Shown here piece after piece: positions 1 through 64,000 of a DNA stretch of 64,000 nt. Each line of letters opens with the position of its first letter. Within the stretch, counting starts at the first letter, position 1. A program made the translations under genes and the position numbers. A model generated the notes under the pieces. The model made no database searches, had not been told where the DNA came from, and saw only the letters and a list, made by a program, of their open reading frames with translations. The DNA is from Promicromonospora soli (GTDB taxonomy: Bacteria; Actinomycetota; Actinomycetes; Actinomycetales; Cellulomonadaceae), in contig NZ_BNAS01000003.1 of NCBI RefSeq assembly GCF_014653785.1, positions 386,117-450,116 of the forward strand, given 5' to 3'.

Positions 1-822
1 GTCCCGTCCGCCGTCCGCGACGCAGAACCCGGCGGGCACCGTCGTGAACTCGTCGCCGGGCGCCAGGCGCTCGGCGAACTGGTGGTACAGGTCGGTCGGG
101 CCGTACACACCGACGGTGACCGCGCCCTCGTTCTGAGTCGCCTCCCAGTGCCAGCCCGCGCTGGTCTCGACCTGCCAAGCGATCGAAGGCCCGTCATCGA
201 TCGCGAGGACGCCGGTGGGCAGGAACTCGCCGCTCGAGAAGGAGCCGTGGCTGGTCACCGCGAAGTTCCCGCGATTGCGCCGGCCGTGGAACTCCGGGTT
301 CACATTCGGCAGCAGCTCCGCGACAGGGCGCTGCTGCCAGCGCCCTTCGGCGAGCCATTCGCTCTCGCCCCAGAGCAGGTCGTGCGCCCCCTCCGGGACG
401 GACACCAGCCCGGAGCTCACGGAGAGGAGCATGAGATCGCTCGGGGTGCCGTTGCGAACGGTGTGCCGGATCTGGACTCCCGGCCCTGCCGCCCGGAAGA
501 CGCTGGTCACCTCGAGGCCGCTCGCCGGATCGTGCTGGCGAATCCGCAGCTCGTCGCCGAGCGCTTCGTGGCCGGTGTAGCGGAGCCGCAGCCCGGCCCC
601 CCAGAGCAGGAGGCTCTGGTTGTGGCGGGCGCGGTGCTCCCCGGCGGTGCTCACGTCGACGATCGCCGAGGGCGCGGCCACGGAGGCGGAGTCCGGGCCG
701 GTCGCCCAGTGGACGAGCCGGACGGGGTGGTCGTCGCCGTGGTCGAACCGCAGGTGCAGTCCGGGCTGGGCCCACTCGATGGCAGGTTCGCGGTCGCGGT
801 GCTGCGGCTCGGTAGACGTCAC
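1..822 (-). CDS. Alpha-galactosidase, GH36 family (3' end outside window)
   Basis: The frame is open from the window edge to a GTG at 822, giving 274 N-terminal codons. The protein looks like the N-terminal beta-sandwich of GH36 alpha-galactosidases: an early Leu-Arg-Tyr-Thr-Gly-His-Glu stretch, then a motif GPTDLYHQFAERLAPGDEF that closely resembles the end of this domain in the family. The catalytic barrel with its two aspartates would lie beyond position 1. The GTG is preceded by GGAG seven bases upstream, and the in-frame ATG further out hits a stop at once, so the start is well supported. No signal peptide is visible, so it is probably cytoplasmic and acts on imported galactosides. It is divergent from a LacI regulator with a 16-bp palindrome between them. 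Confidence 0.82.
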   Translation of the reverse strand, partial: MTSTEPQHRDREPAIEWAQPGLHLRFDHGDDHPVRLVHWATGPDSASVAAPSAIVDVSTAGEHRARHNQSLLLWGAGLRLRYTGHEALGDELRIRQHDPASGLEVTSVFRAAGPGVQIRHTVRNGTPSDLMLLSVSSGLVSVPEGAHDLLWGESEWLAEGRWQQRPVAELLPNVNPEFHGRRNRGNFAVTSHGSFSSGEFLPTGVLAIDDGPSIAWQVETSAGWHWEATQNEGAVTVGVYGPTDLYHQFAERLAPGDEFTTVPAGFCVADGGRD

Positions 823-856
823 TGTCTCACTCCATTGGGGAAAAGGCACGGGCGGT

Positions 857-872
857 CCGTGAACCTTCACGG
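857..872. promoter_or_regulatory. Candidate LacI operator between GH36 gene and lacI
   Basis: CCGTGAACCTTCACGG is a perfect 7-bp inverted repeat around two bases. It lies 35 bases before the GTG of the alpha-galactosidase gene and about 65 before the divergent regulator. Position and symmetry fit a LacI-family operator controlling both genes. Binding is inferred. Confidence 0.55.
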
Positions 873-937
873 TAGCGAATCGGGATGCGCACGGACAACC
901 GACGAGGCCGTCGATCGCGGGGTGTCATGATGTCGGC

Positions 938-1963
938 GTGGTGAAGATGAGCGATGTGGCACTCGAAGCCGGGGTCTCGAAGATGACGGTCTCGAATGTC
1001 ATCAACGGGCGGCCGGGGGCGAGCGATGACACGCGTGCCCGCGTGCTCGACGCCGTGGCCCGGCTGGGCTATCAGGTGAACGCGACCGCGCGGCAGCTGC
1101 GGGCCGGCCGCAGCGGCGCGATCGGTCTGCTGGTTCCTCACCTGGACGGGCCCTACTACTCGCACCTCGCGGCTCGCCTGGACACGTTGGCGCAGTCGCG
1201 GGGGTACCACGTGATCCTCGAGCGCACCGGCGCGAGCAGGGAGGGAGAGCTTGCTGCCATCTCCGCCGAGCGGGTGCAGCCCTACGACGGCGTCGTGTTC
1301 AGCCCGGTACAGGTCGACACGGCGGACGTGCGCCGTGCTGGTATCGAGGTCCCGGTCGTCCTGCTCGGCGAGCGGCGCCTGTCCGGCGAGTTCGACCACG
1401 TGATGATGGACAACGTCGGCGGTGCCGAGCTCGCGACGTCCTACATGCTCGAACGCGGCGCTCGGCGCATCGCCCTGATCGGTGGCCGCCGAGAGGACGG
1501 CGTCGACAGCATGGCGACGCTGCGCAGTCGCGGCTACCGCAAGGCGCACGCCGGGGCGGGCGTGCCGGTCGACGAGCGGCTCATCGTCGACGCGGCCTCG
1601 TACAACACGAAGGACGGCTATGAGGCCGTCATGCGGCTCCATCGCGACGGCGTCTCGTTCGACGGAGCTTTCGCCCTGACCGACGCGGCCGCGATGGGTG
1701 CCCTGCGCGCGCTGGCCGACGTCGGCCTGCGCGTCCCCGACGACGTCCAGGTGGTCGGCTTCGACAACGACGCGGAGAGTGAGTACCTCATCCCACGCCT
1801 GACCACCATGGACCCCGAAAACGACTTGATGGCCGAACGCATCATGGAGCTGCTCCTGCAGCGCCTCGAGACCGGTGCGCCCGCCGTCGGCGAGGTGGTG
1901 GAGGCGGTGATGTCGGCTCGGATCGTGGTGCGGGAGTCGACGCTCTCTCGCGTACGCGGTTAG
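938..1963 (+). CDS. LacI family transcriptional regulator
   Basis: A 341-residue one-domain-plus-sensor repressor. Residues about 4-50 form the LacI helix-turn-helix and hinge helix (MSDVALEAGVSKMTVSNVIN, then the hinge region with ATARQLRAGRSGAIG). The rest is a periplasmic-binding-protein-like sugar sensor, with the C-terminal motif VPDDVQVVGFDNDAESEYLIPRLTT in shortened form typical of the family. GTG codons at 938 and 941 and an ATG at 947 are all possible starts. The gene is divergent from a GH36 alpha-galactosidase, so a galactoside or its breakdown product is the likely inducer. The GH62 gene downstream carries a different operator sequence and is probably controlled by another LacI protein. 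Confidence 0.93.
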   Translation: MVKMSDVALEAGVSKMTVSNVINGRPGASDDTRARVLDAVARLGYQVNATARQLRAGRSGAIGLLVPHLDGPYYSHLAARLDTLAQSRGYHVILERTGASREGELAAISAERVQPYDGVVFSPVQVDTADVRRAGIEVPVVLLGERRLSGEFDHVMMDNVGGAELATSYMLERGARRIALIGGRREDGVDSMATLRSRGYRKAHAGAGVPVDERLIVDAASYNTKDGYEAVMRLHRDGVSFDGAFALTDAAAMGALRALADVGLRVPDDVQVVGFDNDAESEYLIPRLTTMDPENDLMAERIMELLLQRLETGAPAVGEVVEAVMSARIVVRESTLSRVRG

Positions 1964-2048
1964 TCGTCGATCGGGCACGGCTTCTCTTCCTTGATGTCGT
2001 CGCCGGCGCCGAGCACCCACGGGTGCGCGGCGCCGTGACGTCTCGGAC

Positions 2049-3539
2049 CTATCGCTGAAGCGTGAGCAGACCCGGCCGGTACGGCCACTGGCCGTACTCC
2101 CCGCCGGAGCTGGGGGAGCGACCCTGGTACAGGAGCTGCAGGTTGCAGGGGTCGATGGTCATGGTCTGGTCGGCGTTGGTGCGGATGAGCTCACCGTGGC
2201 TGATGTCGTTGGTCCAGGTGGCCCCGCTGTTGGCCTTGCCCGCGAACGGGTTGCTCTCCGTCGCGGCCTGCGGCGTCCATGAACCGGACAGGCTGGTCGC
2301 GGTGAACGAGCGGAAGTACCTGCCGTTGGCACCGATGGCCTCGACGATCATGAGGTACTTGTTCTGGTCCTTGAGCTTGTAGACCTGGGGGGCCTCGAAC
2401 AGGTTCCACCCGTTGTTCGTGGTGTCGCTCATGACGACGGTCGACGAGCTGCCGAAGCTGCCCGGGAAGTTGCCGATCGGCATGCTGGCCCGGTAGATGA
2501 ACCCGTTGTCCCCGGCGAAGAACAGGTACATGTTTGTGCCGTCACCGATGATCGTCTGGTCGATGGGACCGGTGCTGGAGCCGGAGATGGACCCGGTGAA
2601 GAGTGCGCTGGGTGACGACCAGCCGTTGGCATTCGTGGGGTCGTTCGACGTCCGGTAGAAGAAGGCGGCCCCCGGGCCCCACTGGTAGGTGAGCACCCAG
2701 ATGTTCTTCGGGGCGAAGTAGAAGAGCGACGGGGCCACGGTCGCGGACGACATCGTGTTCTGCGTGGCGGAGCCCATGTCGGACCAGTTGCTGAAGAGGC
2801 TGAAGTTCATCGAGCCCCACGAGTTTGTCGCGGCCCCGTTGTTGGTCGTCGCGTAGACGAGGTGCTGGCCGTTGTACGGCGCGGTGGTGAAGTCCTTGAG
2901 CGAGACCCAGCCAGCCTTCGGGTTCGCGAGGACGCCGGTGGACGTCCAGCGGTAGGTGGACGGCAGGTCGCACGTCCCGGACGGCGTCGAGTTGTTGATG
3001 AGCGAGGCGTCGTCGACGAAAAGACTGTCGGTACCTGCGGCCGTCTCCACGTAGAACGTGGCGGACGACAGGGTCCCGGTCCAGGACACGTTCGTGGTGC
3101 CGGTCAGCTGCGTCCAGCCGGAGGAGTTCACGGTCCCCTGCGCCAGGTTGACGTAGTTCGTCGTGCCGCCGGCGGTCACCTGCAACGTGACCCGGCCGGT
3201 CGGGGTCCCGCTCTGCGACCGCACCCACACGCTCGCCGTGTAGCTGTTGTTGTTCGTCAGCGCCGAGGTCACGGTCTGGGCCGGGCCGTTCCACGCCGCT
3301 GTGCGACCGGTCCGCGACAGCGCGCGGGACCCACCGTGGACCGGGCTCGTGACGGACGCCAGCGACCCGGCGCCGAAGGCCGACCAGCCGGTCGTGCCAT
3401 TCTCCATGTCGCCGTTGGTGAGCAGGTTGCTGCTCGCCGCTGCGGCAGGAGTGGTGACCTCGGACGGCAACCCTGCCGCCGAGACCAGCGCCAGGGTTGT
3501 GGCCAATCCCAGTGCGATACGTGCGATGGACTTCCTCAT
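2049..3539 (-). CDS. Secreted GH62 alpha-L-arabinofuranosidase with N-terminal carbohydrate-binding module
   Basis: 496 residues. Residues 1-35 are a Sec signal peptide (basic start, hydrophobic core, Ala-rich end). Residues about 38-182 resemble a CenC-like carbohydrate-binding module ([19 protein letters not shown] and a closing FVDDASL). From about 190 to the end is a GH62 catalytic domain, which removes arabinofuranose side chains from arabinoxylan. The expected catalytic acids are visible: Asp216 in LKDF, Asp327 in PIDQTIIGD and Glu382 in LFEAPQVY. The size fits a GH62 enzyme with one appended module. An operator-like palindrome lies about 120 bases upstream. It is single-gene, with no clear partner. 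Confidence 0.95.
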
Positions 3540-3777
3540 CCTTCGCTCCTGTTCCTGTCAGGGCGCAGCCTGCAACGGCTGTGCCTGGGCATGGTGAGAT
3601 GCCCTACCGGCGGCATGATCAGTGCCGCGGCCCATGGGAGCCGCCTGCCTGGAACCGGACTATGTGAGCGCTAACATCATTGTCGCGAACGGTTCTCGGC
3701 AGCGGTAGGTTTACCGTTACAGTAGCGATCTGTCGTGCCGCATACAAGACATCTCCGGCCAAAAGTCTCGCGCCGGC
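3540..3777. promoter_or_regulatory. GH62 upstream region with LacI-type operator at 3662-3677
   Basis: This gap holds the 5' region of the GH62 gene. At 3662-3677, ATGTGAGCGCTAACAT is an imperfect palindrome around GCGC. Its core (TGTTAGCGCTCACA on the minus strand) is close to the TGTTAGCGCTAACA type bound by many actinobacterial LacI regulators of plant-glycan genes. Further out, 3708-3719 holds a short GGTA..TACC repeat of unknown meaning. No gene is seen here. Confidence 0.5.
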
Positions 3778-4263
3778 TCAGTCGTCGACGGGGGCGGTCG
3801 GCGTGGGCCCAGCCGGGATCGGTTCCTCGAACACCAGCAGCGTGTGGGTGTTCACGATGCCCTTCATGCCCTGTATCTGGTCCAGGATCAGATGCCGCAG
3901 ATCGGCGTTGTCCCTTGCCCGAACGAGCAGGACGAGGTCGAACTCCCCGCCGACCAGCCCGATGTGCTCGACGCCCCGCAGGTTCCGGAGCTCCTCGCGA
4001 ACAGAGCGCCACTCCGCTTGTCTCATGTTGACCGTGACATAGGCCGACGTGCCCAGGCCGGCGAGCACCGGATCGATGTCCGCGCCGTAGCCGCGGATGA
4101 CGCCGCTGGACTCGAGTCGCTGCACTCGCGCATACGCGTTCGCTCTCGAGATGTGCAGCTTCTCGGCCAGCGATCTCATGGACATGCGGCCGTCCCGGCG
4201 CAGCTCGTCGATGATGCGCTGGTCGACGTCGTCGAGACCCCCGGCCACTTGTCTCGCGGCCAC
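3778..4263 (-). CDS. Lrp/AsnC family transcriptional regulator (divergent from 2-oxoacid dehydrogenase)
   Basis: About 161 residues. The N-terminal winged helix (GGLDDVDQRIIDELRRDGRMSMRSLAEKLHISRANAYARVQRL) and C-terminal ligand-binding RAM domain (HIGLVGGEFDLVLLVRARDNADLRHLILDQI) are complete. The GTG at 4263 is chosen because AGGAG lies seven bases before it. An ATG at 4290 would add nine residues but has no ribosome site. It is divergent from the E1alpha/E1beta/E2 operon, the arrangement of BkdR-type regulators that sense branched-chain amino or 2-oxo acids. Two inverted repeats in the intergenic region could be its binding sites. Role as activator of the dehydrogenase is inferred. Confidence 0.9.
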   Translation of the reverse strand: MAARQVAGGLDDVDQRIIDELRRDGRMSMRSLAEKLHISRANAYARVQRLESSGVIRGYGADIDPVLAGLGTSAYVTVNMRQAEWRSVREELRNLRGVEHIGLVGGEFDLVLLVRARDNADLRHLILDQIQGMKGIVNTHTLLVFEEPIPAGPTPTAPVDD

Positions 4264-4266
4264 GCC

Positions 4267-4286
4267 CCAACTCCTCTCTGAGTTGG
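4267..4286. promoter_or_regulatory. Inverted repeat at 5' end of the lrp-type gene
   Basis: CCAACTC and GAGTTGG flank six bases, a perfect 7-bp inverted repeat. It sits directly before the preferred GTG start. In the transcript the 3' arm overlaps the AGGAG ribosome site, so it could be an operator or an RNA hairpin masking translation. Both readings are inference. Confidence 0.4.
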
Positions 4287-4294
4287 ACATTTGG

Positions 4295-4309
4295 TTCGCA
4301 TTTGGCGAA
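4295..4309. promoter_or_regulatory. Candidate Lrp-type operator, bkd-like promoter region
   Basis: TTCGC-ATTTG-GCGAA is a perfect 5-bp inverted repeat with an AT-richer 5-bp centre, 15 bp in all, as seen for Lrp/AsnC dimers. It lies between the divergent regulator and E1alpha genes. Confidence 0.42.
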
Positions 4310-4379
4310 AAGTGCTGGACGGTTTCTCAGATCTTTACGATAAGTAGAATCCGAATGGAGCAGTGGCGAGTATATCTGT

Positions 4380-5489
4380 ATGAAGAGTGACGTAGATCGC
4401 ATGCTGCCGTCGCTGGAGCCGGTCATGCTTCTTGATCCGGACGGCCGTCCGACGGCCGCCGGCAAGGCTTCTCTTCCTGCGGGCGAGGAGCTTCTCCGTG
4501 GTCTGGCGGGGATGGTCGCTGCCCGCCGCTTCAACGAGCAGGCCTACGTGCTGGTCCGGCAGGGGCGCCTGGCCGTCTACCCCTCGTCCCACGGGCAGGA
4601 GGCCTGCCAGGTGGCCGCTGCGCAGGTGCTCGCGGACGACGACTGGCTCTTCCCGACGTATCGCGACACCGCTGCCGTGGTCGCCCGAGGTGTCGACCCG
4701 GTCGAGGCGCTCGGGCTGCTGAAGGGCGACTGGCACTCGGGGTACGACCCGTACGAGCGCCGTGTCGCGCCCCTGACGACACCGCTCGCCACGCAGCTGC
4801 CGCACGCCGTGGGCGTGGCACACGCGGCGCGGTTACGCGGGGAGAGCACCGTGGTGATGGCGATATGCGGCGACGGCGCCACGAGCGAGGGCGACTTCCA
4901 CGAAGCCCTCAATTTCGCGGCAGTCTTCCGGGCGCCGGTCGTCTTCTTCATCCAGAACAATCAGTACGCGATCTCGGTGCCACTGGCGCGGCAGTCGATA
5001 GCTCCGTCGCTGGCACACAAAGGCGTGGGCTACGGCATTCCCGGGGAGCAGGTCGACGGCAACGACCTGGCGGCGCTCCTGACCGTCCTTTCCGGGGCGG
5101 TCGAGCGCGCGCGAGCCGGCCAGGGACCCCAGCTCGTCGAGGCCCGCACCTACCGCATACAGGCCCACACCAATGCCGACGACGCGACCCGCTACCGCAC
5201 CGACGACGAGGTCACCGAATGGGTGGCCAAGGACCCGCTGGTACGGCTGGAGACCTACCTCCGCGCCGAGGGGATCCTGGACGATGCTCGCGCAGCCGCC
5301 TTCGCGGAGGCCGCCGAGGAGATCGCCCGCCGCACGCGTGACGGGCTCAACCGGGACGTCGAGCCGAACCCGGACGACCTGTTCCGCTTCGTCTACTCCC
5401 GGCCGACCTCCCAGCTCGTGGACCAGCTCGCCGTGGTCCACGACGAGATGAGCAGAGACGCGCTGAGCCGAGAGGAGGACAGGCGATGA
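4380..5489 (+). CDS. bkdA: 2-oxoacid dehydrogenase E1 component, alpha subunit
   Basis: 369 residues, the usual length of branched-chain/pyruvate-type E1 alpha chains. The thiamine diphosphate motif is present (GDGATSEGDFHEALNF, followed by NNQYAISVP), as is the HGQEACQ region near residue 78. With the beta subunit it decarboxylates a 2-oxo acid and passes the acyl group to the E2 lipoyl arm. No strong ribosome site precedes the ATG at 4380; a second ATG lies at 4401. It overlaps the beta gene by four bases. Substrate is not fixed by sequence: branched-chain oxo acids are the default, but the neighbouring paa genes make phenylpyruvate plausible. Confidence 0.9.
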   Translation: MKSDVDRMLPSLEPVMLLDPDGRPTAAGKASLPAGEELLRGLAGMVAARRFNEQAYVLVRQGRLAVYPSSHGQEACQVAAAQVLADDDWLFPTYRDTAAVVARGVDPVEALGLLKGDWHSGYDPYERRVAPLTTPLATQLPHAVGVAHAARLRGESTVVMAICGDGATSEGDFHEALNFAAVFRAPVVFFIQNNQYAISVPLARQSIAPSLAHKGVGYGIPGEQVDGNDLAALLTVLSGAVERARAGQGPQLVEARTYRIQAHTNADDATRYRTDDEVTEWVAKDPLVRLETYLRAEGILDDARAAAFAEAAEEIARRTRDGLNRDVEPNPDDLFRFVYSRPTSQLVDQLAVVHDEMSRDALSREEDRR

Positions 5490-6490
5490 CCAGCACAGCC
5501 GTTGAGCACGAGACGCTCAGCACGGCGCAGGCGATCAACCGCGCCCTGCGCGACGCGATGGCCGAGGACCCCACGGTGCTCGTGCTCGGCGAGGACGTCG
5601 GCCCGCTCGGCGGCGTCTTCCGGGTGACCGACGGGCTGACCGCGGAGTTCGGCGAGGACCGCTGCTTCGACACCCCGCTCGCCGAGGCCGGGATCGCCGG
5701 GTTCGCCACCGGTCTCGCCATGAACGGCATGCGTCCCGTGATCGAGATGCAGTTCGACGCCTTCGCCTACCCCGCCTTCGAGCAGGTCGTCAGCCACATC
5801 GCCAAGATGCGGAACCGGACCCGCGGACGCGTCGAGCTGCCCCTCGTCATCCGGATCCCATACGCCGGCGGTATCGGCGGGGTCGAGCACCACTGCGACT
5901 CGTCGGAGTCCTACTTCGCGCACACGCCCGGCCTGCACGTCGTCGCGCCGTCGAACCCCTCGGACGCCTATTCGCTCCTGCGCGAGGCGATCGCGTCGCC
6001 GGACCCGGTGGTCTTCCTCGAGCCGAAGAAGCTCTACTGGGCGAAGGGCGAGGTCGCCCTGGGCCGCGGTCGAGAGCCGGGCATCGGCAAGGCCGTCGTG
6101 CGCCGCCCGGGCACCGACGCCACCCTGATCGCCTACGGCCCGGCGGTGCCGGTCGCGCTCGAGGCCGCCGAGGAGGCCGCGCGCGGCGGGCGTAGCCTGC
6201 AGGTCGTCGACCTGCGCTCGATCGTGCCGTTCGACGATGGAGTCGTCTGCGCGGCCGTCGAGTCGACGGGTCGCGCCGTCGTCATCGCGGAGGCGGTCGG
6301 CTTCGCCAGCGTCGCCGCAGAGATCGCGGCCCGGGTGAGCGAGCGCTGCTTCCACTCGCTGTCGGCGCCGGTGCGGCGTGTCACCGGGTTCGACATCCCG
6401 TACCCGCCACCGAAGCTGGAGCACTTCCAGCTGCCGTCGGTCGACCGGATCCTCGACGCCGTCGACGACCTCCAGTGGGAGGACGCATGA
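5486..6490 (+). CDS. bkdB: 2-oxoacid dehydrogenase E1 component, beta subunit
   Basis: 334 residues matching E1 beta chains: the pyrimidine-binding domain (VLVLGEDVGPLGGVFRVTDGL, FDTPLAEAGIAGFATGLAMNG), the conserved GGVEHHCDSSESYFAHTPGL loop with the catalytic-site histidines, and the C-terminal transketolase-like domain ending FDIPYPPPKLEHFQLP. The ATG overlaps the stop of the alpha gene, indicating translational coupling. It forms the heterotetrameric E1 with the upstream product. The stop overlaps the E2 start as ATGA. Confidence 0.94.
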   Translation: MTSTAVEHETLSTAQAINRALRDAMAEDPTVLVLGEDVGPLGGVFRVTDGLTAEFGEDRCFDTPLAEAGIAGFATGLAMNGMRPVIEMQFDAFAYPAFEQVVSHIAKMRNRTRGRVELPLVIRIPYAGGIGGVEHHCDSSESYFAHTPGLHVVAPSNPSDAYSLLREAIASPDPVVFLEPKKLYWAKGEVALGRGREPGIGKAVVRRPGTDATLIAYGPAVPVALEAAEEAARGGRSLQVVDLRSIVPFDDGVVCAAVESTGRAVVIAEAVGFASVAAEIAARVSERCFHSLSAPVRRVTGFDIPYPPPKLEHFQLPSVDRILDAVDDLQWEDA

Positions 6491-7755
6491 CCAGCGCCGC
6501 GACCCAGCAGACCTTTCTCCTGCCCGACCTCGGCGAGGGGCTGACCGAGGCTGAGGTGGTGCAGTGGCTCGTCGCCGAGGGCGATCTCGTCGCCGCCGAC
6601 CAGCCGGTGGCGGAGGTCGAGACGGCGAAGTCGGTGGTCGAGGTGCCGAGCCCGTACTCCGGCCGGGTCCTGACCCTGCATGCCGCCGAGGGGGAGACCG
6701 TCGAGGTCGGCAAGCCGCTGATCACGATCGTCGCCGAGAGCGCTGGTGCGGCCGAGCCGGAGCCCGAGCAGGCCGGCTCGGGCAACGTGCTCATCGGTTA
6801 CGGCACGTCGGCACCCGGCGAGCCGGGCCGACGGCGGCCACGCGGGGCTCAGCCGGCGCCCGCTGCCGCCGCGCCGGACAACCGGCCGGTGAAGGTGATC
6901 TCGCCGATCGTGCGGCGGCTCGCCCAGGAGGCGGGTCTGGACCTGCGCGCGATCCGGCCCACCGGGACCGGCGGGGTCGTCACCAGGTCCGACGTGCAGA
7001 CCGCTCTCGAGAGCGCGCGCCCCGCCCCGGTCCCCGCCCCCGCCGCCGCTCCCGCCGCCGCTCCCGGCGAGCGACGCATCCCGCTCAACGGCTTCCGGAA
7101 GGCGGCGTCCGCGGTGCTGTCGCGGAGCCGCGCGGAGATCCCTGAGGCGACCGTCTGGGTCGACGTCGACGCCACGGCCCTCTGGGACCTGCGCGAGGCC
7201 GCCCGTACCGCCACCGACCCAGGGCCGGGCCTGCTCGCCTACCTCGCCCGGTTCGTCGTCGCCGGCCTCAAGGCGTACCCGGTGCTGAACTCGCAGCTCG
7301 ACGTCGAGCGTGACGAGATCGTCGTGCCCGATGTCGTCAACCTGGGCATTGCCGTCCAGGGCGAGCACGGGCTGGTCGTCCCGGCGGTGCTCGGTGCCGA
7401 CTCGATGACCACTGCCGGGCTCGATGCGGCCATCCGCGACCTCACCGCGCGCGCTCGCGTCGGCAAGGCGACGGCCGAGGAGCTCGCCGCGGGGACCTTC
7501 ACGCTGAACAACTACGGCAGTCTCGGGGTCGACGGCAGCGCGGCGATCATCAACCACCCGCAGGTCGCCATGATCGGCTTCGGCCGCATCATCGACCGGC
7601 CGTGGGTGGTCGACGGCCAGATCGTGGCGCGGAAGATCACGCAGATGTCCTTCGTCTTCGACCACCGGGTCTGCGACGGCGGCACGGCGGCGGGCTTCAT
7701 GCGTTCCGTCGCCGACGCCATCGAGAACCCCGCCTCAGCGATCGTGCGGCTCTGA
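6487..7755 (+). CDS. bkdC: 2-oxoacid dehydrogenase E2, dihydrolipoamide acyltransferase
   Basis: 422 residues from the ATG at 6487, which overlaps the E1 beta stop. Domains in order: one lipoyl domain (lipoylated Lys48 in ETAKSVVEVPSP), a linker, a peripheral-subunit-binding domain (VISPIVRRLAQEAGLDLRAIRPTG without the later residues), a Pro/Ala-rich linker at about 180-195, and the CAT acyltransferase domain with the active-site motif FDHRVCDGG. It transfers the acyl group to CoA. A single lipoyl domain is typical of branched-chain type E2. No E3 gene is in the window, so a shared lipoamide dehydrogenase must be encoded elsewhere. The 3' end overlaps the convergent paaG-like gene by 21 bases. 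Confidence 0.93.
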   Translation: MTSAATQQTFLLPDLGEGLTEAEVVQWLVAEGDLVAADQPVAEVETAKSVVEVPSPYSGRVLTLHAAEGETVEVGKPLITIVAESAGAAEPEPEQAGSGNVLIGYGTSAPGEPGRRRPRGAQPAPAAAAPDNRPVKVISPIVRRLAQEAGLDLRAIRPTGTGGVVTRSDVQTALESARPAPVPAPAAAPAAAPGERRIPLNGFRKAASAVLSRSRAEIPEATVWVDVDATALWDLREAARTATDPGPGLLAYLARFVVAGLKAYPVLNSQLDVERDEIVVPDVVNLGIAVQGEHGLVVPAVLGADSMTTAGLDAAIRDLTARARVGKATAEELAAGTFTLNNYGSLGVDGSAAIINHPQVAMIGFGRIIDRPWVVDGQIVARKITQMSFVFDHRVCDGGTAAGFMRSVADAIENPASAIVRL

Positions 7756-8520
7756 GCCCGTGAACCGCGGCGCGCGCTTCTCCTGGAAGGCGGCGAAGCC
7801 CTCGCGGTAGTCCTCCGTCAGGCACAGGTCCCCCTGCGCCTCGTTCTCGTGGGCCACGGAGGTCCAGAACGCGACACGTTCGTCGCGCAGCTCCGTCACG
7901 AGGCGCTTGGAGGCCAGAAAGGCGCCCGTCGCCCCGCGCGCGACCTTCTCGACGCGTGCCCGGGTGAAGGGAAGCAGCTTGTCCTTCGGCACGGCACGCG
8001 AGAACAGACCCGAGGCGACTGCCTCGGAACCGCTCATGAGCTCGGCCGTGTAGATGAGGTCGAGCGTGCGATGCGCGCCGAGGCGCTCGAAGAAGAGCGC
8101 ATGCCCGCCGGAGTCGAGCGTCGCTCCGAGGCCGGCGAACGGCGACCCGATCTTGGCATCGTCGGCCACGTACACGACGTCGGTGGCGATGAGCAGGCCG
8201 AGCCCGACTCCCAGGCACGCGCCCTGGGCCGCCGCGAACGTCGGCGCCGGGAAGGCGGCCATCCGCCGCAGGAGGGGAGTCACGCGGTCCCGGAGATAAC
8301 CGAGCGCGTCGTCCGTTGCCGGGTCGACCGCCGAGATGTCCCGGCCGGCGCAGAAGGCGCGCCCCTCTCCCCGCAGGAGCAGGGCCCGCGCACCGGCCGC
8401 TTCCGCCCGCTGGTAGGAGTCGTCCAGCTTCGCCAGCGCCACCTCGTCCAGCGCGTTGAGCTTGCCGGGAGCGTCGAGCACGACCTCCGCGATCCCGTCG
8501 TCGATGGTCAGCGTGATCAT
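7735..8520 (-). CDS. paaG: Enoyl-CoA hydratase/isomerase, PaaG-like
   Basis: 261-residue crotonase-fold protein, last gene of the paaABCDE operon, with its ATG overlapping the paaE stop. The oxyanion-hole loops are present (GRAFCAGRDIS and QGACLGVGLGLLIATD). The first hydratase glutamate (PE in hydratases) is replaced by Phe-Ala (IGSPFAGLG), and the second glutamate position carries Asp (RTLDLIYTAE). A further Asp lies in GATLDSGGH. That pattern fits the isomerase PaaG, which converts ring-1,2-epoxyphenylacetyl-CoA to the oxepin, rather than a simple hydratase. Assignment to PaaG rests on this and on gene order. Confidence 0.8.
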   Translation of the reverse strand: MITLTIDDGIAEVVLDAPGKLNALDEVALAKLDDSYQRAEAAGARALLLRGEGRAFCAGRDISAVDPATDDALGYLRDRVTPLLRRMAAFPAPTFAAAQGACLGVGLGLLIATDVVYVADDAKIGSPFAGLGATLDSGGHALFFERLGAHRTLDLIYTAELMSGSEAVASGLFSRAVPKDKLLPFTRARVEKVARGATGAFLASKRLVTELRDERVAFWTSVAHENEAQGDLCLTEDYREGFAAFQEKRAPRFTGSEPHDR

Positions 8521-9650
8521 GAGTCGTAGTCCACGGAGATCTCCTTGCTGGTCGGGATCGCTTGGCAGGTCAGGATGTAACCACGCTCCAGCTCCTCGGG
8601 CTCGAGCGCGTAGTTCTCGACCATCTCGACGGTGCCGGAGACCAGCTTCGCCCGGCACGTGCCGCACACACCGCCGGCGCAGGCGAACGGCACGTCACCG
8701 CGGACACGGAGGGCCGCGTTGAGGACACTCTCGCGTGCGTGCACGGGAGTGGTCACGGTCGCCGTCGTGCTGTCGAGCCGGAATGCGATCGTGTGCGACT
8801 CGTGGTCGGGCCCGCCCTGCGGCGGGGGGCTTCCGCGCTGGGGGGTCGGACGATCGACCCGGCCGGTGGTGAACAGCTCGTATCGCACTCGCTCCGGCGG
8901 CACGCCGAGACCGTTCAGCACGTCGCGGCAGGTCTGCACCACCTCGAACGGACCGCACAAGAACCACTCGTCGACGTCGTCAGGCCCGATCAGGACGGTC
9001 ACGATCCGGTGGAACCGATCGACGTCCAGCCGGCCCGAGAGCAGCTCCGACCCCCTGCGCTCGCGGGTGAGCACGTGGTGGAGGGCGAGGCGGCTGGGGT
9101 ACCGGTCCTTGAGGTCGGCCAGCTCGTCGACGAACATCGTGTCCATCGTCGTCCTGTTGGAGTAGACCAGGTCGAACGTGCTCTCGGAGTCCGAGGCGAG
9201 CGTGTGCTCCACGAGCGACATCATCGGAGTGATGCCGGAGCCGGCTGCGACCCCGACGACGCGCCCGCTCCCGTCCGGCCGGCGGTGCGAGACGAACCGG
9301 CCCTCGGGGCTCATGACGTCGAGGGTCATTCCCGGCGCGAGGTTGTCGATCGCCCAGGGCGAGAACAGTCCGCCCATGTCGCGCTTGATGCCCACCTTGA
9401 GCGTCCCGTGTGCCGGTGCGTGACAGATGGAGTAGCTGCGGCGCACCTGCTCGCCGTCGACCTCCGCGCGGATCGCGATGTACTGCCCCGGTGCGTACGA
9501 GTACGCGTCAGCGAGGTGGTCGGGAACGTCGAAGGTCACCTCGATGGCGTCCTCGGTCAGCGGGCGCACCTCGGCGACGGTGAGCGCATGGAAGCGTGCG
9601 CGCCGCCGCCCGACGGATGCGGCCGGGACCGTGGCGTCAGTGAGCGGCAT
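8517..9650 (-). CDS. paaE: Phenylacetyl-CoA epoxidase reductase subunit PaaE
   Basis: 377 residues from the ATG at 9650. An FNR-type FAD/NADPH module comes first (YAPGQYIAIRAEVDGEQVRRSYSI, VGVAAGSGITPMMSL, WFLCGPFEVV), followed by a C-terminal plant-type [2Fe-2S] ferredoxin domain with CAGGVCGTC plus a later Cys in ILTCQA. It passes electrons from NADPH to the PaaA di-iron centre. The start codon shares one base with the paaD stop, and the stop overlaps the next gene as ATGA. Confidence 0.95.
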   Translation of the reverse strand: MPLTDATVPAASVGRRRARFHALTVAEVRPLTEDAIEVTFDVPDHLADAYSYAPGQYIAIRAEVDGEQVRRSYSICHAPAHGTLKVGIKRDMGGLFSPWAIDNLAPGMTLDVMSPEGRFVSHRRPDGSGRVVGVAAGSGITPMMSLVEHTLASDSESTFDLVYSNRTTMDTMFVDELADLKDRYPSRLALHHVLTRERRGSELLSGRLDVDRFHRIVTVLIGPDDVDEWFLCGPFEVVQTCRDVLNGLGVPPERVRYELFTTGRVDRPTPQRGSPPPQGGPDHESHTIAFRLDSTTATVTTPVHARESVLNAALRVRGDVPFACAGGVCGTCRAKLVSGTVEMVENYALEPEELERGYILTCQAIPTSKEISVDYDS

Positions 9651-10171
9651 CAGTGCTCCTTGAAGTGGTCGAAGGGCTCCCGGCAGCGCTGGCAGACGTA
9701 CAGCGCCTTGCACGACGTCGAGCCGAATCGCGCCAGCTGGCGGGTATGCAGCGATCCGCAGCGGGGGCACCGGATGCCGAAGTCCAGCGACACGACTGAG
9801 CCGGCCCGCCGCGCGGGTGGTGCGATCCCGTGCTCCTCGAGCTTGCGGCGACCCTGTTCGCTCATCCAGTCGGTTGTCCACGCGGGGGAGAGCACGACGT
9901 TCACTCGGCCCCCCGGGAATCCGTGCTCGTCGAGCGCGGTGACGATGTCGTCGCGGATCGTGTCGACGGCGGGACAGCCCGAGTACGTCGGCGTGATGTC
10001 GACGACCGGCAGTCCCTCCACGAGCCGCGCAGCGCGGAGGACACCGAGATCCTCGATGGACAGGACCGGCACCTCGGGGTCGTTGACCGTCGCCGCGGCG
10101 TCCCACACGGCGCGCTCCGCTTCCGTGTCCGGGCGGGGGCGTGCGACCCGCTCCTGATCGAGGGTGCTCAT
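9650..10171 (-). CDS. paaD: Phenylacetyl-CoA epoxidase maturation protein PaaD
   Basis: 173 residues. The N-terminal two-thirds is a MIP18/DUF59 domain (WDAAATVNDPEVPVLSIEDLG, PTYSGCPAVDTIRDDI with the conserved Cys). The C-terminus carries a zinc-ribbon-like pair, CPRCGSLHT and CQRCREPF. PaaD is thought to help insert or maintain metal centres of the epoxidase. Both gene borders are one-base TGATG overlaps, so it is translated in tight coupling with paaC and paaE. Confidence 0.93.
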   Translation of the reverse strand: MSTLDQERVARPRPDTEAERAVWDAAATVNDPEVPVLSIEDLGVLRAARLVEGLPVVDITPTYSGCPAVDTIRDDIVTALDEHGFPGGRVNVVLSPAWTTDWMSEQGRRKLEEHGIAPPARRAGSVVSLDFGIRCPRCGSLHTRQLARFGSTSCKALYVCQRCREPFDHFKEH

Positions 10172-10998
10172 CACCACACCGCCCCCGGGTGTTGACGGGC
10201 CAGGACCTGCATCTCCGCGAGCAGGTGGCCGAGCGCCTCGGAGTGCACGCCGAGCCGCCCCCCGCCGGCCACGGCCGGCGTGGTCGGGACGGCAAGCTCG
10301 GCGCGGGCGAGCACCGGGAGCACTATCGCGTCGAACGGTTCGCGCAGGGTGCCCGGCCGAACCGCGACTGCCGGGACGGCGTCGGCGGCGGGATCGTCGG
10401 CGAACAGCTCGTCGACGAACGGCCAGATCGCCTCGAGCCCGGCGACCGTCCGCCGTCGTGACTCCTCGGTGCCGAGCGCGAGGCGCACGGACCAGATCTC
10501 GCTGTGGTCGAGGTGGTAGTCGACCTCCTTGGCGGCCTTGGCCGCGATCGCCGCCAGCGTGCCGTCGGCACTGTCGACCAGCCCGCGGTAGAGCACGGTG
10601 AAATAAGCGGACACGATGAGCTGACGGGCGATCGTCTGGGCGAAGTCGCCGTTCGGCTGCTCGAAGATCTGCCGGCAGCGGAAGTCCGCCTCGTCCCGGA
10701 AGTAGGCGAGGTCGTCCTCGGTCTTGCCCCACGCTGAACCGGCGTAGGTCAGCAGGCTCCGGGCGTGACCCAGGGTGTCGAGCCCGATGTTCCCGAGGGC
10801 GACGTCCTCCTCGAGCTCGGGCGCGTTGGCGATCCACTCGCCCAGCCGCTGCGCGAGGATCAGGGCATCGTCACCCAGGCCGAGCGCATACCGCGCGACC
10901 GCGTCGGGCGGGCTCGGAGAACCGCCCTGCTGGCCCACCGACGCCGCGAGGGCCTCGGGCGTGAGAACCTCGGTGGGGGGCTGGCGCTGATGCTCCAT
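10171..10998 (-). CDS. paaC: Phenylacetyl-CoA epoxidase structural subunit PaaC
   Basis: 275 residues with the ferritin-like helical fold of PaaC: APELEEDVALGNIGLDTLGHARSLL in broken form, RQLIVSAYFTVLYRGLVDS and AAKEVDYHLDHSEIWSVRL. PaaC pairs with PaaA as the non-catalytic scaffold of the epoxidase. The ATG at 10998 has GGAGA upstream. A 12-base gap to paaB is the largest spacing in the operon. Confidence 0.94.
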   Translation of the reverse strand: MEHQRQPPTEVLTPEALAASVGQQGGSPSPPDAVARYALGLGDDALILAQRLGEWIANAPELEEDVALGNIGLDTLGHARSLLTYAGSAWGKTEDDLAYFRDEADFRCRQIFEQPNGDFAQTIARQLIVSAYFTVLYRGLVDSADGTLAAIAAKAAKEVDYHLDHSEIWSVRLALGTEESRRRTVAGLEAIWPFVDELFADDPAADAVPAVAVRPGTLREPFDAIVLPVLARAELAVPTTPAVAGGGRLGVHSEALGHLLAEMQVLARQHPGAVW

Positions 10999-11010
10999 GC
11001 TTCTCCCGGA

Positions 11011-11310
11011 TCAGAGGTGCGGAACGGACTCGGACGCGGTGTAGTACGTGGCGCGCCGAAAGTCCTTTCCGCGGGGTGACTCGAAGTACGCGTCCTTCTC
11101 GTCGGGGTCCGACGCCGTGATCGCGGAGGCGGGTACCACCCAGATCGAGACGCCCTCGCTCCGGCGGGTGTAGAGGTCGCGGGCGTTGCGCACCGCCAGC
11201 TCGGCGTCCGGCGCGTGCAGCGAGCCGGCGTGGACGTGGGAGAGGCCGCGCGAGGAGCGCACGAACACCTCCCAGAGGGGCCACGTCTCGCGGCGCTCCG
11301 CCCCGGTCAT
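11011..11310 (-). CDS. paaB: Phenylacetyl-CoA epoxidase subunit PaaB
   Basis: 99 residues from ATG 11310, which overlaps the paaA stop by four bases. The sequence [20 protein letters not shown] and [19 protein letters not shown] is characteristic of PaaB, which bridges PaaAC dimers in the complex. The frame remains open upstream but that part lies inside paaA. Confidence 0.94.
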
Positions 11311-12281
11311 GACGCGAGCCGTTCGCTCGATGCGGCGCGCTCGGCGTACGCCCGGGCGGCCTCTCGTACCCATGCGCCTTCGTCGTGTGCGGCGCGGCGC
11401 TTCGCGAGACGTAGGGCGTTCGCCTGCCCGCTACCGCGCAGGACGGCGTAGAACTCGTCCCAGTCGAGCTCGCCGAAGTCGTAGTGCCCGCGGTCCTCGT
11501 TCCATCTCAGGTCGGGATCGGGCAGCGTGACCCCGAGGAACTCGGCCTGCGGAACGATCATGTCGACGAACCGCTGGCGCAGGTCGTCGTTCGAGAAGCG
11601 CTTGATCTTCCAGGCCATGCTCTGCTGCGAGTTCGGCGACTCCGCGTCGGGCGGGCCGAACATCATGAGCGCCGGCGCGTACCAGCGGTCGACCGACTCC
11701 TGCGCCATGCGCTGCTGGGCCTCGGTGCCGTTCATCAGCGCCAGCAGGATCTCGAAGCCCTGTCGCTGGTGGAAGGACTCCTCCTTGCAGATGCGCACCA
11801 TCGCGCGCCCGTACGGTCCGTAGGACGCGCGGCACAGCGGCACCTGGTTCGCGATGGCGGCGCCGTCCACGAGCCAGCCGATCGAACCCATGTCCGCCCA
11901 GGACGGTGCGAGGTAGTTGAAGATCGACGAGTACTTCGCCTTGCCGGTGTGCAGCTGGTCGAGCATCTCGTCGCGGGTGATGCCGAGGGTCTCGGTGGCC
12001 GAATAGAGGTAGAGCCCGTGTCCGGCCTCGTCCTGCACCTTTGCCATCAGGATCGCCTTGCGCTTGAGGCTCGGTGCGCGCGTGATCCAGTTGCCCTCGG
12101 GCTGCATGCCGATGATCTCGGAGTGCGCGTGCTGCGACATCTGCCGGACGAGCGTCTTCCGGTACGCCTCCGGCATCCAGTCTGAGGGTTCGATCCGCTG
12201 GTTCTCGGCGATGAGCGCGTCGAACGCCGCGAGCTTCGAAGCCTCGCTGGGGGAGGCCGTGGGCGAGGTTGCTGCGGACAT
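11307..12281 (-). CDS. paaA: Phenylacetyl-CoA epoxidase catalytic subunit PaaA
   Basis: 324 residues. Di-iron ligands typical of PaaA are visible in [12 protein letters not shown] and [14 protein letters not shown], and the [16 protein letters not shown] segment is strongly conserved in the family. PaaA adds one oxygen atom to the aromatic ring of phenylacetyl-CoA to form the 1,2-epoxide. It is the first gene of the leftward operon paaA-B-C-D-E-G. The 92-bp gap to the divergent paaR gene contains a PaaR-type operator. Confidence 0.97.
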
Positions 12282-12304
12282 GCCGTCTCCTGACCTGAGA
12301 CCCT

Positions 12305-12326
12305 ACTTACCGATCGTTCAGTCAGG
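12305..12326. promoter_or_regulatory. PaaR-type operator between paaA and paaR
   Basis: A 22-bp imperfect palindrome starting ACTTACCGATCG and ending TTCAGTCAGG. From memory, the corynebacterial PaaR site has half-sites ACTNACCG and CGGTNAGT around a central CG. The left half and the centre match fully; the right half differs at two bases. It would control both divergent transcripts. Confidence 0.65.
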
Positions 12327-12373
12327 CTATCATCGGTGCAGGAGCGACGGCAACGAACCGGGAGTCCACTAAA

Positions 12374-13009
12374 TTGCGACGTATGGACGAGTCGACCAGC
12401 CCTCCTGCCCCTGCGCGACGGGGCGGGAACGGGCGCGCGGGGCGCGCTGCGTACGACCTCGACGCGGTGCTGTCCGTGGCCGTTCAGGCCTTCAACGAGC
12501 GCGGGTACGACGCGACGTCGATGGGCGAGCTCGCGGAGCGCCTTGGCACCAGCAAGTCAGCGATCTACTACCACGTGAGCGGCAAGGAGGAGCTGCTGCG
12601 GCTCGCGCTGGAGCACGCGCTCGGCAACCTCGAGCGCCTCCTCGTGCAGCCGGACGTGGTCGAGGCGGCCGCCACGGAGCGGCTCGAGCGCGTGATTCGG
12701 GGCGCCGTGCACGTGCTCGTGCAGGAGCTGCCCTTCGTGACGCTCCTGCTGCGGCTCCGCGGGAACACCGACGTCGAGCGCGAAGCTCTTGCCCGCCGGC
12801 GCGAGTTCGACCACGCCGTCGCAAAGCTGGTCGAAGAAGCGATCGAGGACGGCGCTCTCCGTTCCGACGTCGATGCGCGCACCGCGACGCGACTGCTCTT
12901 CGGCATGGTCAACTCGGTGGTCGAGTGGTACCGGCCTGGCGGAGGGCTCACTGCGGACCGGCTCGCGGACAATGTTGTCGCCATGGCGTTCGAGGGGCTG
13001 CGCGCGTAG
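12374..13009 (+). CDS. paaR: TetR-family regulator of phenylacetate catabolism, PaaR
   Basis: About 211 residues. The HTH is classic TetR: AVQAFNERGYDATSMGELAERLGTSKSAIYYHVSGKEELL, here listed in parts. A helical ligand domain follows. The TTG at 12374 is chosen because GGGAG lies nine bases upstream; an ATG at 12383 has no visible ribosome site. Divergence from paaA, position ahead of the second paa operon and the operator-like sites on both sides support PaaR. Known PaaR proteins repress until phenylacetyl-CoA binds. Confidence 0.88.
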   Translation: MRRMDESTSPPAPARRGGNGRAGRAAYDLDAVLSVAVQAFNERGYDATSMGELAERLGTSKSAIYYHVSGKEELLRLALEHALGNLERLLVQPDVVEAAATERLERVIRGAVHVLVQELPFVTLLLRLRGNTDVEREALARRREFDHAVAKLVEEAIEDGALRSDVDARTATRLLFGMVNSVVEWYRPGGGLTADRLADNVVAMAFEGLRA

Positions 13010-13062
13010 CCCGTCGGCGCTCCTTCCCCTGCCCTTGAACCAGGCCGTCACGCATGCGATGC

Positions 13063-13084
13063 TGCAGCAGAACGAACGGTCAGT
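13063..13084. promoter_or_regulatory. Second PaaR-like site upstream of the thiolase operon
   Basis: The right half, CGAACGGTCAGT, matches the CG centre and the CGGTNAGT half-site of the PaaR motif exactly, while the left half is degenerate. It sits about 50 bases before the thiolase ATG, consistent with control of the rightward operon by the same regulator. Confidence 0.45.
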
Positions 13085-13132
13085 AAGTAGCCCGACGGCG
13101 CTACGCCGATGCGTTCCCAAGGTGATGAAGCC

Positions 13133-14328
<1,196 letters not shown>

Positions 14329-14329
<1 letters not shown>

Positions 14330-15069
14330 TGGCTACCTCTCTGCGGCGCGTCGACGACCGGGCCGACCGCCTGCACATCCGTCTCGACCGACCCGAGGTG
14401 CGCAACGCGATCGATCAGACGATGGTCGACGAGCTCCACGAGGTCTGCAGCGAGCTCGAGGCCCGGCCGCGCATCCTCATCCTGTCGGGGACGGAGCGGG
14501 TCTTCGCCTCGGGGGCCGATATCGCCCAGCTGCGTGAGCGCGGCCGGGACGATGCGCTGGCCGGGATCAACTCGCGGCTGTTCCTGCGGATCGCGACGCT
14601 CCCGATGCCGGTGATCGCCGCCGTCGACGGATGGGCGCTCGGCGGTGGCGCCGAGCTCGCCTACGCGGCCGACTTTCGCCTCGCCGGCGACAACGCCCGG
14701 TTCGGCAATCCCGAGGTCGGCCTCGGCATCATCGCCGCGGCAGGTGCGACCTGGCGGCTCAAGGAGCTCGTCGGCGAGTCGCTCGCGCTCGAGGTCCTCC
14801 TCGCCGGACGTGTCCTTGATGCGCAGGAGGCCCTGGCGGCGGGTCTGGTGACCGAGGTACATCCGCCGTCCGCCCTGATCGCCGCGGCCGACGGGCTTGC
14901 CGACCGGATCGCGGAGCAGGACCCGCTCGCCGTCCGCTACACGAAGCGGGTGTTCCGCGCCCCGCGTGAGGCGCATCCGGACGTCGACGAGCTCGCGCAG
15001 TCGGTGCTGTTCGAGTCGCCTGCGAAGCGCGAGCGCATGACCGACTTTCTGGAACGGAAGAAGCGATGA
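14329..15069 (+). CDS. paaF: Enoyl-CoA hydratase, PaaF-like
   Basis: 246-residue crotonase. Unlike the PaaG-like paralogue it keeps both hydratase glutamates: NPEVGLG for the first and ESLALEVLLAG for the second. The oxyanion loops ERVFASGADIAQLRERG and DGWALGGGAELAYAAD are intact. In the paa pathway it would hydrate 2,3-dehydroadipyl-CoA. The start overlaps the thiolase stop by one base and the end overlaps the dehydrogenase by four. Confidence 0.87.
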
Positions 15070-15929
15070 CTCTGCCGCAGACCGTCGGCCTGGCGGGTGG
15101 GGGCCGGATGGGCGTCGGGATAGCCCACGCCTTCCTGCTCGCGGGAGCCGACGTCGTAGTCCTCGAGCGCGACGCGGAGTCGGCGGCGACGGCGCTTGCG
15201 CGGCTGGAACGTGCGGTGGCATCCAGCGTCGAGCGCGAGACCACCCCGCGCCCCGCCGGGGAGCTGCTGAGCCATGCGCGCGTCACCACCGACATGGCGG
15301 ACGTCCACGCAGCGGATCTTGTGGTCGAGGCCGTGCCCGAGGACATCACGACCAAGGTCGACGTCCTCACCCGCATCGAGAAGGGCCTGTCGCCGACCGC
15401 ATGGCTGGCGAGCAACACCTCGTCGCTGTCCATCGATGCCCTCGCTGGTCACCTGCAGCGGCCCGAGCGCTTTGTCGGGCTCCACTTCTTCAACCCGGTC
15501 CCCGCTTCGACGCTCGTGGAGATCGTGAGGGGCCGGGCCACCGACCCGATGCTCGTCGAGGAGGCGGGGGAGTGGGTCGCCGCCCTCGGCAAGTCCTCGA
15601 TCGTCGTGCGCGACTCGCCCGGCTTCGCGAGCTCGCGTCTCGGCGTCGTGATCGCGCTCGAGGCGATCCGCATGCTCGAGGAGGGCGTCGCTTCCGCCGA
15701 CGACATCGACACCGCGATGGTGCGCGGCTACAAGTTCCCGGTCGGGCCGCTCCGCCTCACCGACATCGTCGGCCTCGACGTGCGGCTCGGCATCGCGGAG
15801 CACCTCGAGCGCGAGCTGGGGGAGCGGTTCGCGGTGCCGCCGCTACTTCGGGCGATGGTTGCCGAGGGCCGGCTGGGTCGCAAGAGCGGCGAGGGGTTCT
15901 TCCGATGGGACGAGGAGACAGACCGATGA
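15066..15929 (+). CDS. paaH: 3-hydroxyacyl-CoA dehydrogenase, PaaH-like
   Basis: 287 residues. An N-terminal Rossmann fold (VGLAGGGRMGVGIAHAFLLAG) is followed by the catalytic motif GLHFFNPVPASTLVEIV and the C-terminal dimer domain (GPLRLTDIVGLDVRLGI, GRLGRKSGEGFFRW). It oxidises 3-hydroxyadipyl-CoA with NAD. Its place between hydratase and PaaZ in a tightly packed operon supports PaaH over a butyrate-specific enzyme. Confidence 0.9.
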   Translation: MTLPQTVGLAGGGRMGVGIAHAFLLAGADVVVLERDAESAATALARLERAVASSVERETTPRPAGELLSHARVTTDMADVHAADLVVEAVPEDITTKVDVLTRIEKGLSPTAWLASNTSSLSIDALAGHLQRPERFVGLHFFNPVPASTLVEIVRGRATDPMLVEEAGEWVAALGKSSIVVRDSPGFASSRLGVVIALEAIRMLEEGVASADDIDTAMVRGYKFPVGPLRLTDIVGLDVRLGIAEHLERELGERFAVPPLLRAMVAEGRLGRKSGEGFFRWDEETDR

Positions 15930-15956
15930 ACGCATCGACAGTTGAAAGGATGAGTC

Positions 15957-18053
15957 ATGACCGCGACTGAAACCCCGGTTCGCCCGCTCGACAGCTACAT
16001 CCTGGGATCGTGGCGGCGACCGGCGTCGGACGGTGAGGCACAGGTGGTCCGCGATGCGTCGACCGGCGAGCCGATCGCGGCGGTCGCCTGGGAGGAGATC
16101 GATCTGCGGGCGGCCGTCGATTACGGCCGGCGAGTCGGCCAGGACACCCTCGGCGAGCTCACCTTCCACCAGAGGGCGCTCCTCCTCAAGCAGCTGGCGC
16201 AGTACCTGACCGGCGTGAAGGAGGAGCTCTACGAAGTCAGCCTGCGCACCGGCGGTACCCGGCGAGATGCCATGGTCGACATCGACGGCGGCATCGGCGT
16301 GCTCTTCACCTACGGGTCGAAGGGGCGCCGCGAGCTCCCCAATGCGCGACTCCTCGTCGACGGTCCGCCGGAGAGCTTGTCGCGCGACGGGTCGTTCGGC
16401 GGGCAGCACGTGCGCGTCCGTCGGCAGGGCGTCGCCTTCCAGGTCAACGCGTTCAACTTTCCCGTCTGGGGCATGCTCGAGAAGTTCGCGCCTGCGTTCC
16501 TCGCCGGAGTGCCGACGATCGTCAAGCCGGCGTCGTCGACCGCGTATCTCGCGGAGGCGGCGGTGCGGGCGATCGTCGACTCCGGGATCCTCCCGGAGGG
16601 TTCGCTGCAGCTGGTCAGCGGCCCCGCCCGGGGGTTCATGGACTTCCTCGACGTGCGCGACGCCGTGAGCTTCACCGGGTCGGCGTCCACGGCGAGACTG
16701 CTGGCCGCCCACGACGGCGTCCTCCGCCGGGGCGTTCTTCTCACGACGGAGACGGACTCGCTGAACGCTGCGATCCTCGGCCCGGACGCGGAGCCGGGGA
16801 GCCCGGAGTTCGATGCCTTCGTCGCCTCGGTGGTCACGGAGATGACCGTCAAGGCCGGGCAGAAGTGCACGGCCATCCGGCGAGTGATCGTTCCGGCCGA
16901 CCGCCAGGACGCCCTCATCGACGCCGTTCGCGAGCGCGTGGCCAAGCGCGTCGTCATCGGCGATCCGCGCGCGGACAACGTCACGATGGGTGCCCTGGCG
17001 AGCGTCTCGCAGAAGGAAGAGGTGCTGCGCAGCATCCGTGAGCTCGTCGCCGGCGGCGGAGAGATCGTGGTCGGCGACCTTGCCGAGCCCGAGGTGGTGC
17101 ACGCCGACGGAACGGTGGCGATCGCACCGGGCGGCGCCTTTGTGGCGCCCGTCCTGCTGCGGTTCGCCGACCCCGACGCGCGCGCTGTGCACGACATCGA
17201 GGCATTCGGGCCCGTCGCATCGGTCGTCGGCTATCGCGACCTCGACGACGCCGTTCGCCTCGCGAACCTCGGCGGCGGCTCGCTCGTCGCCACTGTCGCG
17301 TCCGCCGATCCCGACGTGGTCCGCCATCTCGTCGTGGGTATCGCGCCGATGCACGGACGGGTGCTGGTGCTCGACCGTGACGACGCGCGGTCGTCGACAG
17401 GCCACGGTTCGCCGGTGCCGCACCTGGTCCACGGCGGCCCGGGCCGTGCCGGAGGGGGCGAGGAGCTCGGCGGCGTCCGTGCGGTGGAGCACTACATGCA
17501 GCGCACGGCGATCCAGGGGACACCCAAAACACTCACCGGTCTGACCGGCCGGTGGCGGGCAGGTGCCCCGTCGCAGACCGGCTCGGTCCATCCGTTCCGC
17601 AAGTCGCTGTCCGCCCTCCGGATCGGCGACGCGGTCGAGTCCGAGGCTCGTGTGGTCACCCTCGACGACATCGCTCATTTCGCCGACTTCACCGGCGACA
17701 CGTTCTACGCGCACACGGACGAGGACGCAGCCGCGGCCAACCCGTTCTTTCCGGGGCGCGTTGCGCACGGGTACCTCCTCGTGTCGTTCGCGGCGGGGCT
17801 GTTCGTCGATCCCGCACCGGGGCCGGTGCTCGCGAACTACGGCCTCGAGAACCTGCGCTTCCTCACGCCCGTGGTGCCGGGAGACGCGATTCGGGTGCGG
17901 CTGACGGCCGCCGAGATCACGCCTCGCGAGAACGAGGAGTACGGCGAGGTGCGGTGGGACGCCGTGCTCACCAATCAGCGCGATGAGGTCGTCGCGACGT
18001 ACGACGTGCTCACGCTGGTCGCAAAGGAGGATCGGACCGCCGACGAGACCTGA
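15957..18053 (+). CDS. paaZ: Oxepin-CoA hydrolase/aldehyde dehydrogenase, PaaZ
   Basis: 698 residues, a two-domain fusion. Residues 1 to about 520 form an aldehyde dehydrogenase with the active-site Cys in GQKCTAIRR and Glu in TTETDSLNAA. From about 545 is an (R)-specific enoyl-CoA hydratase (MaoC-type) domain with the DxxxxH hydratase motif, GDTFYAHTDEDAA, and HGYLLVSFAAGLF. It opens the oxepin ring and oxidises the resulting aldehyde. Both activities appear intact. A separate ring-cleavage gene is therefore not needed. It ends six bases before the convergent RidA gene. Confidence 0.95.
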   Translation: MTATETPVRPLDSYILGSWRRPASDGEAQVVRDASTGEPIAAVAWEEIDLRAAVDYGRRVGQDTLGELTFHQRALLLKQLAQYLTGVKEELYEVSLRTGGTRRDAMVDIDGGIGVLFTYGSKGRRELPNARLLVDGPPESLSRDGSFGGQHVRVRRQGVAFQVNAFNFPVWGMLEKFAPAFLAGVPTIVKPASSTAYLAEAAVRAIVDSGILPEGSLQLVSGPARGFMDFLDVRDAVSFTGSASTARLLAAHDGVLRRGVLLTTETDSLNAAILGPDAEPGSPEFDAFVASVVTEMTVKAGQKCTAIRRVIVPADRQDALIDAVRERVAKRVVIGDPRADNVTMGALASVSQKEEVLRSIRELVAGGGEIVVGDLAEPEVVHADGTVAIAPGGAFVAPVLLRFADPDARAVHDIEAFGPVASVVGYRDLDDAVRLANLGGGSLVATVASADPDVVRHLVVGIAPMHGRVLVLDRDDARSSTGHGSPVPHLVHGGPGRAGGGEELGGVRAVEHYMQRTAIQGTPKTLTGLTGRWRAGAPSQTGSVHPFRKSLSALRIGDAVESEARVVTLDDIAHFADFTGDTFYAHTDEDAAAANPFFPGRVAHGYLLVSFAAGLFVDPAPGPVLANYGLENLRFLTPVVPGDAIRVRLTAAEITPRENEEYGEVRWDAVLTNQRDEVVATYDVLTLVAKEDRTADET

Positions 18054-18059
18054 CCTGTC

Positions 18060-18461
18060 TTAGCGCAGCACAGCGGCGACCGCGCTGATCTCGATGAGAG
18101 CGCCGGGTACCCCCAGCCCGGCGACACGCGCCCCGAGCACCAGTGGCGGCTCATCGGACGCGAGCATCGGCGCGATCGCCCCGTACGCCGCCGCGAGGTC
18201 GACCCCGTCGACGAAGAGCACGGTCCACTGCACGACATCGGCGAAGGTGGCACCGGCCGCGGCCAGCGCGATCTTCGCGTTCTCCAGGGCGCGGGTGGAC
18301 TGCAGGGCCACGTCGCCCGCGCCGACGATCGAGCCGTCCTGGTCGACGGCGTTCTGACCGCCGACGTAGATGGTGGTCGCGCCCGGCGGCACGACGGCGA
18401 CGTGGCTGAAGGCCGGGCTCGAGACGAGCCCCGGCGGGCGGAGGCGCTGGATGGATTCCAT
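18060..18461 (-). CDS. RidA/YjgF family protein
   Basis: 133 residues with the chorismate-mutase-like RidA fold: IYVGGQNAVDQDGSIVGAGDVALQSTRALENAKIALAAAGA split in usual order, and a closing VPGALIEISAVAAVL. The canonical RidA arginine near the C-terminus is replaced (GARVAGLGVPGALIEI has Arg earlier but no RxxLP-type site), so deamination of enamines is uncertain. It is convergent with paaZ and separate from that operon. Confidence 0.82.
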   Translation of the reverse strand: MESIQRLRPPGLVSSPAFSHVAVVPPGATTIYVGGQNAVDQDGSIVGAGDVALQSTRALENAKIALAAAGATFADVVQWTVLFVDGVDLAAAYGAIAPMLASDEPPLVLGARVAGLGVPGALIEISAVAAVLR

Positions 18462-18515
18462 GCCTCGATGCTTGCACGAGCCACTGACACGAGTGCGGTC
18501 CAGCCCCGCTGCCTG

Positions 18516-18923
18516 CTACCAGACGGAGACCTCGCTCAGGGTGCCGCTGGTCCCGGCCTCGTCGTGGATGCATACGAAGCCGGCCTCTACGGGCTTCTTG
18601 AAACGGACCGGGTACACCTCGTCGAACGCCTCCCCTTCCACGGCACGGCTGCGCAGGGTCCGATGCTCGGCGTCGAGCAGCTGTACGACCAGCCCTTGCG
18701 GGGCGAACGGCGTCCGCACGACCACGAGGCTGACCTCTCGTGGTTCCGGGAGGACCAGGCAGACCCGCGCGTGGTTCGGGTCGGTGCACCGGTTGCCCGG
18801 CGCGGAACCGGCCGCGTCGTGGGTCCCCGCACTGGTGGTGCCGTCGGTGGGCTCGCCGCTGGCGCTCGCTCTGCATGAAGCGGTCGGCGCCCGTAGCAGT
18901 CGATCAGGTCCAGGGTGACGAGG
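18516..18923 (-). pseudogene. 5'-truncated remnant of an unrecognised secreted-type protein
   Basis: The frame is open from the stop codon of the HNH gene to 18516, about 135 codons, but has no ATG or GTG until 18725, which would leave only 69 residues. The upper part is Ser/Thr/Gly/Ala-rich and linker-like with a Cys pair (NRCTDPNHARVCLVLPEP), followed by a compact domain (LVVQLLDAEHRTLRSRAVEG, VRFKKPVEAGFVCIHDEAG). Codon use looks genuine. It reads as the C-terminus of a gene whose front was lost, possibly when the DUF222/HNH gene arrived. A short expressed protein from 18725 is an alternative. Confidence 0.4.
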
Positions 18924-20837
18924 TCAGAAAGGTGGCTCGTCGGAGTCGGTGGGACTGGCGGGGTCGATCGGTGCTGCGCCGGGTTCTGCGGTGGCGTACT
19001 GCCGGGGTAGGTGCTGGCCGGTGAGGGCGTGGAGGGTGAGGTCGTAGCTGGTGTCTTGGTCGACCTGGTCGAGCTGAACATGGGTGTCCAGCACGGTCGG
19101 TGGTCCGGTGTGGACGCGTCCGGTGGGAGTGGTCCAGGTGGTGATCCCGGTGTAGGGGTCGCGGACGACGCCCCAGCCGCCGTGGGTCTTGAGAAGGTGG
19201 TGCCGGCGACAGAGGGGTTGAAGATTTGCCGCGCGGGTCTGGCCCGGTGTGCCCGGCAGGACTGTCGCGGGGTTGAGGTCGTGGTCGAAGGACACGATGT
19301 GGTCCAGATCGCAGTGTGTGGCTGGGGTGTCGCAGGTCAGGAACGTGCAGGTGTCGTCCCTGGCTTCGACGGCTGCGCGGAGGACCTTGCCAGGCTTGTA
19401 GGTGGTGGTGGAGTAGTCGGTCAGGACTCCGGTGACGGGGTCGGTGACCAGCCGTTGCCAGGTCGCGTCCTGGGCGATCATGCGTGCGGTCTCGGCGGGG
19501 ATGGGGCCAAACCCGGCCAGGTCGCCGGGCGCGTCGTCCACACCGAGGAGTGCGCTGGCCGGGATTGTGACCCGAACGACCGGCCGGGTCGGCGTCACCC
19601 GCACGACCTGCGAGACCTCCTGGACGACCTGCTGGACGGGTGCCTTGCCACCACAGGTACACGCGGGAGCGCCCGTGCTGGTGTCGTCGCACGCCCCGTC
19701 GCTGCGTGCGGTGTCGCCGCCTGCGGTCGGGCTGTCCGGGTCGGTGTCCGTGTCGGTGAACCGGTCGGCGGGCAGCAGGCGCCCGGTGATGATCCCGGTC
19801 AGGGAGTCGGCGCGCAGCTGGGCCAGGGTGCGGTCCTCACCGGTGACGTGCCGGAGCTGGTGCGCCATGTCGTCCACCACGCCCCACACCGCCGCCGCGT
19901 CAGTGGCGGGCAGGTAGGCCGAGAGCCACCCCATGTCGTTCTCCGCCCGGTCCAGATGCACCGCCCGCCGCTGCGCCTCAGCCCGTGCTGCCTCGGCTGC
20001 TCCGTGGCGGGCTTTGGCGAACGCGAGCATCCGGGCCTGCAGCCACTTCCAGGTCCGCCGAGGTGCGTGCGGCAGGAACTTTGCGATCGCCTCGGTCCGC
20101 TCGGCGATCGTCAGCTGGGACGCGGAGCGCAGCAGGGTCTGCGCCTTGCGCATATCGATCCGCCCCGCCAACAGGGCACCGATCACGGTGGGGTGCTGGA
20201 CCCCGGACTCGGCACGGACCACGACTTCCGTGCCTTCCGTCTCGGTCACCATCAGCTCACTGGTCACCTGGCCCACCAGCGAGCTGTGCGCCAACGGGCT
20301 GTTCTCCCGGGCGGCGCGTTCGGCAACCACCCCGGCCTGCACCCCCGCCGACCACGACTGCAACCGGCCGCACGCGGCGACCAGGTCGCCCAGGGCGTCG
20401 TCGGGCAGGTCGGCCAGGACACCGATGTCCGGGTCCGTGACCTCGGCCACCACCCTCGCCAGGCCAGCACCCGGCGCATTACTCAACGCCGCCCGCAGGA
20501 CCTCGACGGGCCACAACACGACCGGCACAGTATCCGGCGGCCAGTCCAGCCCAGCACTCGGCACGGAATCCAGCCGCGCTGACACGTCAGGCTCCCCAGC
20601 CCGCACCACACCCTCGAACCACGCGCCCTCGAACCACGCATCGTCGAACGTCGCGTCCTCGAACGGCTCCCCCGGCGGCAGCACCCCATCAGGCACCCGG
20701 CGCACCAGCACACCGTCGACGACCACCTCGCCAGGAACGTCCTCGTCCACGACGACGTCAGCCATGACGGCGCCGCCCACGAACATGTCGTTCCGGAGCG
20801 CGCCGCCGACACCGTCGTTGGACCGTCCTTCACCCAT
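18924..20837 (-). CDS. DUF222 domain-containing HNH endonuclease
   Basis: 637 residues, of the 13E12-repeat type abundant in actinobacteria. A central DUF222 helical domain (about 130-430) is followed by a C-terminal HNH nuclease motif: CTFLTCDTPATHCDLDHI, then NLQPLCRRHHLLKTHGGW. Residues about 60-80 contain three pentads, ATFDD-AWFEG-AWFEG, encoded by degenerate 15-base repeats near 20610-20665. A Thr/Asp/Gly-rich stretch with several Cys (about 370-400) separates the domains. These genes are commonly duplicated and may be mobile; the biological role is not established. The remnant directly downstream is in the same reading frame. Confidence 0.9.
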   Translation of the reverse strand: MGEGRSNDGVGGALRNDMFVGGAVMADVVVDEDVPGEVVVDGVLVRRVPDGVLPPGEPFEDATFDDAWFEGAWFEGVVRAGEPDVSARLDSVPSAGLDWPPDTVPVVLWPVEVLRAALSNAPGAGLARVVAEVTDPDIGVLADLPDDALGDLVAACGRLQSWSAGVQAGVVAERAARENSPLAHSSLVGQVTSELMVTETEGTEVVVRAESGVQHPTVIGALLAGRIDMRKAQTLLRSASQLTIAERTEAIAKFLPHAPRRTWKWLQARMLAFAKARHGAAEAARAEAQRRAVHLDRAENDMGWLSAYLPATDAAAVWGVVDDMAHQLRHVTGEDRTLAQLRADSLTGIITGRLLPADRFTDTDTDPDSPTAGGDTARSDGACDDTSTGAPACTCGGKAPVQQVVQEVSQVVRVTPTRPVVRVTIPASALLGVDDAPGDLAGFGPIPAETARMIAQDATWQRLVTDPVTGVLTDYSTTTYKPGKVLRAAVEARDDTCTFLTCDTPATHCDLDHIVSFDHDLNPATVLPGTPGQTRAANLQPLCRRHHLLKTHGGWGVVRDPYTGITTWTTPTGRVHTGPPTVLDTHVQLDQVDQDTSYDLTLHALTGQHLPRQYATAEPGAAPIDPASPTDSDEPPF

Positions 20838-21117
20838 GCCGACACCTTTCCCCTGTCAGGCCCATGAGACTGTGAAAGCATCTCATTGCTACGGACGTTT
20901 GTTCGATCATATGGTTCACCACTGACATCCGCGCGCCTTTCTGCCACCCGCGTAAGCCTGACGGCGTAGGCCTTGCCGGAGTGTCGAGTGACTCGATACA
21001 GCCCTCGGGTTTTCGCTCTCCGACGGGTCCAGGTCGCGCCGCGTTCACCTGCGGGTCAGCGTGCGGCGCTTGCATGAGCTGGTTCAGCCGACACCACAGA
21101 GTCTCGAGGAGACGACC
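20838..21117. promoter_or_regulatory. 280-bp intergenic region with a 13-bp palindrome at 20984-20996
   Basis: This is the divergent promoter region of the HNH gene and the phosphodiesterase-like gene. TCGAGTGACTCGA is a perfect palindrome around one G, extended outward by TGT and ACA, about 120 bases before the rightward gene. It is a good operator candidate, regulator unknown. No small gene was supported here. Confidence 0.4.
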
Positions 21118-22026
21118 ATGCGCGGAAGAACCATCGTCGGCGCGGCCCTGGCGGCCGTGACCCTGTTCGCGGGGCTGGCGGCGCCGTCGTCGGCCGCGCC
21201 GCCAGCGGGAGGCGTCGCCCTCGGCGACCCGCACGACGCTGCGCACGCCCACAACGACTACGAGCACGAGCGGCCGCTCTACGATGCCCTGGCCCACGGC
21301 TTCACCAGCGTGGAGGCGGACGTGTGGCTGGTCAACGGCGAGCTGCTCGTTGCGCACGACCTTGCGGACGTGGACCCGTCGCGCACCTTGGAGAGCCTGT
21401 ACCTGGACCCGCTACATGACCTCGTCGGCAGCGGTGGCCGGAGCGTCTATCCCGGCTGGGACGGCAGCCTCCAGCTCCTGATCGACATCAAGTCCGCCGG
21501 CGAGCCCACCTATGCCGCTGTCCACGAGGCGCTCGCCGATCACCGGGCGATCCTGGAGCGGTCAGTGCACGGCCGTGTGCGGCCGGGCCCGGTGACCGCG
21601 GTCATCAGCGGCAACCGGCCGCTGGAGACCATGCGCTCGCAGGCCGTGCGGTACGCGTTCTACGACGGGCGGTCCGGCGACCTGGGCTCCGGCCTTCCGG
21701 CCGGCCTGATGCCGCTGGTCAGCGACAACTGGACCAAGCTCTTCACCTGGCAGGGCGTGGGCGCCATGCCCGACGCCGAGCGGGAGCGCCTGCACCAGCT
21801 CGTGGACCAGGCGCACGCCGCCGGCTACCGGGTCCGGTTCTGGGCCACGCCCGATCAGGCCGGCGCCGCCCGCGACGCCGTGTGGGCCGAGCTGGCCGAC
21901 GCCGGCGTGGACCACATCAACACCGACGACCTGGCGGGCCTGGACGAGTTCCTCACCCGCCGTGCGGCCGGGCGCGAGGCTGACCGGGCCGCCGCGACCG
22001 ACGTGGTCAGCGCCGGAGCTCGATAG
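21118..22026 (+). CDS. Secreted PI-PLC/glycerophosphodiesterase-like phosphodiesterase
   Basis: 302 residues from the ATG at 21118, with GAGGAGAC upstream. Residues 1-28 are a signal peptide ending SSAAP. The mature part begins AHAHNDYEHERPLYDALAHG, then FTSVEADVWLVNGELLVAHD, which carries the His/Glu/Asp metal and catalytic residues of the PLC-like phosphodiesterase TIM barrel. INTDDLAGL at the end is also typical. It is probably exported and hydrolyses a phosphodiester lipid or teichoic-type polymer; substrate unknown. Its last 20 bases overlap the convergent DUF6510 gene. Confidence 0.85.
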   Translation: MRGRTIVGAALAAVTLFAGLAAPSSAAPPAGGVALGDPHDAAHAHNDYEHERPLYDALAHGFTSVEADVWLVNGELLVAHDLADVDPSRTLESLYLDPLHDLVGSGGRSVYPGWDGSLQLLIDIKSAGEPTYAAVHEALADHRAILERSVHGRVRPGPVTAVISGNRPLETMRSQAVRYAFYDGRSGDLGSGLPAGLMPLVSDNWTKLFTWQGVGAMPDAERERLHQLVDQAHAAGYRVRFWATPDQAGAARDAVWAELADAGVDHINTDDLAGLDEFLTRRAAGREADRAAATDVVSAGAR

Positions 22027-22264
22027 CGCTCAGCCCTGCCAGGCTGAGGATGAGGCGGTCGCCCGCGTCGACGACCGTCGCGAGCACCTGGTCGCACCCG
22101 GCGCACCGGGCCACGAGCCCGGGCGCGTCGGTGTACACCATCGCTTCGGCGATCGGGGACATGCGGCCGCAGCCGCCGCATCGTGCGCGCGCGGCGGTCA
22201 CGTCGGTGGTGAACACCTCGGAGAGTGCGCCCGCAAGAACGTTGCCGTCGAGGTGATGTGTCAT
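22007..22264 (-). CDS. DUF6510 family small zinc-ribbon-like protein
   Basis: 85 residues beginning MTHHLDGNVLAGALSEVF. Two CxxC pairs (CGGCGRMSP and CAGCDQVL) suggest a zinc ribbon. It matches the DUF6510 pattern as I recall it. It is the last gene behind a sulfite-oxidase-like molybdoenzyme and a flavin reductase, starting at the base next to the reductase stop, so it probably serves that redox pair. Function unknown. Confidence 0.75.
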   Translation of the reverse strand: MTHHLDGNVLAGALSEVFTTDVTAARARCGGCGRMSPIAEAMVYTDAPGLVARCAGCDQVLATVVDAGDRLILSLAGLSAIELRR

Positions 22265-23026
22265 CTAAAGGCCTCCGTAGCGCTCGGTGTGGATATCCGT
22301 CGCGGAGTGGCCGAGATCCTGCAGCCAGCTCGCGACGGCCTCGACGAACCCCGTCGAGCCGCAGACGTAGACGCTTGGTCGCTGCTCCGCCGGGATGGTG
22401 CGGGCGGCGAGGGTCTCCCTGGTGAGACGCCCTGCCGCATCCGGCCAGCCGTCCGGTGCCTCGCGCGTGTAGACGAGGTCCAGCCCGAAGGCCTGCCCGG
22501 CGAGAGCGGCGAGCTCGTCGGCGAAGAAGACGTCCGCGGGCGTGCGGACGGAGTACAGCAGCCGGAAGGGCGACGGGTCGTCGCCGGCACCGTGCGCGGC
22601 GGCCATCGCGTAGAGCGGGACGACGCCGGAGCCGCCCCCGATGAGCTGTACCGGCCGCCTGCTCTCGCCCGGCCGCCAGACGAAGAACGCACCCAGTGGG
22701 CCGTGCAGCTCGAGCTTGTCCCCGGGCCGCAGCTCGCGGACCAGGAACGGCGAGACCTCGCCGTCCGGCAGCTCGTCGATCGCGAGGACCACGCGCCCCG
22801 CCGGCGTCGACGAGGCGATCGAGTAGGACCGGCTTGCCTGGTAGCCGTCCGGAGCGGTGAGGCGCAGGTCGACGTGGGAGCCCGCGTCGCTCCCGGGCCA
22901 CGTCGGTACGTCGAGGATGAGCCGCGCGGCAGTCGGGGTCTCGGGACGGGTCTCGACGACGGAAGCGACGTGCCACGCGGGGCGCGGCCGGGACCGACGG
23001 AGTGGCGCTACCGGCTGGGCGCTCAC
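22265..23026 (-). CDS. FAD/NAD-binding oxidoreductase, partner of the molybdoenzyme
   Basis: 253 residues from a GTG at 23026 that overlaps the stop of the molybdoenzyme gene. FNR fold: RSYSIASSTP for FAD, GDKLELHGPLGAFFVW, then IGGGSGVVPLYAMA and VYVCGSTGFVEAVASWL for the nicotinamide cofactor. No iron-sulfur domain is attached, so it would pass electrons directly to or from a partner protein. Tight coupling with the sulfite-oxidase-like gene suggests an NAD(P)H-linked reductase system. Confidence 0.88.
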   Translation of the reverse strand: MSAQPVAPLRRSRPRPAWHVASVVETRPETPTAARLILDVPTWPGSDAGSHVDLRLTAPDGYQASRSYSIASSTPAGRVVLAIDELPDGEVSPFLVRELRPGDKLELHGPLGAFFVWRPGESRRPVQLIGGGSGVVPLYAMAAAHGAGDDPSPFRLLYSVRTPADVFFADELAALAGQAFGLDLVYTREAPDGWPDAAGRLTRETLAARTIPAEQRPSVYVCGSTGFVEAVASWLQDLGHSATDIHTERYGGL

Positions 23027-23616
23027 CAGTACCGCTCTTCCTTCCACGGGTCGCCGTAGATGTGGTAGCCGTACTGCTCCCAGAACCCGGGATCGTTGCT
23101 GGGCATCATGGTCAGGCCGCGGATCCACTTCGCGCTCTTCCAGAAGTAGAGGTGCGGCACGAGCAGCCGGGCGGGCCCGCCGTGCTCCGGGTCGAGGGGC
23201 TCGCCCTCGGCCTCGGTGGCGATCCAGGCCTTGCCGTCCAGCAGGTCCTCCAGCGGCAGGTTCGTCGTGTAGCCGCCGTAGGAGTGCGCCATGACGAACT
23301 CGTGCTCGGACTCGACGTTCTCGAACAGCTTGTCGAGGCTGACGCCGCGCCACGGCATGTCGAGCTTCGACCAGTGGGTGACGCAGTGGATGTCCAGCGT
23401 GACGTCCTCGGCCCCGAGCGCGAGGAGCTCGTCCCAGGTCCACCGGTGGTCGTCGCCCGTCTCGTCGCGGATGGTGAACTCCCAGTCCGCGGTATCGACG
23501 TGCGGGGTGGGCCCCGCGGAGAGGACCGGCCAGTCCTGGACCAGGGTCTGGCCGGGAGGGAGGCGGTCGTCCGGTGCGCGTCTGCGGCCGGAGAAACCAC
23601 GGGTGGCGAACGACAT
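23023..23616 (-). CDS. Sulfite oxidase-like molybdopterin-binding oxidoreductase
   Basis: About 197 residues: a minimal molybdopterin domain. The Mo-liganding Cys sits in LDIHCVTHWSKLDMPWRGVSL, followed by VMAHSYGGYTTNLPLEDLLDG and the substrate-pocket segment GGPARLLVPHLYFWKSAKWIRG, both conserved in YedY/sulfite-oxidase relatives. No signal peptide or haem domain is present, so it is cytoplasmic. An ATG twelve bases further upstream (23628) is also possible. Operon with the flavin reductase and DUF6510. Substrate (sulfite, sulfoxide or other) is not determined. Confidence 0.88.
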   Translation of the reverse strand: MSFATRGFSGRRRAPDDRLPPGQTLVQDWPVLSAGPTPHVDTADWEFTIRDETGDDHRWTWDELLALGAEDVTLDIHCVTHWSKLDMPWRGVSLDKLFENVESEHEFVMAHSYGGYTTNLPLEDLLDGKAWIATEAEGEPLDPEHGGPARLLVPHLYFWKSAKWIRGLTMMPSNDPGFWEQYGYHIYGDPWKEERYW

Positions 23617-23781
23617 GCCGGCTCCCATCTGGTCGACCGGGCCGAGCTCCCCGGCCCCGACTGGCTGTTGGGACAGCGTATTGCCGCCGGTCCCCCTGGT
23701 GCGCGTGGAACAGGCCCGCGCCTGTGGGCGAACTTGCCGCGTCGCTCCAGCCCGGCGCGCCGACGTCGTAGGGTCGGGCAC

Positions 23782-24735
23782 ATGACCAAGGAGCCGCTTC
23801 GGCAGGACGAGCTGGTGCTCTTCGAGGGCCTCCGGGCCCGTCTCGAGGCGATCGCGTACCGCCTGCTGGGCTCCGCCGCGGAGGCCGAGGACGCCGTCCA
23901 GGAGACCTTCCTGCGGTGGGAGGCCGCCGACCGCGAGCAGGTCCGGGTGCCCGAGGCGTGGCTGACCCGGGTGCTGACCAACCTGTGCCTCACCCAGCTC
24001 AGGTCCGCCCGGGCCCGGCGGGAGGTCTACGTGGGCCAGTGGCTGCCGGAGCCCGTGCTGGGCGGCGACCCGATGCTCGGCCCGGCGGAGACGGCAGAGC
24101 AGCGCGACACGGTCTCGACCGCGGTGCTCGTGCTGATGGAGCGCCTCACCCCGAACGAGCGGGCGGTCTACGTGCTGCGGGAGGCGTTCGCCTTCTCGCA
24201 CGCGGAGATCGCCGAGATGCTCGGGATCACCGAGGTGGGCAGCCAGCAGACGTTCCACCGTGCCAAGCAGCATGTGGCCGCGGAGCGGACCCGCGCCGAT
24301 GTCGACCTGGCCGCCGCCCGGCAGGTCGTGGAGGAGTTCCTCACGGCCGCCGCGAGCGGGCGGACCGAGCCGCTCGTGCGGCTGCTGACCGACGACGCGA
24401 TGGGCGTGGGCGACGGCGGCGGCAAGATCCCGGCGCGGGCGAAGCCGTTCTTCGGCGCCCCGGCCGTCGCCAAGTTCCTGCGCGGCCTGTTCCGGCCTGC
24501 CGCCGCCAAGCGGGCGCTCCTCGGCGGGAGCCCCGACATCTACGCCTGGACCGCCAACGGCAGCCCGGCGCTGGTCGCCGTGGTCGACGGCCGGCTGGTC
24601 GGCGTGATGACCCTCGAGGTGACCCCCGACGGCATCGCCGCAGTCCTCAGCCAGGTCAACCCGGACAAGCTCGGCCGCGCCGGCCGGCAGTGGGCGGCGG
24701 CGGACCACGGCGAGCCGGTGCTCAGCGGCTGGTGA
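23782..24735 (+). CDS. sigJ: ECF41-type RNA polymerase sigma factor (SigJ family)
   Basis: 317 residues. Sigma region 2 (AIAYRLLGSAAEAEDAVQETFLRW) and region 4 (RAVYVLREAFAFSHAEIAEMLG) are followed by a SnoaL-like C-terminal domain of about 130 residues. ECF41 hallmarks are present: WLPEP in the linker (87-91), DGGGK (211-215) and NPDKL near the end (293-297). In this group the fused domain regulates sigma activity in place of a separate anti-sigma factor. The next gene, an NADH-dehydrogenase-like flavoprotein, is the usual ECF41 target. Confidence 0.93.
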   Translation: MTKEPLRQDELVLFEGLRARLEAIAYRLLGSAAEAEDAVQETFLRWEAADREQVRVPEAWLTRVLTNLCLTQLRSARARREVYVGQWLPEPVLGGDPMLGPAETAEQRDTVSTAVLVLMERLTPNERAVYVLREAFAFSHAEIAEMLGITEVGSQQTFHRAKQHVAAERTRADVDLAAARQVVEEFLTAAASGRTEPLVRLLTDDAMGVGDGGGKIPARAKPFFGAPAVAKFLRGLFRPAAAKRALLGGSPDIYAWTANGSPALVAVVDGRLVGVMTLEVTPDGIAAVLSQVNPDKLGRAGRQWAAADHGEPVLSGW

Positions 24736-24823
24736 CCGGCGTCACACCGTGCAGGTGTCAGGGATCGGGCCGCCGCCCAGTTCAGGGGGCATGACCCACC
24801 CCACGACAGGGAGCTGAGATCCC

Positions 24824-26005
24824 ATGAAGCACCGCATAGTCATCCTCGGAGCCGGGTACGCCGGGGCCTCCGCCGCGGGACGCCTGGCCCGCCGCCTGCA
24901 CGCCGACGACGTGGACGTCACCCTCGTCAACGCAGAGCCGGACTTCGTCGAACGGGTTCGGATGCACCAGGTAGCGACCGGACAGGATCTGCGCCACCGG
25001 CCGCTGCGCGATCTGCTCGCCGGCACGGGCGCCACTCTCCGCGTCGCGCGCGTCACGGCCGTCGACGTCGACCGCCGGACCGTCGCCCTCACCGGCGCCG
25101 ACGGCGCGGACGAGCTGGGCTACGACACCCTCGTCTACGCGCTGGGCAGCTCGCTCGACGACTGCGGCGTGCCAGGCGTCGCCGAGCACGCCTACGACGT
25201 CGCGAGCCGGCCGGGTGCGCTCCGGCTCCGCGAGCGGCTGGGGGATCTCGCCCCCGGACGGCGCGTGGTGGTGGTAGGGGGCGGCCTGACCGGCATCGAG
25301 ACGGCAAGCGAGATCGCGGAGGCGCGCGGCGACCTGGACGTCGCGCTGGCAGTCCGGGGCGGCCTCGGCGACTGGCTCTCGCCCGCGGGGCGTCGGCACC
25401 TGCGCGCGGCCTTCGGTCGCCTCGGCGTCACGGTCCACGAGCACGCCGACGTCGAGCGGGTCGGCGCAGGCGAGGTGGTGACCGACACCGGCACCAGGAT
25501 CCCGTCGGACGTCACCGTGTGGACCGCCGGCTTCACCGTGCACCCGACCGCCGCCGCCACGGCCCTGCAGGTCTCGGAGCGCGGTCGGATAGTCGTCGAC
25601 GGAAGCATGCGGTCCGTCTCCCACCCGGACGTCTACGCCGTGGGCGACGCCGCCCTCGCCCACGGGCCGCTGAGCACCCCGCTGCGGATGTCGTGCGCGT
25701 CGGGCATCCCGATGGCGTGGCAGGCCGCCGACTCCATCGTCGCGCGCCTGACCGGCGGCAAGCTCCCGAACATGCCGCTGGGCTACGTGCACCAGTGCAT
25801 CAGCCTGGGCCGGAACGACGCCCTCATCCAGCTGGTCACCGCAGACGACCGTGCCAAGCCCGCCGCGCCCGGCGGGCGCCTCGCCGCCCGGTACAAGGAG
25901 CTGGTCTGCGCGGGCGCCGCGTTCGTGGTCGCCCACCCGCTGACCTACCCGGCACGACGGCGTCGCGTGGTGAGGCAGGGCGCGCCGCTCATCCCGGCCG
26001 GCTGA
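24824..26005 (+). CDS. NDH-2-like FAD/NAD(P) oxidoreductase, likely ECF41 target
   Basis: 393 residues with two dinucleotide folds: VILGAGYAGASAAGRLARRL at the start for FAD and VVVVGGGLTGIETASEI near 150 for NAD(P)H. The ATG-like FAD motif VYAVGDAA lies near 270, and no C-terminal membrane anchor is obvious. It resembles type II NADH dehydrogenases (COG1252). Just upstream, CGTCACA at 24740 resembles the -35 element TGTCACA recalled for ECF41 promoters, but the matching -10 is poor. The 3' end overlaps the convergent hydrolase by 17 bases. Confidence 0.85.
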   Translation: MKHRIVILGAGYAGASAAGRLARRLHADDVDVTLVNAEPDFVERVRMHQVATGQDLRHRPLRDLLAGTGATLRVARVTAVDVDRRTVALTGADGADELGYDTLVYALGSSLDDCGVPGVAEHAYDVASRPGALRLRERLGDLAPGRRVVVVGGGLTGIETASEIAEARGDLDVALAVRGGLGDWLSPAGRRHLRAAFGRLGVTVHEHADVERVGAGEVVTDTGTRIPSDVTVWTAGFTVHPTAAATALQVSERGRIVVDGSMRSVSHPDVYAVGDAALAHGPLSTPLRMSCASGIPMAWQAADSIVARLTGGKLPNMPLGYVHQCISLGRNDALIQLVTADDRAKPAAPGGRLAARYKELVCAGAAFVVAHPLTYPARRRRVVRQGAPLIPAG

Positions 26006-27629
26006 CCACCGGGACCACGAGGCGCGAGTCGTAGCGTCCGCCGACGTGGATGTGGTGCCGGCCGCGGTTGCGGTTGCGGCGGTGCCGGAAACCTGGGTAC
26101 CGGTCGGCGTCGTGGCCGAGCACGTCCACGCGCAGCTGCGATCCTGCCTCGAAGACCGTGCTCGAGGGCAGGATCTCGATCTCGACCGGCACGATCTGTC
26201 CTGGCAGGAGGCGCTCCTCGCGGGCGTGGGTGTGCCACGGGCGGTCCGGCCGGCTGCGTTCGGGGTCGAGCTCTCGGTGCGACGCTCGGAGCCACCCCTT
26301 GGCGACGGCGTCGTCCGCGAAGCCGTTGTAGCCGAAGAACGGCACGTGGCGGCCTGCGGCGTCGAACTTCCTGATCACGGCGAACAGGTCGAGGTCGTCA
26401 CCGTCGGTGCTCACCCAGAGCACGAGGTTCATCCCGCCCGTGAGCTCTGTCTCCTGCTCGAACCGGTAGGAGAAGGAGGCGCGGTCACCGGGTCGGTGGC
26501 CCTCCCCACGGTAGGTCACCGAGCCGGCTTCCGCAGGCGGCGCCGGGGCGAGCCGGCCGTCGGCCGTCAGGTAGAGCGGCCGGTGGTCCGCGGGCACCGG
26601 CCACGCGTCCACGTACCGCACGGGCCGGTCGTCGCGGGTCCGGCGCGTCTCGAGGCGCACCCGCGGCTGGTCCGCCCAGCCGTTGTCCTCGCCCTTGACG
26701 ACATGGTCGAGGAAGCGCCGCTGGTGCTGCTTCGCCTCCTCGCTGTAGAAGGTCTCCCACTTGCGTCCACCGTGGGTGTACAGCCACTTCCGCTCCGAGG
26801 CCATGCGTTCGAAGCCCACTATCGACCCGCGGGTGTGCAGGCCGTGGTCGCCCCATCCTGCGCCGACGAGTGCAGGCACCTCGATCCGTTCGAGCGCGGG
26901 GCGCTTGGCCGCCCAGTACGCGTCGTCGAGCGGGTGCTTGTCGCGGTCCCGCGGAAAGTTCTCGACCATGTGGCCGCCGATATGGCGCCCACGCCGCATC
27001 CGGAACCGCCACCACACCTTGATGAACCGCGTCTCGGGTATGCCGTCCTGATAGCCGAACTCGCGAAGCAGGTCGGTGGCGCCCTCCCACGGGATGATCG
27101 CGCGGAGCGCGGGCGGGCGGCGCCCCGCGACCCGCCACTGCGACATCGCCAGGTACGACACACCGCACAGCGCGACGTCACCCGTCGACCAGGGTTGCTC
27201 GGCGGCCCAGGTGATGACGTCCTCGTAGTCGTCCGCGTCCCGCCTGGTCAGCAGGCCGGCGCTCCCCGGGGAGCTGTGCATCCCGCGGACGTCGGCCTGG
27301 ATCACCACGTAGCCGGCGCGGGTCCAGAAGAGCGGGTCCGGCGCCTCGAAGCTCGTCCACCGGGAGTGCGCGAGGCGGCCGAAGCGCACGCCCGAGATCC
27401 GCATGAAGGCCATGCCGATCTGGTTCGGCATGAGGTCCTTGCCGTACGGCGTGACGGACGCGACGACGGGCCGGCGTTCGGCGTCGTCGGGGCGGAAGAC
27501 GTTCGCGCGCAGCCGCGTGCCGTCACGTGCCGGTATCTCCACGTCCTGCTCGAGCAGGACGCCGTCCTCGATGTGTCGTGTGCTCGTCCCCAACCCTGTG
27601 CCCCCCGCGTGCGGCCGGTCCTCCGACAC
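25989..27629 (-). CDS. CocE/NonD family hydrolase (X-Pro dipeptidyl-peptidase-like)
   Basis: About 546 residues. The alpha/beta-hydrolase core has the nucleophile elbow CGVSYLAMSQW, the preceding DVRGMHSSPG, and a C-terminal jelly-roll domain (RPLYLTADGRL, MNLVLWVSTDGDDLDLFAVIRK, EIEILPSSTVFEAGSQLRVDV). The family cleaves acyl esters or amides. There is no ATG near the conserved front; GTG at 27629 is used, with TTG at 27593 possible, so the start is uncertain. No signal peptide. It is divergent from the thioredoxin-reductase-like gene. Confidence 0.85.
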   Translation of the reverse strand: MSEDRPHAGGTGLGTSTRHIEDGVLLEQDVEIPARDGTRLRANVFRPDDAERRPVVASVTPYGKDLMPNQIGMAFMRISGVRFGRLAHSRWTSFEAPDPLFWTRAGYVVIQADVRGMHSSPGSAGLLTRRDADDYEDVITWAAEQPWSTGDVALCGVSYLAMSQWRVAGRRPPALRAIIPWEGATDLLREFGYQDGIPETRFIKVWWRFRMRRGRHIGGHMVENFPRDRDKHPLDDAYWAAKRPALERIEVPALVGAGWGDHGLHTRGSIVGFERMASERKWLYTHGGRKWETFYSEEAKQHQRRFLDHVVKGEDNGWADQPRVRLETRRTRDDRPVRYVDAWPVPADHRPLYLTADGRLAPAPPAEAGSVTYRGEGHRPGDRASFSYRFEQETELTGGMNLVLWVSTDGDDLDLFAVIRKFDAAGRHVPFFGYNGFADDAVAKGWLRASHRELDPERSRPDRPWHTHAREERLLPGQIVPVEIEILPSSTVFEAGSQLRVDVLGHDADRYPGFRHRRNRNRGRHHIHVGGRYDSRLVVPVVSRPG

Positions 27630-27686
27630 TTCGATGAGATGCCCGGCCGGGCGCACTCGCAATCGGCAGCCTCTACGCTGAGCGCC

Positions 27687-29375
27687 ATGGACGACAGGCC
27701 AGTCATCCTCCTGGTCGTCGGCGAGCACGCCGACGTCGTCGAGCAGGAGTTCCGCGCCCGGTACGACCGCGACTACCGCATCGAGACGGCCGTGGGCTTC
27801 GACGCGGGGCTGGACCGTGCGCGCGAGCTCGTGGCCGACGGCGCGCAGATCGCGATGATCGCGGCCGAGCACCACCTGGACGAGGGCACGTCGATCGAGT
27901 TCCTGCACCATGTGCCGGCCATCGTCGCGACGGCGCGGCGCGTGGCTCTCGTCGGGTTCGAGGACTTCGCCGACGCCATCGGCGACCTGCGTGCGGCCGC
28001 TCTGCGGCGCGACATGGACACCTTCATCCTCATCCCGCGCGGCCCGCGGGACGAGGAGTTCCACACGGCGCTGATCGAGCTGCTGTCGGAGTGGGGATGG
28101 TCGGTGGGGCGGCCGCTGGTGACCGTGACGGACCTGGTCGCGGAGTCGGGCGACCGTGGTGCGGCGGCGATCCGGGACCTCCTGGAGCGACTTGGCATCC
28201 CGCACCGCGTGCTCGCTCCGGGCGACGACGAGGCGGAGGAGATCGTCGAGGCGGCCGGGGCCGGGGCGGAGCTGCCCCTGGTCCGGGCCTTCACCGGCAG
28301 GGTCCTGTCCGCGGCGACGCCGGCTGCGGTCGCCGAGGCGATGTACGGCGGGTTCGACACGATCCCGCAGGGTGTGATCGCGGATGTCGCTATCGTCGGC
28401 GCCGGTCCAGCGGGCCTCGCGGCGGCCGTCTACGCGGCGTCCGAGGGGCTGGCCACGGTAGTGCTCGAACGCGACGCGATCGGTGGCCAGGCCGGGTCGA
28501 GCTCCATGATCCGCAACTACCTCGGCTTCCCGCGCGGCATCTCGGGCATGCGGCTCGCGCAGCGGTCCCGCATCCAGGCCGGCCGGTTCGGCGCGCGCTT
28601 CTACACCGGGCGCCCGGCGATCAGTGTCGCGCCTGGTCCCGCCGACGAGCCCGAGCACCAGCACGTGCACGTCGCCGGTGCCCAGATGTGCGCCCGCACC
28701 GTCGTCCTCGCGACCGGGGTGACCTATCGGCGCCTGGGCGTGCCCGGCGTCGACGACCTCGTGGGCGCCGGCGTGTACTACGGGGCCGCGACGTCGATGG
28801 CGCGTGAGATGCAGGACCGCGACGTCTACGTGGTCGGGGGCGGGAACTCGGCCGGCCAGGCCGCCGTCCACCTCGCCAAGTTCGCCGGCGCGGTGACGAT
28901 CCTGGTCCGACGCGCGGCCCTCGCGGAGACGATGTCGGACTACCTGGTGCGCGAGATCGCGGCGACGTCGAACATCCAGGTGCGGACCCGGACCGTGGTC
29001 GCCGACGGCGGCGGGGACGGGCGGCTGCAGTGGCTGCGCCTCGAGGACCTCGATACCGGCGAGGCCGGCAAGACGCTCGCCGACGGCCTGTTCTGCCTGC
29101 TCGGCGCCGAGCCGGACTGTTCTTGGCTGCCCGACGGCGTGGCGCTCGACGAGCGAGGCTTTGTTCTGACCGGCCGGGACGTGCCCCGCGAAGCCTGGAT
29201 CGACGGCGACCCGCCCGCGAGCCTGGAGACGACGGTGCCGGGCATCTTCGCGGTCGGCGACGTGCGCGCCGGGTCCATGAAGCGTGTCGCGTCAGCGAGC
29301 GGCGAGGGCGCGTCGGTGCTGCCGCTGATCCACGCCCACCTGGAGCGGCTGCGCGCCCGCGAGTTCGGGGCCTGA
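27687..29375 (+). CDS. Thioredoxin-reductase-like flavoprotein with N-terminal receiver-like domain, lacking CxxC
   Basis: 562 residues. Residues 1-130 resemble a response-regulator receiver, but the usual phosphoacceptor Asp position falls in AQIAMIAAEHH and carries no Asp. Residues about 140-220 look like a glutaredoxin/thioredoxin fold without cysteines (IPHRVLAPGDDEAEEI, LPLVRAFTGRVL). From 233 on is a thioredoxin reductase (GAGPAGLAAAVYA, VVGGGNSAGQAAVHLAKFA, FAVGDVRAGSMKRVASASGEG). The catalytic CxxC is replaced by GAAT (366-369), so it cannot act as a normal disulfide reductase. ATG at 27687. Function probably NAD(P)H-linked electron transfer; partner unknown. Confidence 0.85.
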   Translation: MDDRPVILLVVGEHADVVEQEFRARYDRDYRIETAVGFDAGLDRARELVADGAQIAMIAAEHHLDEGTSIEFLHHVPAIVATARRVALVGFEDFADAIGDLRAAALRRDMDTFILIPRGPRDEEFHTALIELLSEWGWSVGRPLVTVTDLVAESGDRGAAAIRDLLERLGIPHRVLAPGDDEAEEIVEAAGAGAELPLVRAFTGRVLSAATPAAVAEAMYGGFDTIPQGVIADVAIVGAGPAGLAAAVYAASEGLATVVLERDAIGGQAGSSSMIRNYLGFPRGISGMRLAQRSRIQAGRFGARFYTGRPAISVAPGPADEPEHQHVHVAGAQMCARTVVLATGVTYRRLGVPGVDDLVGAGVYYGAATSMAREMQDRDVYVVGGGNSAGQAAVHLAKFAGAVTILVRRAALAETMSDYLVREIAATSNIQVRTRTVVADGGGDGRLQWLRLEDLDTGEAGKTLADGLFCLLGAEPDCSWLPDGVALDERGFVLTGRDVPREAWIDGDPPASLETTVPGIFAVGDVRAGSMKRVASASGEGASVLPLIHAHLERLRAREFGA

Positions 29376-29385
29376 CCCGGTCGGT

Positions 29386-29856
29386 TCACTGGTTCCGGGA
29401 GTGGAGGCGTTCCAGCTCGGCGCCGACGGCGGCCATGCCCCGGGCGAGCCCTCGAAGGTCGTCGAGCGGGATGCGCATGAGGACGTCGTCGGCGAACTCG
29501 GGGCGCGCGGCGACCAGGCGACGCATGGCGGACCGGCCGTGCTCCGTCGCGTGGATCCGGCGGACGCGCGCGTCGTGGGGGTCGCTCGAGCGCTCGGCCA
29601 TGCCCTGCGCCACGAGCCGATCGAGCAGCCCGGACATCGAGGCCATGGAGACGCCGAACGCCTCCGCGAGCCCGCTCCCCGTCATGCCCTCGTCCGTGGT
29701 GACCAGCATCGTGAGGACCTTGAGCTGCTGGATCGTGAGCTCCACCGTCAGCAACGGCGTGAGGAGAGTAGGCAGCGCCCCGGTCTCGAACGCGATGCTG
29801 AGGACGCGGATCTGCTCGGCCAGCCGCATGCGCTCGTCGTCGCCGGTCTCTTTCAC
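29386..29856 (-). CDS. MarR family transcriptional regulator
   Basis: 156 residues with the MarR winged helix: LTIQQLKVLTMLVTTDEGMT, GSGLAEAFGVSMASMSGLLDRLVAQG, DARVRRIHATEHGRSAMRRL. It is divergent from a Baeyer-Villiger monooxygenase gene. The 124-bp region between them carries two related inverted repeats, so it probably represses that enzyme and itself, released by an aromatic or ketone ligand (inference). Confidence 0.9.
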   Translation of the reverse strand: MKETGDDERMRLAEQIRVLSIAFETGALPTLLTPLLTVELTIQQLKVLTMLVTTDEGMTGSGLAEAFGVSMASMSGLLDRLVAQGMAERSSDPHDARVRRIHATEHGRSAMRRLVAARPEFADDVLMRIPLDDLRGLARGMAAVGAELERLHSRNQ

Positions 29857-29893
29857 GTGCCCACCGTAGTTCGTGCAGGGATGTCCGGCCGTG

Positions 29894-29938
29894 TTTACTT
29901 AGGATCAGCCTAACCTATTTACTTAGGACCAGGTTAAG
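29894..29938. promoter_or_regulatory. Tandem MarR operator candidates
   Basis: TTAGGATCAGCCTAA (29899-29913) is a perfect 5-bp inverted repeat. CTTAGGACCAGGTTAAG (29922-29938) is a related imperfect one. Both start with the direct repeat TTTACTTAGGA, spaced 24 bases apart. They fill the AT-richer stretch between the MarR and monooxygenase genes. Confidence 0.6.
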
Positions 29939-29980
29939 TTTACGGTGGCCGGACCAACCGATCCCAGCGAGGGGCCACAC

Positions 29981-31789
29981 ATGACAACCTCTTCCCAGGC
30001 GACGCCGACCATCGAGGAGCTGGACGTCGACGCGCTCCGGGCGAAGTACGCCGCGGAGCGGGACCGGCGCATCCGCCCGGACGGGGCAACCCAGTACCGG
30101 CGCACGGCCGGTTCCTTCGGCTACTACGCCACTGATCCGTACACCCCTCGGGTCGAGCGCGAGCCGCTGACGGACACCGTCGAGGTGCTCGTCGTCGGCG
30201 GCGGGTTCGGCGGCCTTGTCACGGGTGCACGCCTGCGCCAGGCCGGCGTCGAGAACCTGCGCATGATGGACGAGGCCGGCGACTTCGGCGGGACCTGGTA
30301 CTGGAACCGTTACCCCGGCATCCACTGCGACATCCAGTCCTACGTCTACATGCCGCTCCTCGAGGAGGTCGGCTCCGTGCCGGAGTGGCGCTACGCGCCC
30401 GGCGAGGAGATCCGGCGGCACGCCGTCGCCATCGCGCGGAAGTACGACCTGTACCGCGACGCGGTGTTCCATACCAGGGTGACCGCGCTGGACTGGGACG
30501 AGGCGGCGGACGAGTGGGTGGTGCGGACCGATCGCGGAGACCGCATGCGCGCCCGCTACGTGATCACCTCCTCCGGCACGCTCACCGAGCCCAAGCTCCC
30601 GGGCATCCCCGGCATCGAGACCTTCCGCGGCCACACCTTCCACACGAGCCGGTGGGACTACGGCTACACCGGCGGCGACCAGTTCGGCGGCCTGACCGGG
30701 CTCGCCGACAAGAAGGTGGCAGTGGTGGGCACGGGCGCCACCGGCGTGCAGGTCATCCCGTTCGTGGCGCGCGACGCCGAGCAGCTCGTCGTCTTCCAGC
30801 GCACCCCCTCGTCGGTCGACGTCCGGGACAACCGCCCCACCGACCCGGAGTGGGCCGCATCGCTCCGCCCCGGCTGGCAGCGGGAACGCATGGACAACTT
30901 CCTCGCCGTCGTCTCCGGTGAGCCCGTCGACGGGGACCTGACGCAGGACGGCTGGACGTCGACCGCCCAGCTGCAGCGCAAGGTCGTCTCCGGCGCCGTG
31001 GACACCAGCGTGTCCGCCGAGGAGCGCGAGCGGATCGACGATCTCGTCGACCTCGCGAAGATGAATCAGATCCGCGCCCGCGTCGACGAGGTGGTCACCG
31101 ACCCCGCGACCGCCGAGCTGCTCAAGCCCTGGTACCGCTACATGTGCAAGCGACCGACCTTCAGCGACCTCTACCTGCCGACCTTCAACCGGCCCAACGT
31201 CACGCTCGTCGACACGGCGGACTTCGGCGGAATCACGCGCATGACTCAGACCGGCGTCGTCGTGGGCGACGTCGAGTACGAGGTCGACTGCGTCATCTTC
31301 GCCACGGGTTTCGAGGTCGGCGTCTCCGGCGTCCTGTCCGGGACCATGCCCGTGACCGGCCGCGGTGGCCAGACGCTCCTCGAGACCTGGGGGCGCCGCG
31401 GCCCCATGACGCTGCACGGGTTCTACAGCCACGGGTTCCCGAACCTCTTCCACCTCGGATCCCTGCAGAACGCCAACTCCGTGAACTTCGTGCACATCCT
31501 GCAGGAGCAGGCCGAGCACATCGCCGCCGTCATCGCCGAGAGCCGCGCGGCGGGCGCCCGCTACGTAGAGCCCTCGGAACAGGCGCAGGCCGGCTGGTCG
31601 CAGACCATCCGCGACTCCAGCCACGACAACAGCGCCTTCCAGGCGGAGTGCACCCCCGGCTACTACAACCGGGAGGGCGCTGGCACCCAGGGCAGCTCCG
31701 CCTACGGCCCGGGGCCGGTCGCCTTCCACCGCCTGCTGCGGGACTGGCGCGCGAGCGACCTGAGCGACGTCCTGGTGGGCGCCGAATGA
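29981..31789 (+). CDS. Baeyer-Villiger-type flavin monooxygenase
   Basis: 602 residues from ATG 29981, with GAGGGG upstream. Features in order: Rossmann motif VVGGGFGGLVTGARLRQ, GDFGGTWYWNRYPGIHCD, the Baeyer-Villiger fingerprint FRGHTFHTSRWD (F-x-G-x3-H-x3-W-D), the NADPH motif VVGTGATGVQVIPFVA and VIFATGFEVG. Type I BVMOs insert oxygen next to a ketone carbonyl. The roughly 60-residue N-terminal extension and size resemble cyclopentadecanone/phenylacetone-type enzymes, but the substrate is not predictable. Controlled by the divergent MarR gene. Confidence 0.92.
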   Translation: MTTSSQATPTIEELDVDALRAKYAAERDRRIRPDGATQYRRTAGSFGYYATDPYTPRVEREPLTDTVEVLVVGGGFGGLVTGARLRQAGVENLRMMDEAGDFGGTWYWNRYPGIHCDIQSYVYMPLLEEVGSVPEWRYAPGEEIRRHAVAIARKYDLYRDAVFHTRVTALDWDEAADEWVVRTDRGDRMRARYVITSSGTLTEPKLPGIPGIETFRGHTFHTSRWDYGYTGGDQFGGLTGLADKKVAVVGTGATGVQVIPFVARDAEQLVVFQRTPSSVDVRDNRPTDPEWAASLRPGWQRERMDNFLAVVSGEPVDGDLTQDGWTSTAQLQRKVVSGAVDTSVSAEERERIDDLVDLAKMNQIRARVDEVVTDPATAELLKPWYRYMCKRPTFSDLYLPTFNRPNVTLVDTADFGGITRMTQTGVVVGDVEYEVDCVIFATGFEVGVSGVLSGTMPVTGRGGQTLLETWGRRGPMTLHGFYSHGFPNLFHLGSLQNANSVNFVHILQEQAEHIAAVIAESRAAGARYVEPSEQAQAGWSQTIRDSSHDNSAFQAECTPGYYNREGAGTQGSSAYGPGPVAFHRLLRDWRASDLSDVLVGAE

Positions 31790-31893
31790 GGCTCGGCGCG
31801 CTGCCGGTCGCGCTGTCGGCGCTCGCGGCGAGTTCGAGGCGCTCGCCGACGGCATCCGCCAGTCGAACGGCGGCTGACCCGGCGCCGATCATG

Positions 31894-31975
31894 CGAAAGT
31901 CCGCTTCGACCACGCGGTTGCGCATGCTTCTGGCGCCAGAAGCATGCGCAACCGCGTGGTCGGGGCGGACTTTCG
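31894..31975. repeat. 82-bp near-perfect palindrome with no loop
   Basis: Two 41-base arms meet at GGCGCC without a spacer. The outer end is CGAAAGTCCGC and the inner end CATGCTTCTGGC; only two positions mismatch. It lies between the monooxygenase and a hypothetical gene. It may terminate transcription, but there is no T-run. See the other long palindromes in this window. Confidence 0.85.
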
Positions 31976-32035
31976 GCCAGGGACCGACGGCGGCCGTGGC
32001 ACTGAGCACCCCCTGACATGCGGAAAGATGCGCGC

Positions 32036-32533
32036 ATGAGGTTCGAGTATTTCTCCGTCCCAGACGACGAGACCGCGGCCCAGACCATCGACGGCGAGGC
32101 GATCGTCGGAAGTGTGGGATCCCACGTCGTCGACCCCGCTTCGGTGCTCGGGCAGCTGGAGCGCCTGCTCGGCGGTCCGGTCGGGGACGACGGCCTGCGC
32201 AGCGCACAGCTCGTCGCCGAGAGCCCTGACGGCGCCCGGCTCGTGATCCGGCTGTCCAACCACCTGGTGTCGCTGTTCGGGATGGTGCGGCCGACGACGC
32301 TGGACGACGTCGTCAGGCACTGGTCCCTGTCGCGGCGGTTCCGCCGCTCCGCCCCGGAGGACCTGCACGCCTTCGCCGCCGGCCTGCACGAGCTGTGCAA
32401 GGGCAGCGGCAGGCGCGTCTACTGCCGGGCGACCGCGGACGAGAGCGAGCTGGCCACGGCCATGGCCCCGGGCGCGGGGTCCGACGGCGGAGCCGGCCCG
32501 GACGAGCCGAGGCCCCTGCCCCGGCGGCGCTGA
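32036..32533 (+). CDS. Hypothetical protein
   Basis: 165 residues from ATG 32036, which has GGAAAG ten bases upstream; an ATG at 32018 lacks a ribosome site. No family recognised. It begins RFEYFSVPDDETAAQTIDGEA, has a mixed alpha/beta middle (ARLVIRLSNHLVSLFGMVRP) and a conserved-looking LHELCKGSGRRVYCRATADE segment, and ends in a disordered Gly/Pro/Arg-rich tail. No signal or membrane segment. The gene is isolated, with long palindromes on each side (31894-31975, 32574-32639). Confidence 0.7.
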   Translation: MRFEYFSVPDDETAAQTIDGEAIVGSVGSHVVDPASVLGQLERLLGGPVGDDGLRSAQLVAESPDGARLVIRLSNHLVSLFGMVRPTTLDDVVRHWSLSRRFRRSAPEDLHAFAAGLHELCKGSGRRVYCRATADESELATAMAPGAGSDGGAGPDEPRPLPRRR

Positions 32534-32573
32534 CGGGCGCCGCTCTCCGTACGGCCGCCGGGGGTTTCTGACC

Positions 32574-32639
32574 GGTGTTCAGCAGGCTCTGGACGACCAT
32601 TATCCCGGGGATAATGGTCGCTCGGGCCTGCTGAACACC
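32574..32639. terminator. 66-bp palindrome between convergent genes
   Basis: Outer arms GGTGTTCAGCAGGC and GCCTGCTGAACACC, inner arms CGACCATTATCCC and GGGATAATGGTCG, with a short mismatched bulge between. It is the only feature in the gap between the hypothetical gene and the convergent oxidoreductase, so a bidirectional terminator is likely. Confidence 0.7.
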
Positions 32640-32641
32640 CT

Positions 32642-33826
32642 TCAGTACGGTGCGGTGGTGGACGCTGTGTCGTTGGCGTAGATGTCCCGGTAGAGGCGCA
32701 GCGCGCCAGTGGTGAGCTCCTGGCGGTCGTGGCCGGCGAACCGGCCGACCGCCAGGGCCGCCGGCACAGGTGCGGCGCCGGTCAGCGCGTGGCGGAGGGC
32801 CCGGGCCGCGCCCGCCGCGTGCGTGGCCCAGATCGCCTGGGCGACCCACACGCCGGGTGCCTCGGGGTGGGGGCCCAGGAACGGCAGGTTGTCGGGCGTG
32901 ATCGCGAAGACGCCGTTGACCCGCTCCTCGGGCTCGAAGCGCACCGCCGGATCGAGCAGGAGCTGCGCCTCGTCGATCGCCGGGGTGAGGTTCGCTGACC
33001 AGGCGAGCCCGGTGCCCTGGTCGAGGCCGTCCTGGCCGATCACGACGGGCGCATGGTCGTAGGTCCCCAGGCCGAGCCGATCGCCGTGCACGCGGCCGTA
33101 GACGTGGTCCTCGGGCCAGCGGAGGAACGGCCCCTCGTGGAGGTCCGCGCGCCGGGGTCCGTAGACGTACGGGTGGGCGACCGGGACCAGAGGGAGGTCG
33201 AGGCCGACCAGATCCGCGAGGGTCGGGCCCCACACACCGGCCGCGAGGATCACGTCGTCGGCCGCCCAGGTCTTGCCGTCGCGGGTGCGGACGCGGGTCG
33301 GCTGCCCCGGGGTGATGCCGACGACCTCGGCGCCCGTGACGAACCGGGCGCCGGCGTCGGCCGCCCGACGTCGGAGCGCCGCGGTGAGGACGACGGGAGC
33401 GGCAGTGCCGTCCAGCGCGTACTGCCATGCCGCTACGGCGCGATCCGCGTTCACCACCGCGGCGACGGACGCGGGGAGGTCCCCGGGCGCCGTCTCCGTG
33501 ACGAGCAGACCGACGGCGCGGGCCTGCTCCGCCCGCTGCGCCAGCTCGTGGGCGCCGTCGGTCGAGGTGGCGATCTCGATCCCGCCGGACCGCGCGAACC
33601 CGGAGCCGAGCGACGAGTAGACCTCCGCGGACTCGCGCGCGAGCGTGGTGAGGATCGCCGCCTCGTTGTACAGGCCGACGAGCCCCGGGGCGAAGGCTGT
33701 CGAACCGCGCGGGCTGCCGGTCTCCCGTTCGAGCACCGTCACCTCGAAACCGTCGAGCGCGGCCAGCTCCGCGGCGATGGCGGTCCCGACAACTCCTGCT
33801 CCGACGATCACTGTCTGCCGCGCCAT
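32642..33826 (-). CDS. FAD-dependent oxidoreductase, DAO/glycine oxidase family
   Basis: 394 residues. An N-terminal FAD fold (VIVGAGVVGTAIAAELA) and the C-terminal closing motif (NGVFAITPDNLPFLGPHPEAPGVW without the extreme end) mark the DAO superfamily, which oxidises secondary or D-amino groups. A GSTAFAPGLVGLYNEA motif near residue 45 resembles dimethylglycine/sarcosine dehydrogenase-like proteins. ATG at 33826. No partner subunit nearby. Substrate unknown. Confidence 0.85.
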   Translation of the reverse strand: MARQTVIVGAGVVGTAIAAELAALDGFEVTVLERETGSPRGSTAFAPGLVGLYNEAAILTTLARESAEVYSSLGSGFARSGGIEIATSTDGAHELAQRAEQARAVGLLVTETAPGDLPASVAAVVNADRAVAAWQYALDGTAAPVVLTAALRRRAADAGARFVTGAEVVGITPGQPTRVRTRDGKTWAADDVILAAGVWGPTLADLVGLDLPLVPVAHPYVYGPRRADLHEGPFLRWPEDHVYGRVHGDRLGLGTYDHAPVVIGQDGLDQGTGLAWSANLTPAIDEAQLLLDPAVRFEPEERVNGVFAITPDNLPFLGPHPEAPGVWVAQAIWATHAAGAARALRHALTGAAPVPAALAVGRFAGHDRQELTTGALRLYRDIYANDTASTTAPY

Positions 33827-33921
33827 GTCCGCTGCCCCTCTGCGCCGTGCGGCATCTTCCGGTCGCGTCGACCGGGCCGCGGTCCTCTGACTTCGGCGAG
33901 CGTAACCGACGAGCTCACCGG

Positions 33922-34758
33922 TCACTCAGGCGGCGCGGGAAGCCAGGTGAACCAGTCGTCGGCGGGCACCTCGTCCAGCCGGCGCAGGTCACGCGGGCCC
34001 AGCAGGCTCGTGCGGGCCAGCCCACGCGCCACCATGACTGCTACCGCGGATGCACCATGCGGCTTGAAGTGCGTGTTGTCCTGCTTCGTGTCGGTCCACA
34101 GGAAGTAGTTCTTGGTCTCCTCCGGCCCGAGCTCCTGCCACAGCGCGAGGGTCTGGACCTGGACGTCGATCACCGGCACCTCGAGCCGCTCCGCGAGGGC
34201 ACGCATGGCGTGCGGGTACTCGCCGTGGGTCTCTACGGCGTTCCCGCTCGCGTCGAACCGGCGGCGTTCGGCGCTGGTTGCGAACACAGGCAGGGCGCCG
34301 GCGGACCGGGCCACGTCGACGTACATGGTCAGGTACTCCTGGTACGTGGTCCAGGGGTCGGTGCCGCGCGCGGGATCCGCGATCTTTTCGTCGTTGTGCG
34401 AGAACTGGGTCACCAGGACGTCGCCCGCCGTGATCGTCCTGGCGATCGCGTCCAGGCGGCCCTCGTCGACGAAGCTCTTGGAGCTCCGGCCGTTGCGCGC
34501 GTGGTTGGCCACTGCGATGCGTCGTGACAGGTAGAACGGCAGGGCCATGCCCCAGCCGGTCTCGGGGGCGTTCGCCAGGTCCTTGGGCGCGGCGGTGGAG
34601 TCGCCCGCGATGTAGATGGTGCCGACGGGGGACGTCTTGCCGGCGGCGGTCCGAGGCGCCTGTGCCGCTGCCGCGGGTCCGGCGGTGGCTCCTAGCGACG
34701 CGGCAGCGAGGCCGGTCAGGAGGAAGGTGCGGCGGCTCGGGTCGGACTTTCGATTCAT
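33922..34758 (-). CDS. Rhamnogalacturonan acetylesterase (CE12-like, SGNH hydrolase), exported by Tat
   Basis: 278 residues. The N-terminus SRRTFLLTGLAAASLG is a twin-arginine-type signal ending near AAAAQA. SGNH blocks are in order: IYIAGDSTAA (Ser), NHARNGRSSKSF (Gly/Arg), QFSHND (Asn) and DNTHFKPHGA (Asp/His pair). These match CE12 esterases that remove acetyl groups from pectin. It fits the plant-polysaccharide theme of the alpha-galactosidase and GH62 genes but stands alone here. Confidence 0.9.
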   Translation of the reverse strand: MNRKSDPSRRTFLLTGLAAASLGATAGPAAAAQAPRTAAGKTSPVGTIYIAGDSTAAPKDLANAPETGWGMALPFYLSRRIAVANHARNGRSSKSFVDEGRLDAIARTITAGDVLVTQFSHNDEKIADPARGTDPWTTYQEYLTMYVDVARSAGALPVFATSAERRRFDASGNAVETHGEYPHAMRALAERLEVPVIDVQVQTLALWQELGPEETKNYFLWTDTKQDNTHFKPHGASAVAVMVARGLARTSLLGPRDLRRLDEVPADDWFTWLPAPPE

Positions 34759-34857
34759 GGCGTCTTTGCCTCTCGGTAACCGGTTTCCCGAGATGCTAGC
34801 AGGCCACCTGGCGCACCCGGCGAGGTGGTGCGATGCCGTCGAGATCGTGCGGTGTGC

Positions 34858-35607
34858 TCATCGCTGGGCCGCCGGGCGCACGATGATCTCGTTCACGTCG
34901 ACGTCGGCGGGTTGGGCGAGGGCGAACGAGATCGCCCGCGCGATCGCGTCCGCGGGGATGGCGTTGCGGCGATAGGTCCGCATGGCGCTCTGCGCCCCGG
35001 GGTCCGAGATGTGCTCGGCGAGCTCGCTCTCGACCACGCCCGGCGTGATGGTGGTGACCCGGATGCTCGGGTCCGACTCGAGCCGCAGCCCCTCGGTGAT
35101 CGCCCACGCCGCGAACTTCGTCGCGGAGTAGACGGCCGACGTCGGGACCACTTCGTGCGCCCCGACCGAGGCGATGGTCACGACGTGCCCGCCGCCCTGC
35201 CGTTGGAAGTGCGGCAGCACCGCGGCGATGCCGTGGAGCAGCCCCTTGACGTTGACCTCGATCATCCGGTCCCACTCGTCGACCAGAAGGGCGTCGAGCC
35301 GGGACAGCGGCATCACGCCGGCGTTGTTAACGATGACGTCGATGCGCCCGTGCTCCTCGACGATGCGGTCCACGACGGCGCGGACGTCGTCGGGGTCGGT
35401 CACGTCGAGGCGCCGGACGCCGGCCCGTCCGCCGTCGGCCCGGATGCGGGCGGCTACCGCCTCCAGGCGGTCCGTGCGCCGTGCGCCGAGGACTACCTGG
35501 TGGCCCTCCGACGCTAGCCGGACAGCCGTGGCCTCGCCGATACCGCTGCTCGCACCGGTGACGAGGACGACGCGGGGGGTGCTGGATGGGAGTGCTGTTG
35601 TTGTCAT
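34858..35607 (-). CDS. Short-chain dehydrogenase/reductase
   Basis: 249 residues. Classical SDR: cofactor motif VTGASSGIGEATAVRLA, NNAG at about residue 90, and the catalytic Ser with YxxxK in SVGAHEVVPTSAVYSATKFAAWA. The Arg after the glycine motif (GARRTDRLEAV) suggests NADP preference. Divergent from an XRE regulator with inverted repeats between, so it is probably its target. Substrate unknown. Confidence 0.9.
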   Translation of the reverse strand: MTTTALPSSTPRVVLVTGASSGIGEATAVRLASEGHQVVLGARRTDRLEAVAARIRADGGRAGVRRLDVTDPDDVRAVVDRIVEEHGRIDVIVNNAGVMPLSRLDALLVDEWDRMIEVNVKGLLHGIAAVLPHFQRQGGGHVVTIASVGAHEVVPTSAVYSATKFAAWAITEGLRLESDPSIRVTTITPGVVESELAEHISDPGAQSAMRTYRRNAIPADAIARAISFALAQPADVDVNEIIVRPAAQR

Positions 35608-35635
35608 GCGTCCAGGCTGCGGCGCCGCCGGGCGG

Positions 35636-35696
35636 CCAGGAAGGACGCCGTCTTCCTGGGTGCGACACACCCTGGATACGCCCGGCGTGAGGCGTA
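35636..35696. promoter_or_regulatory. Two inverted repeats in the SDR/XRE promoter region
   Basis: CCAGGAAG and CTTCCTGG (35636-35659) flank eight bases. TACGCC and GGCGTA (35677-35696) also flank eight bases. The shared spacer length suggests two sites for the same dimeric geometry, though the sequences differ. They fill the 100-bp gap between the divergent genes. Confidence 0.45.
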
Positions 35697-35707
35697 CCTT
35701 CGAAGGC

Positions 35708-36535
35708 ATGACCTCCTCACCCCTCGGCGACTACCTGCGCGGAAGGCGGGCTCAGCTGACGCCGGAAGCGCTCGGGCTGCCGGTCTACGGGAGGCGCCGC
35801 GTCGTCGGCCTGCGCCGCGAGGAGGTGGCCATGCTGACCGGCGTCAGCGTGGACTACTACGTCCGGCTGGAGCAGGGCCGGGAGGTGAGCCCGTCACCAC
35901 AGGTGCTCGACTCGCTCGGCGAGGTGCTGCGCCTGGACCACGACGGGCGGCAGCACCTGTACCGGCTGGCCGGGCTCAGCCCCCGGCCCGAGCCGCCGGC
36001 GCCGGTCGAAGAGGCGGATGCCTCGCTGCTGGAGCTCATGCTCTCCTGGCGGGACAGCCCCGCGATAGTGCTCGGGCGGGCGTTCGACGTGCTGGCGAGC
36101 AACCCCCTCGGCGAGGCGCTCTTCGGCGGGTTCCAGTTCTCCCGGAACCTGACCCGCTCGACCTTCCTCGACCCGCGGGCGCGCACGTTCTACCCGGACT
36201 GGCACCTCGTCGCGGAGAACACCGTCGCCGGGCTGCGCCTGGCCGACGGGCTCACGCCGGGCAGCCCGGCCATCCGGGAGGTCGTCGACGAGCTGCGCGT
36301 GAAGAGCCCCGACTTCGTGACGATGTGGGAGCAGAACGACGCCCGGGGGAAACGCCTCACCACGAAGCGTTTCCTGCACCCCGAGGTCGGTCACCTGGAG
36401 CTGCGCGTGCACGTGTTCGACGTCCGCGGCGCGCCCGGGCAGGAGCTCGTGGTCTACCACGCGCCGCCGGGCTCGCCCGCCGCGCAGGCGCTGTCCCTGC
36501 TCGGCACGCTGGCCGCCACCCGGACGATCGGATGA
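35708..36535 (+). CDS. XRE-type regulator with MmyB-like ligand domain
   Basis: 275 residues. The HTH of this actinobacterial family is clear: LGDYLRGRRAQLTPEALGLP, RRRVVGLRREEVAMLTGVSVDYYVRLEQGRE. The C-terminal part (FDVLASNPLGEALFGGF, LRVKSPDFVTMWEQNDAR, HPEVGHLELRVHVFDV) is the MmyB-type PAS-like ligand domain. Such regulators usually repress a neighbouring divergent SDR gene, the arrangement seen here. Confidence 0.92.
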   Translation: MTSSPLGDYLRGRRAQLTPEALGLPVYGRRRVVGLRREEVAMLTGVSVDYYVRLEQGREVSPSPQVLDSLGEVLRLDHDGRQHLYRLAGLSPRPEPPAPVEEADASLLELMLSWRDSPAIVLGRAFDVLASNPLGEALFGGFQFSRNLTRSTFLDPRARTFYPDWHLVAENTVAGLRLADGLTPGSPAIREVVDELRVKSPDFVTMWEQNDARGKRLTTKRFLHPEVGHLELRVHVFDVRGAPGQELVVYHAPPGSPAAQALSLLGTLAATRTIG

Positions 36536-36564
36536 CAACCCCCGGCGTCTGGCATTCTTGAGCC

Positions 36565-37965
36565 GTGACAGACCGGATCCCCACCGGAGTTCCTACCCGG
36601 CCCGGTCCCAGGCCCAGGGTCGACATCCCGTACCCGCGCTTGTCGCCCGGGTTGCGCAGCTACTTCGCGACCGAGGGCGGGGGAGCGACGCTCCTGCTCG
36701 CGGCGTCGGCCATCGCGCTGGTCTGGGCGAACGTCGCGGGCGACTCGTACCACGCGCTGTGGGAGACGCCGATCAACCTCACGGTCGGCACCTGGGACCT
36801 GTCCCTCACGCTGCACCACTGGGTCAATGACTTCCTCATGGCCGTGTTCTTCCTCGTGGTCGGAGTCGAGGTCAACCGCGAGCTCACGGTCGGCGAGCTG
36901 CGCACGTTCCGCGCCGCGTCCGTGCCGCTCTTCGGGGCCATCGGCGGGCTGGCCGTCCCGATCGGGATGTACCTGCTGCTCAACCCGTCCGGGCCCGACG
37001 CGTCCGGCTGGGGCCTGCCGATGTCCACCGACACGGCGTTTGTCATCGGTGTGCTCGCGCTGGTCGGGCCACGCTGCCCCGACCAGCTGCGCGTCTTCCT
37101 GCTGACGCTGGCGATCTTCGACGACATCGGGGCCATCGCCCTGCTCGGCATCTTCTACTCCGACGCGATCTCGATGGGCGCGCTGGCGGTCTCGGCGCTG
37201 CTCGTGGTCATCCTGTTCGCGATGCGCTGGCTCGGCATCTGGCAGATCGCCCCGTACCTGCTCGTGGGCGTGGTCCTGTGGGTGGCGGTCCTCGAGTCGG
37301 GCCTGCACCCGACACTGGCGGGCGTCATGGTGGGCCTCGCGTTCCCGACCGCCCTCCGCGGGCGCGACGACGAGGCGCGTAGGCACCTCGGGTTCTACGG
37401 GCGTGCCCTCATGGAGGAGCTCAACCCCGCGCGCTCGCGCCTCGCGGTGAGCGCCGCGCGATCCGCCGTCCCGACGAGCGACCGCCTCCTCGACGCGCTC
37501 CACCCGCTGAGCTCGTACGTCGTCGTGCCGGTGTTCGGGTTCGCCAACGCGGGCGTCGCGCTGTCCGGCGAGTCGATCAGCGCCGCCATGTCCAGCCCCG
37601 TCACGCTCGGCGTGCTCGTCGGCCTGGTGCTCGGCAAGGGGATCGGTGTCTTCGCCGGCGCGATGGTCGCCCTGGTGACGGGGCTGGGCACCCTCCCGGG
37701 CCAGGTGCGCTACGGGCACCTCGCCGGGGGCGCGTTCCTGTGCGGGATCGGCTTCACCATCGCGCTGTTCGTCAGCGAGCTCGCGTTCGACGACGAGGCC
37801 CTGATCAACGAGGCCAAGGTCGGCATCCTCGTGGGGTCGATCCTGTCGGGCGTGATCGGCGCGGTGATCCTCCGGTACTTCGGCGACCGCCTGCCGCTGT
37901 GCTCGCCGAACGAGGCCCAGGGCCCGCCGCCGCTGCCCGAAGGGACATGGCGCCCGCCGGCGTGA
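36565..37965 (+). CDS. nhaA: Na+/H+ antiporter NhaA
   Basis: 466 residues, GTG start at 36565. Membrane protein of about 12 helices with the NhaA ion-path motifs STDTAFVIGVLALVG (helix IV) and TLAIFDDIGAIALLGIFY with the double Asp (helix V). The C-terminal FLCGIGFTIALFVSELAF is also family-typical. It exchanges protons for sodium and helps in pH and salt tolerance. It is convergent with a DsbA-like gene 13 bases away. Confidence 0.94.
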   Translation: MTDRIPTGVPTRPGPRPRVDIPYPRLSPGLRSYFATEGGGATLLLAASAIALVWANVAGDSYHALWETPINLTVGTWDLSLTLHHWVNDFLMAVFFLVVGVEVNRELTVGELRTFRAASVPLFGAIGGLAVPIGMYLLLNPSGPDASGWGLPMSTDTAFVIGVLALVGPRCPDQLRVFLLTLAIFDDIGAIALLGIFYSDAISMGALAVSALLVVILFAMRWLGIWQIAPYLLVGVVLWVAVLESGLHPTLAGVMVGLAFPTALRGRDDEARRHLGFYGRALMEELNPARSRLAVSAARSAVPTSDRLLDALHPLSSYVVVPVFGFANAGVALSGESISAAMSSPVTLGVLVGLVLGKGIGVFAGAMVALVTGLGTLPGQVRYGHLAGGAFLCGIGFTIALFVSELAFDDEALINEAKVGILVGSILSGVIGAVILRYFGDRLPLCSPNEAQGPPPLPEGTWRPPA

Positions 37966-37978
37966 CCGACGGGCCGCC

Positions 37979-38578
37979 CTACCGGCGGAAGCGGGATGCG
38001 CGCTTGCGGGACAGTCCCATCGTGTCCCGCAGGTCGGTGACCGTGACGCCGTCCGTGTACGGCTCGCCGTTGATGAACAGCGTGGGCGTGCCGTGCACGC
38101 CGGCGTCGATGCCGTCCTGGTAGTCGGTGCGGACGGCGTCGGCGAAGCGCTGGGCCTGGTCGCCCACCAGCCTGGCGGTGTCGAGCCCGAGCTGCTCCCC
38201 GTAGCGGACTATCGACGCGTCGTCGAGCTTGTCCTGGTTCTTGAAGAGCAGGCCGGCCATCGGCCAGAACGCGCCCTGATGGCCCGCGGCCTCGGCCGCG
38301 AGAGCCGCCGTCAGTGCGTACGGGTGCGGCTCGAACAGGGGGAAGTGGCGCCACACCAGGCGGACCTGGCCCTCGGACCCGTTGATCAGCTCGGCCAGCA
38401 CGGGCTTCGCCGCACCGCAGTACGGGCATTCGAAGTCGCCGAACTCCACGATCGTGAACGGCGCCTCGGGGTTGCCGTACGCCCAGCGGAACGCGAACTC
38501 GGGGTCGTGGCCGCTGACCGGCGCTGCGCTCTGGGCGGCGATCGATGTCGCTTCCGGAGTGGATTCGTCCGTCGTCAT
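37979..38578 (-). CDS. DsbA-like thioredoxin-fold protein
   Basis: 199 residues. The CPYC active site lies in FGDFECPYCGAAKPVLAEL and the cis-proline loop in VHGTPTLFINGEPYTDG. No signal peptide or anchor is seen, so it is probably cytoplasmic (FrnE/DsbA_4-like). It is convergent with nhaA. In several bacteria a similar thioredoxin domain is fused to the C-terminus of NhaA, so the proximity may be functional (recollection plus inference). Confidence 0.88.
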   Translation of the reverse strand: MTTDESTPEATSIAAQSAAPVSGHDPEFAFRWAYGNPEAPFTIVEFGDFECPYCGAAKPVLAELINGSEGQVRLVWRHFPLFEPHPYALTAALAAEAAGHQGAFWPMAGLLFKNQDKLDDASIVRYGEQLGLDTARLVGDQAQRFADAVRTDYQDGIDAGVHGTPTLFINGEPYTDGVTVTDLRDTMGLSRKRASRFRR

Positions 38579-38603
38579 GGGACCAATCGTTGCACCCGCG
38601 CCG

Positions 38604-40140
<1,537 letters not shown>

Positions 40141-40160
40141 AGTGAGCGACGCCCCCGCGG

Positions 40161-40226
40161 GTGATCGGTAAGAGGTCAGGTGGTCGGTAACCCGGGTTAC
40201 CGATCACCTGACCTTTTGCCGATCAC
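40161..40226. terminator. 66-bp palindrome after the alpha/beta hydrolase
   Basis: Two 32-base arms around CG, GTGATCGG outermost and GGTAACCCGGGTTACC at the centre, with three mismatches. It starts 20 bases after the hydrolase stop and precedes a same-strand gene, so termination of the hydrolase transcript is the simplest role. Confidence 0.7.
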
Positions 40227-40315
40227 CTGCCCACAAACCAGGGTGACCAGATGCGTCCGGTCTCGGACCTGATCCGGGCTTCCCGGGTCACACCGGCTCG
40301 GCGTTGACTGGGGTC

Positions 40316-40879
40316 ATGAACCGAGCCCTCGTCGTCATCGATGTCCAGGAGTCCTTCCGCGTCCGCCCGGAATGGGCCGACACCCTCAACCCGGGGATCG
40401 CGGAGCCCGTGAACCGGCTGGTCGACCTCGCCCGTGCGGCAGGGGATCTCGTCGTCTGGGTGCTGCACACCGAGCCGGGTTCGGGCACCCCGTTCGACCC
40501 CGAGTCCGGGCACGTCCGGCTGTTCGGCGAGCTGAGCGAGCCCCGGCCCAGCGAGCCCGTGCTGCGCAAGACCTCGCACAACGCCTTCACCACGACCAAC
40601 CTGCAGCAGATCCTCACCGCGCGCGGCGTGGGCGAGCTGCGGGTCTGCGGCATCCGGGCCGAGCAGTGCGTGGAGACCACCACCCGGGTCGGCTCCGACC
40701 TCGGCTACGCGGTGACGTTCGTCAGCGACGCCACCAGCACCGACCGGCTCGGCCGGTTCAGCGCCGCCGACATCCTGGAGCGCACCGAGGCCGTGCTCCG
40801 CGACCGCTTCGCGCGCATCGCCACTGTCGCCGAGCTCGAGGCCGAGGCCGGTGCCGACGTGGCAGCATCAGCCGTGTGA
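40316..40879 (+). CDS. Isochorismatase family cysteine hydrolase
   Basis: 187 residues. Catalytic triad typical of the family: Asp in LVVIDVQESF, Lys in VLRKTSHNAF and Cys in GIRAEQCVETTTRVGSDLGY. Such enzymes hydrolyse amides or vinyl ethers (nicotinamide, ureido or isochorismate). A TTG at 40304 could add four residues. The stop overlaps the GTG of the GlxA-type regulator, so the two are co-translated. Confidence 0.9.
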   Translation: MNRALVVIDVQESFRVRPEWADTLNPGIAEPVNRLVDLARAAGDLVVWVLHTEPGSGTPFDPESGHVRLFGELSEPRPSEPVLRKTSHNAFTTTNLQQILTARGVGELRVCGIRAEQCVETTTRVGSDLGYAVTFVSDATSTDRLGRFSAADILERTEAVLRDRFARIATVAELEAEAGADVAASAV

Positions 40880-41799
40880 CCACCGTCGTCTTCGTGCTCC
40901 TGCCCGGGGTCCACCTGCTCGACCTGGCGGGCCCCGCGCAGGCGTTCTTCACAGCGGGGGACTTCGGCCACCCCTACGAGCTGCACTACGTGTCGGGCGC
41001 TGTGTCCGACGCCGGTGTGGTCGCCTCGGCGCAGGGCCTCCCGCTGGTCGCGGGTACGGACTGGCCGGCGCTGGGCCCGGGGGATCTCGTCGTCGTGCCC
41101 GGATGGCGCGTGGGGAACGACCGGACCGCCTGGCCCCGCCTGAGCGAGACGGTGCGGGAGCGGCTCCGCGAACATCACGCGGCGGGCGGCACGGTCGCGA
41201 GCGTGTGCGCGGGTTCGGATGCCCTCGGCCAGGCGGGCCTGCTCGACGGCCGGCGCTGCACAACGCACCATGGCGTCCAGGACGAGCTCGCCGCCCGGTA
41301 CCCGCGGGCGCACGTGGTCCGGGACGTCCTGTTCACCAGCGACGACGGCGTGGTGACCTCCGCCGGCATCGCCAGCGGCATCGACCTCTCGCTGCACCTG
41401 CTCGCCATGCGCCACGGGCCGGCCCTCGCCGCCCGGGTGGCCCGGGACATGGTGGTCTACGCCCGCCGGAACGGGACGGAGCCACAGGTCAGCGCGATGC
41501 TGCGGCACCGGTCGCACGTCGACGACACGGTCCACCGGGTCCAGGACCGGATCGACGCGCAGTTCACGCGCGCCCTCCCGCTCGCCGACCTGGCCGCGCA
41601 CGCCGGCGTCGCCCAGCGGACCCTGACCCGGCTGTTCACCCGGGCCACCGGGGTGACGCCCTTGCGCTACCAGCAGATCCTGCGGCTCGAACGCGCGGAG
41701 CACCTCATCGGCCACGGCGCCACCGTCGAGTCGGCCGCGCACACCGTCGGGTTCCAGGACCCGCGAATGCTCCGCCGCCTCCGCAGGCCGGCCGGCTGA
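40876..41799 (+). CDS. GlxA-type AraC regulator with DJ-1/PfpI domain
   Basis: 307 residues from a GTG. Residues 1-190 form a DJ-1/PfpI-like domain (LLPGVHLLDLAGPAQAFFTA, VASVCAGSDALGQAGLLDGRR with the elbow Cys). The C-terminal AraC HTH follows (LADLAAHAGVAQRTLTRLFTRATG, SAAHTVGFQDPRMLRRLR). It ends some residues earlier than many AraC proteins. Overlap with the isochorismatase gene suggests it regulates that enzyme or senses its substrate. Confidence 0.88.
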   Translation: MTTVVFVLLPGVHLLDLAGPAQAFFTAGDFGHPYELHYVSGAVSDAGVVASAQGLPLVAGTDWPALGPGDLVVVPGWRVGNDRTAWPRLSETVRERLREHHAAGGTVASVCAGSDALGQAGLLDGRRCTTHHGVQDELAARYPRAHVVRDVLFTSDDGVVTSAGIASGIDLSLHLLAMRHGPALAARVARDMVVYARRNGTEPQVSAMLRHRSHVDDTVHRVQDRIDAQFTRALPLADLAAHAGVAQRTLTRLFTRATGVTPLRYQQILRLERAEHLIGHGATVESAAHTVGFQDPRMLRRLRRPAG

Positions 41800-41813
41800 G
41801 GTCAAGCCCCGGG

Positions 41814-42200
41814 TCAGACCAGCAGGCCGACGGCCAGGGCGATCACACCCAGCAGCGGGGCGGCGCCCTGCTTGAGCGCCGCGCTGCGCTTCGACGGGTC
41901 AGAGACCACCAGGACCACCGCCGCGGCCGCCATGGAGCCCGCGCCGGCGAACACGAGCGCCGCGCCCACCGCCGTCGAGCCGACGGAGGCGAGGACGATG
42001 CCGACGACCGTGATGATCGCGAGGAACAGGTTGTAGTAGCCCTGGTTCAGGGCCATGGGCCGCATGGCCTCGGCCTGCTGCGCTGTCATGCCGAACGTCG
42101 CCAGCGTCTTCCGGTCGGTCCAGGCGAAGGACTCCAGATAGAAGATGTAGACGTGGATGAGTGCCGCGATGCCCGCGAGTACGAGTCCTGCGATGAGCAC
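41814..42200 (-). CDS. DUF1304 family membrane protein
   Basis: 128 residues with four predicted membrane helices: LIAGLVLAGIAALIHVYIFYLES, YYNLFLAIITVVGIVLASVG, AALVFAGAGSMAAAAVVLVV, LLGVIALAVGLLV. The conserved ESFAWTDRKTLATFGMT and NQGYYNLFLA match DUF1304. Function unknown. Convergent with the GlxA-type gene. Confidence 0.88.
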   Translation of the reverse strand: MLIAGLVLAGIAALIHVYIFYLESFAWTDRKTLATFGMTAQQAEAMRPMALNQGYYNLFLAIITVVGIVLASVGSTAVGAALVFAGAGSMAAAAVVLVVSDPSKRSAALKQGAAPLLGVIALAVGLLV

Positions 42201-42226
42201 GATGGTTTCCTTCTCGAGGCGGGCGT

Positions 42227-42691
42227 GTGATCGGCAGTATGTCAGGGAGCGTGCCGGCTCAGCGCGCCGGTGGCGGCCGGCCTTCGAGGTGCGCCTTCAG
42301 GGGCGCCCTGGTCCTCGGGATGCTCGGCCTGACGCTGTCCCTGGTCGCGCTCTGGCTCCTGGGCTCCTCCCCGGTAGCGGTGGCCGTGATCCTGGCGCTG
42401 CTCGGCCTGTGCACCATGGGCATGGCGTCGTCGCTGCAGCACCGGGTGGTCAGCCTGGCCGGACCGGGCGCGGCGCTCGCCCAGTCGCTGCCGGCGTCGG
42501 CCGCCAACGTGGGTGTCGCGACGGGCGCCGCCGTCGGCGGGCTGGCCATCAGTGGGTTCGGCGCCCCGGCCGCCGTCGCGGTGGGCGCGCTGATCGGCGT
42601 GGTGGCGATCCCGATCACGATGGCCACGGGGCGGCTGCGGCCCGTGCTCGACCGGGTGGCCGAGCCGCCGAGCGGGGCGCGTCGGGAATAG
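42227..42691 (+). pseudogene. C-terminal fragment of an MFS efflux permease
   Basis: From about 42283 the sequence reads as the last four membrane helices of a DHA1/AraJ-type MFS transporter (LVLGMLGLTLSLVALWLLG, VILALLGLCTMGMASSLQH, SLPASAANVGVATGAAVGGLAIS, AVAVGALIGVVAIPITMATG). A full transporter needs about 400 residues; only about 135 remain. The first roughly 20 codons look unrelated, so the front was lost by deletion or recombination. An intact MFS gene lies 1 kb downstream on the other strand. Confidence 0.75.
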
Positions 42692-42704
42692 CCTGCGCGC
42701 CCAG

Positions 42705-43673
42705 ATGGCTCCGTTTCTTATGGAGTGGGAGATGACGGCGCTGCGGCGCGAGTGGCTGCCTGCCGGTGCTACGCGGTCTGGGGCAGGTGCGCTCTGGGCG
42801 CTCGTGCTCGACGGCGCCGCGACCCTCGAGACGGCGGGTGCCCGCCGGCAGGTGCTGCCCGGCGACGCTGTGCTCGTCGATCCCCGGACGGCGCACCGGC
42901 TCACGGCCGACGTCGAGACCGACATCGCGCACGGGGACCTGCGGCAGGTCGTCCCCACCGCGCCGCTGCCGAGCCCGCTGATCCTGCCTGGGTTCGCCGC
43001 TGAGCACCGCGGCGTCGTCGCGCTGGTGACCACCTGCCCGCTCAAGGCGAAGTCCAGCCCCGACCTGTTCGCCCGGAGCTACGCGGGCCTTATCGGGGCG
43101 GCGGTGACGTCGCTGTGGCAGGCGGCCGAGCGGCTCGGTGACCACCCGGGGCACGCGGGCGACGCGGGCGACGATCCGAACGGCCCGCCCGACGCCGAGG
43201 TCGCCGACGTTGTGGCGGCCCTGGCGGCCCGGCCGGGCGAGTCGTGGACCCTCGACCGGATGGCGGGAATGGTGCACCTCTCGCGCTCCGCCCTGACGGA
43301 GCGCTTCCGCCGGGCGACCGGGCACAGCCCGATGCGGATGCTGCGCGAGGTGCGGATGCACCGGGCTCGCCTGCTCCTCGCCGACGAGTACCTGCCGGTC
43401 ACGCGGGTCGCGTTCGACGTGGGGTACGGCTCGGTCGCGGCGTTCAGCCGAGCGTTCGCCGCGGAACACGGCGCGTCGCCGCTGGCGTGGCGCGCCGCGC
43501 CGTCACCCGTGGCGCCGGGCCCCCTGGACCTTGCGACGTCGCGCATGGAGACCCCGCCCGCTCGCGGGGCGTCAGGTGCGAGGTACGCGCATGAACGCCC
43601 AGCCGATACCGGCGGCCACCGTCGCGCCCGCGCCAACCACGAGCAGAAGGCCGACGCCGTGCCCGTCCAGTAG
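42705..43673 (+). CDS. AraC family regulator
   Basis: 322 residues. Cupin-type sensor domain (LPGDAVLVDPRTAHRLTADV) followed by two AraC HTHs (WTLDRMAGMVHLSRSALTERFRRATG, VTRVAFDVGYGSVAAFSRAFAAEHG). The last 50 residues after WRAAPSPVAPG are low-complexity and overlap the convergent MFS gene by 102 bases, probably read-through past a lost stop. ATGs at 42705, 42720 and 42732 are possible starts. It likely controls the convergent MFS exporter. Confidence 0.85.
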   Translation: MAPFLMEWEMTALRREWLPAGATRSGAGALWALVLDGAATLETAGARRQVLPGDAVLVDPRTAHRLTADVETDIAHGDLRQVVPTAPLPSPLILPGFAAEHRGVVALVTTCPLKAKSSPDLFARSYAGLIGAAVTSLWQAAERLGDHPGHAGDAGDDPNGPPDAEVADVVAALAARPGESWTLDRMAGMVHLSRSALTERFRRATGHSPMRMLREVRMHRARLLLADEYLPVTRVAFDVGYGSVAAFSRAFAAEHGASPLAWRAAPSPVAPGPLDLATSRMETPPARGASGARYAHERPADTGGHRRARANHEQKADAVPVQ

Positions 43674-44759
43674 TACCCCGCCCAGGGCAGAGCCCGCGGT
43701 GATCGCGATCTGGAAGGCCGTGACCTGCAGGGCTATGGCGGACTCGGCCCGTTCGGACTCCACCCGCGTGACCCACAGCTGGGTGGCGACGGGGACCATG
43801 TTGAACGCGAAGCCCCACAGCACCACAGCGACCGTCAGCACCGGCACGGACGAGGCGGTCGCCGTCAGCAGCAGGGCGGCGCCGAGCGCGATGGGCGCCG
43901 CCGCGGCCAGCTGCCGCAGCCGGCCCGAGAGCATCCCGGCCAGGATCGGCCCGGCGACGCCGCCGACGCCCCACGCCAGCAGCATCCACATGGTGGCGCC
44001 CGGGTCCACCTGGTCGATGGCGATGCGGATGTACGGGTAGGCCGCGAAGTTGCCGAAGGCGACCAGCACCACGCAGCCGATGCCCGCCATCAGCCGCTTG
44101 TTGCGCAGCGCCTCACGCAGCATCCGCAGGCCCGCCGTCGGGTGGGCGGGAACGGACGGGAGAGCCACCGCGAGCGCGACGGCGCTGAGCGCGCACAGGG
44201 CGGCGGCGCCGCCGAACGCCGTCCGCCAGCCGACGGCGTCGCCCACGAGCGAGCCGAGAGGGACGCCGAGCACCGTCGCGATGCTGACGCCGAACGAGAG
44301 CGCTGACGAGACCACGTGGTTCCTGCCCGGGACCGCGTGCGTACCCGCGCCGAAGGCGAACGACCAGTACCCGGCGATCGCCACCCCGAGCAGGAGCCGG
44401 CCGACCAGCAGCACGGCGAAGCTGGGCGCGACGGCGACCGCGAGGTTCGACAGGGCGGCGGCCGCGAGCAGGGCGAGCAACACTGTGCGCCGGTCGGTCC
44501 GGGGGAGCAGCACCGCGATGCTGGGCGCGGTGAGCGCACCGGCGATCGCCGTCGCGGCCACGGCCAGGCCGGCCGTGCCCTCGGTGACGCCGACGTCGGC
44601 CGCGAGGGCCGGCAGCACGCTCGCGGGCAGGAACTCGCTGGCGACCAGCATCGCGATCCCGAACGAGAGCGCGACGACGGGTGTCCAGGTCGGGTTGCCC
44701 GGCGGGGCGGTGATCCGGGCGCTGGTCGGTACGCTCGGTGCGGCGCTCTGGGTCGGCAT
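43572..44759 (-). CDS. MFS transporter, DHA1 family
   Basis: 395 residues with 12 predicted helices. Family motifs: LVASEFLPASVLPALAADVG (helix 1), RTDRRTVLLALLAAAA (loop 2-3 motif) and LLGVAIAGYWSFAFGAGTHAV. It resembles AraJ/YdhP-type sugar or drug efflux permeases. Its 3' end overlaps the AraC gene, which may regulate it. Confidence 0.9.
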   Translation of the reverse strand: MPTQSAAPSVPTSARITAPPGNPTWTPVVALSFGIAMLVASEFLPASVLPALAADVGVTEGTAGLAVAATAIAGALTAPSIAVLLPRTDRRTVLLALLAAAALSNLAVAVAPSFAVLLVGRLLLGVAIAGYWSFAFGAGTHAVPGRNHVVSSALSFGVSIATVLGVPLGSLVGDAVGWRTAFGGAAALCALSAVALAVALPSVPAHPTAGLRMLREALRNKRLMAGIGCVVLVAFGNFAAYPYIRIAIDQVDPGATMWMLLAWGVGGVAGPILAGMLSGRLRQLAAAAPIALGAALLLTATASSVPVLTVAVVLWGFAFNMVPVATQLWVTRVESERAESAIALQVTAFQIAITAGSALGGVLLDGHGVGLLLVVGAGATVAAGIGWAFMRVPRT

Positions 44760-44828
44760 GGTCCCCAGCCTGTGCGCGGCGTGCGCTCGGTGGTTGATCG
44801 TGCGGCGGGCGCTGTTGATCGCCCGACC

Positions 44829-45470
44829 TCAGGCGCCGGTCGGCGCGCGCCCCGCCCGGTCCTGCCGCCAGGCACGGATCCCCGCGACCACCGACGCCGC
44901 GATGACCACGGCGGCCACGACGTACGCGATCGGCCGCACCGACGGGTCCGACGCCGCGAAGTACCCGAGCACCGTGATGAGCATGCCCCAGCTCACCGCC
45001 CCGAAGATGTTCGCCGTGAGGAACCGCAGGTAGGGCATCCCCGCGACGCCCGCGATGACCGGCACGAACACGCGCGCCCAGGGCATGTAGCGGCCGATCA
45101 CCACCGACCACCAGCCGAACAGGTCGTAGAACCGCTCGGTGCGCACCACCGTGGCCTGTACCCAGCGACCCTTGCGGGAGCTCAGGTACGGCCGCCCGTA
45201 CCGGCGTCCCAGCAGGAACGCGACCTGGTCGCCCGCCACGGCCGCGATGCCGACGCCGATCGCGAGCACCCAGATGTCGATGCGGTCGGTGGTCCCGGCC
45301 ACGATCCCTGCCCCGAACAGCAGCCCGTCCCCGGTGAGGAACGGGATGAAGACGCCGACGAAGAACGCGGTTCCGACGAACACCAGGCCCCAGACGACCA
45401 GGTAGAAGGTCAGGGGGCCGAGCACGTCGAGCCAGCCGGCGACGTCGTCGGACACCGTGGTTCTGATCAT
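44829..45470 (-). CDS. DedA family membrane protein
   Basis: 213 residues. DedA signature: AVAGDQVAFLLGRRYGRPYL and the GRYMPWARVFVPVIAGVAGMPYLRFL segment with the conserved arginines. Several membrane helices. DedA proteins act in lipid-carrier (undecaprenyl phosphate) recycling and envelope integrity. A 27-bp inverted repeat lies just before the start codon. Confidence 0.92.
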   Translation of the reverse strand: MIRTTVSDDVAGWLDVLGPLTFYLVVWGLVFVGTAFFVGVFIPFLTGDGLLFGAGIVAGTTDRIDIWVLAIGVGIAAVAGDQVAFLLGRRYGRPYLSSRKGRWVQATVVRTERFYDLFGWWSVVIGRYMPWARVFVPVIAGVAGMPYLRFLTANIFGAVSWGMLITVLGYFAASDPSVRPIAYVVAAVVIAASVVAGIRAWRQDRAGRAPTGA

Positions 45471-45485
45471 CGTGGGTGTCCTCCG

Positions 45486-45512
45486 GTCCTGACAGGAAAG
45501 TCCTGTTAGGAC
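45486..45512. promoter_or_regulatory. 27-bp inverted repeat upstream of dedA
   Basis: GTCCTGACAGGA and TCCTGTTAGGAC flank three bases, one mismatch in twelve. It ends about 16 bases before the DedA ATG, so it lies in the promoter or 5' leader. Operator or RNA hairpin are both possible. Confidence 0.45.
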
Positions 45513-45540
45513 ACCCTAAGGCGTTCGGCGCCCGGTCCGG

Positions 45541-45978
45541 TCACGCCCCCGGCCGGTCGACGACGCGGGACATCACGAGCGCCGTACGCGTCTTGACCAC
45601 GTGCGTGACGGTCCGGATACGTTCCACCACGTGCTCGATCTGCTCCATGTTCGCCGCCATGACGTGCACTATCGCGTCGGCGTCGCCGGTCACCGTCGAG
45701 ACCCGCACCACCTCGGGGATGGGGGCGAAGTCGCGTTCGAGCACGGCGGGTGACACGATGCCGGAGCAGAAGATCTCGACGTAGCCCTCCAGGGTCCAGC
45801 CCATCGCCTGCGGGTCCACGCGGACGGTGAAGCCGGCGATCTCCCCGCGCGCGAGCATCAGGTCCACGCGCCGCTTCACGGCGGGGGCCGAGAGCCCCAC
45901 GACGCTGCCGACCTCCTGGTAGGTGGCGCGCCCGTCGCGCAGTAGTTCTCCGACGATCGCCCGGTTCACAGCATCCAT
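45541..45978 (-). CDS. Lrp/AsnC family regulator of arginine/ornithine genes
   Basis: 145 residues from ATG 45978. HTH (MDAVNRAIVGELLRDGRATYQEVGSV and APAVKRRVDLMLARG) and RAM domain (VRVSTVTGDADAIVHVMAANMEQIEHVVERI). A TTG at 45993 could add five residues. Divergent from the dimethylargininase-like and cyclodeaminase genes. A 15-bp palindrome overlaps its start codon, implying autoregulation. Confidence 0.9.
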   Translation of the reverse strand: MDAVNRAIVGELLRDGRATYQEVGSVVGLSAPAVKRRVDLMLARGEIAGFTVRVDPQAMGWTLEGYVEIFCSGIVSPAVLERDFAPIPEVVRVSTVTGDADAIVHVMAANMEQIEHVVERIRTVTHVVKTRTALVMSRVVDRPGA

Positions 45979-45992
45979 GAACGAATCGTTCA
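45978..45992. promoter_or_regulatory. Lrp operator overlapping the lrp start codon
   Basis: TGAACGAATCGTTCA is a perfect 7-bp inverted repeat around one base. It touches the regulator's ATG and sits about 90 bases before the divergent operon. Size matches an Lrp/AsnC half-turn site. Confidence 0.55.
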
Positions 45993-46080
45993 ATACTGCG
46001 TGCGATTGCGCAAGAATTCGCTGCTGAATGCGCAACGGATGTTCGCCTGTTGTGAATCGGCGGGGCCGTAGCCTCACGGC

Positions 46081-46998
46081 ATGACGCAGACCACCGCGCA
46101 GCGGACCGCCACGCCGCGGCACTACCTCATGTGCCCGCCCACGTACTTCGACGTCGTCTATGCCATCAACCCGTGGATGGACCCGTCCTCGCCGGTCGAC
46201 AGCGCGAAGGCGCTCGCACAGTGGGAGGCGCTCCGCGCCGCCTACGAGGCGCGCGGCCACCGGGTCGACGTCATCGAGCCCGAGCCGGGCCTGCCCGACA
46301 TGGTCTACGCGGCCAACGGCGGCATCGTCGTCGGCGGGCGGGCGCTCGCCGCCCGGTTCACTCACGCCGAGCGCGCGGCCGAAGGCCCCGCCTACGACCG
46401 CTGGTTCGAGACGTCCGGCGAGCCGGCCTACCGCCGGCTGGGCGAGGCCGTCGAGACCATGGAGGGCGAGGGCGACCTGCTGCTCGTCGGCAAGGTGCTG
46501 CTCGCCGGCACCGGCTTCCGCACCACGCCCGCCGGGCACGCGGAGGTCGCCGAGCGCCTGGAGCTGGCCGCGCAGGGGATCGAGCTGGTCCCGCTCGAGC
46601 TGGTCGACCCGCGCTACTACCACCTCGACACGGCGCTCTCGGTGCTCGACGACGGCGCCGTCTCCGGCGAGACCGTCGTCGCCTACCACCCCGAGGCGTT
46701 CAGCCCCGCCGCCCAGGAGACCCTGCGCGCGCTGTTCCCCGACGCGATCCTCGTGGGCGCGGACGACGCCGCCGTGCTCGGCCTGAACGTCGTCTCCGAC
46801 GGGCTGCACGTGTTCCTCAGCGAGCACGCCAAGGACTACGCCGACGCGCTCAAGGAGCGCGGGTTCGTGCCCGTCGGCATCGACCTGTCGGAGATCTTCA
46901 AGGGCGGCGGCTCCGTCAAGTGCTGCACGCTCGAGCTGCGCCCGGCGCCGGACGCGATCGCCGCCATCACCGTCACCCCCGAGGAGGACCAGCGATGA
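46081..46998 (+). CDS. ddaH: Dimethylargininase/arginine-hydrolase-like amidinotransferase-fold enzyme
   Basis: 305 residues. Pentein-fold hydrolase: LPDMVYAANGGIVVGG near 80, His in RYYHLDTALSVLDDG, and catalytic Cys near the end in FKGGGSVKCCTLEL. DDAH converts methylated arginine to citrulline. Closely related arginine dihydrolases convert arginine to ornithine. Coupling with ornithine cyclodeaminase by a four-base overlap makes an arginine-to-ornithine role attractive; sequence alone does not decide. Confidence 0.85.
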   Translation: MTQTTAQRTATPRHYLMCPPTYFDVVYAINPWMDPSSPVDSAKALAQWEALRAAYEARGHRVDVIEPEPGLPDMVYAANGGIVVGGRALAARFTHAERAAEGPAYDRWFETSGEPAYRRLGEAVETMEGEGDLLLVGKVLLAGTGFRTTPAGHAEVAERLELAAQGIELVPLELVDPRYYHLDTALSVLDDGAVSGETVVAYHPEAFSPAAQETLRALFPDAILVGADDAAVLGLNVVSDGLHVFLSEHAKDYADALKERGFVPVGIDLSEIFKGGGSVKCCTLELRPAPDAIAAITVTPEEDQR

Positions 46999-48023
46999 CC
47001 ACCGTCCCGTACCTCGACGTCGCCGCCACCGCCCGTTGGGTCGCCCGCCGCGGCCCCGAGGCCGCGATCGCCGCCCTCACGGACGCGCTGGAGCGCGACT
47101 TCGCCCGCTGGCCCGAGCTCGACAAGCGGCCGCGCATCGCCTCGCACTCGAAGGAGGGCGTCATCGAGCTCATGCCCACCTCCGACGCCGAGACCTACGG
47201 GTTCAAGCTCGTCAACGGGCACCCGCTCAACCCGTCGCTCGGGTTCCAGACGGTGACGGCGATCGGCATGCTGGCCTCCGTCCGTAACGGGTACCCGACG
47301 TTCCTCGCGGAGATGACGCTGCTCACCGCGCTGCGCACGGCCGCGACGTCGGCGCTGGCCGCCCGCTACCTCGCGCCGGCCGAGTCCCGGACGCTGGCCC
47401 TGATCGGCTGCGGCTCGCAGGCCGAGTTCCAGGCGCTCGGCATGCGGGCGGAGCTGGGCATCGAGACGCTGCGCATCTTCGACGTCGACCGGGACGCGAT
47501 GGACAAGCTCGCGCGGCACGCCAAGGCGCTCGGCTTCGACGTCGTGCTGGCCGACGACGCCGCTGACGCGGCCCGGGGCGCCGACGTCATCACCACGTGC
47601 ACCGCCGACAAGCAGAACGCGACGGTGCTGCACGACGCCGACGTGCCCGCCGGGGTGTTCATCAACGCGATCGGGGGCGACTGCCCGGGCAAGACCGAGC
47701 TGGACCCGGCCACCGTCGCCCGCGCGAGCGTGTTCGTGGAGCTCCCGGAACAGACCCGCATCGAGGGCGAGATCCAGCGCCAGGCTGCCGACTTCCCGGT
47801 CACCGAGCTCTGGCAGGTCGTCACGGGGCAGCTGCCGGGCCGGCAGAGCGAGGACGAGCTGGTCGTGTGGGACTCCGTCGGCTTCGCCGTGGAGGACTGG
47901 ACCGCGCTGAAGTTCGTGCTCGACGACGTCACCGCGAACGCGCCGGAGCTGCTCCAGCACCTCGACCTGATTGCGGAGCCGGAGGACCCGAAGGACCTGT
48001 TCTCCCTGGTAGCAAACGCCTGA
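46995..48023 (+). CDS. Ornithine cyclodeaminase family protein
   Basis: 342 residues. OCD/mu-crystallin fold: RIASHSKEGVIELMPTSDAETYGFKLVNGHP at the substrate site (listed here in shorter parts: EGVIELMPTSD, YGFKLVNGHP), NAD motif LALIGCGSQAEFQALGM and the catalytic-loop GGDCPGKTELDP. The enzyme deaminates ornithine to proline. The longer GGDCPGKTEL form is typical of true OCD. It is the second gene of the Lrp-controlled operon. Confidence 0.9.
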   Translation: MTTVPYLDVAATARWVARRGPEAAIAALTDALERDFARWPELDKRPRIASHSKEGVIELMPTSDAETYGFKLVNGHPLNPSLGFQTVTAIGMLASVRNGYPTFLAEMTLLTALRTAATSALAARYLAPAESRTLALIGCGSQAEFQALGMRAELGIETLRIFDVDRDAMDKLARHAKALGFDVVLADDAADAARGADVITTCTADKQNATVLHDADVPAGVFINAIGGDCPGKTELDPATVARASVFVELPEQTRIEGEIQRQAADFPVTELWQVVTGQLPGRQSEDELVVWDSVGFAVEDWTALKFVLDDVTANAPELLQHLDLIAEPEDPKDLFSLVANA

Positions 48024-48028
48024 CGCCT

Positions 48029-48093
48029 TTGTTGTGGGCGTGATCGTTGCGACTACCTGCCCGGTTTAGGCGCAACGATCGCGCCCACAACAA
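48029..48093. terminator. Long hairpin between convergent genes
   Basis: Arms of 23 bases (TTGTTGTGGGCG.. and its complement, one mismatch) enclose a 19-base loop. It fills the 78-bp gap between the cyclodeaminase and M81 peptidase genes, which face each other. A bidirectional terminator is likely. Confidence 0.75.
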
Positions 48094-48101
48094 GGTGTTT
48101 G

Positions 48102-49604
48102 TCAGAGGAGCTGGGCGCGGAGGGGTGGTTCTGCCTCGAAGTCGTGGAAGGGGTGGACCGGGGCCGCCAGGCGGTGGTGGCCCAGCCGGAGCAGGTCCTG
48201 GTCCACGCCACCCGGGGTGAGCATGAGCATCCAGTCGGCCGCCATGTCGTAGAGGTCGGGTTCGAGGTAGCCGATCTTGACGACCACGACGTCGGTGCCG
48301 CGCGGGTCCAGCCCGATAGAGGTGAAGTCGGACTCCAGGTGGTACGGCTTGCGCCGCTCCGTGAGGATCACGCGCAGCCCGTCCACGCGGACCACGGCGA
48401 CGATCCCGGCGTCGGGGTCGCCCTCGCTCACGTGCTCCACGACGCCGCGCAGCCGGACGGGCCCGTGCGGGCCGTCGTCGACCCGGGCGCCGGCCTCGAC
48501 GTCCACAGCGGCCCCCGCGCCGTGCGCCGCGAAGGCGTCGGCCACGGCGCGCGCGGCGGAGGCGTCGGGCAGGGAGGCGTAGATGGCCGTGCGGCCGCCC
48601 TCCTCCGGCAGGGTCCGGAACGCGGGCTCAGCCAGGAGCTGCGCCAGCGTCCAGGTGACGTCGCCCGCGCCGCCGGCGGTCGGGTTGTCGCCCGAGTCGG
48701 ACAGGAAGTACGGTCGCTCGGCGCTCGCCAGGGCCTTTGCCACGCACTCCTCGTAGGGAGCGGCGGGCGCGACGAACTCGAAGTCGTCGCGCGCCTCCCA
48801 GTACTGCCGGGCAAGCTGCTCGGCCTCGCGCACGATGACCTCGGCGGAGTCGCCCGTGACGACGACGGCGGCCCGGCAGCTCGGCTCGTCTGCCCACGCG
48901 TACCCGACCCAGAGCGCGGCGTCGACCACGCCGGGCAGCTCGGCCACGCGGGCGACGTCGGCGTAGATGCTCTTCGCGGGCTCAATCCGCGTGCTGGTCT
49001 TCTCGCCCGGGAGCAGCACGGGCACCTGGAGCCACGCCTTCTTGGGCGCGCCGCCCTCTCGTAGTCGCGAGAGCAGGTTCGCGGCGGCGCGCTCCCGCGT
49101 CTCCCACACGTCCTCGTGCGGGGCCATGCGGTAGCAGGTGATCAGGTCGCTGGCCTCGGCCAGCTCCCGGGGCACGTTGCCGTGCAGGTCCATGGTGGTG
49201 CTGATGAGGGTTCCCGGCCCGATCGCGGCGCGCACGGCAGCCGCGAGGTCCGCCTCGGCGTCGTCCCGGCCGACGACGGTCATGGCGCCGTGGATGTCGA
49301 GGAGCACACCGTCGTACGCCCCGTGCTCGGCCTGCTGGGCGCGGAGCGTCGCGACTATCTCGTCGCGCACCGACTCGTAGACCTCGGCGGGGACCGCCCC
49401 GCCGGGCAGCGACCGGGCGTGCAGCACGCCGGTCCAGGCGGCGGCGTCGCGCAGGGGAGCGCCGTCGGCCAGGAACGGGTAGTGCCGGACCAGCTCGTCG
49501 CCGCGGCGGAGCGTGAAGGCCTCCCAGCCGGAGCGGTGCGGCGAGAACGTGCTGGACTCGATCGACATGCCGGCGATCGCCACCCGCGGGCGGGAGGTTG
49601 TCAT
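48102..49604 (-). CDS. M81 family metallopeptidase (MlrC-like)
   Basis: 500 residues. M81/MlrC features: IAGMSIESSTFSP at the start, LLDIHGAMT, TTMDLHGNVP and YRMAPHEDVWETRERA with the metal-binding His/Asp/Glu residues, and SDSGDNPTAGGAGD in the C-terminal domain. The family includes microcystinase and peptidases of unknown substrate. The ATG overlaps the stop of the upstream ROK regulator gene. It probably digests the peptide-like ligand imported by the divergent ABC system (inference). Confidence 0.92.
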   Translation of the reverse strand: MTTSRPRVAIAGMSIESSTFSPHRSGWEAFTLRRGDELVRHYPFLADGAPLRDAAAWTGVLHARSLPGGAVPAEVYESVRDEIVATLRAQQAEHGAYDGVLLDIHGAMTVVGRDDAEADLAAAVRAAIGPGTLISTTMDLHGNVPRELAEASDLITCYRMAPHEDVWETRERAAANLLSRLREGGAPKKAWLQVPVLLPGEKTSTRIEPAKSIYADVARVAELPGVVDAALWVGYAWADEPSCRAAVVVTGDSAEVIVREAEQLARQYWEARDDFEFVAPAAPYEECVAKALASAERPYFLSDSGDNPTAGGAGDVTWTLAQLLAEPAFRTLPEEGGRTAIYASLPDASAARAVADAFAAHGAGAAVDVEAGARVDDGPHGPVRLRGVVEHVSEGDPDAGIVAVVRVDGLRVILTERRKPYHLESDFTSIGLDPRGTDVVVVKIGYLEPDLYDMAADWMLMLTPGGVDQDLLRLGHHRLAAPVHPFHDFEAEPPLRAQLL

Positions 49605-50776
49605 CGTGGTCCTTCCAGCTCCAGGGCGTGCGGGACCAGCGCGTCCTCGAGCAGGCGGCCCACGCCCACCAGGTTCGCGTCGGCGCCAAGGGCGGACGGC
49701 GCGATCACCAGGTCGCGGGTCATGAGCGGGTGGGCGCCCTCGTAGATCTGGCTGCGGATCGCCGAGACGAACGGCTCGAGCGTGGACAGGGCTCCGCCCA
49801 GGTACACGGCGCCGGGGTTGAAGAAGTTGACGACGGCGCACAGCACCTCGCCCAGGTGCCGGCCCGCGGTCCGGGTCAGGGTGGTCGCCACCGGTTCGGC
49901 GTCGCGCACGAGGGCGAGGACGTCGGCGGTCGCGGCGACGTCGTACCCCTGCTCCCGGAGCAGCCGCACCAGGGCCGCGCCCGAGGCCACGGTCTCCAGG
50001 CAGCCGCGGTTCCCGCAGGAGCAGGGGGTGTCGCCGGCGGCGGCGATGCGCGTGTGCGTGATGTCGCCGGCGGCGCCACCCGCGCCGCGGTGCAGCCGGT
50101 CGTCGACCAGGATCCCGGCCCCGATCGCGCTGCCCGCCTTGACCGACACGGAGTGCCGCGTCCGGCGGGCGTGCCCGAAGTGCTCGCCCACGGCCATCGC
50201 GTTGGCGTCGTTCTCGACGACGGCGGGTACGTCCAGGGCGTCCTCCAGCCAGGAGCCGACGTCGAACCCCGACCAGCCGGGCATGCGCGACGGCGTGTCG
50301 AGGGCGCGGCGGGCGACGTCGACGGGGCCGGGCAGGGAGATGCCGACCCCGAGCAGCCGGCCGCCCTCGGGCGTACCGGCAAGCTCCCGCAGCGCGGCCG
50401 TGACCTGCATCAGCACCGGCTCGGGGCCGTCGGCCACCGAGAGCGCGACCTCCGTCGTCGTGGCGAGCTCGCCGCCGTGCCGCAGGATCCCGAGCCGGGC
50501 GTGGGTGCCGCCGATGTCGACGACGCCGAGGTACCCGGTGCTGCCGGGCACCCGCAGCGCTCGGGGGCGGCGTCCGCCGCTGGACGCGCCCTCGCCCGTC
50601 TCCTCCAGGGCGCCGGAGGCGAGCATCGCCTGCACCCGCTGCGAGACGGTGGACGGCGCGATGCCGAGCGACTCGGCGATCTCCTTGCGGGAGCGTGCGC
50701 GTCCGCTCGACACGAGCACGAGGATCTCCCGCTCGAGCCGCGGGGCGGCGACGCGGGGACGCGCGAGCTGGGCCAC
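49601..50776 (-). CDS. ROK family transcriptional regulator
   Basis: 391 residues, GTG start. Winged helix at 15-65 (RSRKEIAESLGIAPSTVSQRVQAML), then a ROK domain with VVDIGGTHARLGIL, the zinc motif CSCGNRGCLET and the ATP-site-like VSVKAGSAIGAGILVD. Proteins of this NagC/XylR group repress sugar or peptide-sugar genes. It lies between M81 and the divergent importer operon, making both likely targets. Confidence 0.92.
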   Translation of the reverse strand: MAQLARPRVAAPRLEREILVLVSSGRARSRKEIAESLGIAPSTVSQRVQAMLASGALEETGEGASSGGRRPRALRVPGSTGYLGVVDIGGTHARLGILRHGGELATTTEVALSVADGPEPVLMQVTAALRELAGTPEGGRLLGVGISLPGPVDVARRALDTPSRMPGWSGFDVGSWLEDALDVPAVVENDANAMAVGEHFGHARRTRHSVSVKAGSAIGAGILVDDRLHRGAGGAAGDITHTRIAAAGDTPCSCGNRGCLETVASGAALVRLLREQGYDVAATADVLALVRDAEPVATTLTRTAGRHLGEVLCAVVNFFNPGAVYLGGALSTLEPFVSAIRSQIYEGAHPLMTRDLVIAPSALGADANLVGVGRLLEDALVPHALELEGPR

Positions 50777-51018
50777 GGGCCTCCTTCGAACTTTTCATCG
50801 ACATGGAACAAGTGCTGGCACGAGTCTGCACCACGGCCGACCCAGATCCGAACAAGTACCGCTTTTTGCGCTCCCGAATTAACAGTCTTGTTACGGATTC
50901 CGCATAGATGTCCGGAACTTAGTGCGTCTACGGTTCTGGAGCATTCGGCCGCCGAACAAAGCGCCCAGGCCCCAGAGGCTCCGGTGGTGACGGCCACGCG
51001 AACCCAAGGAGACCTCAG
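50777..51018. promoter_or_regulatory. Divergent promoter region of ROK regulator and ABC operon
   Basis: 242 bp, AT-richer than its surroundings. GAACAAGT occurs twice in direct orientation (50811-50818 and 50850-50857), and AACAGTCTTGTT (50881-50892) is a small palindrome using the same AACA/TGTT element. These are candidates for ROK-regulator binding. AAGGAG precedes the binding-protein ATG. No small gene is seen. Confidence 0.4.
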
Positions 51019-52827
51019 ATGCGCACCACGCATGCCGGACGGGCCGCAAGGCTGGCCGTCGGCGCGGCCGCCGCCGTCGCCCTCCTCGCCGGATGCTCGA
51101 CGTCCTCCGGTGAGGACGGGGCGGCCCGCCGCACCGACGTGAACTACGCCCTGCCCGCCAACGCGACCCCCAACTGGATCGTGCCGCTGGGCATCGCGGG
51201 CAAGCTCGCGACCCACAACTCCGCGATCATGCGCACCCTCTGGGAGCCGCTCGTCGCCTACGACGGCTCCGAGGGCGAGGTGGGACGCGTCGCGCAGGCC
51301 GATCTCGCCGACGAGATCACCTTCTCCGACGACGGCCGGTCCGTGACCATCACCCTCGACGACCGCACCTGGAGCGACGGCGAGCCCGTCACCTCCGCCG
51401 ACGTGAAGTTCTGGTTCGACCTCGTCTCTGCCAACACGGACATCTGGGCCAGCTACTCCGAGGGCCGAATGCCCGACAACGTCACCGAGGTCGCCACCCC
51501 CGACGACACGACCGTCGAGCTCACCTTCGACAAGGTCTACAACCCGGAGTGGCTGCAGGCCTCCCAGCTCAACCTCATCGTTCCGCTGCCGGCCCACGCC
51601 TGGGCCAAGACGGCCGACGAGGAAGAGCCGGACCCGGCGCTCGCGGAGACCGAGCAGGGCGCGAAGGCGATCTTCGACTACCTCGTGACCGAGAGCGAGG
51701 ACCTGGGCACCTACGCCTCCAACCCGCTGTGGCAGACGATCAACGGCCCGTACTCGCTCACCGGGTTCACGGACGCCGGAAAGGTCGAGCTGACCAAGAA
51801 CGACAAGTACGACGGCGACGACGTCGCCTCGATCGACACGGTCAACCTGCTGCCGTACACGTCCACGGACGCCGAGGTGAACGCCGTGCGGTCCGGCGCC
51901 GTCGACTACGGGTACATCCCGACGACGGGGCTCGACGCGCCGGAGCAGTACGAGCAGCTGGACTACACGGTCGAGCCGTGGGCGGGCTGGTCGATCACCT
52001 ACATGCCGTACAACTTCAACCACCCCGAGATGGGCCCGGTCTACCGCCAGCTCTACGTGCGGCAGGCGCTGCAGCACCTCGTCGACCAGGAGCAGATCTC
52101 CGACGTCATCTGGAAGGGTGCCGCCCTGCCGGGCTACGGCCCCGTGCCGCAGAACCCCGAGAGCGACTTCCTCTCCGACGAGCAGAAGGAGAACCCGTAC
52201 CCGTTCGACCCGGAGGCAGCGGCGAAGCTGCTGGCCGACCACGGCTGGACCGCCGGCTCCGACGGCGTGCTCGAGTGCACGTCTCCCGGTGACGGGGACG
52301 AGGAGTGCGGCGAGGGCATCGAGCAGGGGCAGAAGCTCGCGATCACGATCCTGTCGCAGAGCGGGTCGGCCGAGACCGACAACATGTTCGCCGAGATCAA
52401 GTCCACCTTCGACCAGGCGGGCGTCGCCGTCGCCGTCGAGAGCGCACCGCTCAACACCGTGCTCTCGTCCATCCCCCGGTGCACGGCGGACCAGCCGGAG
52501 TGCGACTGGGAGCTGCCGTTCTTCGGCACGGCGGGCAGCTGGTACTTCGGCGGCTACCCGAGCGGCGAGCGGGTGTTCGGCACCGAAGCGGCGTCGAACT
52601 TCGGCTCCTACTCCGACGAGGAGCTCGACACCCTCATGCGCGACTCGACCGAGAGCACCGACCCGTCGGTGATGCGGGCGTACTCGAAGTACGGCGCGGA
52701 GAACCTCCCGGTGATGTGGCTGCCGAACCCCGTCTACCAGGTGTCGGTGATCAAGGACGGGCTTGAGGGCACCACGCAGGACCCGCTCGCCAGCTTCCAC
52801 CCGCAGCGCTGGAGCTGGGCCGGCTGA
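51019..52827 (+). CDS. ABC transporter substrate-binding lipoprotein, peptide/nickel (Dpp/Opp) type
   Basis: 602 residues. Lipobox LLAGC gives an N-terminal lipidated Cys at about residue 26. The solute-binding family 5 fold is shown by IMRTLWEPLVAYDG, TITLDDRTWSDGEPVTSADVKF, NGPYSLTGFTDAGKVELTKN and VRQALQHLVDQ. It delivers an oligopeptide or related solute to the membrane permeases encoded next. The ATG has AAGGAG upstream. Confidence 0.93.
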   Translation: MRTTHAGRAARLAVGAAAAVALLAGCSTSSGEDGAARRTDVNYALPANATPNWIVPLGIAGKLATHNSAIMRTLWEPLVAYDGSEGEVGRVAQADLADEITFSDDGRSVTITLDDRTWSDGEPVTSADVKFWFDLVSANTDIWASYSEGRMPDNVTEVATPDDTTVELTFDKVYNPEWLQASQLNLIVPLPAHAWAKTADEEEPDPALAETEQGAKAIFDYLVTESEDLGTYASNPLWQTINGPYSLTGFTDAGKVELTKNDKYDGDDVASIDTVNLLPYTSTDAEVNAVRSGAVDYGYIPTTGLDAPEQYEQLDYTVEPWAGWSITYMPYNFNHPEMGPVYRQLYVRQALQHLVDQEQISDVIWKGAALPGYGPVPQNPESDFLSDEQKENPYPFDPEAAAKLLADHGWTAGSDGVLECTSPGDGDEECGEGIEQGQKLAITILSQSGSAETDNMFAEIKSTFDQAGVAVAVESAPLNTVLSSIPRCTADQPECDWELPFFGTAGSWYFGGYPSGERVFGTEAASNFGSYSDEELDTLMRDSTESTDPSVMRAYSKYGAENLPVMWLPNPVYQVSVIKDGLEGTTQDPLASFHPQRWSWAG

Positions 52828-52828
52828 T

Positions 52829-53860
52829 ATGACGACAGCCATCCCCGCATCTCCCGCAGGATCCGGAGTCGCCGCGCCAGGGCTTGCCACATCCCAGCGC
52901 GGCGGCTTCGGCCGCTTTCTGGTCCGGCGCGTGCTCCAGGCGCTCGCCGTGATCCTCGTGGTCAGCGTCATTGTGTTCGCGCTGCTGCACGCACTGCCGG
53001 GCGGCCCCGCCCGCGGCGTCCTCGGCCAGCAGGCCACACCGGAGCAGGTAGCGGCGTTCGAGGCCGCGAACGGCCTCGACCAGCCAGTCGTGCTGCAATA
53101 CCTCTCGTTCTTGGGGCGTTCCCTCACGGGCGACCTGGGGGAGTCGTATCTGCTGAACCAGTCGGTCGCCGACGCGATAGGCCTGCGGCTGCCCAAGACG
53201 CTGCTGCTGACCGGCCTCTCGCTGGTCGCCGCGGTGATCATCGCGGTGCCGGTCGGCGTCTACCAGGCAGTACGCCGCAACCGCGCCGTCGACTACTGGC
53301 TCTCGACCCTCGCGATCGTGGCCTACTCGACCCCCACGTTCTTTCTCGGGATGTTGCTCATCCTCCTGCTCAGCCAGGGCGCGGGGCTGTTCCCCGCGGC
53401 TGCGCCGCAGGGCAACGGGGTCCTGGAGGTGCTGTCCCAGCCGGCCGGGCTGGTGCTGCCCGTGCTCACGGGCGCCGTGCCCATCGTGGCGACGTTCAGC
53501 CGCTACATGCGGTCCTCGACCCTGGACAACCTCGGCGAGGACTACGTCCGCACCGCCCGCGCCAAGGGCACCGCCTACCGGGACGTGGTGGTCAGGCACG
53601 TGCTGCGCAACTCGCTGACGCCGGTCGTGGCGATGCTCGGCTACTACCTGCCCGTCATGTTCGGCGGCGCGCTGGTCGTGGAGCAGCTGTTCAACTACCC
53701 GGGCATGGGCCTGCTGTTCTGGAGCGCCGCGCAGAGCAGCGACTTCCCGGTGCTGCTGGGCTGCGTGCTGGTCATCTCGGTCGCCACCGTCATGGGCTCC
53801 CTGCTGGCCGACGTCGTCCAGGCGCTCCTGGACCCGCGCACCCGGGGAGGTCTGCGATGA
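52829..53860 (+). CDS. ABC transporter permease, DppB type
   Basis: 343 residues. Typical first permease: FLVRRVLQALAVILVVSVIVFALLHALPG at the N-terminus, six helices and the EAA loop DYVRTARAKGTAYRDVVVRHVLRNSLTP. It pairs with the following DppC-type subunit. The first 25 residues are a Gly/Ala/Pro-rich cytoplasmic extension. Confidence 0.94.
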   Translation: MTTAIPASPAGSGVAAPGLATSQRGGFGRFLVRRVLQALAVILVVSVIVFALLHALPGGPARGVLGQQATPEQVAAFEAANGLDQPVVLQYLSFLGRSLTGDLGESYLLNQSVADAIGLRLPKTLLLTGLSLVAAVIIAVPVGVYQAVRRNRAVDYWLSTLAIVAYSTPTFFLGMLLILLLSQGAGLFPAAAPQGNGVLEVLSQPAGLVLPVLTGAVPIVATFSRYMRSSTLDNLGEDYVRTARAKGTAYRDVVVRHVLRNSLTPVVAMLGYYLPVMFGGALVVEQLFNYPGMGLLFWSAAQSSDFPVLLGCVLVISVATVMGSLLADVVQALLDPRTRGGLR

Positions 53861-54693
53861 CCGCGCTTCGCCGGTTCGCTACCAACAAGCTGGCCGTGGT
53901 CGGCGCGGTGGCCCTCGCGATTCTTGTGCTGTTCGCCCTGCTGGGCCCGCTGGTTTACCCGACGGAGCAGGTGGCGACCGACCTCGGCGCCGCCAACCTG
54001 CCGCCCGGCGTCGACGGGCATCCCCTGGGCACTGACGCGCTCGGCTATGACAACCTTGGCCGGCTCATGGTCGCCGGCCGGGTGTCCTTGCTGGTCGGCG
54101 TCCTGGCGGGGGCGCTGGCGACGGTGGTCGGCACGCTCTGGGGTGCTGTCGCCGGGTACGTGGGCGGGGTCGTGGACGCCGTCATGATGCGAGTGGTCGA
54201 CGCCGGCATCGCGATCCCCGCGATCTTCCTGCTGCTGGTGCTCTCCACGATCGTGCGCCCGACGGTCGGCATGATGATCGTCGTGCTCGGCATGGTGTCG
54301 TGGCTAGTGCCCGCCCGGCTGATCCGGGCGGAGGCCCTGTCGGTCCGGACCCGCGACTACGTGGTGGCCGCCCGCGCCATGGGCGCCACCCACCGCCGCA
54401 CGGTCCTGTCGCACGTCATCCCGAACACCGTCGGCACCGTGGTCGTCAACGCGACCTTCCAGGTCGCGGACGCCATCCTGCTCGTCGCGTACATCAGCTT
54501 CCTCGGGATGGGCATCCAGCCGCCCACGACCGACTGGGGCGCGATGCTCAACGACGGCATCAACTACATCTACCAGGGCGCGTGGTGGCTCATCCTGCCG
54601 CCTGGCCTCGCGATCGTCGTGGTCGTGTGCGCCCTGAACTTCGTGGGGGACGGGCTGCGGGACGTCGTCGACGTGAAGGGGAGGACGGCATGA
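53857..54693 (+). CDS. ABC transporter permease, DppC type
   Basis: 278 residues. N-terminal OppC-type helix followed by PLGTDALGYDNLGRLMVAGRVSL, the domain-marker motif of DppC, and the EAA loop DYVVAARAMGATHRRTVLSHVIPN. Four-base overlaps at both ends (ATGA) show coupling with the neighbours. Confidence 0.94.
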   Translation: MTALRRFATNKLAVVGAVALAILVLFALLGPLVYPTEQVATDLGAANLPPGVDGHPLGTDALGYDNLGRLMVAGRVSLLVGVLAGALATVVGTLWGAVAGYVGGVVDAVMMRVVDAGIAIPAIFLLLVLSTIVRPTVGMMIVVLGMVSWLVPARLIRAEALSVRTRDYVVAARAMGATHRRTVLSHVIPNTVGTVVVNATFQVADAILLVAYISFLGMGIQPPTTDWGAMLNDGINYIYQGAWWLILPPGLAIVVVVCALNFVGDGLRDVVDVKGRTA

Positions 54694-56453
54694 GCGAGGT
54701 TGTCCTGCGCATCCGGGACCTGAACGTCACCTTCGCCACCGACGCGGGCGAGGTGCCCGCCGTGCGGGGCATCGATCTCGAGGTGCGGCGCGGCCGGGTG
54801 GTCGCCCTGGTGGGCGAGTCGGGCTCCGGCAAGAGCGTCACCTCGCTGTCCGTCCTGGGCCTGCTGCCCTCGACGGCGCGGATCACGGGTTCGGTCGCGC
54901 TGGCCGACGGCGGCACGCTGCGCGACGTCGTGACCGCTGCCGAGGACCAGCTCGTGGACCTGCGGGGCCGCGTGGCGTCCATGGTCTTCCAGGAGCCGAT
55001 GACCGCGCTGAACCCGACCATGACCCTGGGCGACCAGGTCGCGGAGGCGGTGATGAATCACGAGCGCGTCCCGCGCGCCGTCGCCCGCGAACGGGCGGTC
55101 GGCCTCCTCCGGTCGGTCGGCATCCCCGACCCCGAGAGTCGCGCGCGCCAGTACCCGCACGAGCTGTCCGGCGGGCAGCGGCAGCGCGTGGTCATCGCCA
55201 TCGCGCTGGCCTGCGAGCCGCGCCTGATCGTCGCGGACGAGCCGACGACGGCCCTCGACGCCACCGTGCAGGCCGAGATCCTGGACCTGCTGCGCGAGCT
55301 GGTCGCCGAGCGGGACACCGCGCTGCTGCTCGTCACGCACAACATGGGCGTGGTCGCGGACATCGCCGACGAGGTGGCGGTGATGAGCGGCGGCCGGATC
55401 GTGGAGCACGGGCTGGTGGAGCAGGTGCTGCTCGATCCTGCGCACGAGTACACGCGTACCCTGCTCGACGCCGTCCCGGCCGCCCCGCCGGCGAGCGCGG
55501 CCACTCGCGCGCCGAGCTTGTCGAGACCGGTCCCGACGGGCTCGACGGGGTCGACGGGCTCGATCAACGATCCGGAGATCTCGACAGGCTCGGCCAGCGG
55601 TCGGGAAGTAGTGCTCGACCTGCGCGGCGTCAGCCTCGACTACCGCGTGCAGGGCCGCCACGTCCGCGCGGTGGAGAGCCTCGACCTGACCGTGCGCGCG
55701 GGCGAGATGCTGGGGCTGGTCGGCGAGTCCGGCTCGGGCAAGTCGACGGCGGGGCGGGCCTGCCTCGGCCTGCTCGCGCCGTCGGAGGGCGAGGTGCTGC
55801 TGCTCGGGGCCTCCGTCGCGCGCGCCCGGGGCCGGGCGCGCCGGCGCCTGCTGGCCGACGTCGGCGTCGTGTTCCAGGACCCGGGCGGGTCACTGGACCC
55901 GCGCAAGGTCGTGGGCGAGTCGATCGCCGAGCCGCTGGCGATCCACGGTCGCGACGGGCGGCGCCTGTCGGCGACGGAGCGCCGGGCGCGGGTCGGCGAG
56001 CTGCTGGACGCGGTGCGGCTGCCCGCGGGCGCGGCGCGCCGCTACCCGCACGAGTTCTCCGGCGGGCAGCGCCAGCGCATCGGTCTGGCGCGCGCCCTGG
56101 CGCTGCGCCCGCGCCTGCTGGTGGCCGACGAGCCGACGAGCGCCCTCGACGTCTCCGTGCAGGCCGAGGTGCTGCAGGTGCTGCGCGACCTGCACGCGGA
56201 GCTGGGGTTCGGCTGCCTGTTCATCAGCCACGACCTGGGCGTGGTGCACGAGCTGACCGATCGCGTCGCCGTGCTCCGGTCGGGGCGCCTCGTGGAGAGC
56301 GGCCCGACAGCCGAGGTGTTCAGCGCGCCGCGCGAGCAGTACACGGCTGAGCTGCTGGCGTCCGTCCCGACGCCGGACCCGGGGGCGCAGCGCGAGCGCC
56401 GCGAGGCTCGGCTGCGGCTGGTATCGGGTGCCGCGTCCGGCGCCGCCCGATGA
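54690..56453 (+). CDS. Fused dual ATP-binding ABC transporter protein (DppD-DppF)
   Basis: 587 residues with two complete ATPase domains. First: Walker A GESGSGKSVTS, signature LSGGQRQRV, Walker B LIVADEPTTALD. Second: GESGSGKSTAGRA, FSGGQRQRIGLA, LLVADEPTSALD. Between them, at about residues 275-301, the linker is Ser/Thr/Gly/Pro-rich and coincides with a palindromic DNA repeat (55514-55591). A single polypeptide thus powers the importer. Confidence 0.95.
   Translation: MSEVVLRIRDLNVTFATDAGEVPAVRGIDLEVRRGRVVALVGESGSGKSVTSLSVLGLLPSTARITGSVALADGGTLRDVVTAAEDQLVDLRGRVASMVFQEPMTALNPTMTLGDQVAEAVMNHERVPRAVARERAVGLLRSVGIPDPESRARQYPHELSGGQRQRVVIAIALACEPRLIVADEPTTALDATVQAEILDLLRELVAERDTALLLVTHNMGVVADIADEVAVMSGGRIVEHGLVEQVLLDPAHEYTRTLLDAVPAAPPASAATRAPSLSRPVPTGSTGSTGSINDPEISTGSASGREVVLDLRGVSLDYRVQGRHVRAVESLDLTVRAGEMLGLVGESGSGKSTAGRACLGLLAPSEGEVLLLGASVARARGRARRRLLADVGVVFQDPGGSLDPRKVVGESIAEPLAIHGRDGRRLSATERRARVGELLDAVRLPAGAARRYPHEFSGGQRQRIGLARALALRPRLLVADEPTSALDVSVQAEVLQVLRDLHAELGFGCLFISHDLGVVHELTDRVAVLRSGRLVESGPTAEVFSAPREQYTAELLASVPTPDPGAQRERREARLRLVSGAASGAAR
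55514..55591. repeat. Palindromic repeat inserted in frame in the ATPase linker
   Basis: Outer arms GAGCTTGTCGAGA and TCTCGACAGGCTC pair with one mismatch over 13 bases. Inside are three CGACGGG units. The element is 78 bases, a multiple of three, and encodes a flexible Ser/Thr/Gly linker. Similar TCGACA..GCTC palindromes are, as I recall, frequent intergenic repeats in Micrococcales. Confidence 0.6.
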
Positions 56454-57358
56454 CGGGAGGGGCCACAGCGGGTGTCGACATCGGCGGTACGAAGATCCGC
56501 GCCGCCGTCGTCACGCCCGACGGTGAGGTGCTCGCCTCGGCGACCGCGCCCACTCCGTCAGGCGGCGAGGCGATGCTCGACGTCTCGGCGGACCTCGTCG
56601 CGCGCGCAACGGCCTCGGCCGGGACGCCGGTGGCGGCCGTCGGTGTCGGTGCGGCGGGCGTCGTCGACCCCGGGACGGGCGAGGTGCTAGCGGCGAGCGA
56701 CTCCTTTGTCGCCTGGGTCGGCACGAACCTGCGCGCCGGTCTCGCGTCCCGGACCGGCCTGCCGGTCACTGCCGCGAACGACGTCGACTCGTTCCTCGTG
56801 GGCGAGGCGACCTGGGGCGCCGTCCGGGGCGTCAGGTCGGCGGCGGGGATCGCGCTCGGGACCGGTGTCGGGGGAGCGCTCTGGCTGAACGGCGCGCTGT
56901 ATCGCGGTGCCGGCGCGGCCGGGGAGATCGGGCACATGCCCGGGTTCGGCGACGCGAGGTGCACGTGCGGCCAGCGCGGTCACCTGGAGACGCTGGCGTC
57001 GGGGCGTTCCGTCGAGCGGCGGTACGCGGAGCTCGCCGGTGGTGGTGCTGGGGATGTTGGCGCCACTCAGATCGAGGCCCGAGCGCGCGCCGGCGACCGG
57101 ACGGCGGTCCGGGTGCTCGCCGACGCCGGGCGGGCCGTGGGGTCGGCGGTCCTCGTGCTGGCGGCGCTCCTCGACGTCGGACGCGTGGTGGTGGGTGGCG
57201 GCCTCGCCCGCGCCTGGGACCTGCTGGAACCGGCGCTCCTGGCGCGGATCCGCGACGAACCGCCGGTGTCGGGGCACACGGTCGAGGTGCGCCCGGCGGT
57301 GCTCGGCGGGGACGCGACGGTGGTGGGCGCGGCGGCCCTGGCGAGGAGCGGGCTGTGA
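56450..57358 (+). CDS. ROK family sugar kinase
   Basis: 302 residues. ROK kinase: phosphate motif GVDIGGTKIRAAVV, catalytic AANDVDSFLVGEATWGA with the base Asp, ALGTGVGGALWLNGALYRG, and zinc motif CTCGQRGHLET in which the third Cys is His. No DNA-binding domain. Last gene of the importer operon, overlapping the ATPase gene by four bases. It would phosphorylate a sugar, suggesting the imported ligand carries one (inference). Confidence 0.9.
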   Translation: MTGGATAGVDIGGTKIRAAVVTPDGEVLASATAPTPSGGEAMLDVSADLVARATASAGTPVAAVGVGAAGVVDPGTGEVLAASDSFVAWVGTNLRAGLASRTGLPVTAANDVDSFLVGEATWGAVRGVRSAAGIALGTGVGGALWLNGALYRGAGAAGEIGHMPGFGDARCTCGQRGHLETLASGRSVERRYAELAGGGAGDVGATQIEARARAGDRTAVRVLADAGRAVGSAVLVLAALLDVGRVVVGGGLARAWDLLEPALLARIRDEPPVSGHTVEVRPAVLGGDATVVGAAALARSGL

Positions 57359-57385
57359 CGACTGACTGGACGTGTCGGCTCTTGA

Positions 57386-57480
57386 CGCCGGGGGAAACAG
57401 ATACCCGCCGGGTGGGTAACGGACAGGTAGCAATGCTCCCTGTGCGTTACCCACCCGGCGGGATCATGATTCCCCCGGCG
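57386..57480. terminator. 95-bp hairpin between convergent genes
   Basis: Arms of 42 bases with four mismatches, CGCCGGGGGAA at the foot and GGTGGGTAACG near the top, enclose an 11-base loop. It sits between the ROK kinase and the convergent hsp20 gene. It is the largest palindrome in the window; bidirectional termination is likely. Confidence 0.75.
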
Positions 57481-57505
57481 CGGCAGCCTGCGCCGCGCCG
57501 GCTGG

Positions 57506-57925
57506 TCAGGCGGCGGTGGTGACCTCGATGCGCTGCGGCGTCGTGCCGGCGAAGACGCCGGGCACGGTGACCGTCAGGACGCCCGCGTCGTAGGACGCGC
57601 GGACGGCGTCGCCGTCCACGGTCTTCGGCAGCGTGACGACACGGCGGAAGGAACCGAAGCGGACCTCCGAGATGCGGCGGCCCTCGGACTCCTCCGAACG
57701 CTGGTCCTTGCGCTCGCCGCGTACGACGAGCTTGCGGCCCTCGACCTCGACGGTGATGTCGTCGGCCGGGTCGACGCCGGGCAGGTCGAGGCGGGCGACG
57801 AGGTCCTCGCCCTCACGGTAGACGTCGGCCGCGGGCACGGGGCCCTCGTTGACGGCGAGCTGCGGGCTCCACGAGTCGCGCAGCCAGGTGTGGGCGAACG
57901 GTGAACGGGTCAGAACGGTGGTCAT
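57506..57925 (-). CDS. Hsp20/alpha-crystallin small heat shock protein
   Basis: 139 residues. Alpha-crystallin domain about 30-130: VPAADVYREGEDLVARLDLPG, DITVEVEGRKLVVRGER, SFRRVVTLPKTVDGDAVRASYDAGVLTVTVP. The ATP-independent holdase prevents aggregation under heat. ATG 57925 with GGAGGAGA upstream. A HAIR element lies about 40 bases upstream of the start, so HspR control is likely. Confidence 0.95.
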   Translation of the reverse strand: MTTVLTRSPFAHTWLRDSWSPQLAVNEGPVPAADVYREGEDLVARLDLPGVDPADDITVEVEGRKLVVRGERKDQRSEESEGRRISEVRFGSFRRVVTLPKTVDGDAVRASYDAGVLTVTVPGVFAGTTPQRIEVTTAA

Positions 57926-57962
57926 GTTGTTCTCCTCCGGATCGGATTGATGATCGGTACAA

Positions 57963-57983
57963 CCTGAGTCGACCCGACTCAAT
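57963..57983. promoter_or_regulatory. HAIR element (HspR operator) upstream of hsp20
   Basis: Read on the minus strand, ATTGAGT-N7-ACTCAGG closely fits the known HspR-associated inverted repeat CTTGAGT-N7-ACTCAAG (12 of 14 defined bases). Core TGAGTCGACCCGACTCA is a perfect palindrome. Confidence 0.7.
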
Positions 57984-58020
57984 TTCCGGATTCGCTGACG
58001 GCGGACGACGACGGCTGGGT

Positions 58021-58284
58021 TCAGGCCGCGCGGGCGCGGACTCCGATGCGTAGGCCGAGGTCGCCGAGCTCGTCCAGCAGAGCGACCGTGCCCCAGACCT
58101 GGTTTCGCGTGCGGTCTGTGAGCGGCCGGATGATTCCGCCGTCGCGCAGCCGGCCGATGGCCGCATGCACGGTGGAGATCGCGCCACCAGTCATGGCCTC
58201 TGCATCCTCGGACGAGAAGACCGGGTGAGCAGGCAGTGTGTCGAGGAGCGCTGCGGCAAGGGCCCTCGCGATCCGGTACGTCAT
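58021..58284 (-). pseudogene. C-terminal winged-helix remnant of a Fic family protein
   Basis: 87 codons: IARALAAALLDTLPAHPVFSS, TGGAISTVHAAIGRLRDGGIIRPL, DRTRNQVWGTVALLDELGDLG. This matches the C-terminal DNA-binding-like domain that follows the catalytic domain in many actinobacterial Fic proteins. The HPFxxGNGR motif and everything before it are missing. Similarity stops at about 58280, where a rightward membrane-protein gene begins, so the break is sharp. A free-standing wHTH protein is possible but less likely. Confidence 0.6.
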
Positions 58285-58600
58285 GTCGTACTTCGGCGGG
58301 CTGTGGGCCGGGGTGGCGTTGGTGCTGGCCATCGCCCTTGCCGCAGTGGTGCTGGCCGCACGCGAGACGCTGCGTGGGCTCACGCCCCGGCTGGCGGGTC
58401 TTGTCATTGTCGCTGTGGCGGCGTCGCTGGTAGTGGGGTGCGCGCTCGGGGCGGTCGCGGCCGCCGTCGGGACGGTCGCGTATGTCGAGGAGGCACTCGG
58501 CCGAGGTGCGGTCGTCGCGTTTGCAGGGCTGGTCGCGACGGCGGCTCTTGCCGACCGGCTCTTGGCCGCCCGAGGTGCCGACCGCATCAGTGCCGCGTGA
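58283..58600 (+). CDS. Small membrane protein, unrecognised
   Basis: 105 residues with three predicted helices: LWAGVALVLAIALAAVVLAA, LAGLVIVAVAASLVVGCALGAVAAAVG, GAVVAFAGLVATAALADRLL. No family recognised. It starts at the same CATG as the Fic remnant on the other strand, and its own 5' part may have been cut by the same rearrangement. Overlaps the S66 peptidase by 14 bases. Confidence 0.5.
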   Translation: MSYFGGLWAGVALVLAIALAAVVLAARETLRGLTPRLAGLVIVAVAASLVVGCALGAVAAAVGTVAYVEEALGRGAVVAFAGLVATAALADRLLAARGADRISAA

Positions 58601-59588
58601 TCGTCAGCCTTGTCCCGTCCTCGCCTACGACGAGCTCCGCCTCGCCGCCGACCGGGAACGTGAGCAGCGGGCTCGTGTGCCCGAAGTCCACGCCGGCCAG
58701 GACAGGCTTGCCGCGCAGCGCCGGCTGGCGCGCCACGATCTCGTCGAGCGCCTCACGCGTCACGGCGGAGGCGGCCTGGAACCGGCCGATGACCAGCCCT
58801 TTCACGCCGTCGGCGTCGGGCAGCTGGAGCAGCGAGGTGAGCTGCCGCGCGACGTGGGCAGCGTCCGACTCGAAGGCGTCCTCGAGGAACAGCAGTGCGC
58901 CGTCCAGCGACGGCATGTAGGCGGTGCCCTGCAGCAGGCTGAGCGTGCCGAGGTTGCCGCCGACGATCCGGCCGGAGGCCTGCCCCGGGCGCAGCGGCCA
59001 CCAGCCCTCGTTCGGGACCGGGGTGCGGGCGTCCTGGTCGGCGAACCACATGTCGTCGGTCCAGGCGGGCGCGGGTTCGACCGCGATCGGGGCGTCGTTG
59101 GTCACCGCGGCGCGGAACCAGTCGCCGGTGGGCTCGAAGTGGTCGCGCATGCCCCAGCTCGACCAGTGCGGGCCGGAGTACGTGACCAGGCCGGTGCGGG
59201 CCAGGATCGCGTTCTGCAGCGCGGTGATGTCCGAGTATCCGCAGAAGACCTTCGGGTTGGCCGCGATGAGGTCGAAGTCCAGGTGGGGGAGCAGTTCGTT
59301 GCTGTTGAACCCGCCGATCACGGTGATGATCCCCGCCACGCCAGGGTCGGCGAACGCGGCGTGCAGGTCTGCCACCCGGTGCTCGATCGAGGTGCTGCGG
59401 AACTGGTCGTCCTCGTCGACATGCTCGCCGAACGTGAGGGTGAGCCCCATGGCGGCGAACCGTTCGTCGATCCACCGGGTGTTGTCGTGCTCCATGATCA
59501 TCGACCGCGACCTTGCGGGCGCGACCACCCGGACGGTGTCACCGGGACGGAGCTTGGGCGGGACGACGGTCTGTGCTGACTCGAACAT
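58587..59588 (-). CDS. S66 family LD-carboxypeptidase/MccF-like peptidase
   Basis: 333 residues. S66 features: GGFNSNELLPHLDFDLI, nucleophile Ser in VFCGYSDITALQNAI, Glu in GALLFLEDAFESD and His in VDFGHTSPLLTFPVG. The extended loop with GPHWSSWGMRDHFEPTGDWF resembles MccF, which detoxifies microcin C-like peptide-nucleotides, more than muropeptide LD-carboxypeptidases. The true substrate is uncertain. Confidence 0.88.
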   Translation of the reverse strand: MFESAQTVVPPKLRPGDTVRVVAPARSRSMIMEHDNTRWIDERFAAMGLTLTFGEHVDEDDQFRSTSIEHRVADLHAAFADPGVAGIITVIGGFNSNELLPHLDFDLIAANPKVFCGYSDITALQNAILARTGLVTYSGPHWSSWGMRDHFEPTGDWFRAAVTNDAPIAVEPAPAWTDDMWFADQDARTPVPNEGWWPLRPGQASGRIVGGNLGTLSLLQGTAYMPSLDGALLFLEDAFESDAAHVARQLTSLLQLPDADGVKGLVIGRFQAASAVTREALDEIVARQPALRGKPVLAGVDFGHTSPLLTFPVGGEAELVVGEDGTRLTITRH

Positions 59589-59679
59589 GCCCGCAGCCTA
59601 GGGCGACGTCTTCTCCTCGGCTCTCGCACCTCGGCGGCGTACGAGTGTGCACGGGGCGCCGTTCGGACGTGCATCACGC

Positions 59680-60852
59680 TCAGCCGTGGATCGGGCCGTC
59701 CGTCTCGCGCAGCGGGCGGGCGGAGGCGCCCGACCGGGCGGCGATCATCTCCGCCGCTATGGATACAGCCGTCTCGTCCGGAGTGCGCGCGCCCAGGTCC
59801 AGTCCGATCGGGCTGCGCAGCCGCGCCAGCGCCTCGGGCGGAACACCGTCCTCGATCAGCCGCGCCTCCCGTTCGGCATGCGCCCGCCGCGAGCCCATGG
59901 CGCCCACGTAGGTACCGGCCGGCAGGTTGGTGAGCGCCGTGCGCAGGAGCGGCACGTCGAACTTGGCGTCGTGGGTCAGCACGCACACCGCGTCGTGCGC
60001 GGTCACCCGCCCGGCTTCGATCTCGGCGGCGAGGTAGCGGTGCGGCCACTCGGTCACGACCTCGTCGGCCTCCGGGAAACGGGCGGGTGTCGCGAAGATG
60101 GGGCGGGCGTCGCACACCGTGACGCGGTACCCGAGCAGCCGGCCAACGCGCGCCATGGCCGCCGCGAAGTCGATGGCGCCGAACACCAGCAGCCGCGGGC
60201 GCGGGGCGAAGACCTGCAGAAACACCTGCGTCCCGGTGCCGGTGCGCTCCCCGCGCGGCCCGTACTCGCGTACGGCGGAGACACCGGCCGCGACCTGTCC
60301 GACGGCGTCCACGGTCACCGCGGCATCGAGCCCGCTGTGCCCGAGCCCGCCGTCCGGGAGTCCCTCGTCCGCGCCTGCCTCTGCGCGGGGAAGGAGGAGA
60401 TGGCGGCCGAGCACGCCGTCGTCAGGCCCAGCGATGACCGTGGCGAGGCAGACGCCCGATGCGGGCAGGCCGCCGTCGGGCAGCGGGATCCCCGTGCCCA
60501 TCACGGCCTGGGCGAACCTCTCGAAGCCCGGCCAGGTCTGCCGGGAGAGGGGCGTGACAAGGACCTCGATGGTCCCACCGCAGGTCAGGCCCACCTCGAA
60601 GGCGGCATCGTCGGAGACGCCGTAGCGCGCCAGGACCGGGCGACCGGTCTCGGCGACCTCGAGGCAGAGGTCGTAGACGGCGCCCTCGACACACCCGCCG
60701 GACACCGATCCGACGACCTCGCCGCCCGGGCCCACGGCCATCGCGGCGCCGGGTTCGCGCGGCGCGGACCGGAACGTGCGCACGACCGTTGCCACGGCCG
60801 CGCGCTCGTCGGCACGCCACCAGTCGAGCAGCTGTGGGAGCACATCCCGCAT
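59680..60852 (-). CDS. xdhC: XdhC/CoxI family molybdoenzyme maturation protein
   Basis: 390 residues from ATG 60852. N-terminal XdhC_CoxI domain (ATVVRTFRSAPREPGAAMAV, GSVSGGCVEGAVYD) and C-terminal Rossmann XdhC_C domain (RLLVFGAIDFAAAMARVGRLLGYRVTVCDARP in the usual order, VGAMGSRRAHAERE). These proteins bind Mo cofactor and hand it, sulfurated, to xanthine-dehydrogenase-type enzymes. No such enzyme is in the window, but moeA and moaE follow nearby. Confidence 0.92.
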   Translation of the reverse strand: MRDVLPQLLDWWRADERAAVATVVRTFRSAPREPGAAMAVGPGGEVVGSVSGGCVEGAVYDLCLEVAETGRPVLARYGVSDDAAFEVGLTCGGTIEVLVTPLSRQTWPGFERFAQAVMGTGIPLPDGGLPASGVCLATVIAGPDDGVLGRHLLLPRAEAGADEGLPDGGLGHSGLDAAVTVDAVGQVAAGVSAVREYGPRGERTGTGTQVFLQVFAPRPRLLVFGAIDFAAAMARVGRLLGYRVTVCDARPIFATPARFPEADEVVTEWPHRYLAAEIEAGRVTAHDAVCVLTHDAKFDVPLLRTALTNLPAGTYVGAMGSRRAHAEREARLIEDGVPPEALARLRSPIGLDLGARTPDETAVSIAAEMIAARSGASARPLRETDGPIHG

Positions 60853-60997
60853 GCGGGCCTCCTTGTGAGCGAGAGCCTCCATTCTCGCCCCGCCGGCGCG
60901 GGTCATCGGCCGTTCGCCGGATCCGCGGCACCTGGGTGTCGCAGACCGGGGCGCGGGGCCATGATGGAAGGAACCGCAGCGACGCGAGGAGGAACCT

Positions 60998-61486
60998 ATG
61001 AAGGCAGCAGTGGGCGACCGGATAGTCACGGCCTCTGGAGTGGTCGGCGGCGCGGTGCGCGACGGCGTGGTGACCGAGTGTCCCCACGGCGACGGCTCGC
61101 CGCCCTTCCGCGTGAAGTGGTCCGACACCGGCGAGGAGACGCTCGTCTACCCCGGTCCGGACACGTTCGTGGAACCGCAGGCTCGCCTGGAATCGAGCGA
61201 GTGGGAGGAGCATCGGCCGGGGCGCTCGCTCACCTGGGACGTCCGGGTCACCGTGGTCGAGTCAGGCGGCAGCACGACGGCGGAGGCCACCGTGGTGAAG
61301 GGCCCACCGGGTGCGCTGCGCGGCGTCGGGCACGCCAGGAAGGCACCGGAGGACCCGGAGGTTCCGCAGATCGGCGACGAGATCGCAGCCGCCCGGGCGC
61401 TGCGGCGGCTGGCCGACCGACTGATCGCCATGGCCGAGGCGGACGTCTCCGCGGCGGTCGGGCACAAGGCGCACGTTCACGAATAG
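60998..61486 (+). CDS. DUF1918/DUF1876 two-domain protein
   Basis: 162 residues. Residues 1-60 are DUF1918 (MKAAVGDRIVTASGVVGGAVRDG, FRVKWSDTGEETLVYPGPD). Residues about 78-150 are DUF1876 (TWDVRVTVVESGGSTTAEATV, GVGHARKAPEDPEVPQIGDE, AARALRRLADRL). Both are small actinobacterial domains of unknown role, often stress-associated. GAGGAGG precedes the ATG. Confidence 0.88.
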   Translation: MKAAVGDRIVTASGVVGGAVRDGVVTECPHGDGSPPFRVKWSDTGEETLVYPGPDTFVEPQARLESSEWEEHRPGRSLTWDVRVTVVESGGSTTAEATVVKGPPGALRGVGHARKAPEDPEVPQIGDEIAAARALRRLADRLIAMAEADVSAAVGHKAHVHE

Positions 61487-61545
61487 TCCGGAGGCGGGCG
61501 CATGACCGACGGGTGAAGCGGCGGCCGGAGCGTGGCCGGGCATGC

Positions 61546-61577
61546 GCACCCGGGCCGAGCGTGCTCGACCCGGGTGC
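61546..61577. terminator. Hairpin between DUF1918 gene and moeA
   Basis: GCACCCGGGCCGAGC and GCTCGACCCGGGTGC pair at 14 of 15 positions around GT. It lies 60 bases after the DUF1918 stop and before moeA. No T-run follows. A GC-rich terminator is the likely role. Confidence 0.6.
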
Positions 61578-61626
61578 GGCCCCTGCGGGCGTGCCTCCCG
61601 CGCTGAGCGCCGGGTAGGTTGCGGAC

Positions 61627-62865
61627 ATGAGCGAGCGCGTGGACGTGGAACTGCACCGGGCCGACGTCGCGGAGCTTCTCGCGGAGCTCGCCGACCGGCC
61701 GACCGAAGAGGTATCGATCCACCGGGACGCGCTCGGCCGGGTGCTTGCGCACGACGTCGTAGCCCCCGGGCCGTTGCCCCGCTTCCGCAACTCGCAGATG
61801 GACGGCTTCGCGGTACGGGCCGCCGACGTCGCCTCGGCCGCCCCGGGCGCGCCCGTCACCCTGCCCGTCGCGGGCGACGTCGCTGCCGCGCCCGGCGAGC
61901 CGGCCCCGCTGGAGCCCGGCACGGCGGTCCGGATCATGACCGGCGCCCCGGTGCCCGACGGCGCGGACGCCGTGATCCCCGTCGAGGACACCGACCATGT
62001 GACCTTCAACGGTGCGGGGGACACTCCGGCTACGAAGGTCGAGGTCGCGCGCCGGCGGGCCGCCGGGGAGTTCGTGCGGGAGCCCGGGTCCGACGTCGCC
62101 GCGGGCGACGTCGTGCTGCGCGCCGGCACCGTCCTCGCGCCGCACCACGTGGCGGCTGCCGCCGCGTGCGGCATCGCCCGCCTGACTGTCCTGGTGCCGG
62201 TCTCGGTGGCGGTCGTGTCCACGGGGAGCGAGCTCGTCCCGCCGGACGGCGAGCCCGGCCCCGGGCAGATCTGGGACGCCAACGGTCCCGCGCTCAGCGC
62301 CGCCGTTCGTGCCGCGGGCGGGCGGGTGGGCCTGCGCCTGACCGTGCCCGACGACCCGGAGACCGTGCGCGTCGGGCTGGAGCGCGCGGCCGCGTTGTGC
62401 GACCTGGTGCTCACGACCGGGGGCGTCAGCCAGGGCGCGTACGAGGTGGTCAAGGACGCCCTGCCCGAGGTCACGTTCCGCTCCGTGGCGATGCAGCCCG
62501 GCGGGCCCCAGGGGTTCGGCCGGATCGCGGGCACGCCCGTGCTCGCCTTCCCGGGCAACCCGGTCAGCGCGCAGGTCTCGTTCGTCGTGTTCCTCCGGGA
62601 CGTCCTGCGGCGGGCGGGCGGCCTGCCGCCGGTCGAGCGGGTTCGCGCGGTGCTCGACGACGCCGTCGTCTCGCCGGCCGGGAAGCGGCAGCTGCTGCGG
62701 GGGCGGTGGGTGCACGACGCCGGCGCCCAACCGCGCGTCGCGGTCGTCGGCGGGCCGGGGTCGCACCTCGTGGCGTCGATGGCGGCGGCGGACGTGCTGA
62801 TCGACGTCCCCGCGGCCGCGACTACGCTCGAACCGGGTGCCGAGGTGGCCGCGTGGCCGCTGTGA
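61627..62865 (+). CDS. moeA: Molybdopterin molybdotransferase MoeA
   Basis: 412 residues. MoeA features: FRNSQMDGFAVRAADV, GTAVRIMTGAPVPDGADAV, VVSTGSELVPP, WDANGPALSA, LTTGGVSQGAYEVVKDAL and LAFPGNPVSAQVSF. It inserts molybdate into adenylylated molybdopterin. Followed by moaE 31 bases later. Confidence 0.96.
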   Translation: MSERVDVELHRADVAELLAELADRPTEEVSIHRDALGRVLAHDVVAPGPLPRFRNSQMDGFAVRAADVASAAPGAPVTLPVAGDVAAAPGEPAPLEPGTAVRIMTGAPVPDGADAVIPVEDTDHVTFNGAGDTPATKVEVARRRAAGEFVREPGSDVAAGDVVLRAGTVLAPHHVAAAAACGIARLTVLVPVSVAVVSTGSELVPPDGEPGPGQIWDANGPALSAAVRAAGGRVGLRLTVPDDPETVRVGLERAAALCDLVLTTGGVSQGAYEVVKDALPEVTFRSVAMQPGGPQGFGRIAGTPVLAFPGNPVSAQVSFVVFLRDVLRRAGGLPPVERVRAVLDDAVVSPAGKRQLLRGRWVHDAGAQPRVAVVGGPGSHLVASMAAADVLIDVPAAATTLEPGAEVAAWPL

Positions 62866-62896
62866 CGTCGCACCGACGGACGACGAGGGATACGTG

Positions 62897-63316
62897 ATGG
62901 ACGAGGTAGTGCGCGTGACGCAGGACGTTCTTGACGAGGCCGTCGGGCGGGCCGTCGAGGCGGCGGTGGCCGCACCCGAGTGCGGTGCCGTGGTCACGTT
63001 CCGCGGCGTGGTGCGCGACGAGGACAGCGGCCGCGACGTCACCAGCCTCGACTACGAGGCGCACCCCGACGCGACCGCCGTCCTGCAAAAAGTGTGTCAG
63101 GCGGTGGCCGCCGAGACCGGCCTGCGGGTAGCCGCCACGCACCGGTACGGGCACCTCGAGGTGGGGGACGTCGCGCTCGTGGCGTCGGCGTCGGCCGGGC
63201 ACCGCAAGGAGGCGTTCGAGGCGTGCTCCCTGCTGGTGGAGCGCATCAAGGCCGAGGTGCCGATCTGGAAGAAGCAGCAGTTCACCGACGGCGAGTCCGA
63301 ATGGGTAGGCCTGTAG
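62897..63316 (+). CDS. moaE: Molybdopterin synthase catalytic subunit MoaE
   Basis: 139 residues from ATG 62897 (GTG at 62894 also possible). MoaE motifs: GAVVTFRGVVRDEDSGRDV, LDYEAHPDATAVL, ATHRYGHLEVGDVALVASASAGHR and the catalytic-site Lys cluster VPIWKKQQFTDGESEWVG. It adds dithiolene sulfur to the precursor using MoaD-thiocarboxylate. The 3' end overlaps the convergent glycosyltransferase by 35 bases. Confidence 0.95.
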   Translation: MDEVVRVTQDVLDEAVGRAVEAAVAAPECGAVVTFRGVVRDEDSGRDVTSLDYEAHPDATAVLQKVCQAVAAETGLRVAATHRYGHLEVGDVALVASASAGHRKEAFEACSLLVERIKAEVPIWKKQQFTDGESEWVGL

Positions 63317-64000
63317 CGATCCGGCGTACCCGCGTGACCGCCCGGCCGATCGTGCGGCCCGGCAGGGTCAGGCTGGGCCTCGAAAGTCCGGAGAGGGTGT
63401 GACCGGGCAGGGTGAGGCCGGGCATGGTCAGGCTCGGCATGCTCAGGCCGGACAGGCTGAGGCTCGGCAGCCGCTGGATCCCGCGCCGCCAGATGCGCTC
63501 CCGCACCGGCGGCGGCGGCACGTCGAGCTGGGCGTAGAACGCCTCGGCGCAGGCCCGCCAGGAGAAGAGCTCGGCGTACCGGCGGGTGTCCTCGCGGGAG
63601 CAGTCGAGCGCGGCGAGGCACGCGGCGCGCAGGTCGTCGTCGACGGCGCCCGCGCCGGAGCCCGGGATGAGGTCGCGGGGGCCGGGCGCGTCGAACCCGG
63701 CCACCGGTGTGCCCGAAGCCATCGCCTCCAGGATGACCAGGCCGAACGTGTCGGTGCGGCTCGGGAAGACGAGCACGTCGGCGTCGGCGAAGTGCTGGGC
63801 CAGGTCGTCGCCCGAGCGGCGCCCCCGGAAGTGCGCGTCGGGGTAGCGGGCCTGCAGGTCGGCGCGGGCGGGGCCGTCGCCGACCACCACCTTCGAGCCA
63901 GGCAGGTCGAGGGCGAGGAACGCCTCGACGTTCTTCTCCACGGCCAGCCTCCCCACGTACAGGAAGATCGGTCCGGGCAGGCCGGCGAACACGCCGCGCT
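63282..64000 (-). CDS. GT4 family glycosyltransferase with C-terminal repeat tail (5' end outside window)
   Basis: The frame is open through the window edge; 239 codons are seen. The donor-binding half of a GT4 enzyme is clear: FLYVGRLAVEKNVEAFLAL, KVVVGDGPARADLQARYPD, DADVLVFPSRTDTFGLVILEAMASGTPV with the nucleotide-sugar Glu, and FSWRACAEAFYAQL. The last 60 residues hold pentad repeats of the type [GS]L[ST][LM][PS] (SLSLS, GLSMP, SLTMP, GLTLP, SLTLP) followed by an Arg-rich end. The tail is unusual for GT4. Acceptor unknown. Confidence 0.88.
   Translation of the reverse strand, partial: RGVFAGLPGPIFLYVGRLAVEKNVEAFLALDLPGSKVVVGDGPARADLQARYPDAHFRGRRSGDDLAQHFADADVLVFPSRTDTFGLVILEAMASGTPVAGFDAPGPRDLIPGSGAGAVDDDLRAACLAALDCSREDTRRYAELFSWRACAEAFYAQLDVPPPPVRERIWRRGIQRLPSLSLSGLSMPSLTMPGLTLPGHTLSGLSRPSLTLPGRTIGRAVTRVRRIATGLPIRTRRR
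63405..63464. repeat. Four tandem 15-base repeats in the glycosyltransferase tail
   Basis: Four consecutive units starting GGGCAGGGTGAGGCC, GGGCATGGTCAGGCT, CGGCATGCTCAGGCC and GGACAGGCTGAGGCT, with more degenerate copies on both sides. Each encodes one pentad of the protein tail. Confidence 0.75.

Follow-up and report, generated by a model that had tools for sequence, protein, structure and literature searches.

Proteins in which a receiver domain is combined with a thioredoxin reductase (REC-TrxR) are already in print (PMC5847659). Pseudo-receivers (PsR), which keep the receiver fold and lack one or more of the five active-site residues, are also known, and the on/off switching of the bacterial ones is called unknown in the passages covered of a 2025 review (PMC12632262); the words oxidoreductase, thioredoxin and enzymatic are absent from the main text of this review. 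Thioredoxin reductase (TrxR)-like enzymes without the CxxC pair are known as FNRs, ferredoxin/flavodoxin reductases, according to the part of PMC10294844 that was covered. The REC-TrxR family is not treated in the passages covered of PMC8945050, and in the open-licence literature we found no description of the biochemistry of the family, of a link to a kinase, of a glutaredoxin-like (Grx-like) domain that is cysteine-free family-wide or of the joint loss of the kinase and the receiver residues. What is already known is therefore the fusion itself, the pseudo-receivers and the CxxC-free FNRs.

The gene described here lies at 27687-29375 on the + strand of the window, the 64,000-nucleotide stretch of Promicromonospora soli DNA that was analysed. 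It is a single unbroken open reading frame, from an ATG at 27687 to a stop at 29375, and encodes 562 residues arranged as a pseudo-receiver, a Grx-like domain and a TrxR-like flavoenzyme that has no cysteine pair. Its receiver upstream of a TrxR-like module and its full-length homology place it in the REC-TrxR response-regulator class; the canonical members L048-L054 have the same domain order and are 37-43% identical to it, but the window protein lacks all the usable receiver residues and a partner kinase. Probably, it represents an ancient pseudo-receiver branch of this class that has no kinase and would carry out NAD(P)H:flavin electron transfer that does not depend on phosphorylation. Two proteins named in their records as cNMP-binding-domain thioredoxin reductases (L055 and L056) have Grx-like and TrxR-like parts homologous to those of the window protein (∼42% identity from about residue 137-147), although they carry an N-terminal cyclic nucleotide-binding domain where the window protein has the receiver. 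Orthologues of the 562-residue protein were found in 11 of the 12 other Promicromonospora genomes searched, the one without being G002 (12 of 13 when its own genome is included). Ten of them aligned from residue 1, and the one of G009 matches residues 233-562 within a 585-residue frame. Orthologues with an intact frame are present across several genera. For the analysis of the family we used an alignment of 118 sequences, made of the window protein, its 11 nearest relatives, 7 sequences from named plasmid records and 99 of the 100 genome regions that had been retrieved; partial matches and L046 and L138, whose match begins beyond residue 25, were left out, and two full-length places (G425:C314 and G047:C273) stand outside it.

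A first-pass annotation of this DNA had described the receiver as lacking its phosphoacceptor Asp, and had proposed structure prediction of the N-terminal part. The model of residues 1-228 (mean pLDDT 83.1) predicts a (beta-alpha)5 receiver fold at residues 1-120 (27687-28046; pLDDT ∼90) and a Grx-like domain at residues 148-222 (28128-28352), joined by a helix and a linker (residues 121-147, 28047-28127; low confidence over 139-144). When compared with solved receiver folds in the PDB, the model gave Z scores up to 14.7 and an rmsd of 2.3 over 116 residues, in a list of matches that mostly covers residues 2-138 and is uninformative on the Grx-like part. In the model, strands b1 (6-11), b3 (55-61), b4 (84-89) and b5 (112-115) all end where the key receiver sites lie. 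According to the alignment, the phospho-Asp is not simply absent but replaced by Glu61 (27867-27869), while V89 (27951-27953) occupies the Thr/Ser position, I116 (28032-28034) the Lys position and G12/E13 (27720-27725) the position of the acidic pair. All of the 12 nearest sequences, a set to which the window protein belongs, have this Glu. An alternative CxxC or a displaced Asp would speak against the annotation; no CxxC occurs in any of the 118 rows, and neither the alignment nor the model revealed a displaced Asp. The window protein did not match PF00072, whereas its canonical homologue L050 does. It differs from canonical response regulators in the phospho-Asp, the acidic pair, the Thr/Ser, the Lys and the linked kinase of the family type, and has instead what defines a pseudo-receiver in the passages covered of PMC12632262, that is, a receiver fold with at least one of the five active-site residues missing. 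It also resembles most of the characterised PsR proteins of those passages in having no linked kinase, and differs from them in its fusion to a flavoenzyme.

The absence of cysteines from the output part has a different history. No CxxC is present anywhere in any of the 118 aligned sequences and, judging from the alignment, the lack of the cysteine pair is ancestral to the family and not a decay of the window gene. As the TrxR-like and Grx-like parts are without CxxC family-wide, including the members with complete receivers, degeneration in the window lineage concerns mainly the receiver, and to speak of three degenerate domains, as in the first-pass annotation, is misleading. Its reading of the Grx-like part as cysteine-free holds, and the whole protein has three cysteines elsewhere, C335 (28689-28691), C470 (29094-29096) and C478 (29118-29120), all outside the classical sites. 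The family profile of residues 148-222 matches the mycoredoxin Rv3198.1 (2lqo; E 2.7e-6), whose CGYC faces SxxS in most relatives and DxxA (D156-R-G-A159) in the window protein, which therefore has no active-site Cys of the glutaredoxin/mycoredoxin type. Among the 63 members with complete receivers plus L175, the first Ser is present in 59 of 64, and a Ser or Thr in the last place also in 59 of 64. In single-sequence scans, 12 of 29 members matched Pfam Glutaredoxin at E values up to 0.1 (best 0.0001), and the Grx-like domain of the window protein itself matched no Pfam family.

The FAD/NAD(P) module (residues 231-556, 28377-29354; PF07992, E 1.6e-37) is of the low-Mr thioredoxin reductase type. 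As annotated, its FAD GxGxxG motif (residues 238-243, 28398-28415) and GGGNSAGQ are intact, the FAD and NAD(P) motifs (the latter in the region of residues 384-391, 28836-28859) being near invariant in the 118 rows, and the alignment confirmed G366-A-A-T369 (28782-28793) at the position of the CxxC. A family signature, MSxYL, lies at residues 416-420 (28932-28946), with M, S, Y and L each present in at least 97% of the 118 rows. From the 2'-phosphate motif HRRxxxR, R408 alone is conserved across these rows. The low-Mr thioredoxin reductases (TIGR01292) and AhpF share this module, and AhpF also bears Trx-like N-terminal domains, but in the window protein the reductase and the Trx/Grx-like part both lack a CxxC. 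Of what identifies a thioredoxin reductase under TIGR01292, it has the FAD and NAD(P) motifs and lacks the CxxC pair, and its score of 189.8 bits is under the cut-off of 343.45. Having a TrxR fold without CxxC is also a trait of the TrxR-like FNRs, as these appear in the covered part of PMC10294844; however, the window sequence is closer to true thioredoxin reductases (best E 1.5e-39 against solved structures) than to the FNR 5ygq (E 1.2e-13). AlphaFold modelled the catalytic part of the full-length protein poorly (mean pLDDT 64.6), and a Foldseek search with this model gave AhpF as the top match with a TM score of only ∼0.2; neither the model nor the search is taken here as evidence. For this REC-TrxR family, a name like 'thioredoxin-disulfide reductase' would seem to state the wrong chemistry.

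The state of the receiver was closely associated with the presence of a partner kinase. We considered a receiver complete when it has all five key residues, as defined in the passages covered of PMC12632262, a rule that was set after inspecting the residue table. Besides the window, 117 loci could be classified in this way: 63 have a complete receiver, 21 keep the Asp but have lost another residue and 33 are without the Asp, the window protein being one further member of this last kind. In the complete-receiver relatives the next gene, which often overlaps, encodes a histidine kinase with cNMP_binding and HATPase_c domains. Using a profile made from trimmed kinase seeds, and after removing out-of-frame ORFs that overlap the target gene, we found this kinase on the same strand in 62 of the 63 complete-receiver loci, within 300 bp in 61; the exception is L135 (G406:C6:376354-377994), with the kinase on the same contig ∼22.5 kb away. 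The same search found no same-strand kinase in the 54 incomplete loci (0/21 with Asp and 0/33 without it), 44 of which are flanked by 1.5 kb or more in each direction (14/21 and 30/33, respectively); L042 has a weak match on the opposite strand (50.5 bits). There is no such kinase beside the gene in the window or in the nearest loci, and none was matched genome-wide at E<=1e-25 in the 13 Promicromonospora genomes, the one of the window included. For the genomes of the locus set, a genome-wide match was obtained in 50 of the 52 that have a complete-receiver copy vs. 2 of the 26 in which every copy of the set is incomplete. G276 and G238, which account for the missing matches in the former group, contain partial kinase sequences at contig ends (L154 and L171), and the two kinase-bearing genomes of the latter group are G099 and G362, the kinase of G362 adjoining another REC-TrxR fragment. 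The step by which the kinases of L135 and G362 were located scored four candidates per genome.

In a tree of the catalytic module, from which the receiver columns were excluded, 54 rows, all of them incomplete, formed one clade (SH-aLRT 99), and 63 of the 64 receiver-bearing rows on the other side of the split are complete. The remaining one, L175, has a lone incomplete receiver and groups with three cNMP-fused relatives on a long branch, and could be a second loss. Kinase-less and kinase-linked members are therefore separated, as far as this tree goes, by one ancient split. An independent-pairs test gave one pair on starred branches and two on all branches, too few for it to have any power, and, as there is essentially one split, the link between kinase and receiver has to be taken as a strong association and not as repeated independent proof. 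Receivers with a partial signature are scattered over the kinase-less clade, which would indicate loss and not a kinase-less ancestor. Within this clade we counted at least 12 state changes for the Asp, 7 for the Lys and 4 for the Thr. The mean column entropy of the receiver (residues 1-116) was 2.13 bits in 42 kinase-less rows (the Promicromonospora-type group being left out) vs. 1.05 in the 63 complete rows, where the five key columns are constant partly by definition but are only 5 of the 116, and that of the catalytic module was 1.35 vs. 1.25 bits. These entropies, together with the state changes, suggest that the receiver switch lost constraint and the enzyme did not. In the lineage of the window, the dN/dS values obtained in eight pairs (0.13-0.43 for the receiver, 0.10-0.32 for the Grx-like part and 0.10-0.14 for the catalytic part) and for the linker (0-0.23 in seven computable pairs) are well below 1 everywhere, so all parts of the window protein have been kept, in agreement with the retention that had been proposed at first.

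What the sequences show in the relatives is a gene for a cyclic nucleotide-binding histidine kinase adjoining one for a protein with a receiver, a cysteine-free Grx-like domain and a CxxC-free TrxR-like module. In the branch of the window the kinase is missing and the phosphorylation residues of the receiver have drifted, with the catalytic module conserved. The enzyme is predicted to bind FAD and NAD(P)H, the latter reducing the former and, because neither the reductase nor the Grx-like part has a cysteine pair, the flavin would have to hand its electrons directly, and not through a dithiol relay, to an acceptor other than a thiol (a flavodoxin, a ferredoxin, a quinone or some other small molecule). 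An electron-transfer role, one of those proposed at the outset, is plausible. Phosphorylation presumably gates electron transfer in the kinase-linked relatives, and in the window protein the docked pseudo-receiver may either fix the state of the enzyme or answer a ligand or a protein partner instead of aspartyl phosphorylation. A point against this reading is that some pseudo-receivers that retain the Asp may still be weakly phosphorylated, as stated in the passages covered of PMC12632262. We also put forward, as a tentative and rather doubtful idea, that the dead receiver and the cysteine-free Grx-like domain could form a non-phospho, non-thiol allosteric collar on the NAD(P)H oxidoreductase that would respond to a ligand, maybe a quinone or a cyclic nucleotide, in a whole actinobacterial branch that came off its kinase and whose switch was dismantled residue by residue with the enzyme under selection.

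How the dead receiver would act can be explained in more than one way. It may bind a quinone, a nucleotide or a product and so tune the flavoenzyme, a possibility of limited probability that is a sub-case of the preferred reading and overlaps with it in likelihood. Pseudo-receivers that bind quinones or c-di-GMP are on record in the passages covered of PMC12632262. Moreover, cyclic nucleotide proteins recur around the family, as the cNMP-binding kinase, the cNMP domain replacing the receiver in L055 and a cyclase gene by some kinase-less members; however, no cyclase or cNMP gene was seen beside the window copy, and receiver conservation is low on the kinase-less branch. Alternatively, Glu61 and the loss of the acidic pair could mimic phosphorylation and hold the receiver 'on', the enzyme being constitutively active. 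This is another sub-case with overlapping likelihood, and we find it unlikely: the Glu of the 12 nearest sequences and the PhoB D10A/D53E variant (2jb9), which carries the same two types of change and is constitutively active according to its PDB title, are consistent with it, but the 12 agree completely in about one third of the receiver columns in any case, the positions of the Thr and Lys that transmit the switch are hydrophobic in the window protein, and the other Asp-lost, kinase-less members have mostly Ala/Gly or Ser/Thr/Asn, so that the site does not as a rule retain a negative charge.

Two further explanations were considered. That the protein is a thiol enzyme after all, in which C470 and C478, spaced as C-x7-C, serve as a replacement redox pair either alone or together with C335, would agree with the invariance of the three cysteines in the 12 nearest sequences and their lack of conservation in the other 106 rows. 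We judge it very unlikely, as C-x7-C is not a CxxC and lies ∼100 residues past the ancestral Cys pair in the alignment to solved thioredoxin reductases; the pLDDT of the full-length model, below 50 over residues 472-478, is too low to give the geometry of these cysteines. Decay of a gene without function could account for the lost receiver motifs and for the loss of the SxxS of the Grx-like part in the window lineage, but it is hardly credible in view of the intact frame in several genera, the purifying selection in all parts and the near invariance of the FAD and NAD(P) motifs.

The REC-TrxR relatives keep the phosphorylation site only where the partner kinase has been kept, so this family offers a route to study 'dead' switches. 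Homologous receivers, live and dead, are found on the same enzyme, for the output of which NAD(P)H oxidation is expected to give a readout, and swapping them between homologues would make the pseudo-receiver question a spectrophotometric assay.

Finally, we have also compared the genes around the target in 24 neighbour loci, 12 of which have flanks of only ∼1.5 kb and about seven of which are apparently the same genome drawn twice. In the window, a CocE/NonD-type hydrolase gene (PF02129 and PF08530; 25989-27656, - strand) lies between an NDH-like gene and the REC-TrxR gene. The idea that CocE is a conserved divergent partner had to be abandoned, as it was found in none of the 24 Promicromonosporaceae-type loci. 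Ten of them have the NDH-like gene immediately upstream, which gives CocE the look of a local insertion, and five have a MarR gene downstream. Conservation of the neighbours does not extend past the genus, and none of them names a partner in the lineage of the window. At ∼23977-26005 (+ strand) the window has a gene for a sigma-70-family (ECF-like) factor and, after it, one for an FAD/NAD(P) oxidoreductase, both of which are kept together upstream in several Promicromonospora, and at 29386-31789 a MarR-type regulator (- strand) and a flavin monooxygenase-like gene (+ strand), kept downstream in some of them.

For the rest of the family, the clustering of neighbours includes out-of-frame clusters, and we used the zinc-finger and cyclase clusters alone; a simple gene caller gave no further conserved neighbour, which we do not take as evidence. 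UBP zinc-finger neighbours were found in 23 of 63 complete-receiver vs. 6 of 53 incomplete-receiver loci (L175 not counted). Such a partner was discarded for the window lineage, PF02148 having no match in its own genome. Free UBP zinc-finger genes neighbour many other REC-TrxR genes, and in L044 (3143-4981, - strand) and L177 (5150-8014, - strand) the gene adjoining a kinase-less one encodes a Na+/H+ exchanger that carries a UBP zinc finger at its C-terminus. A class III nucleotide cyclase-type gene, with an SCO4226-like domain and a cyclase domain, is also found by kinase-less copies, upstream in L098, L112, L117 and L166 and downstream in L130, and was identified by Pfam in L117 and by similarity in the other four.
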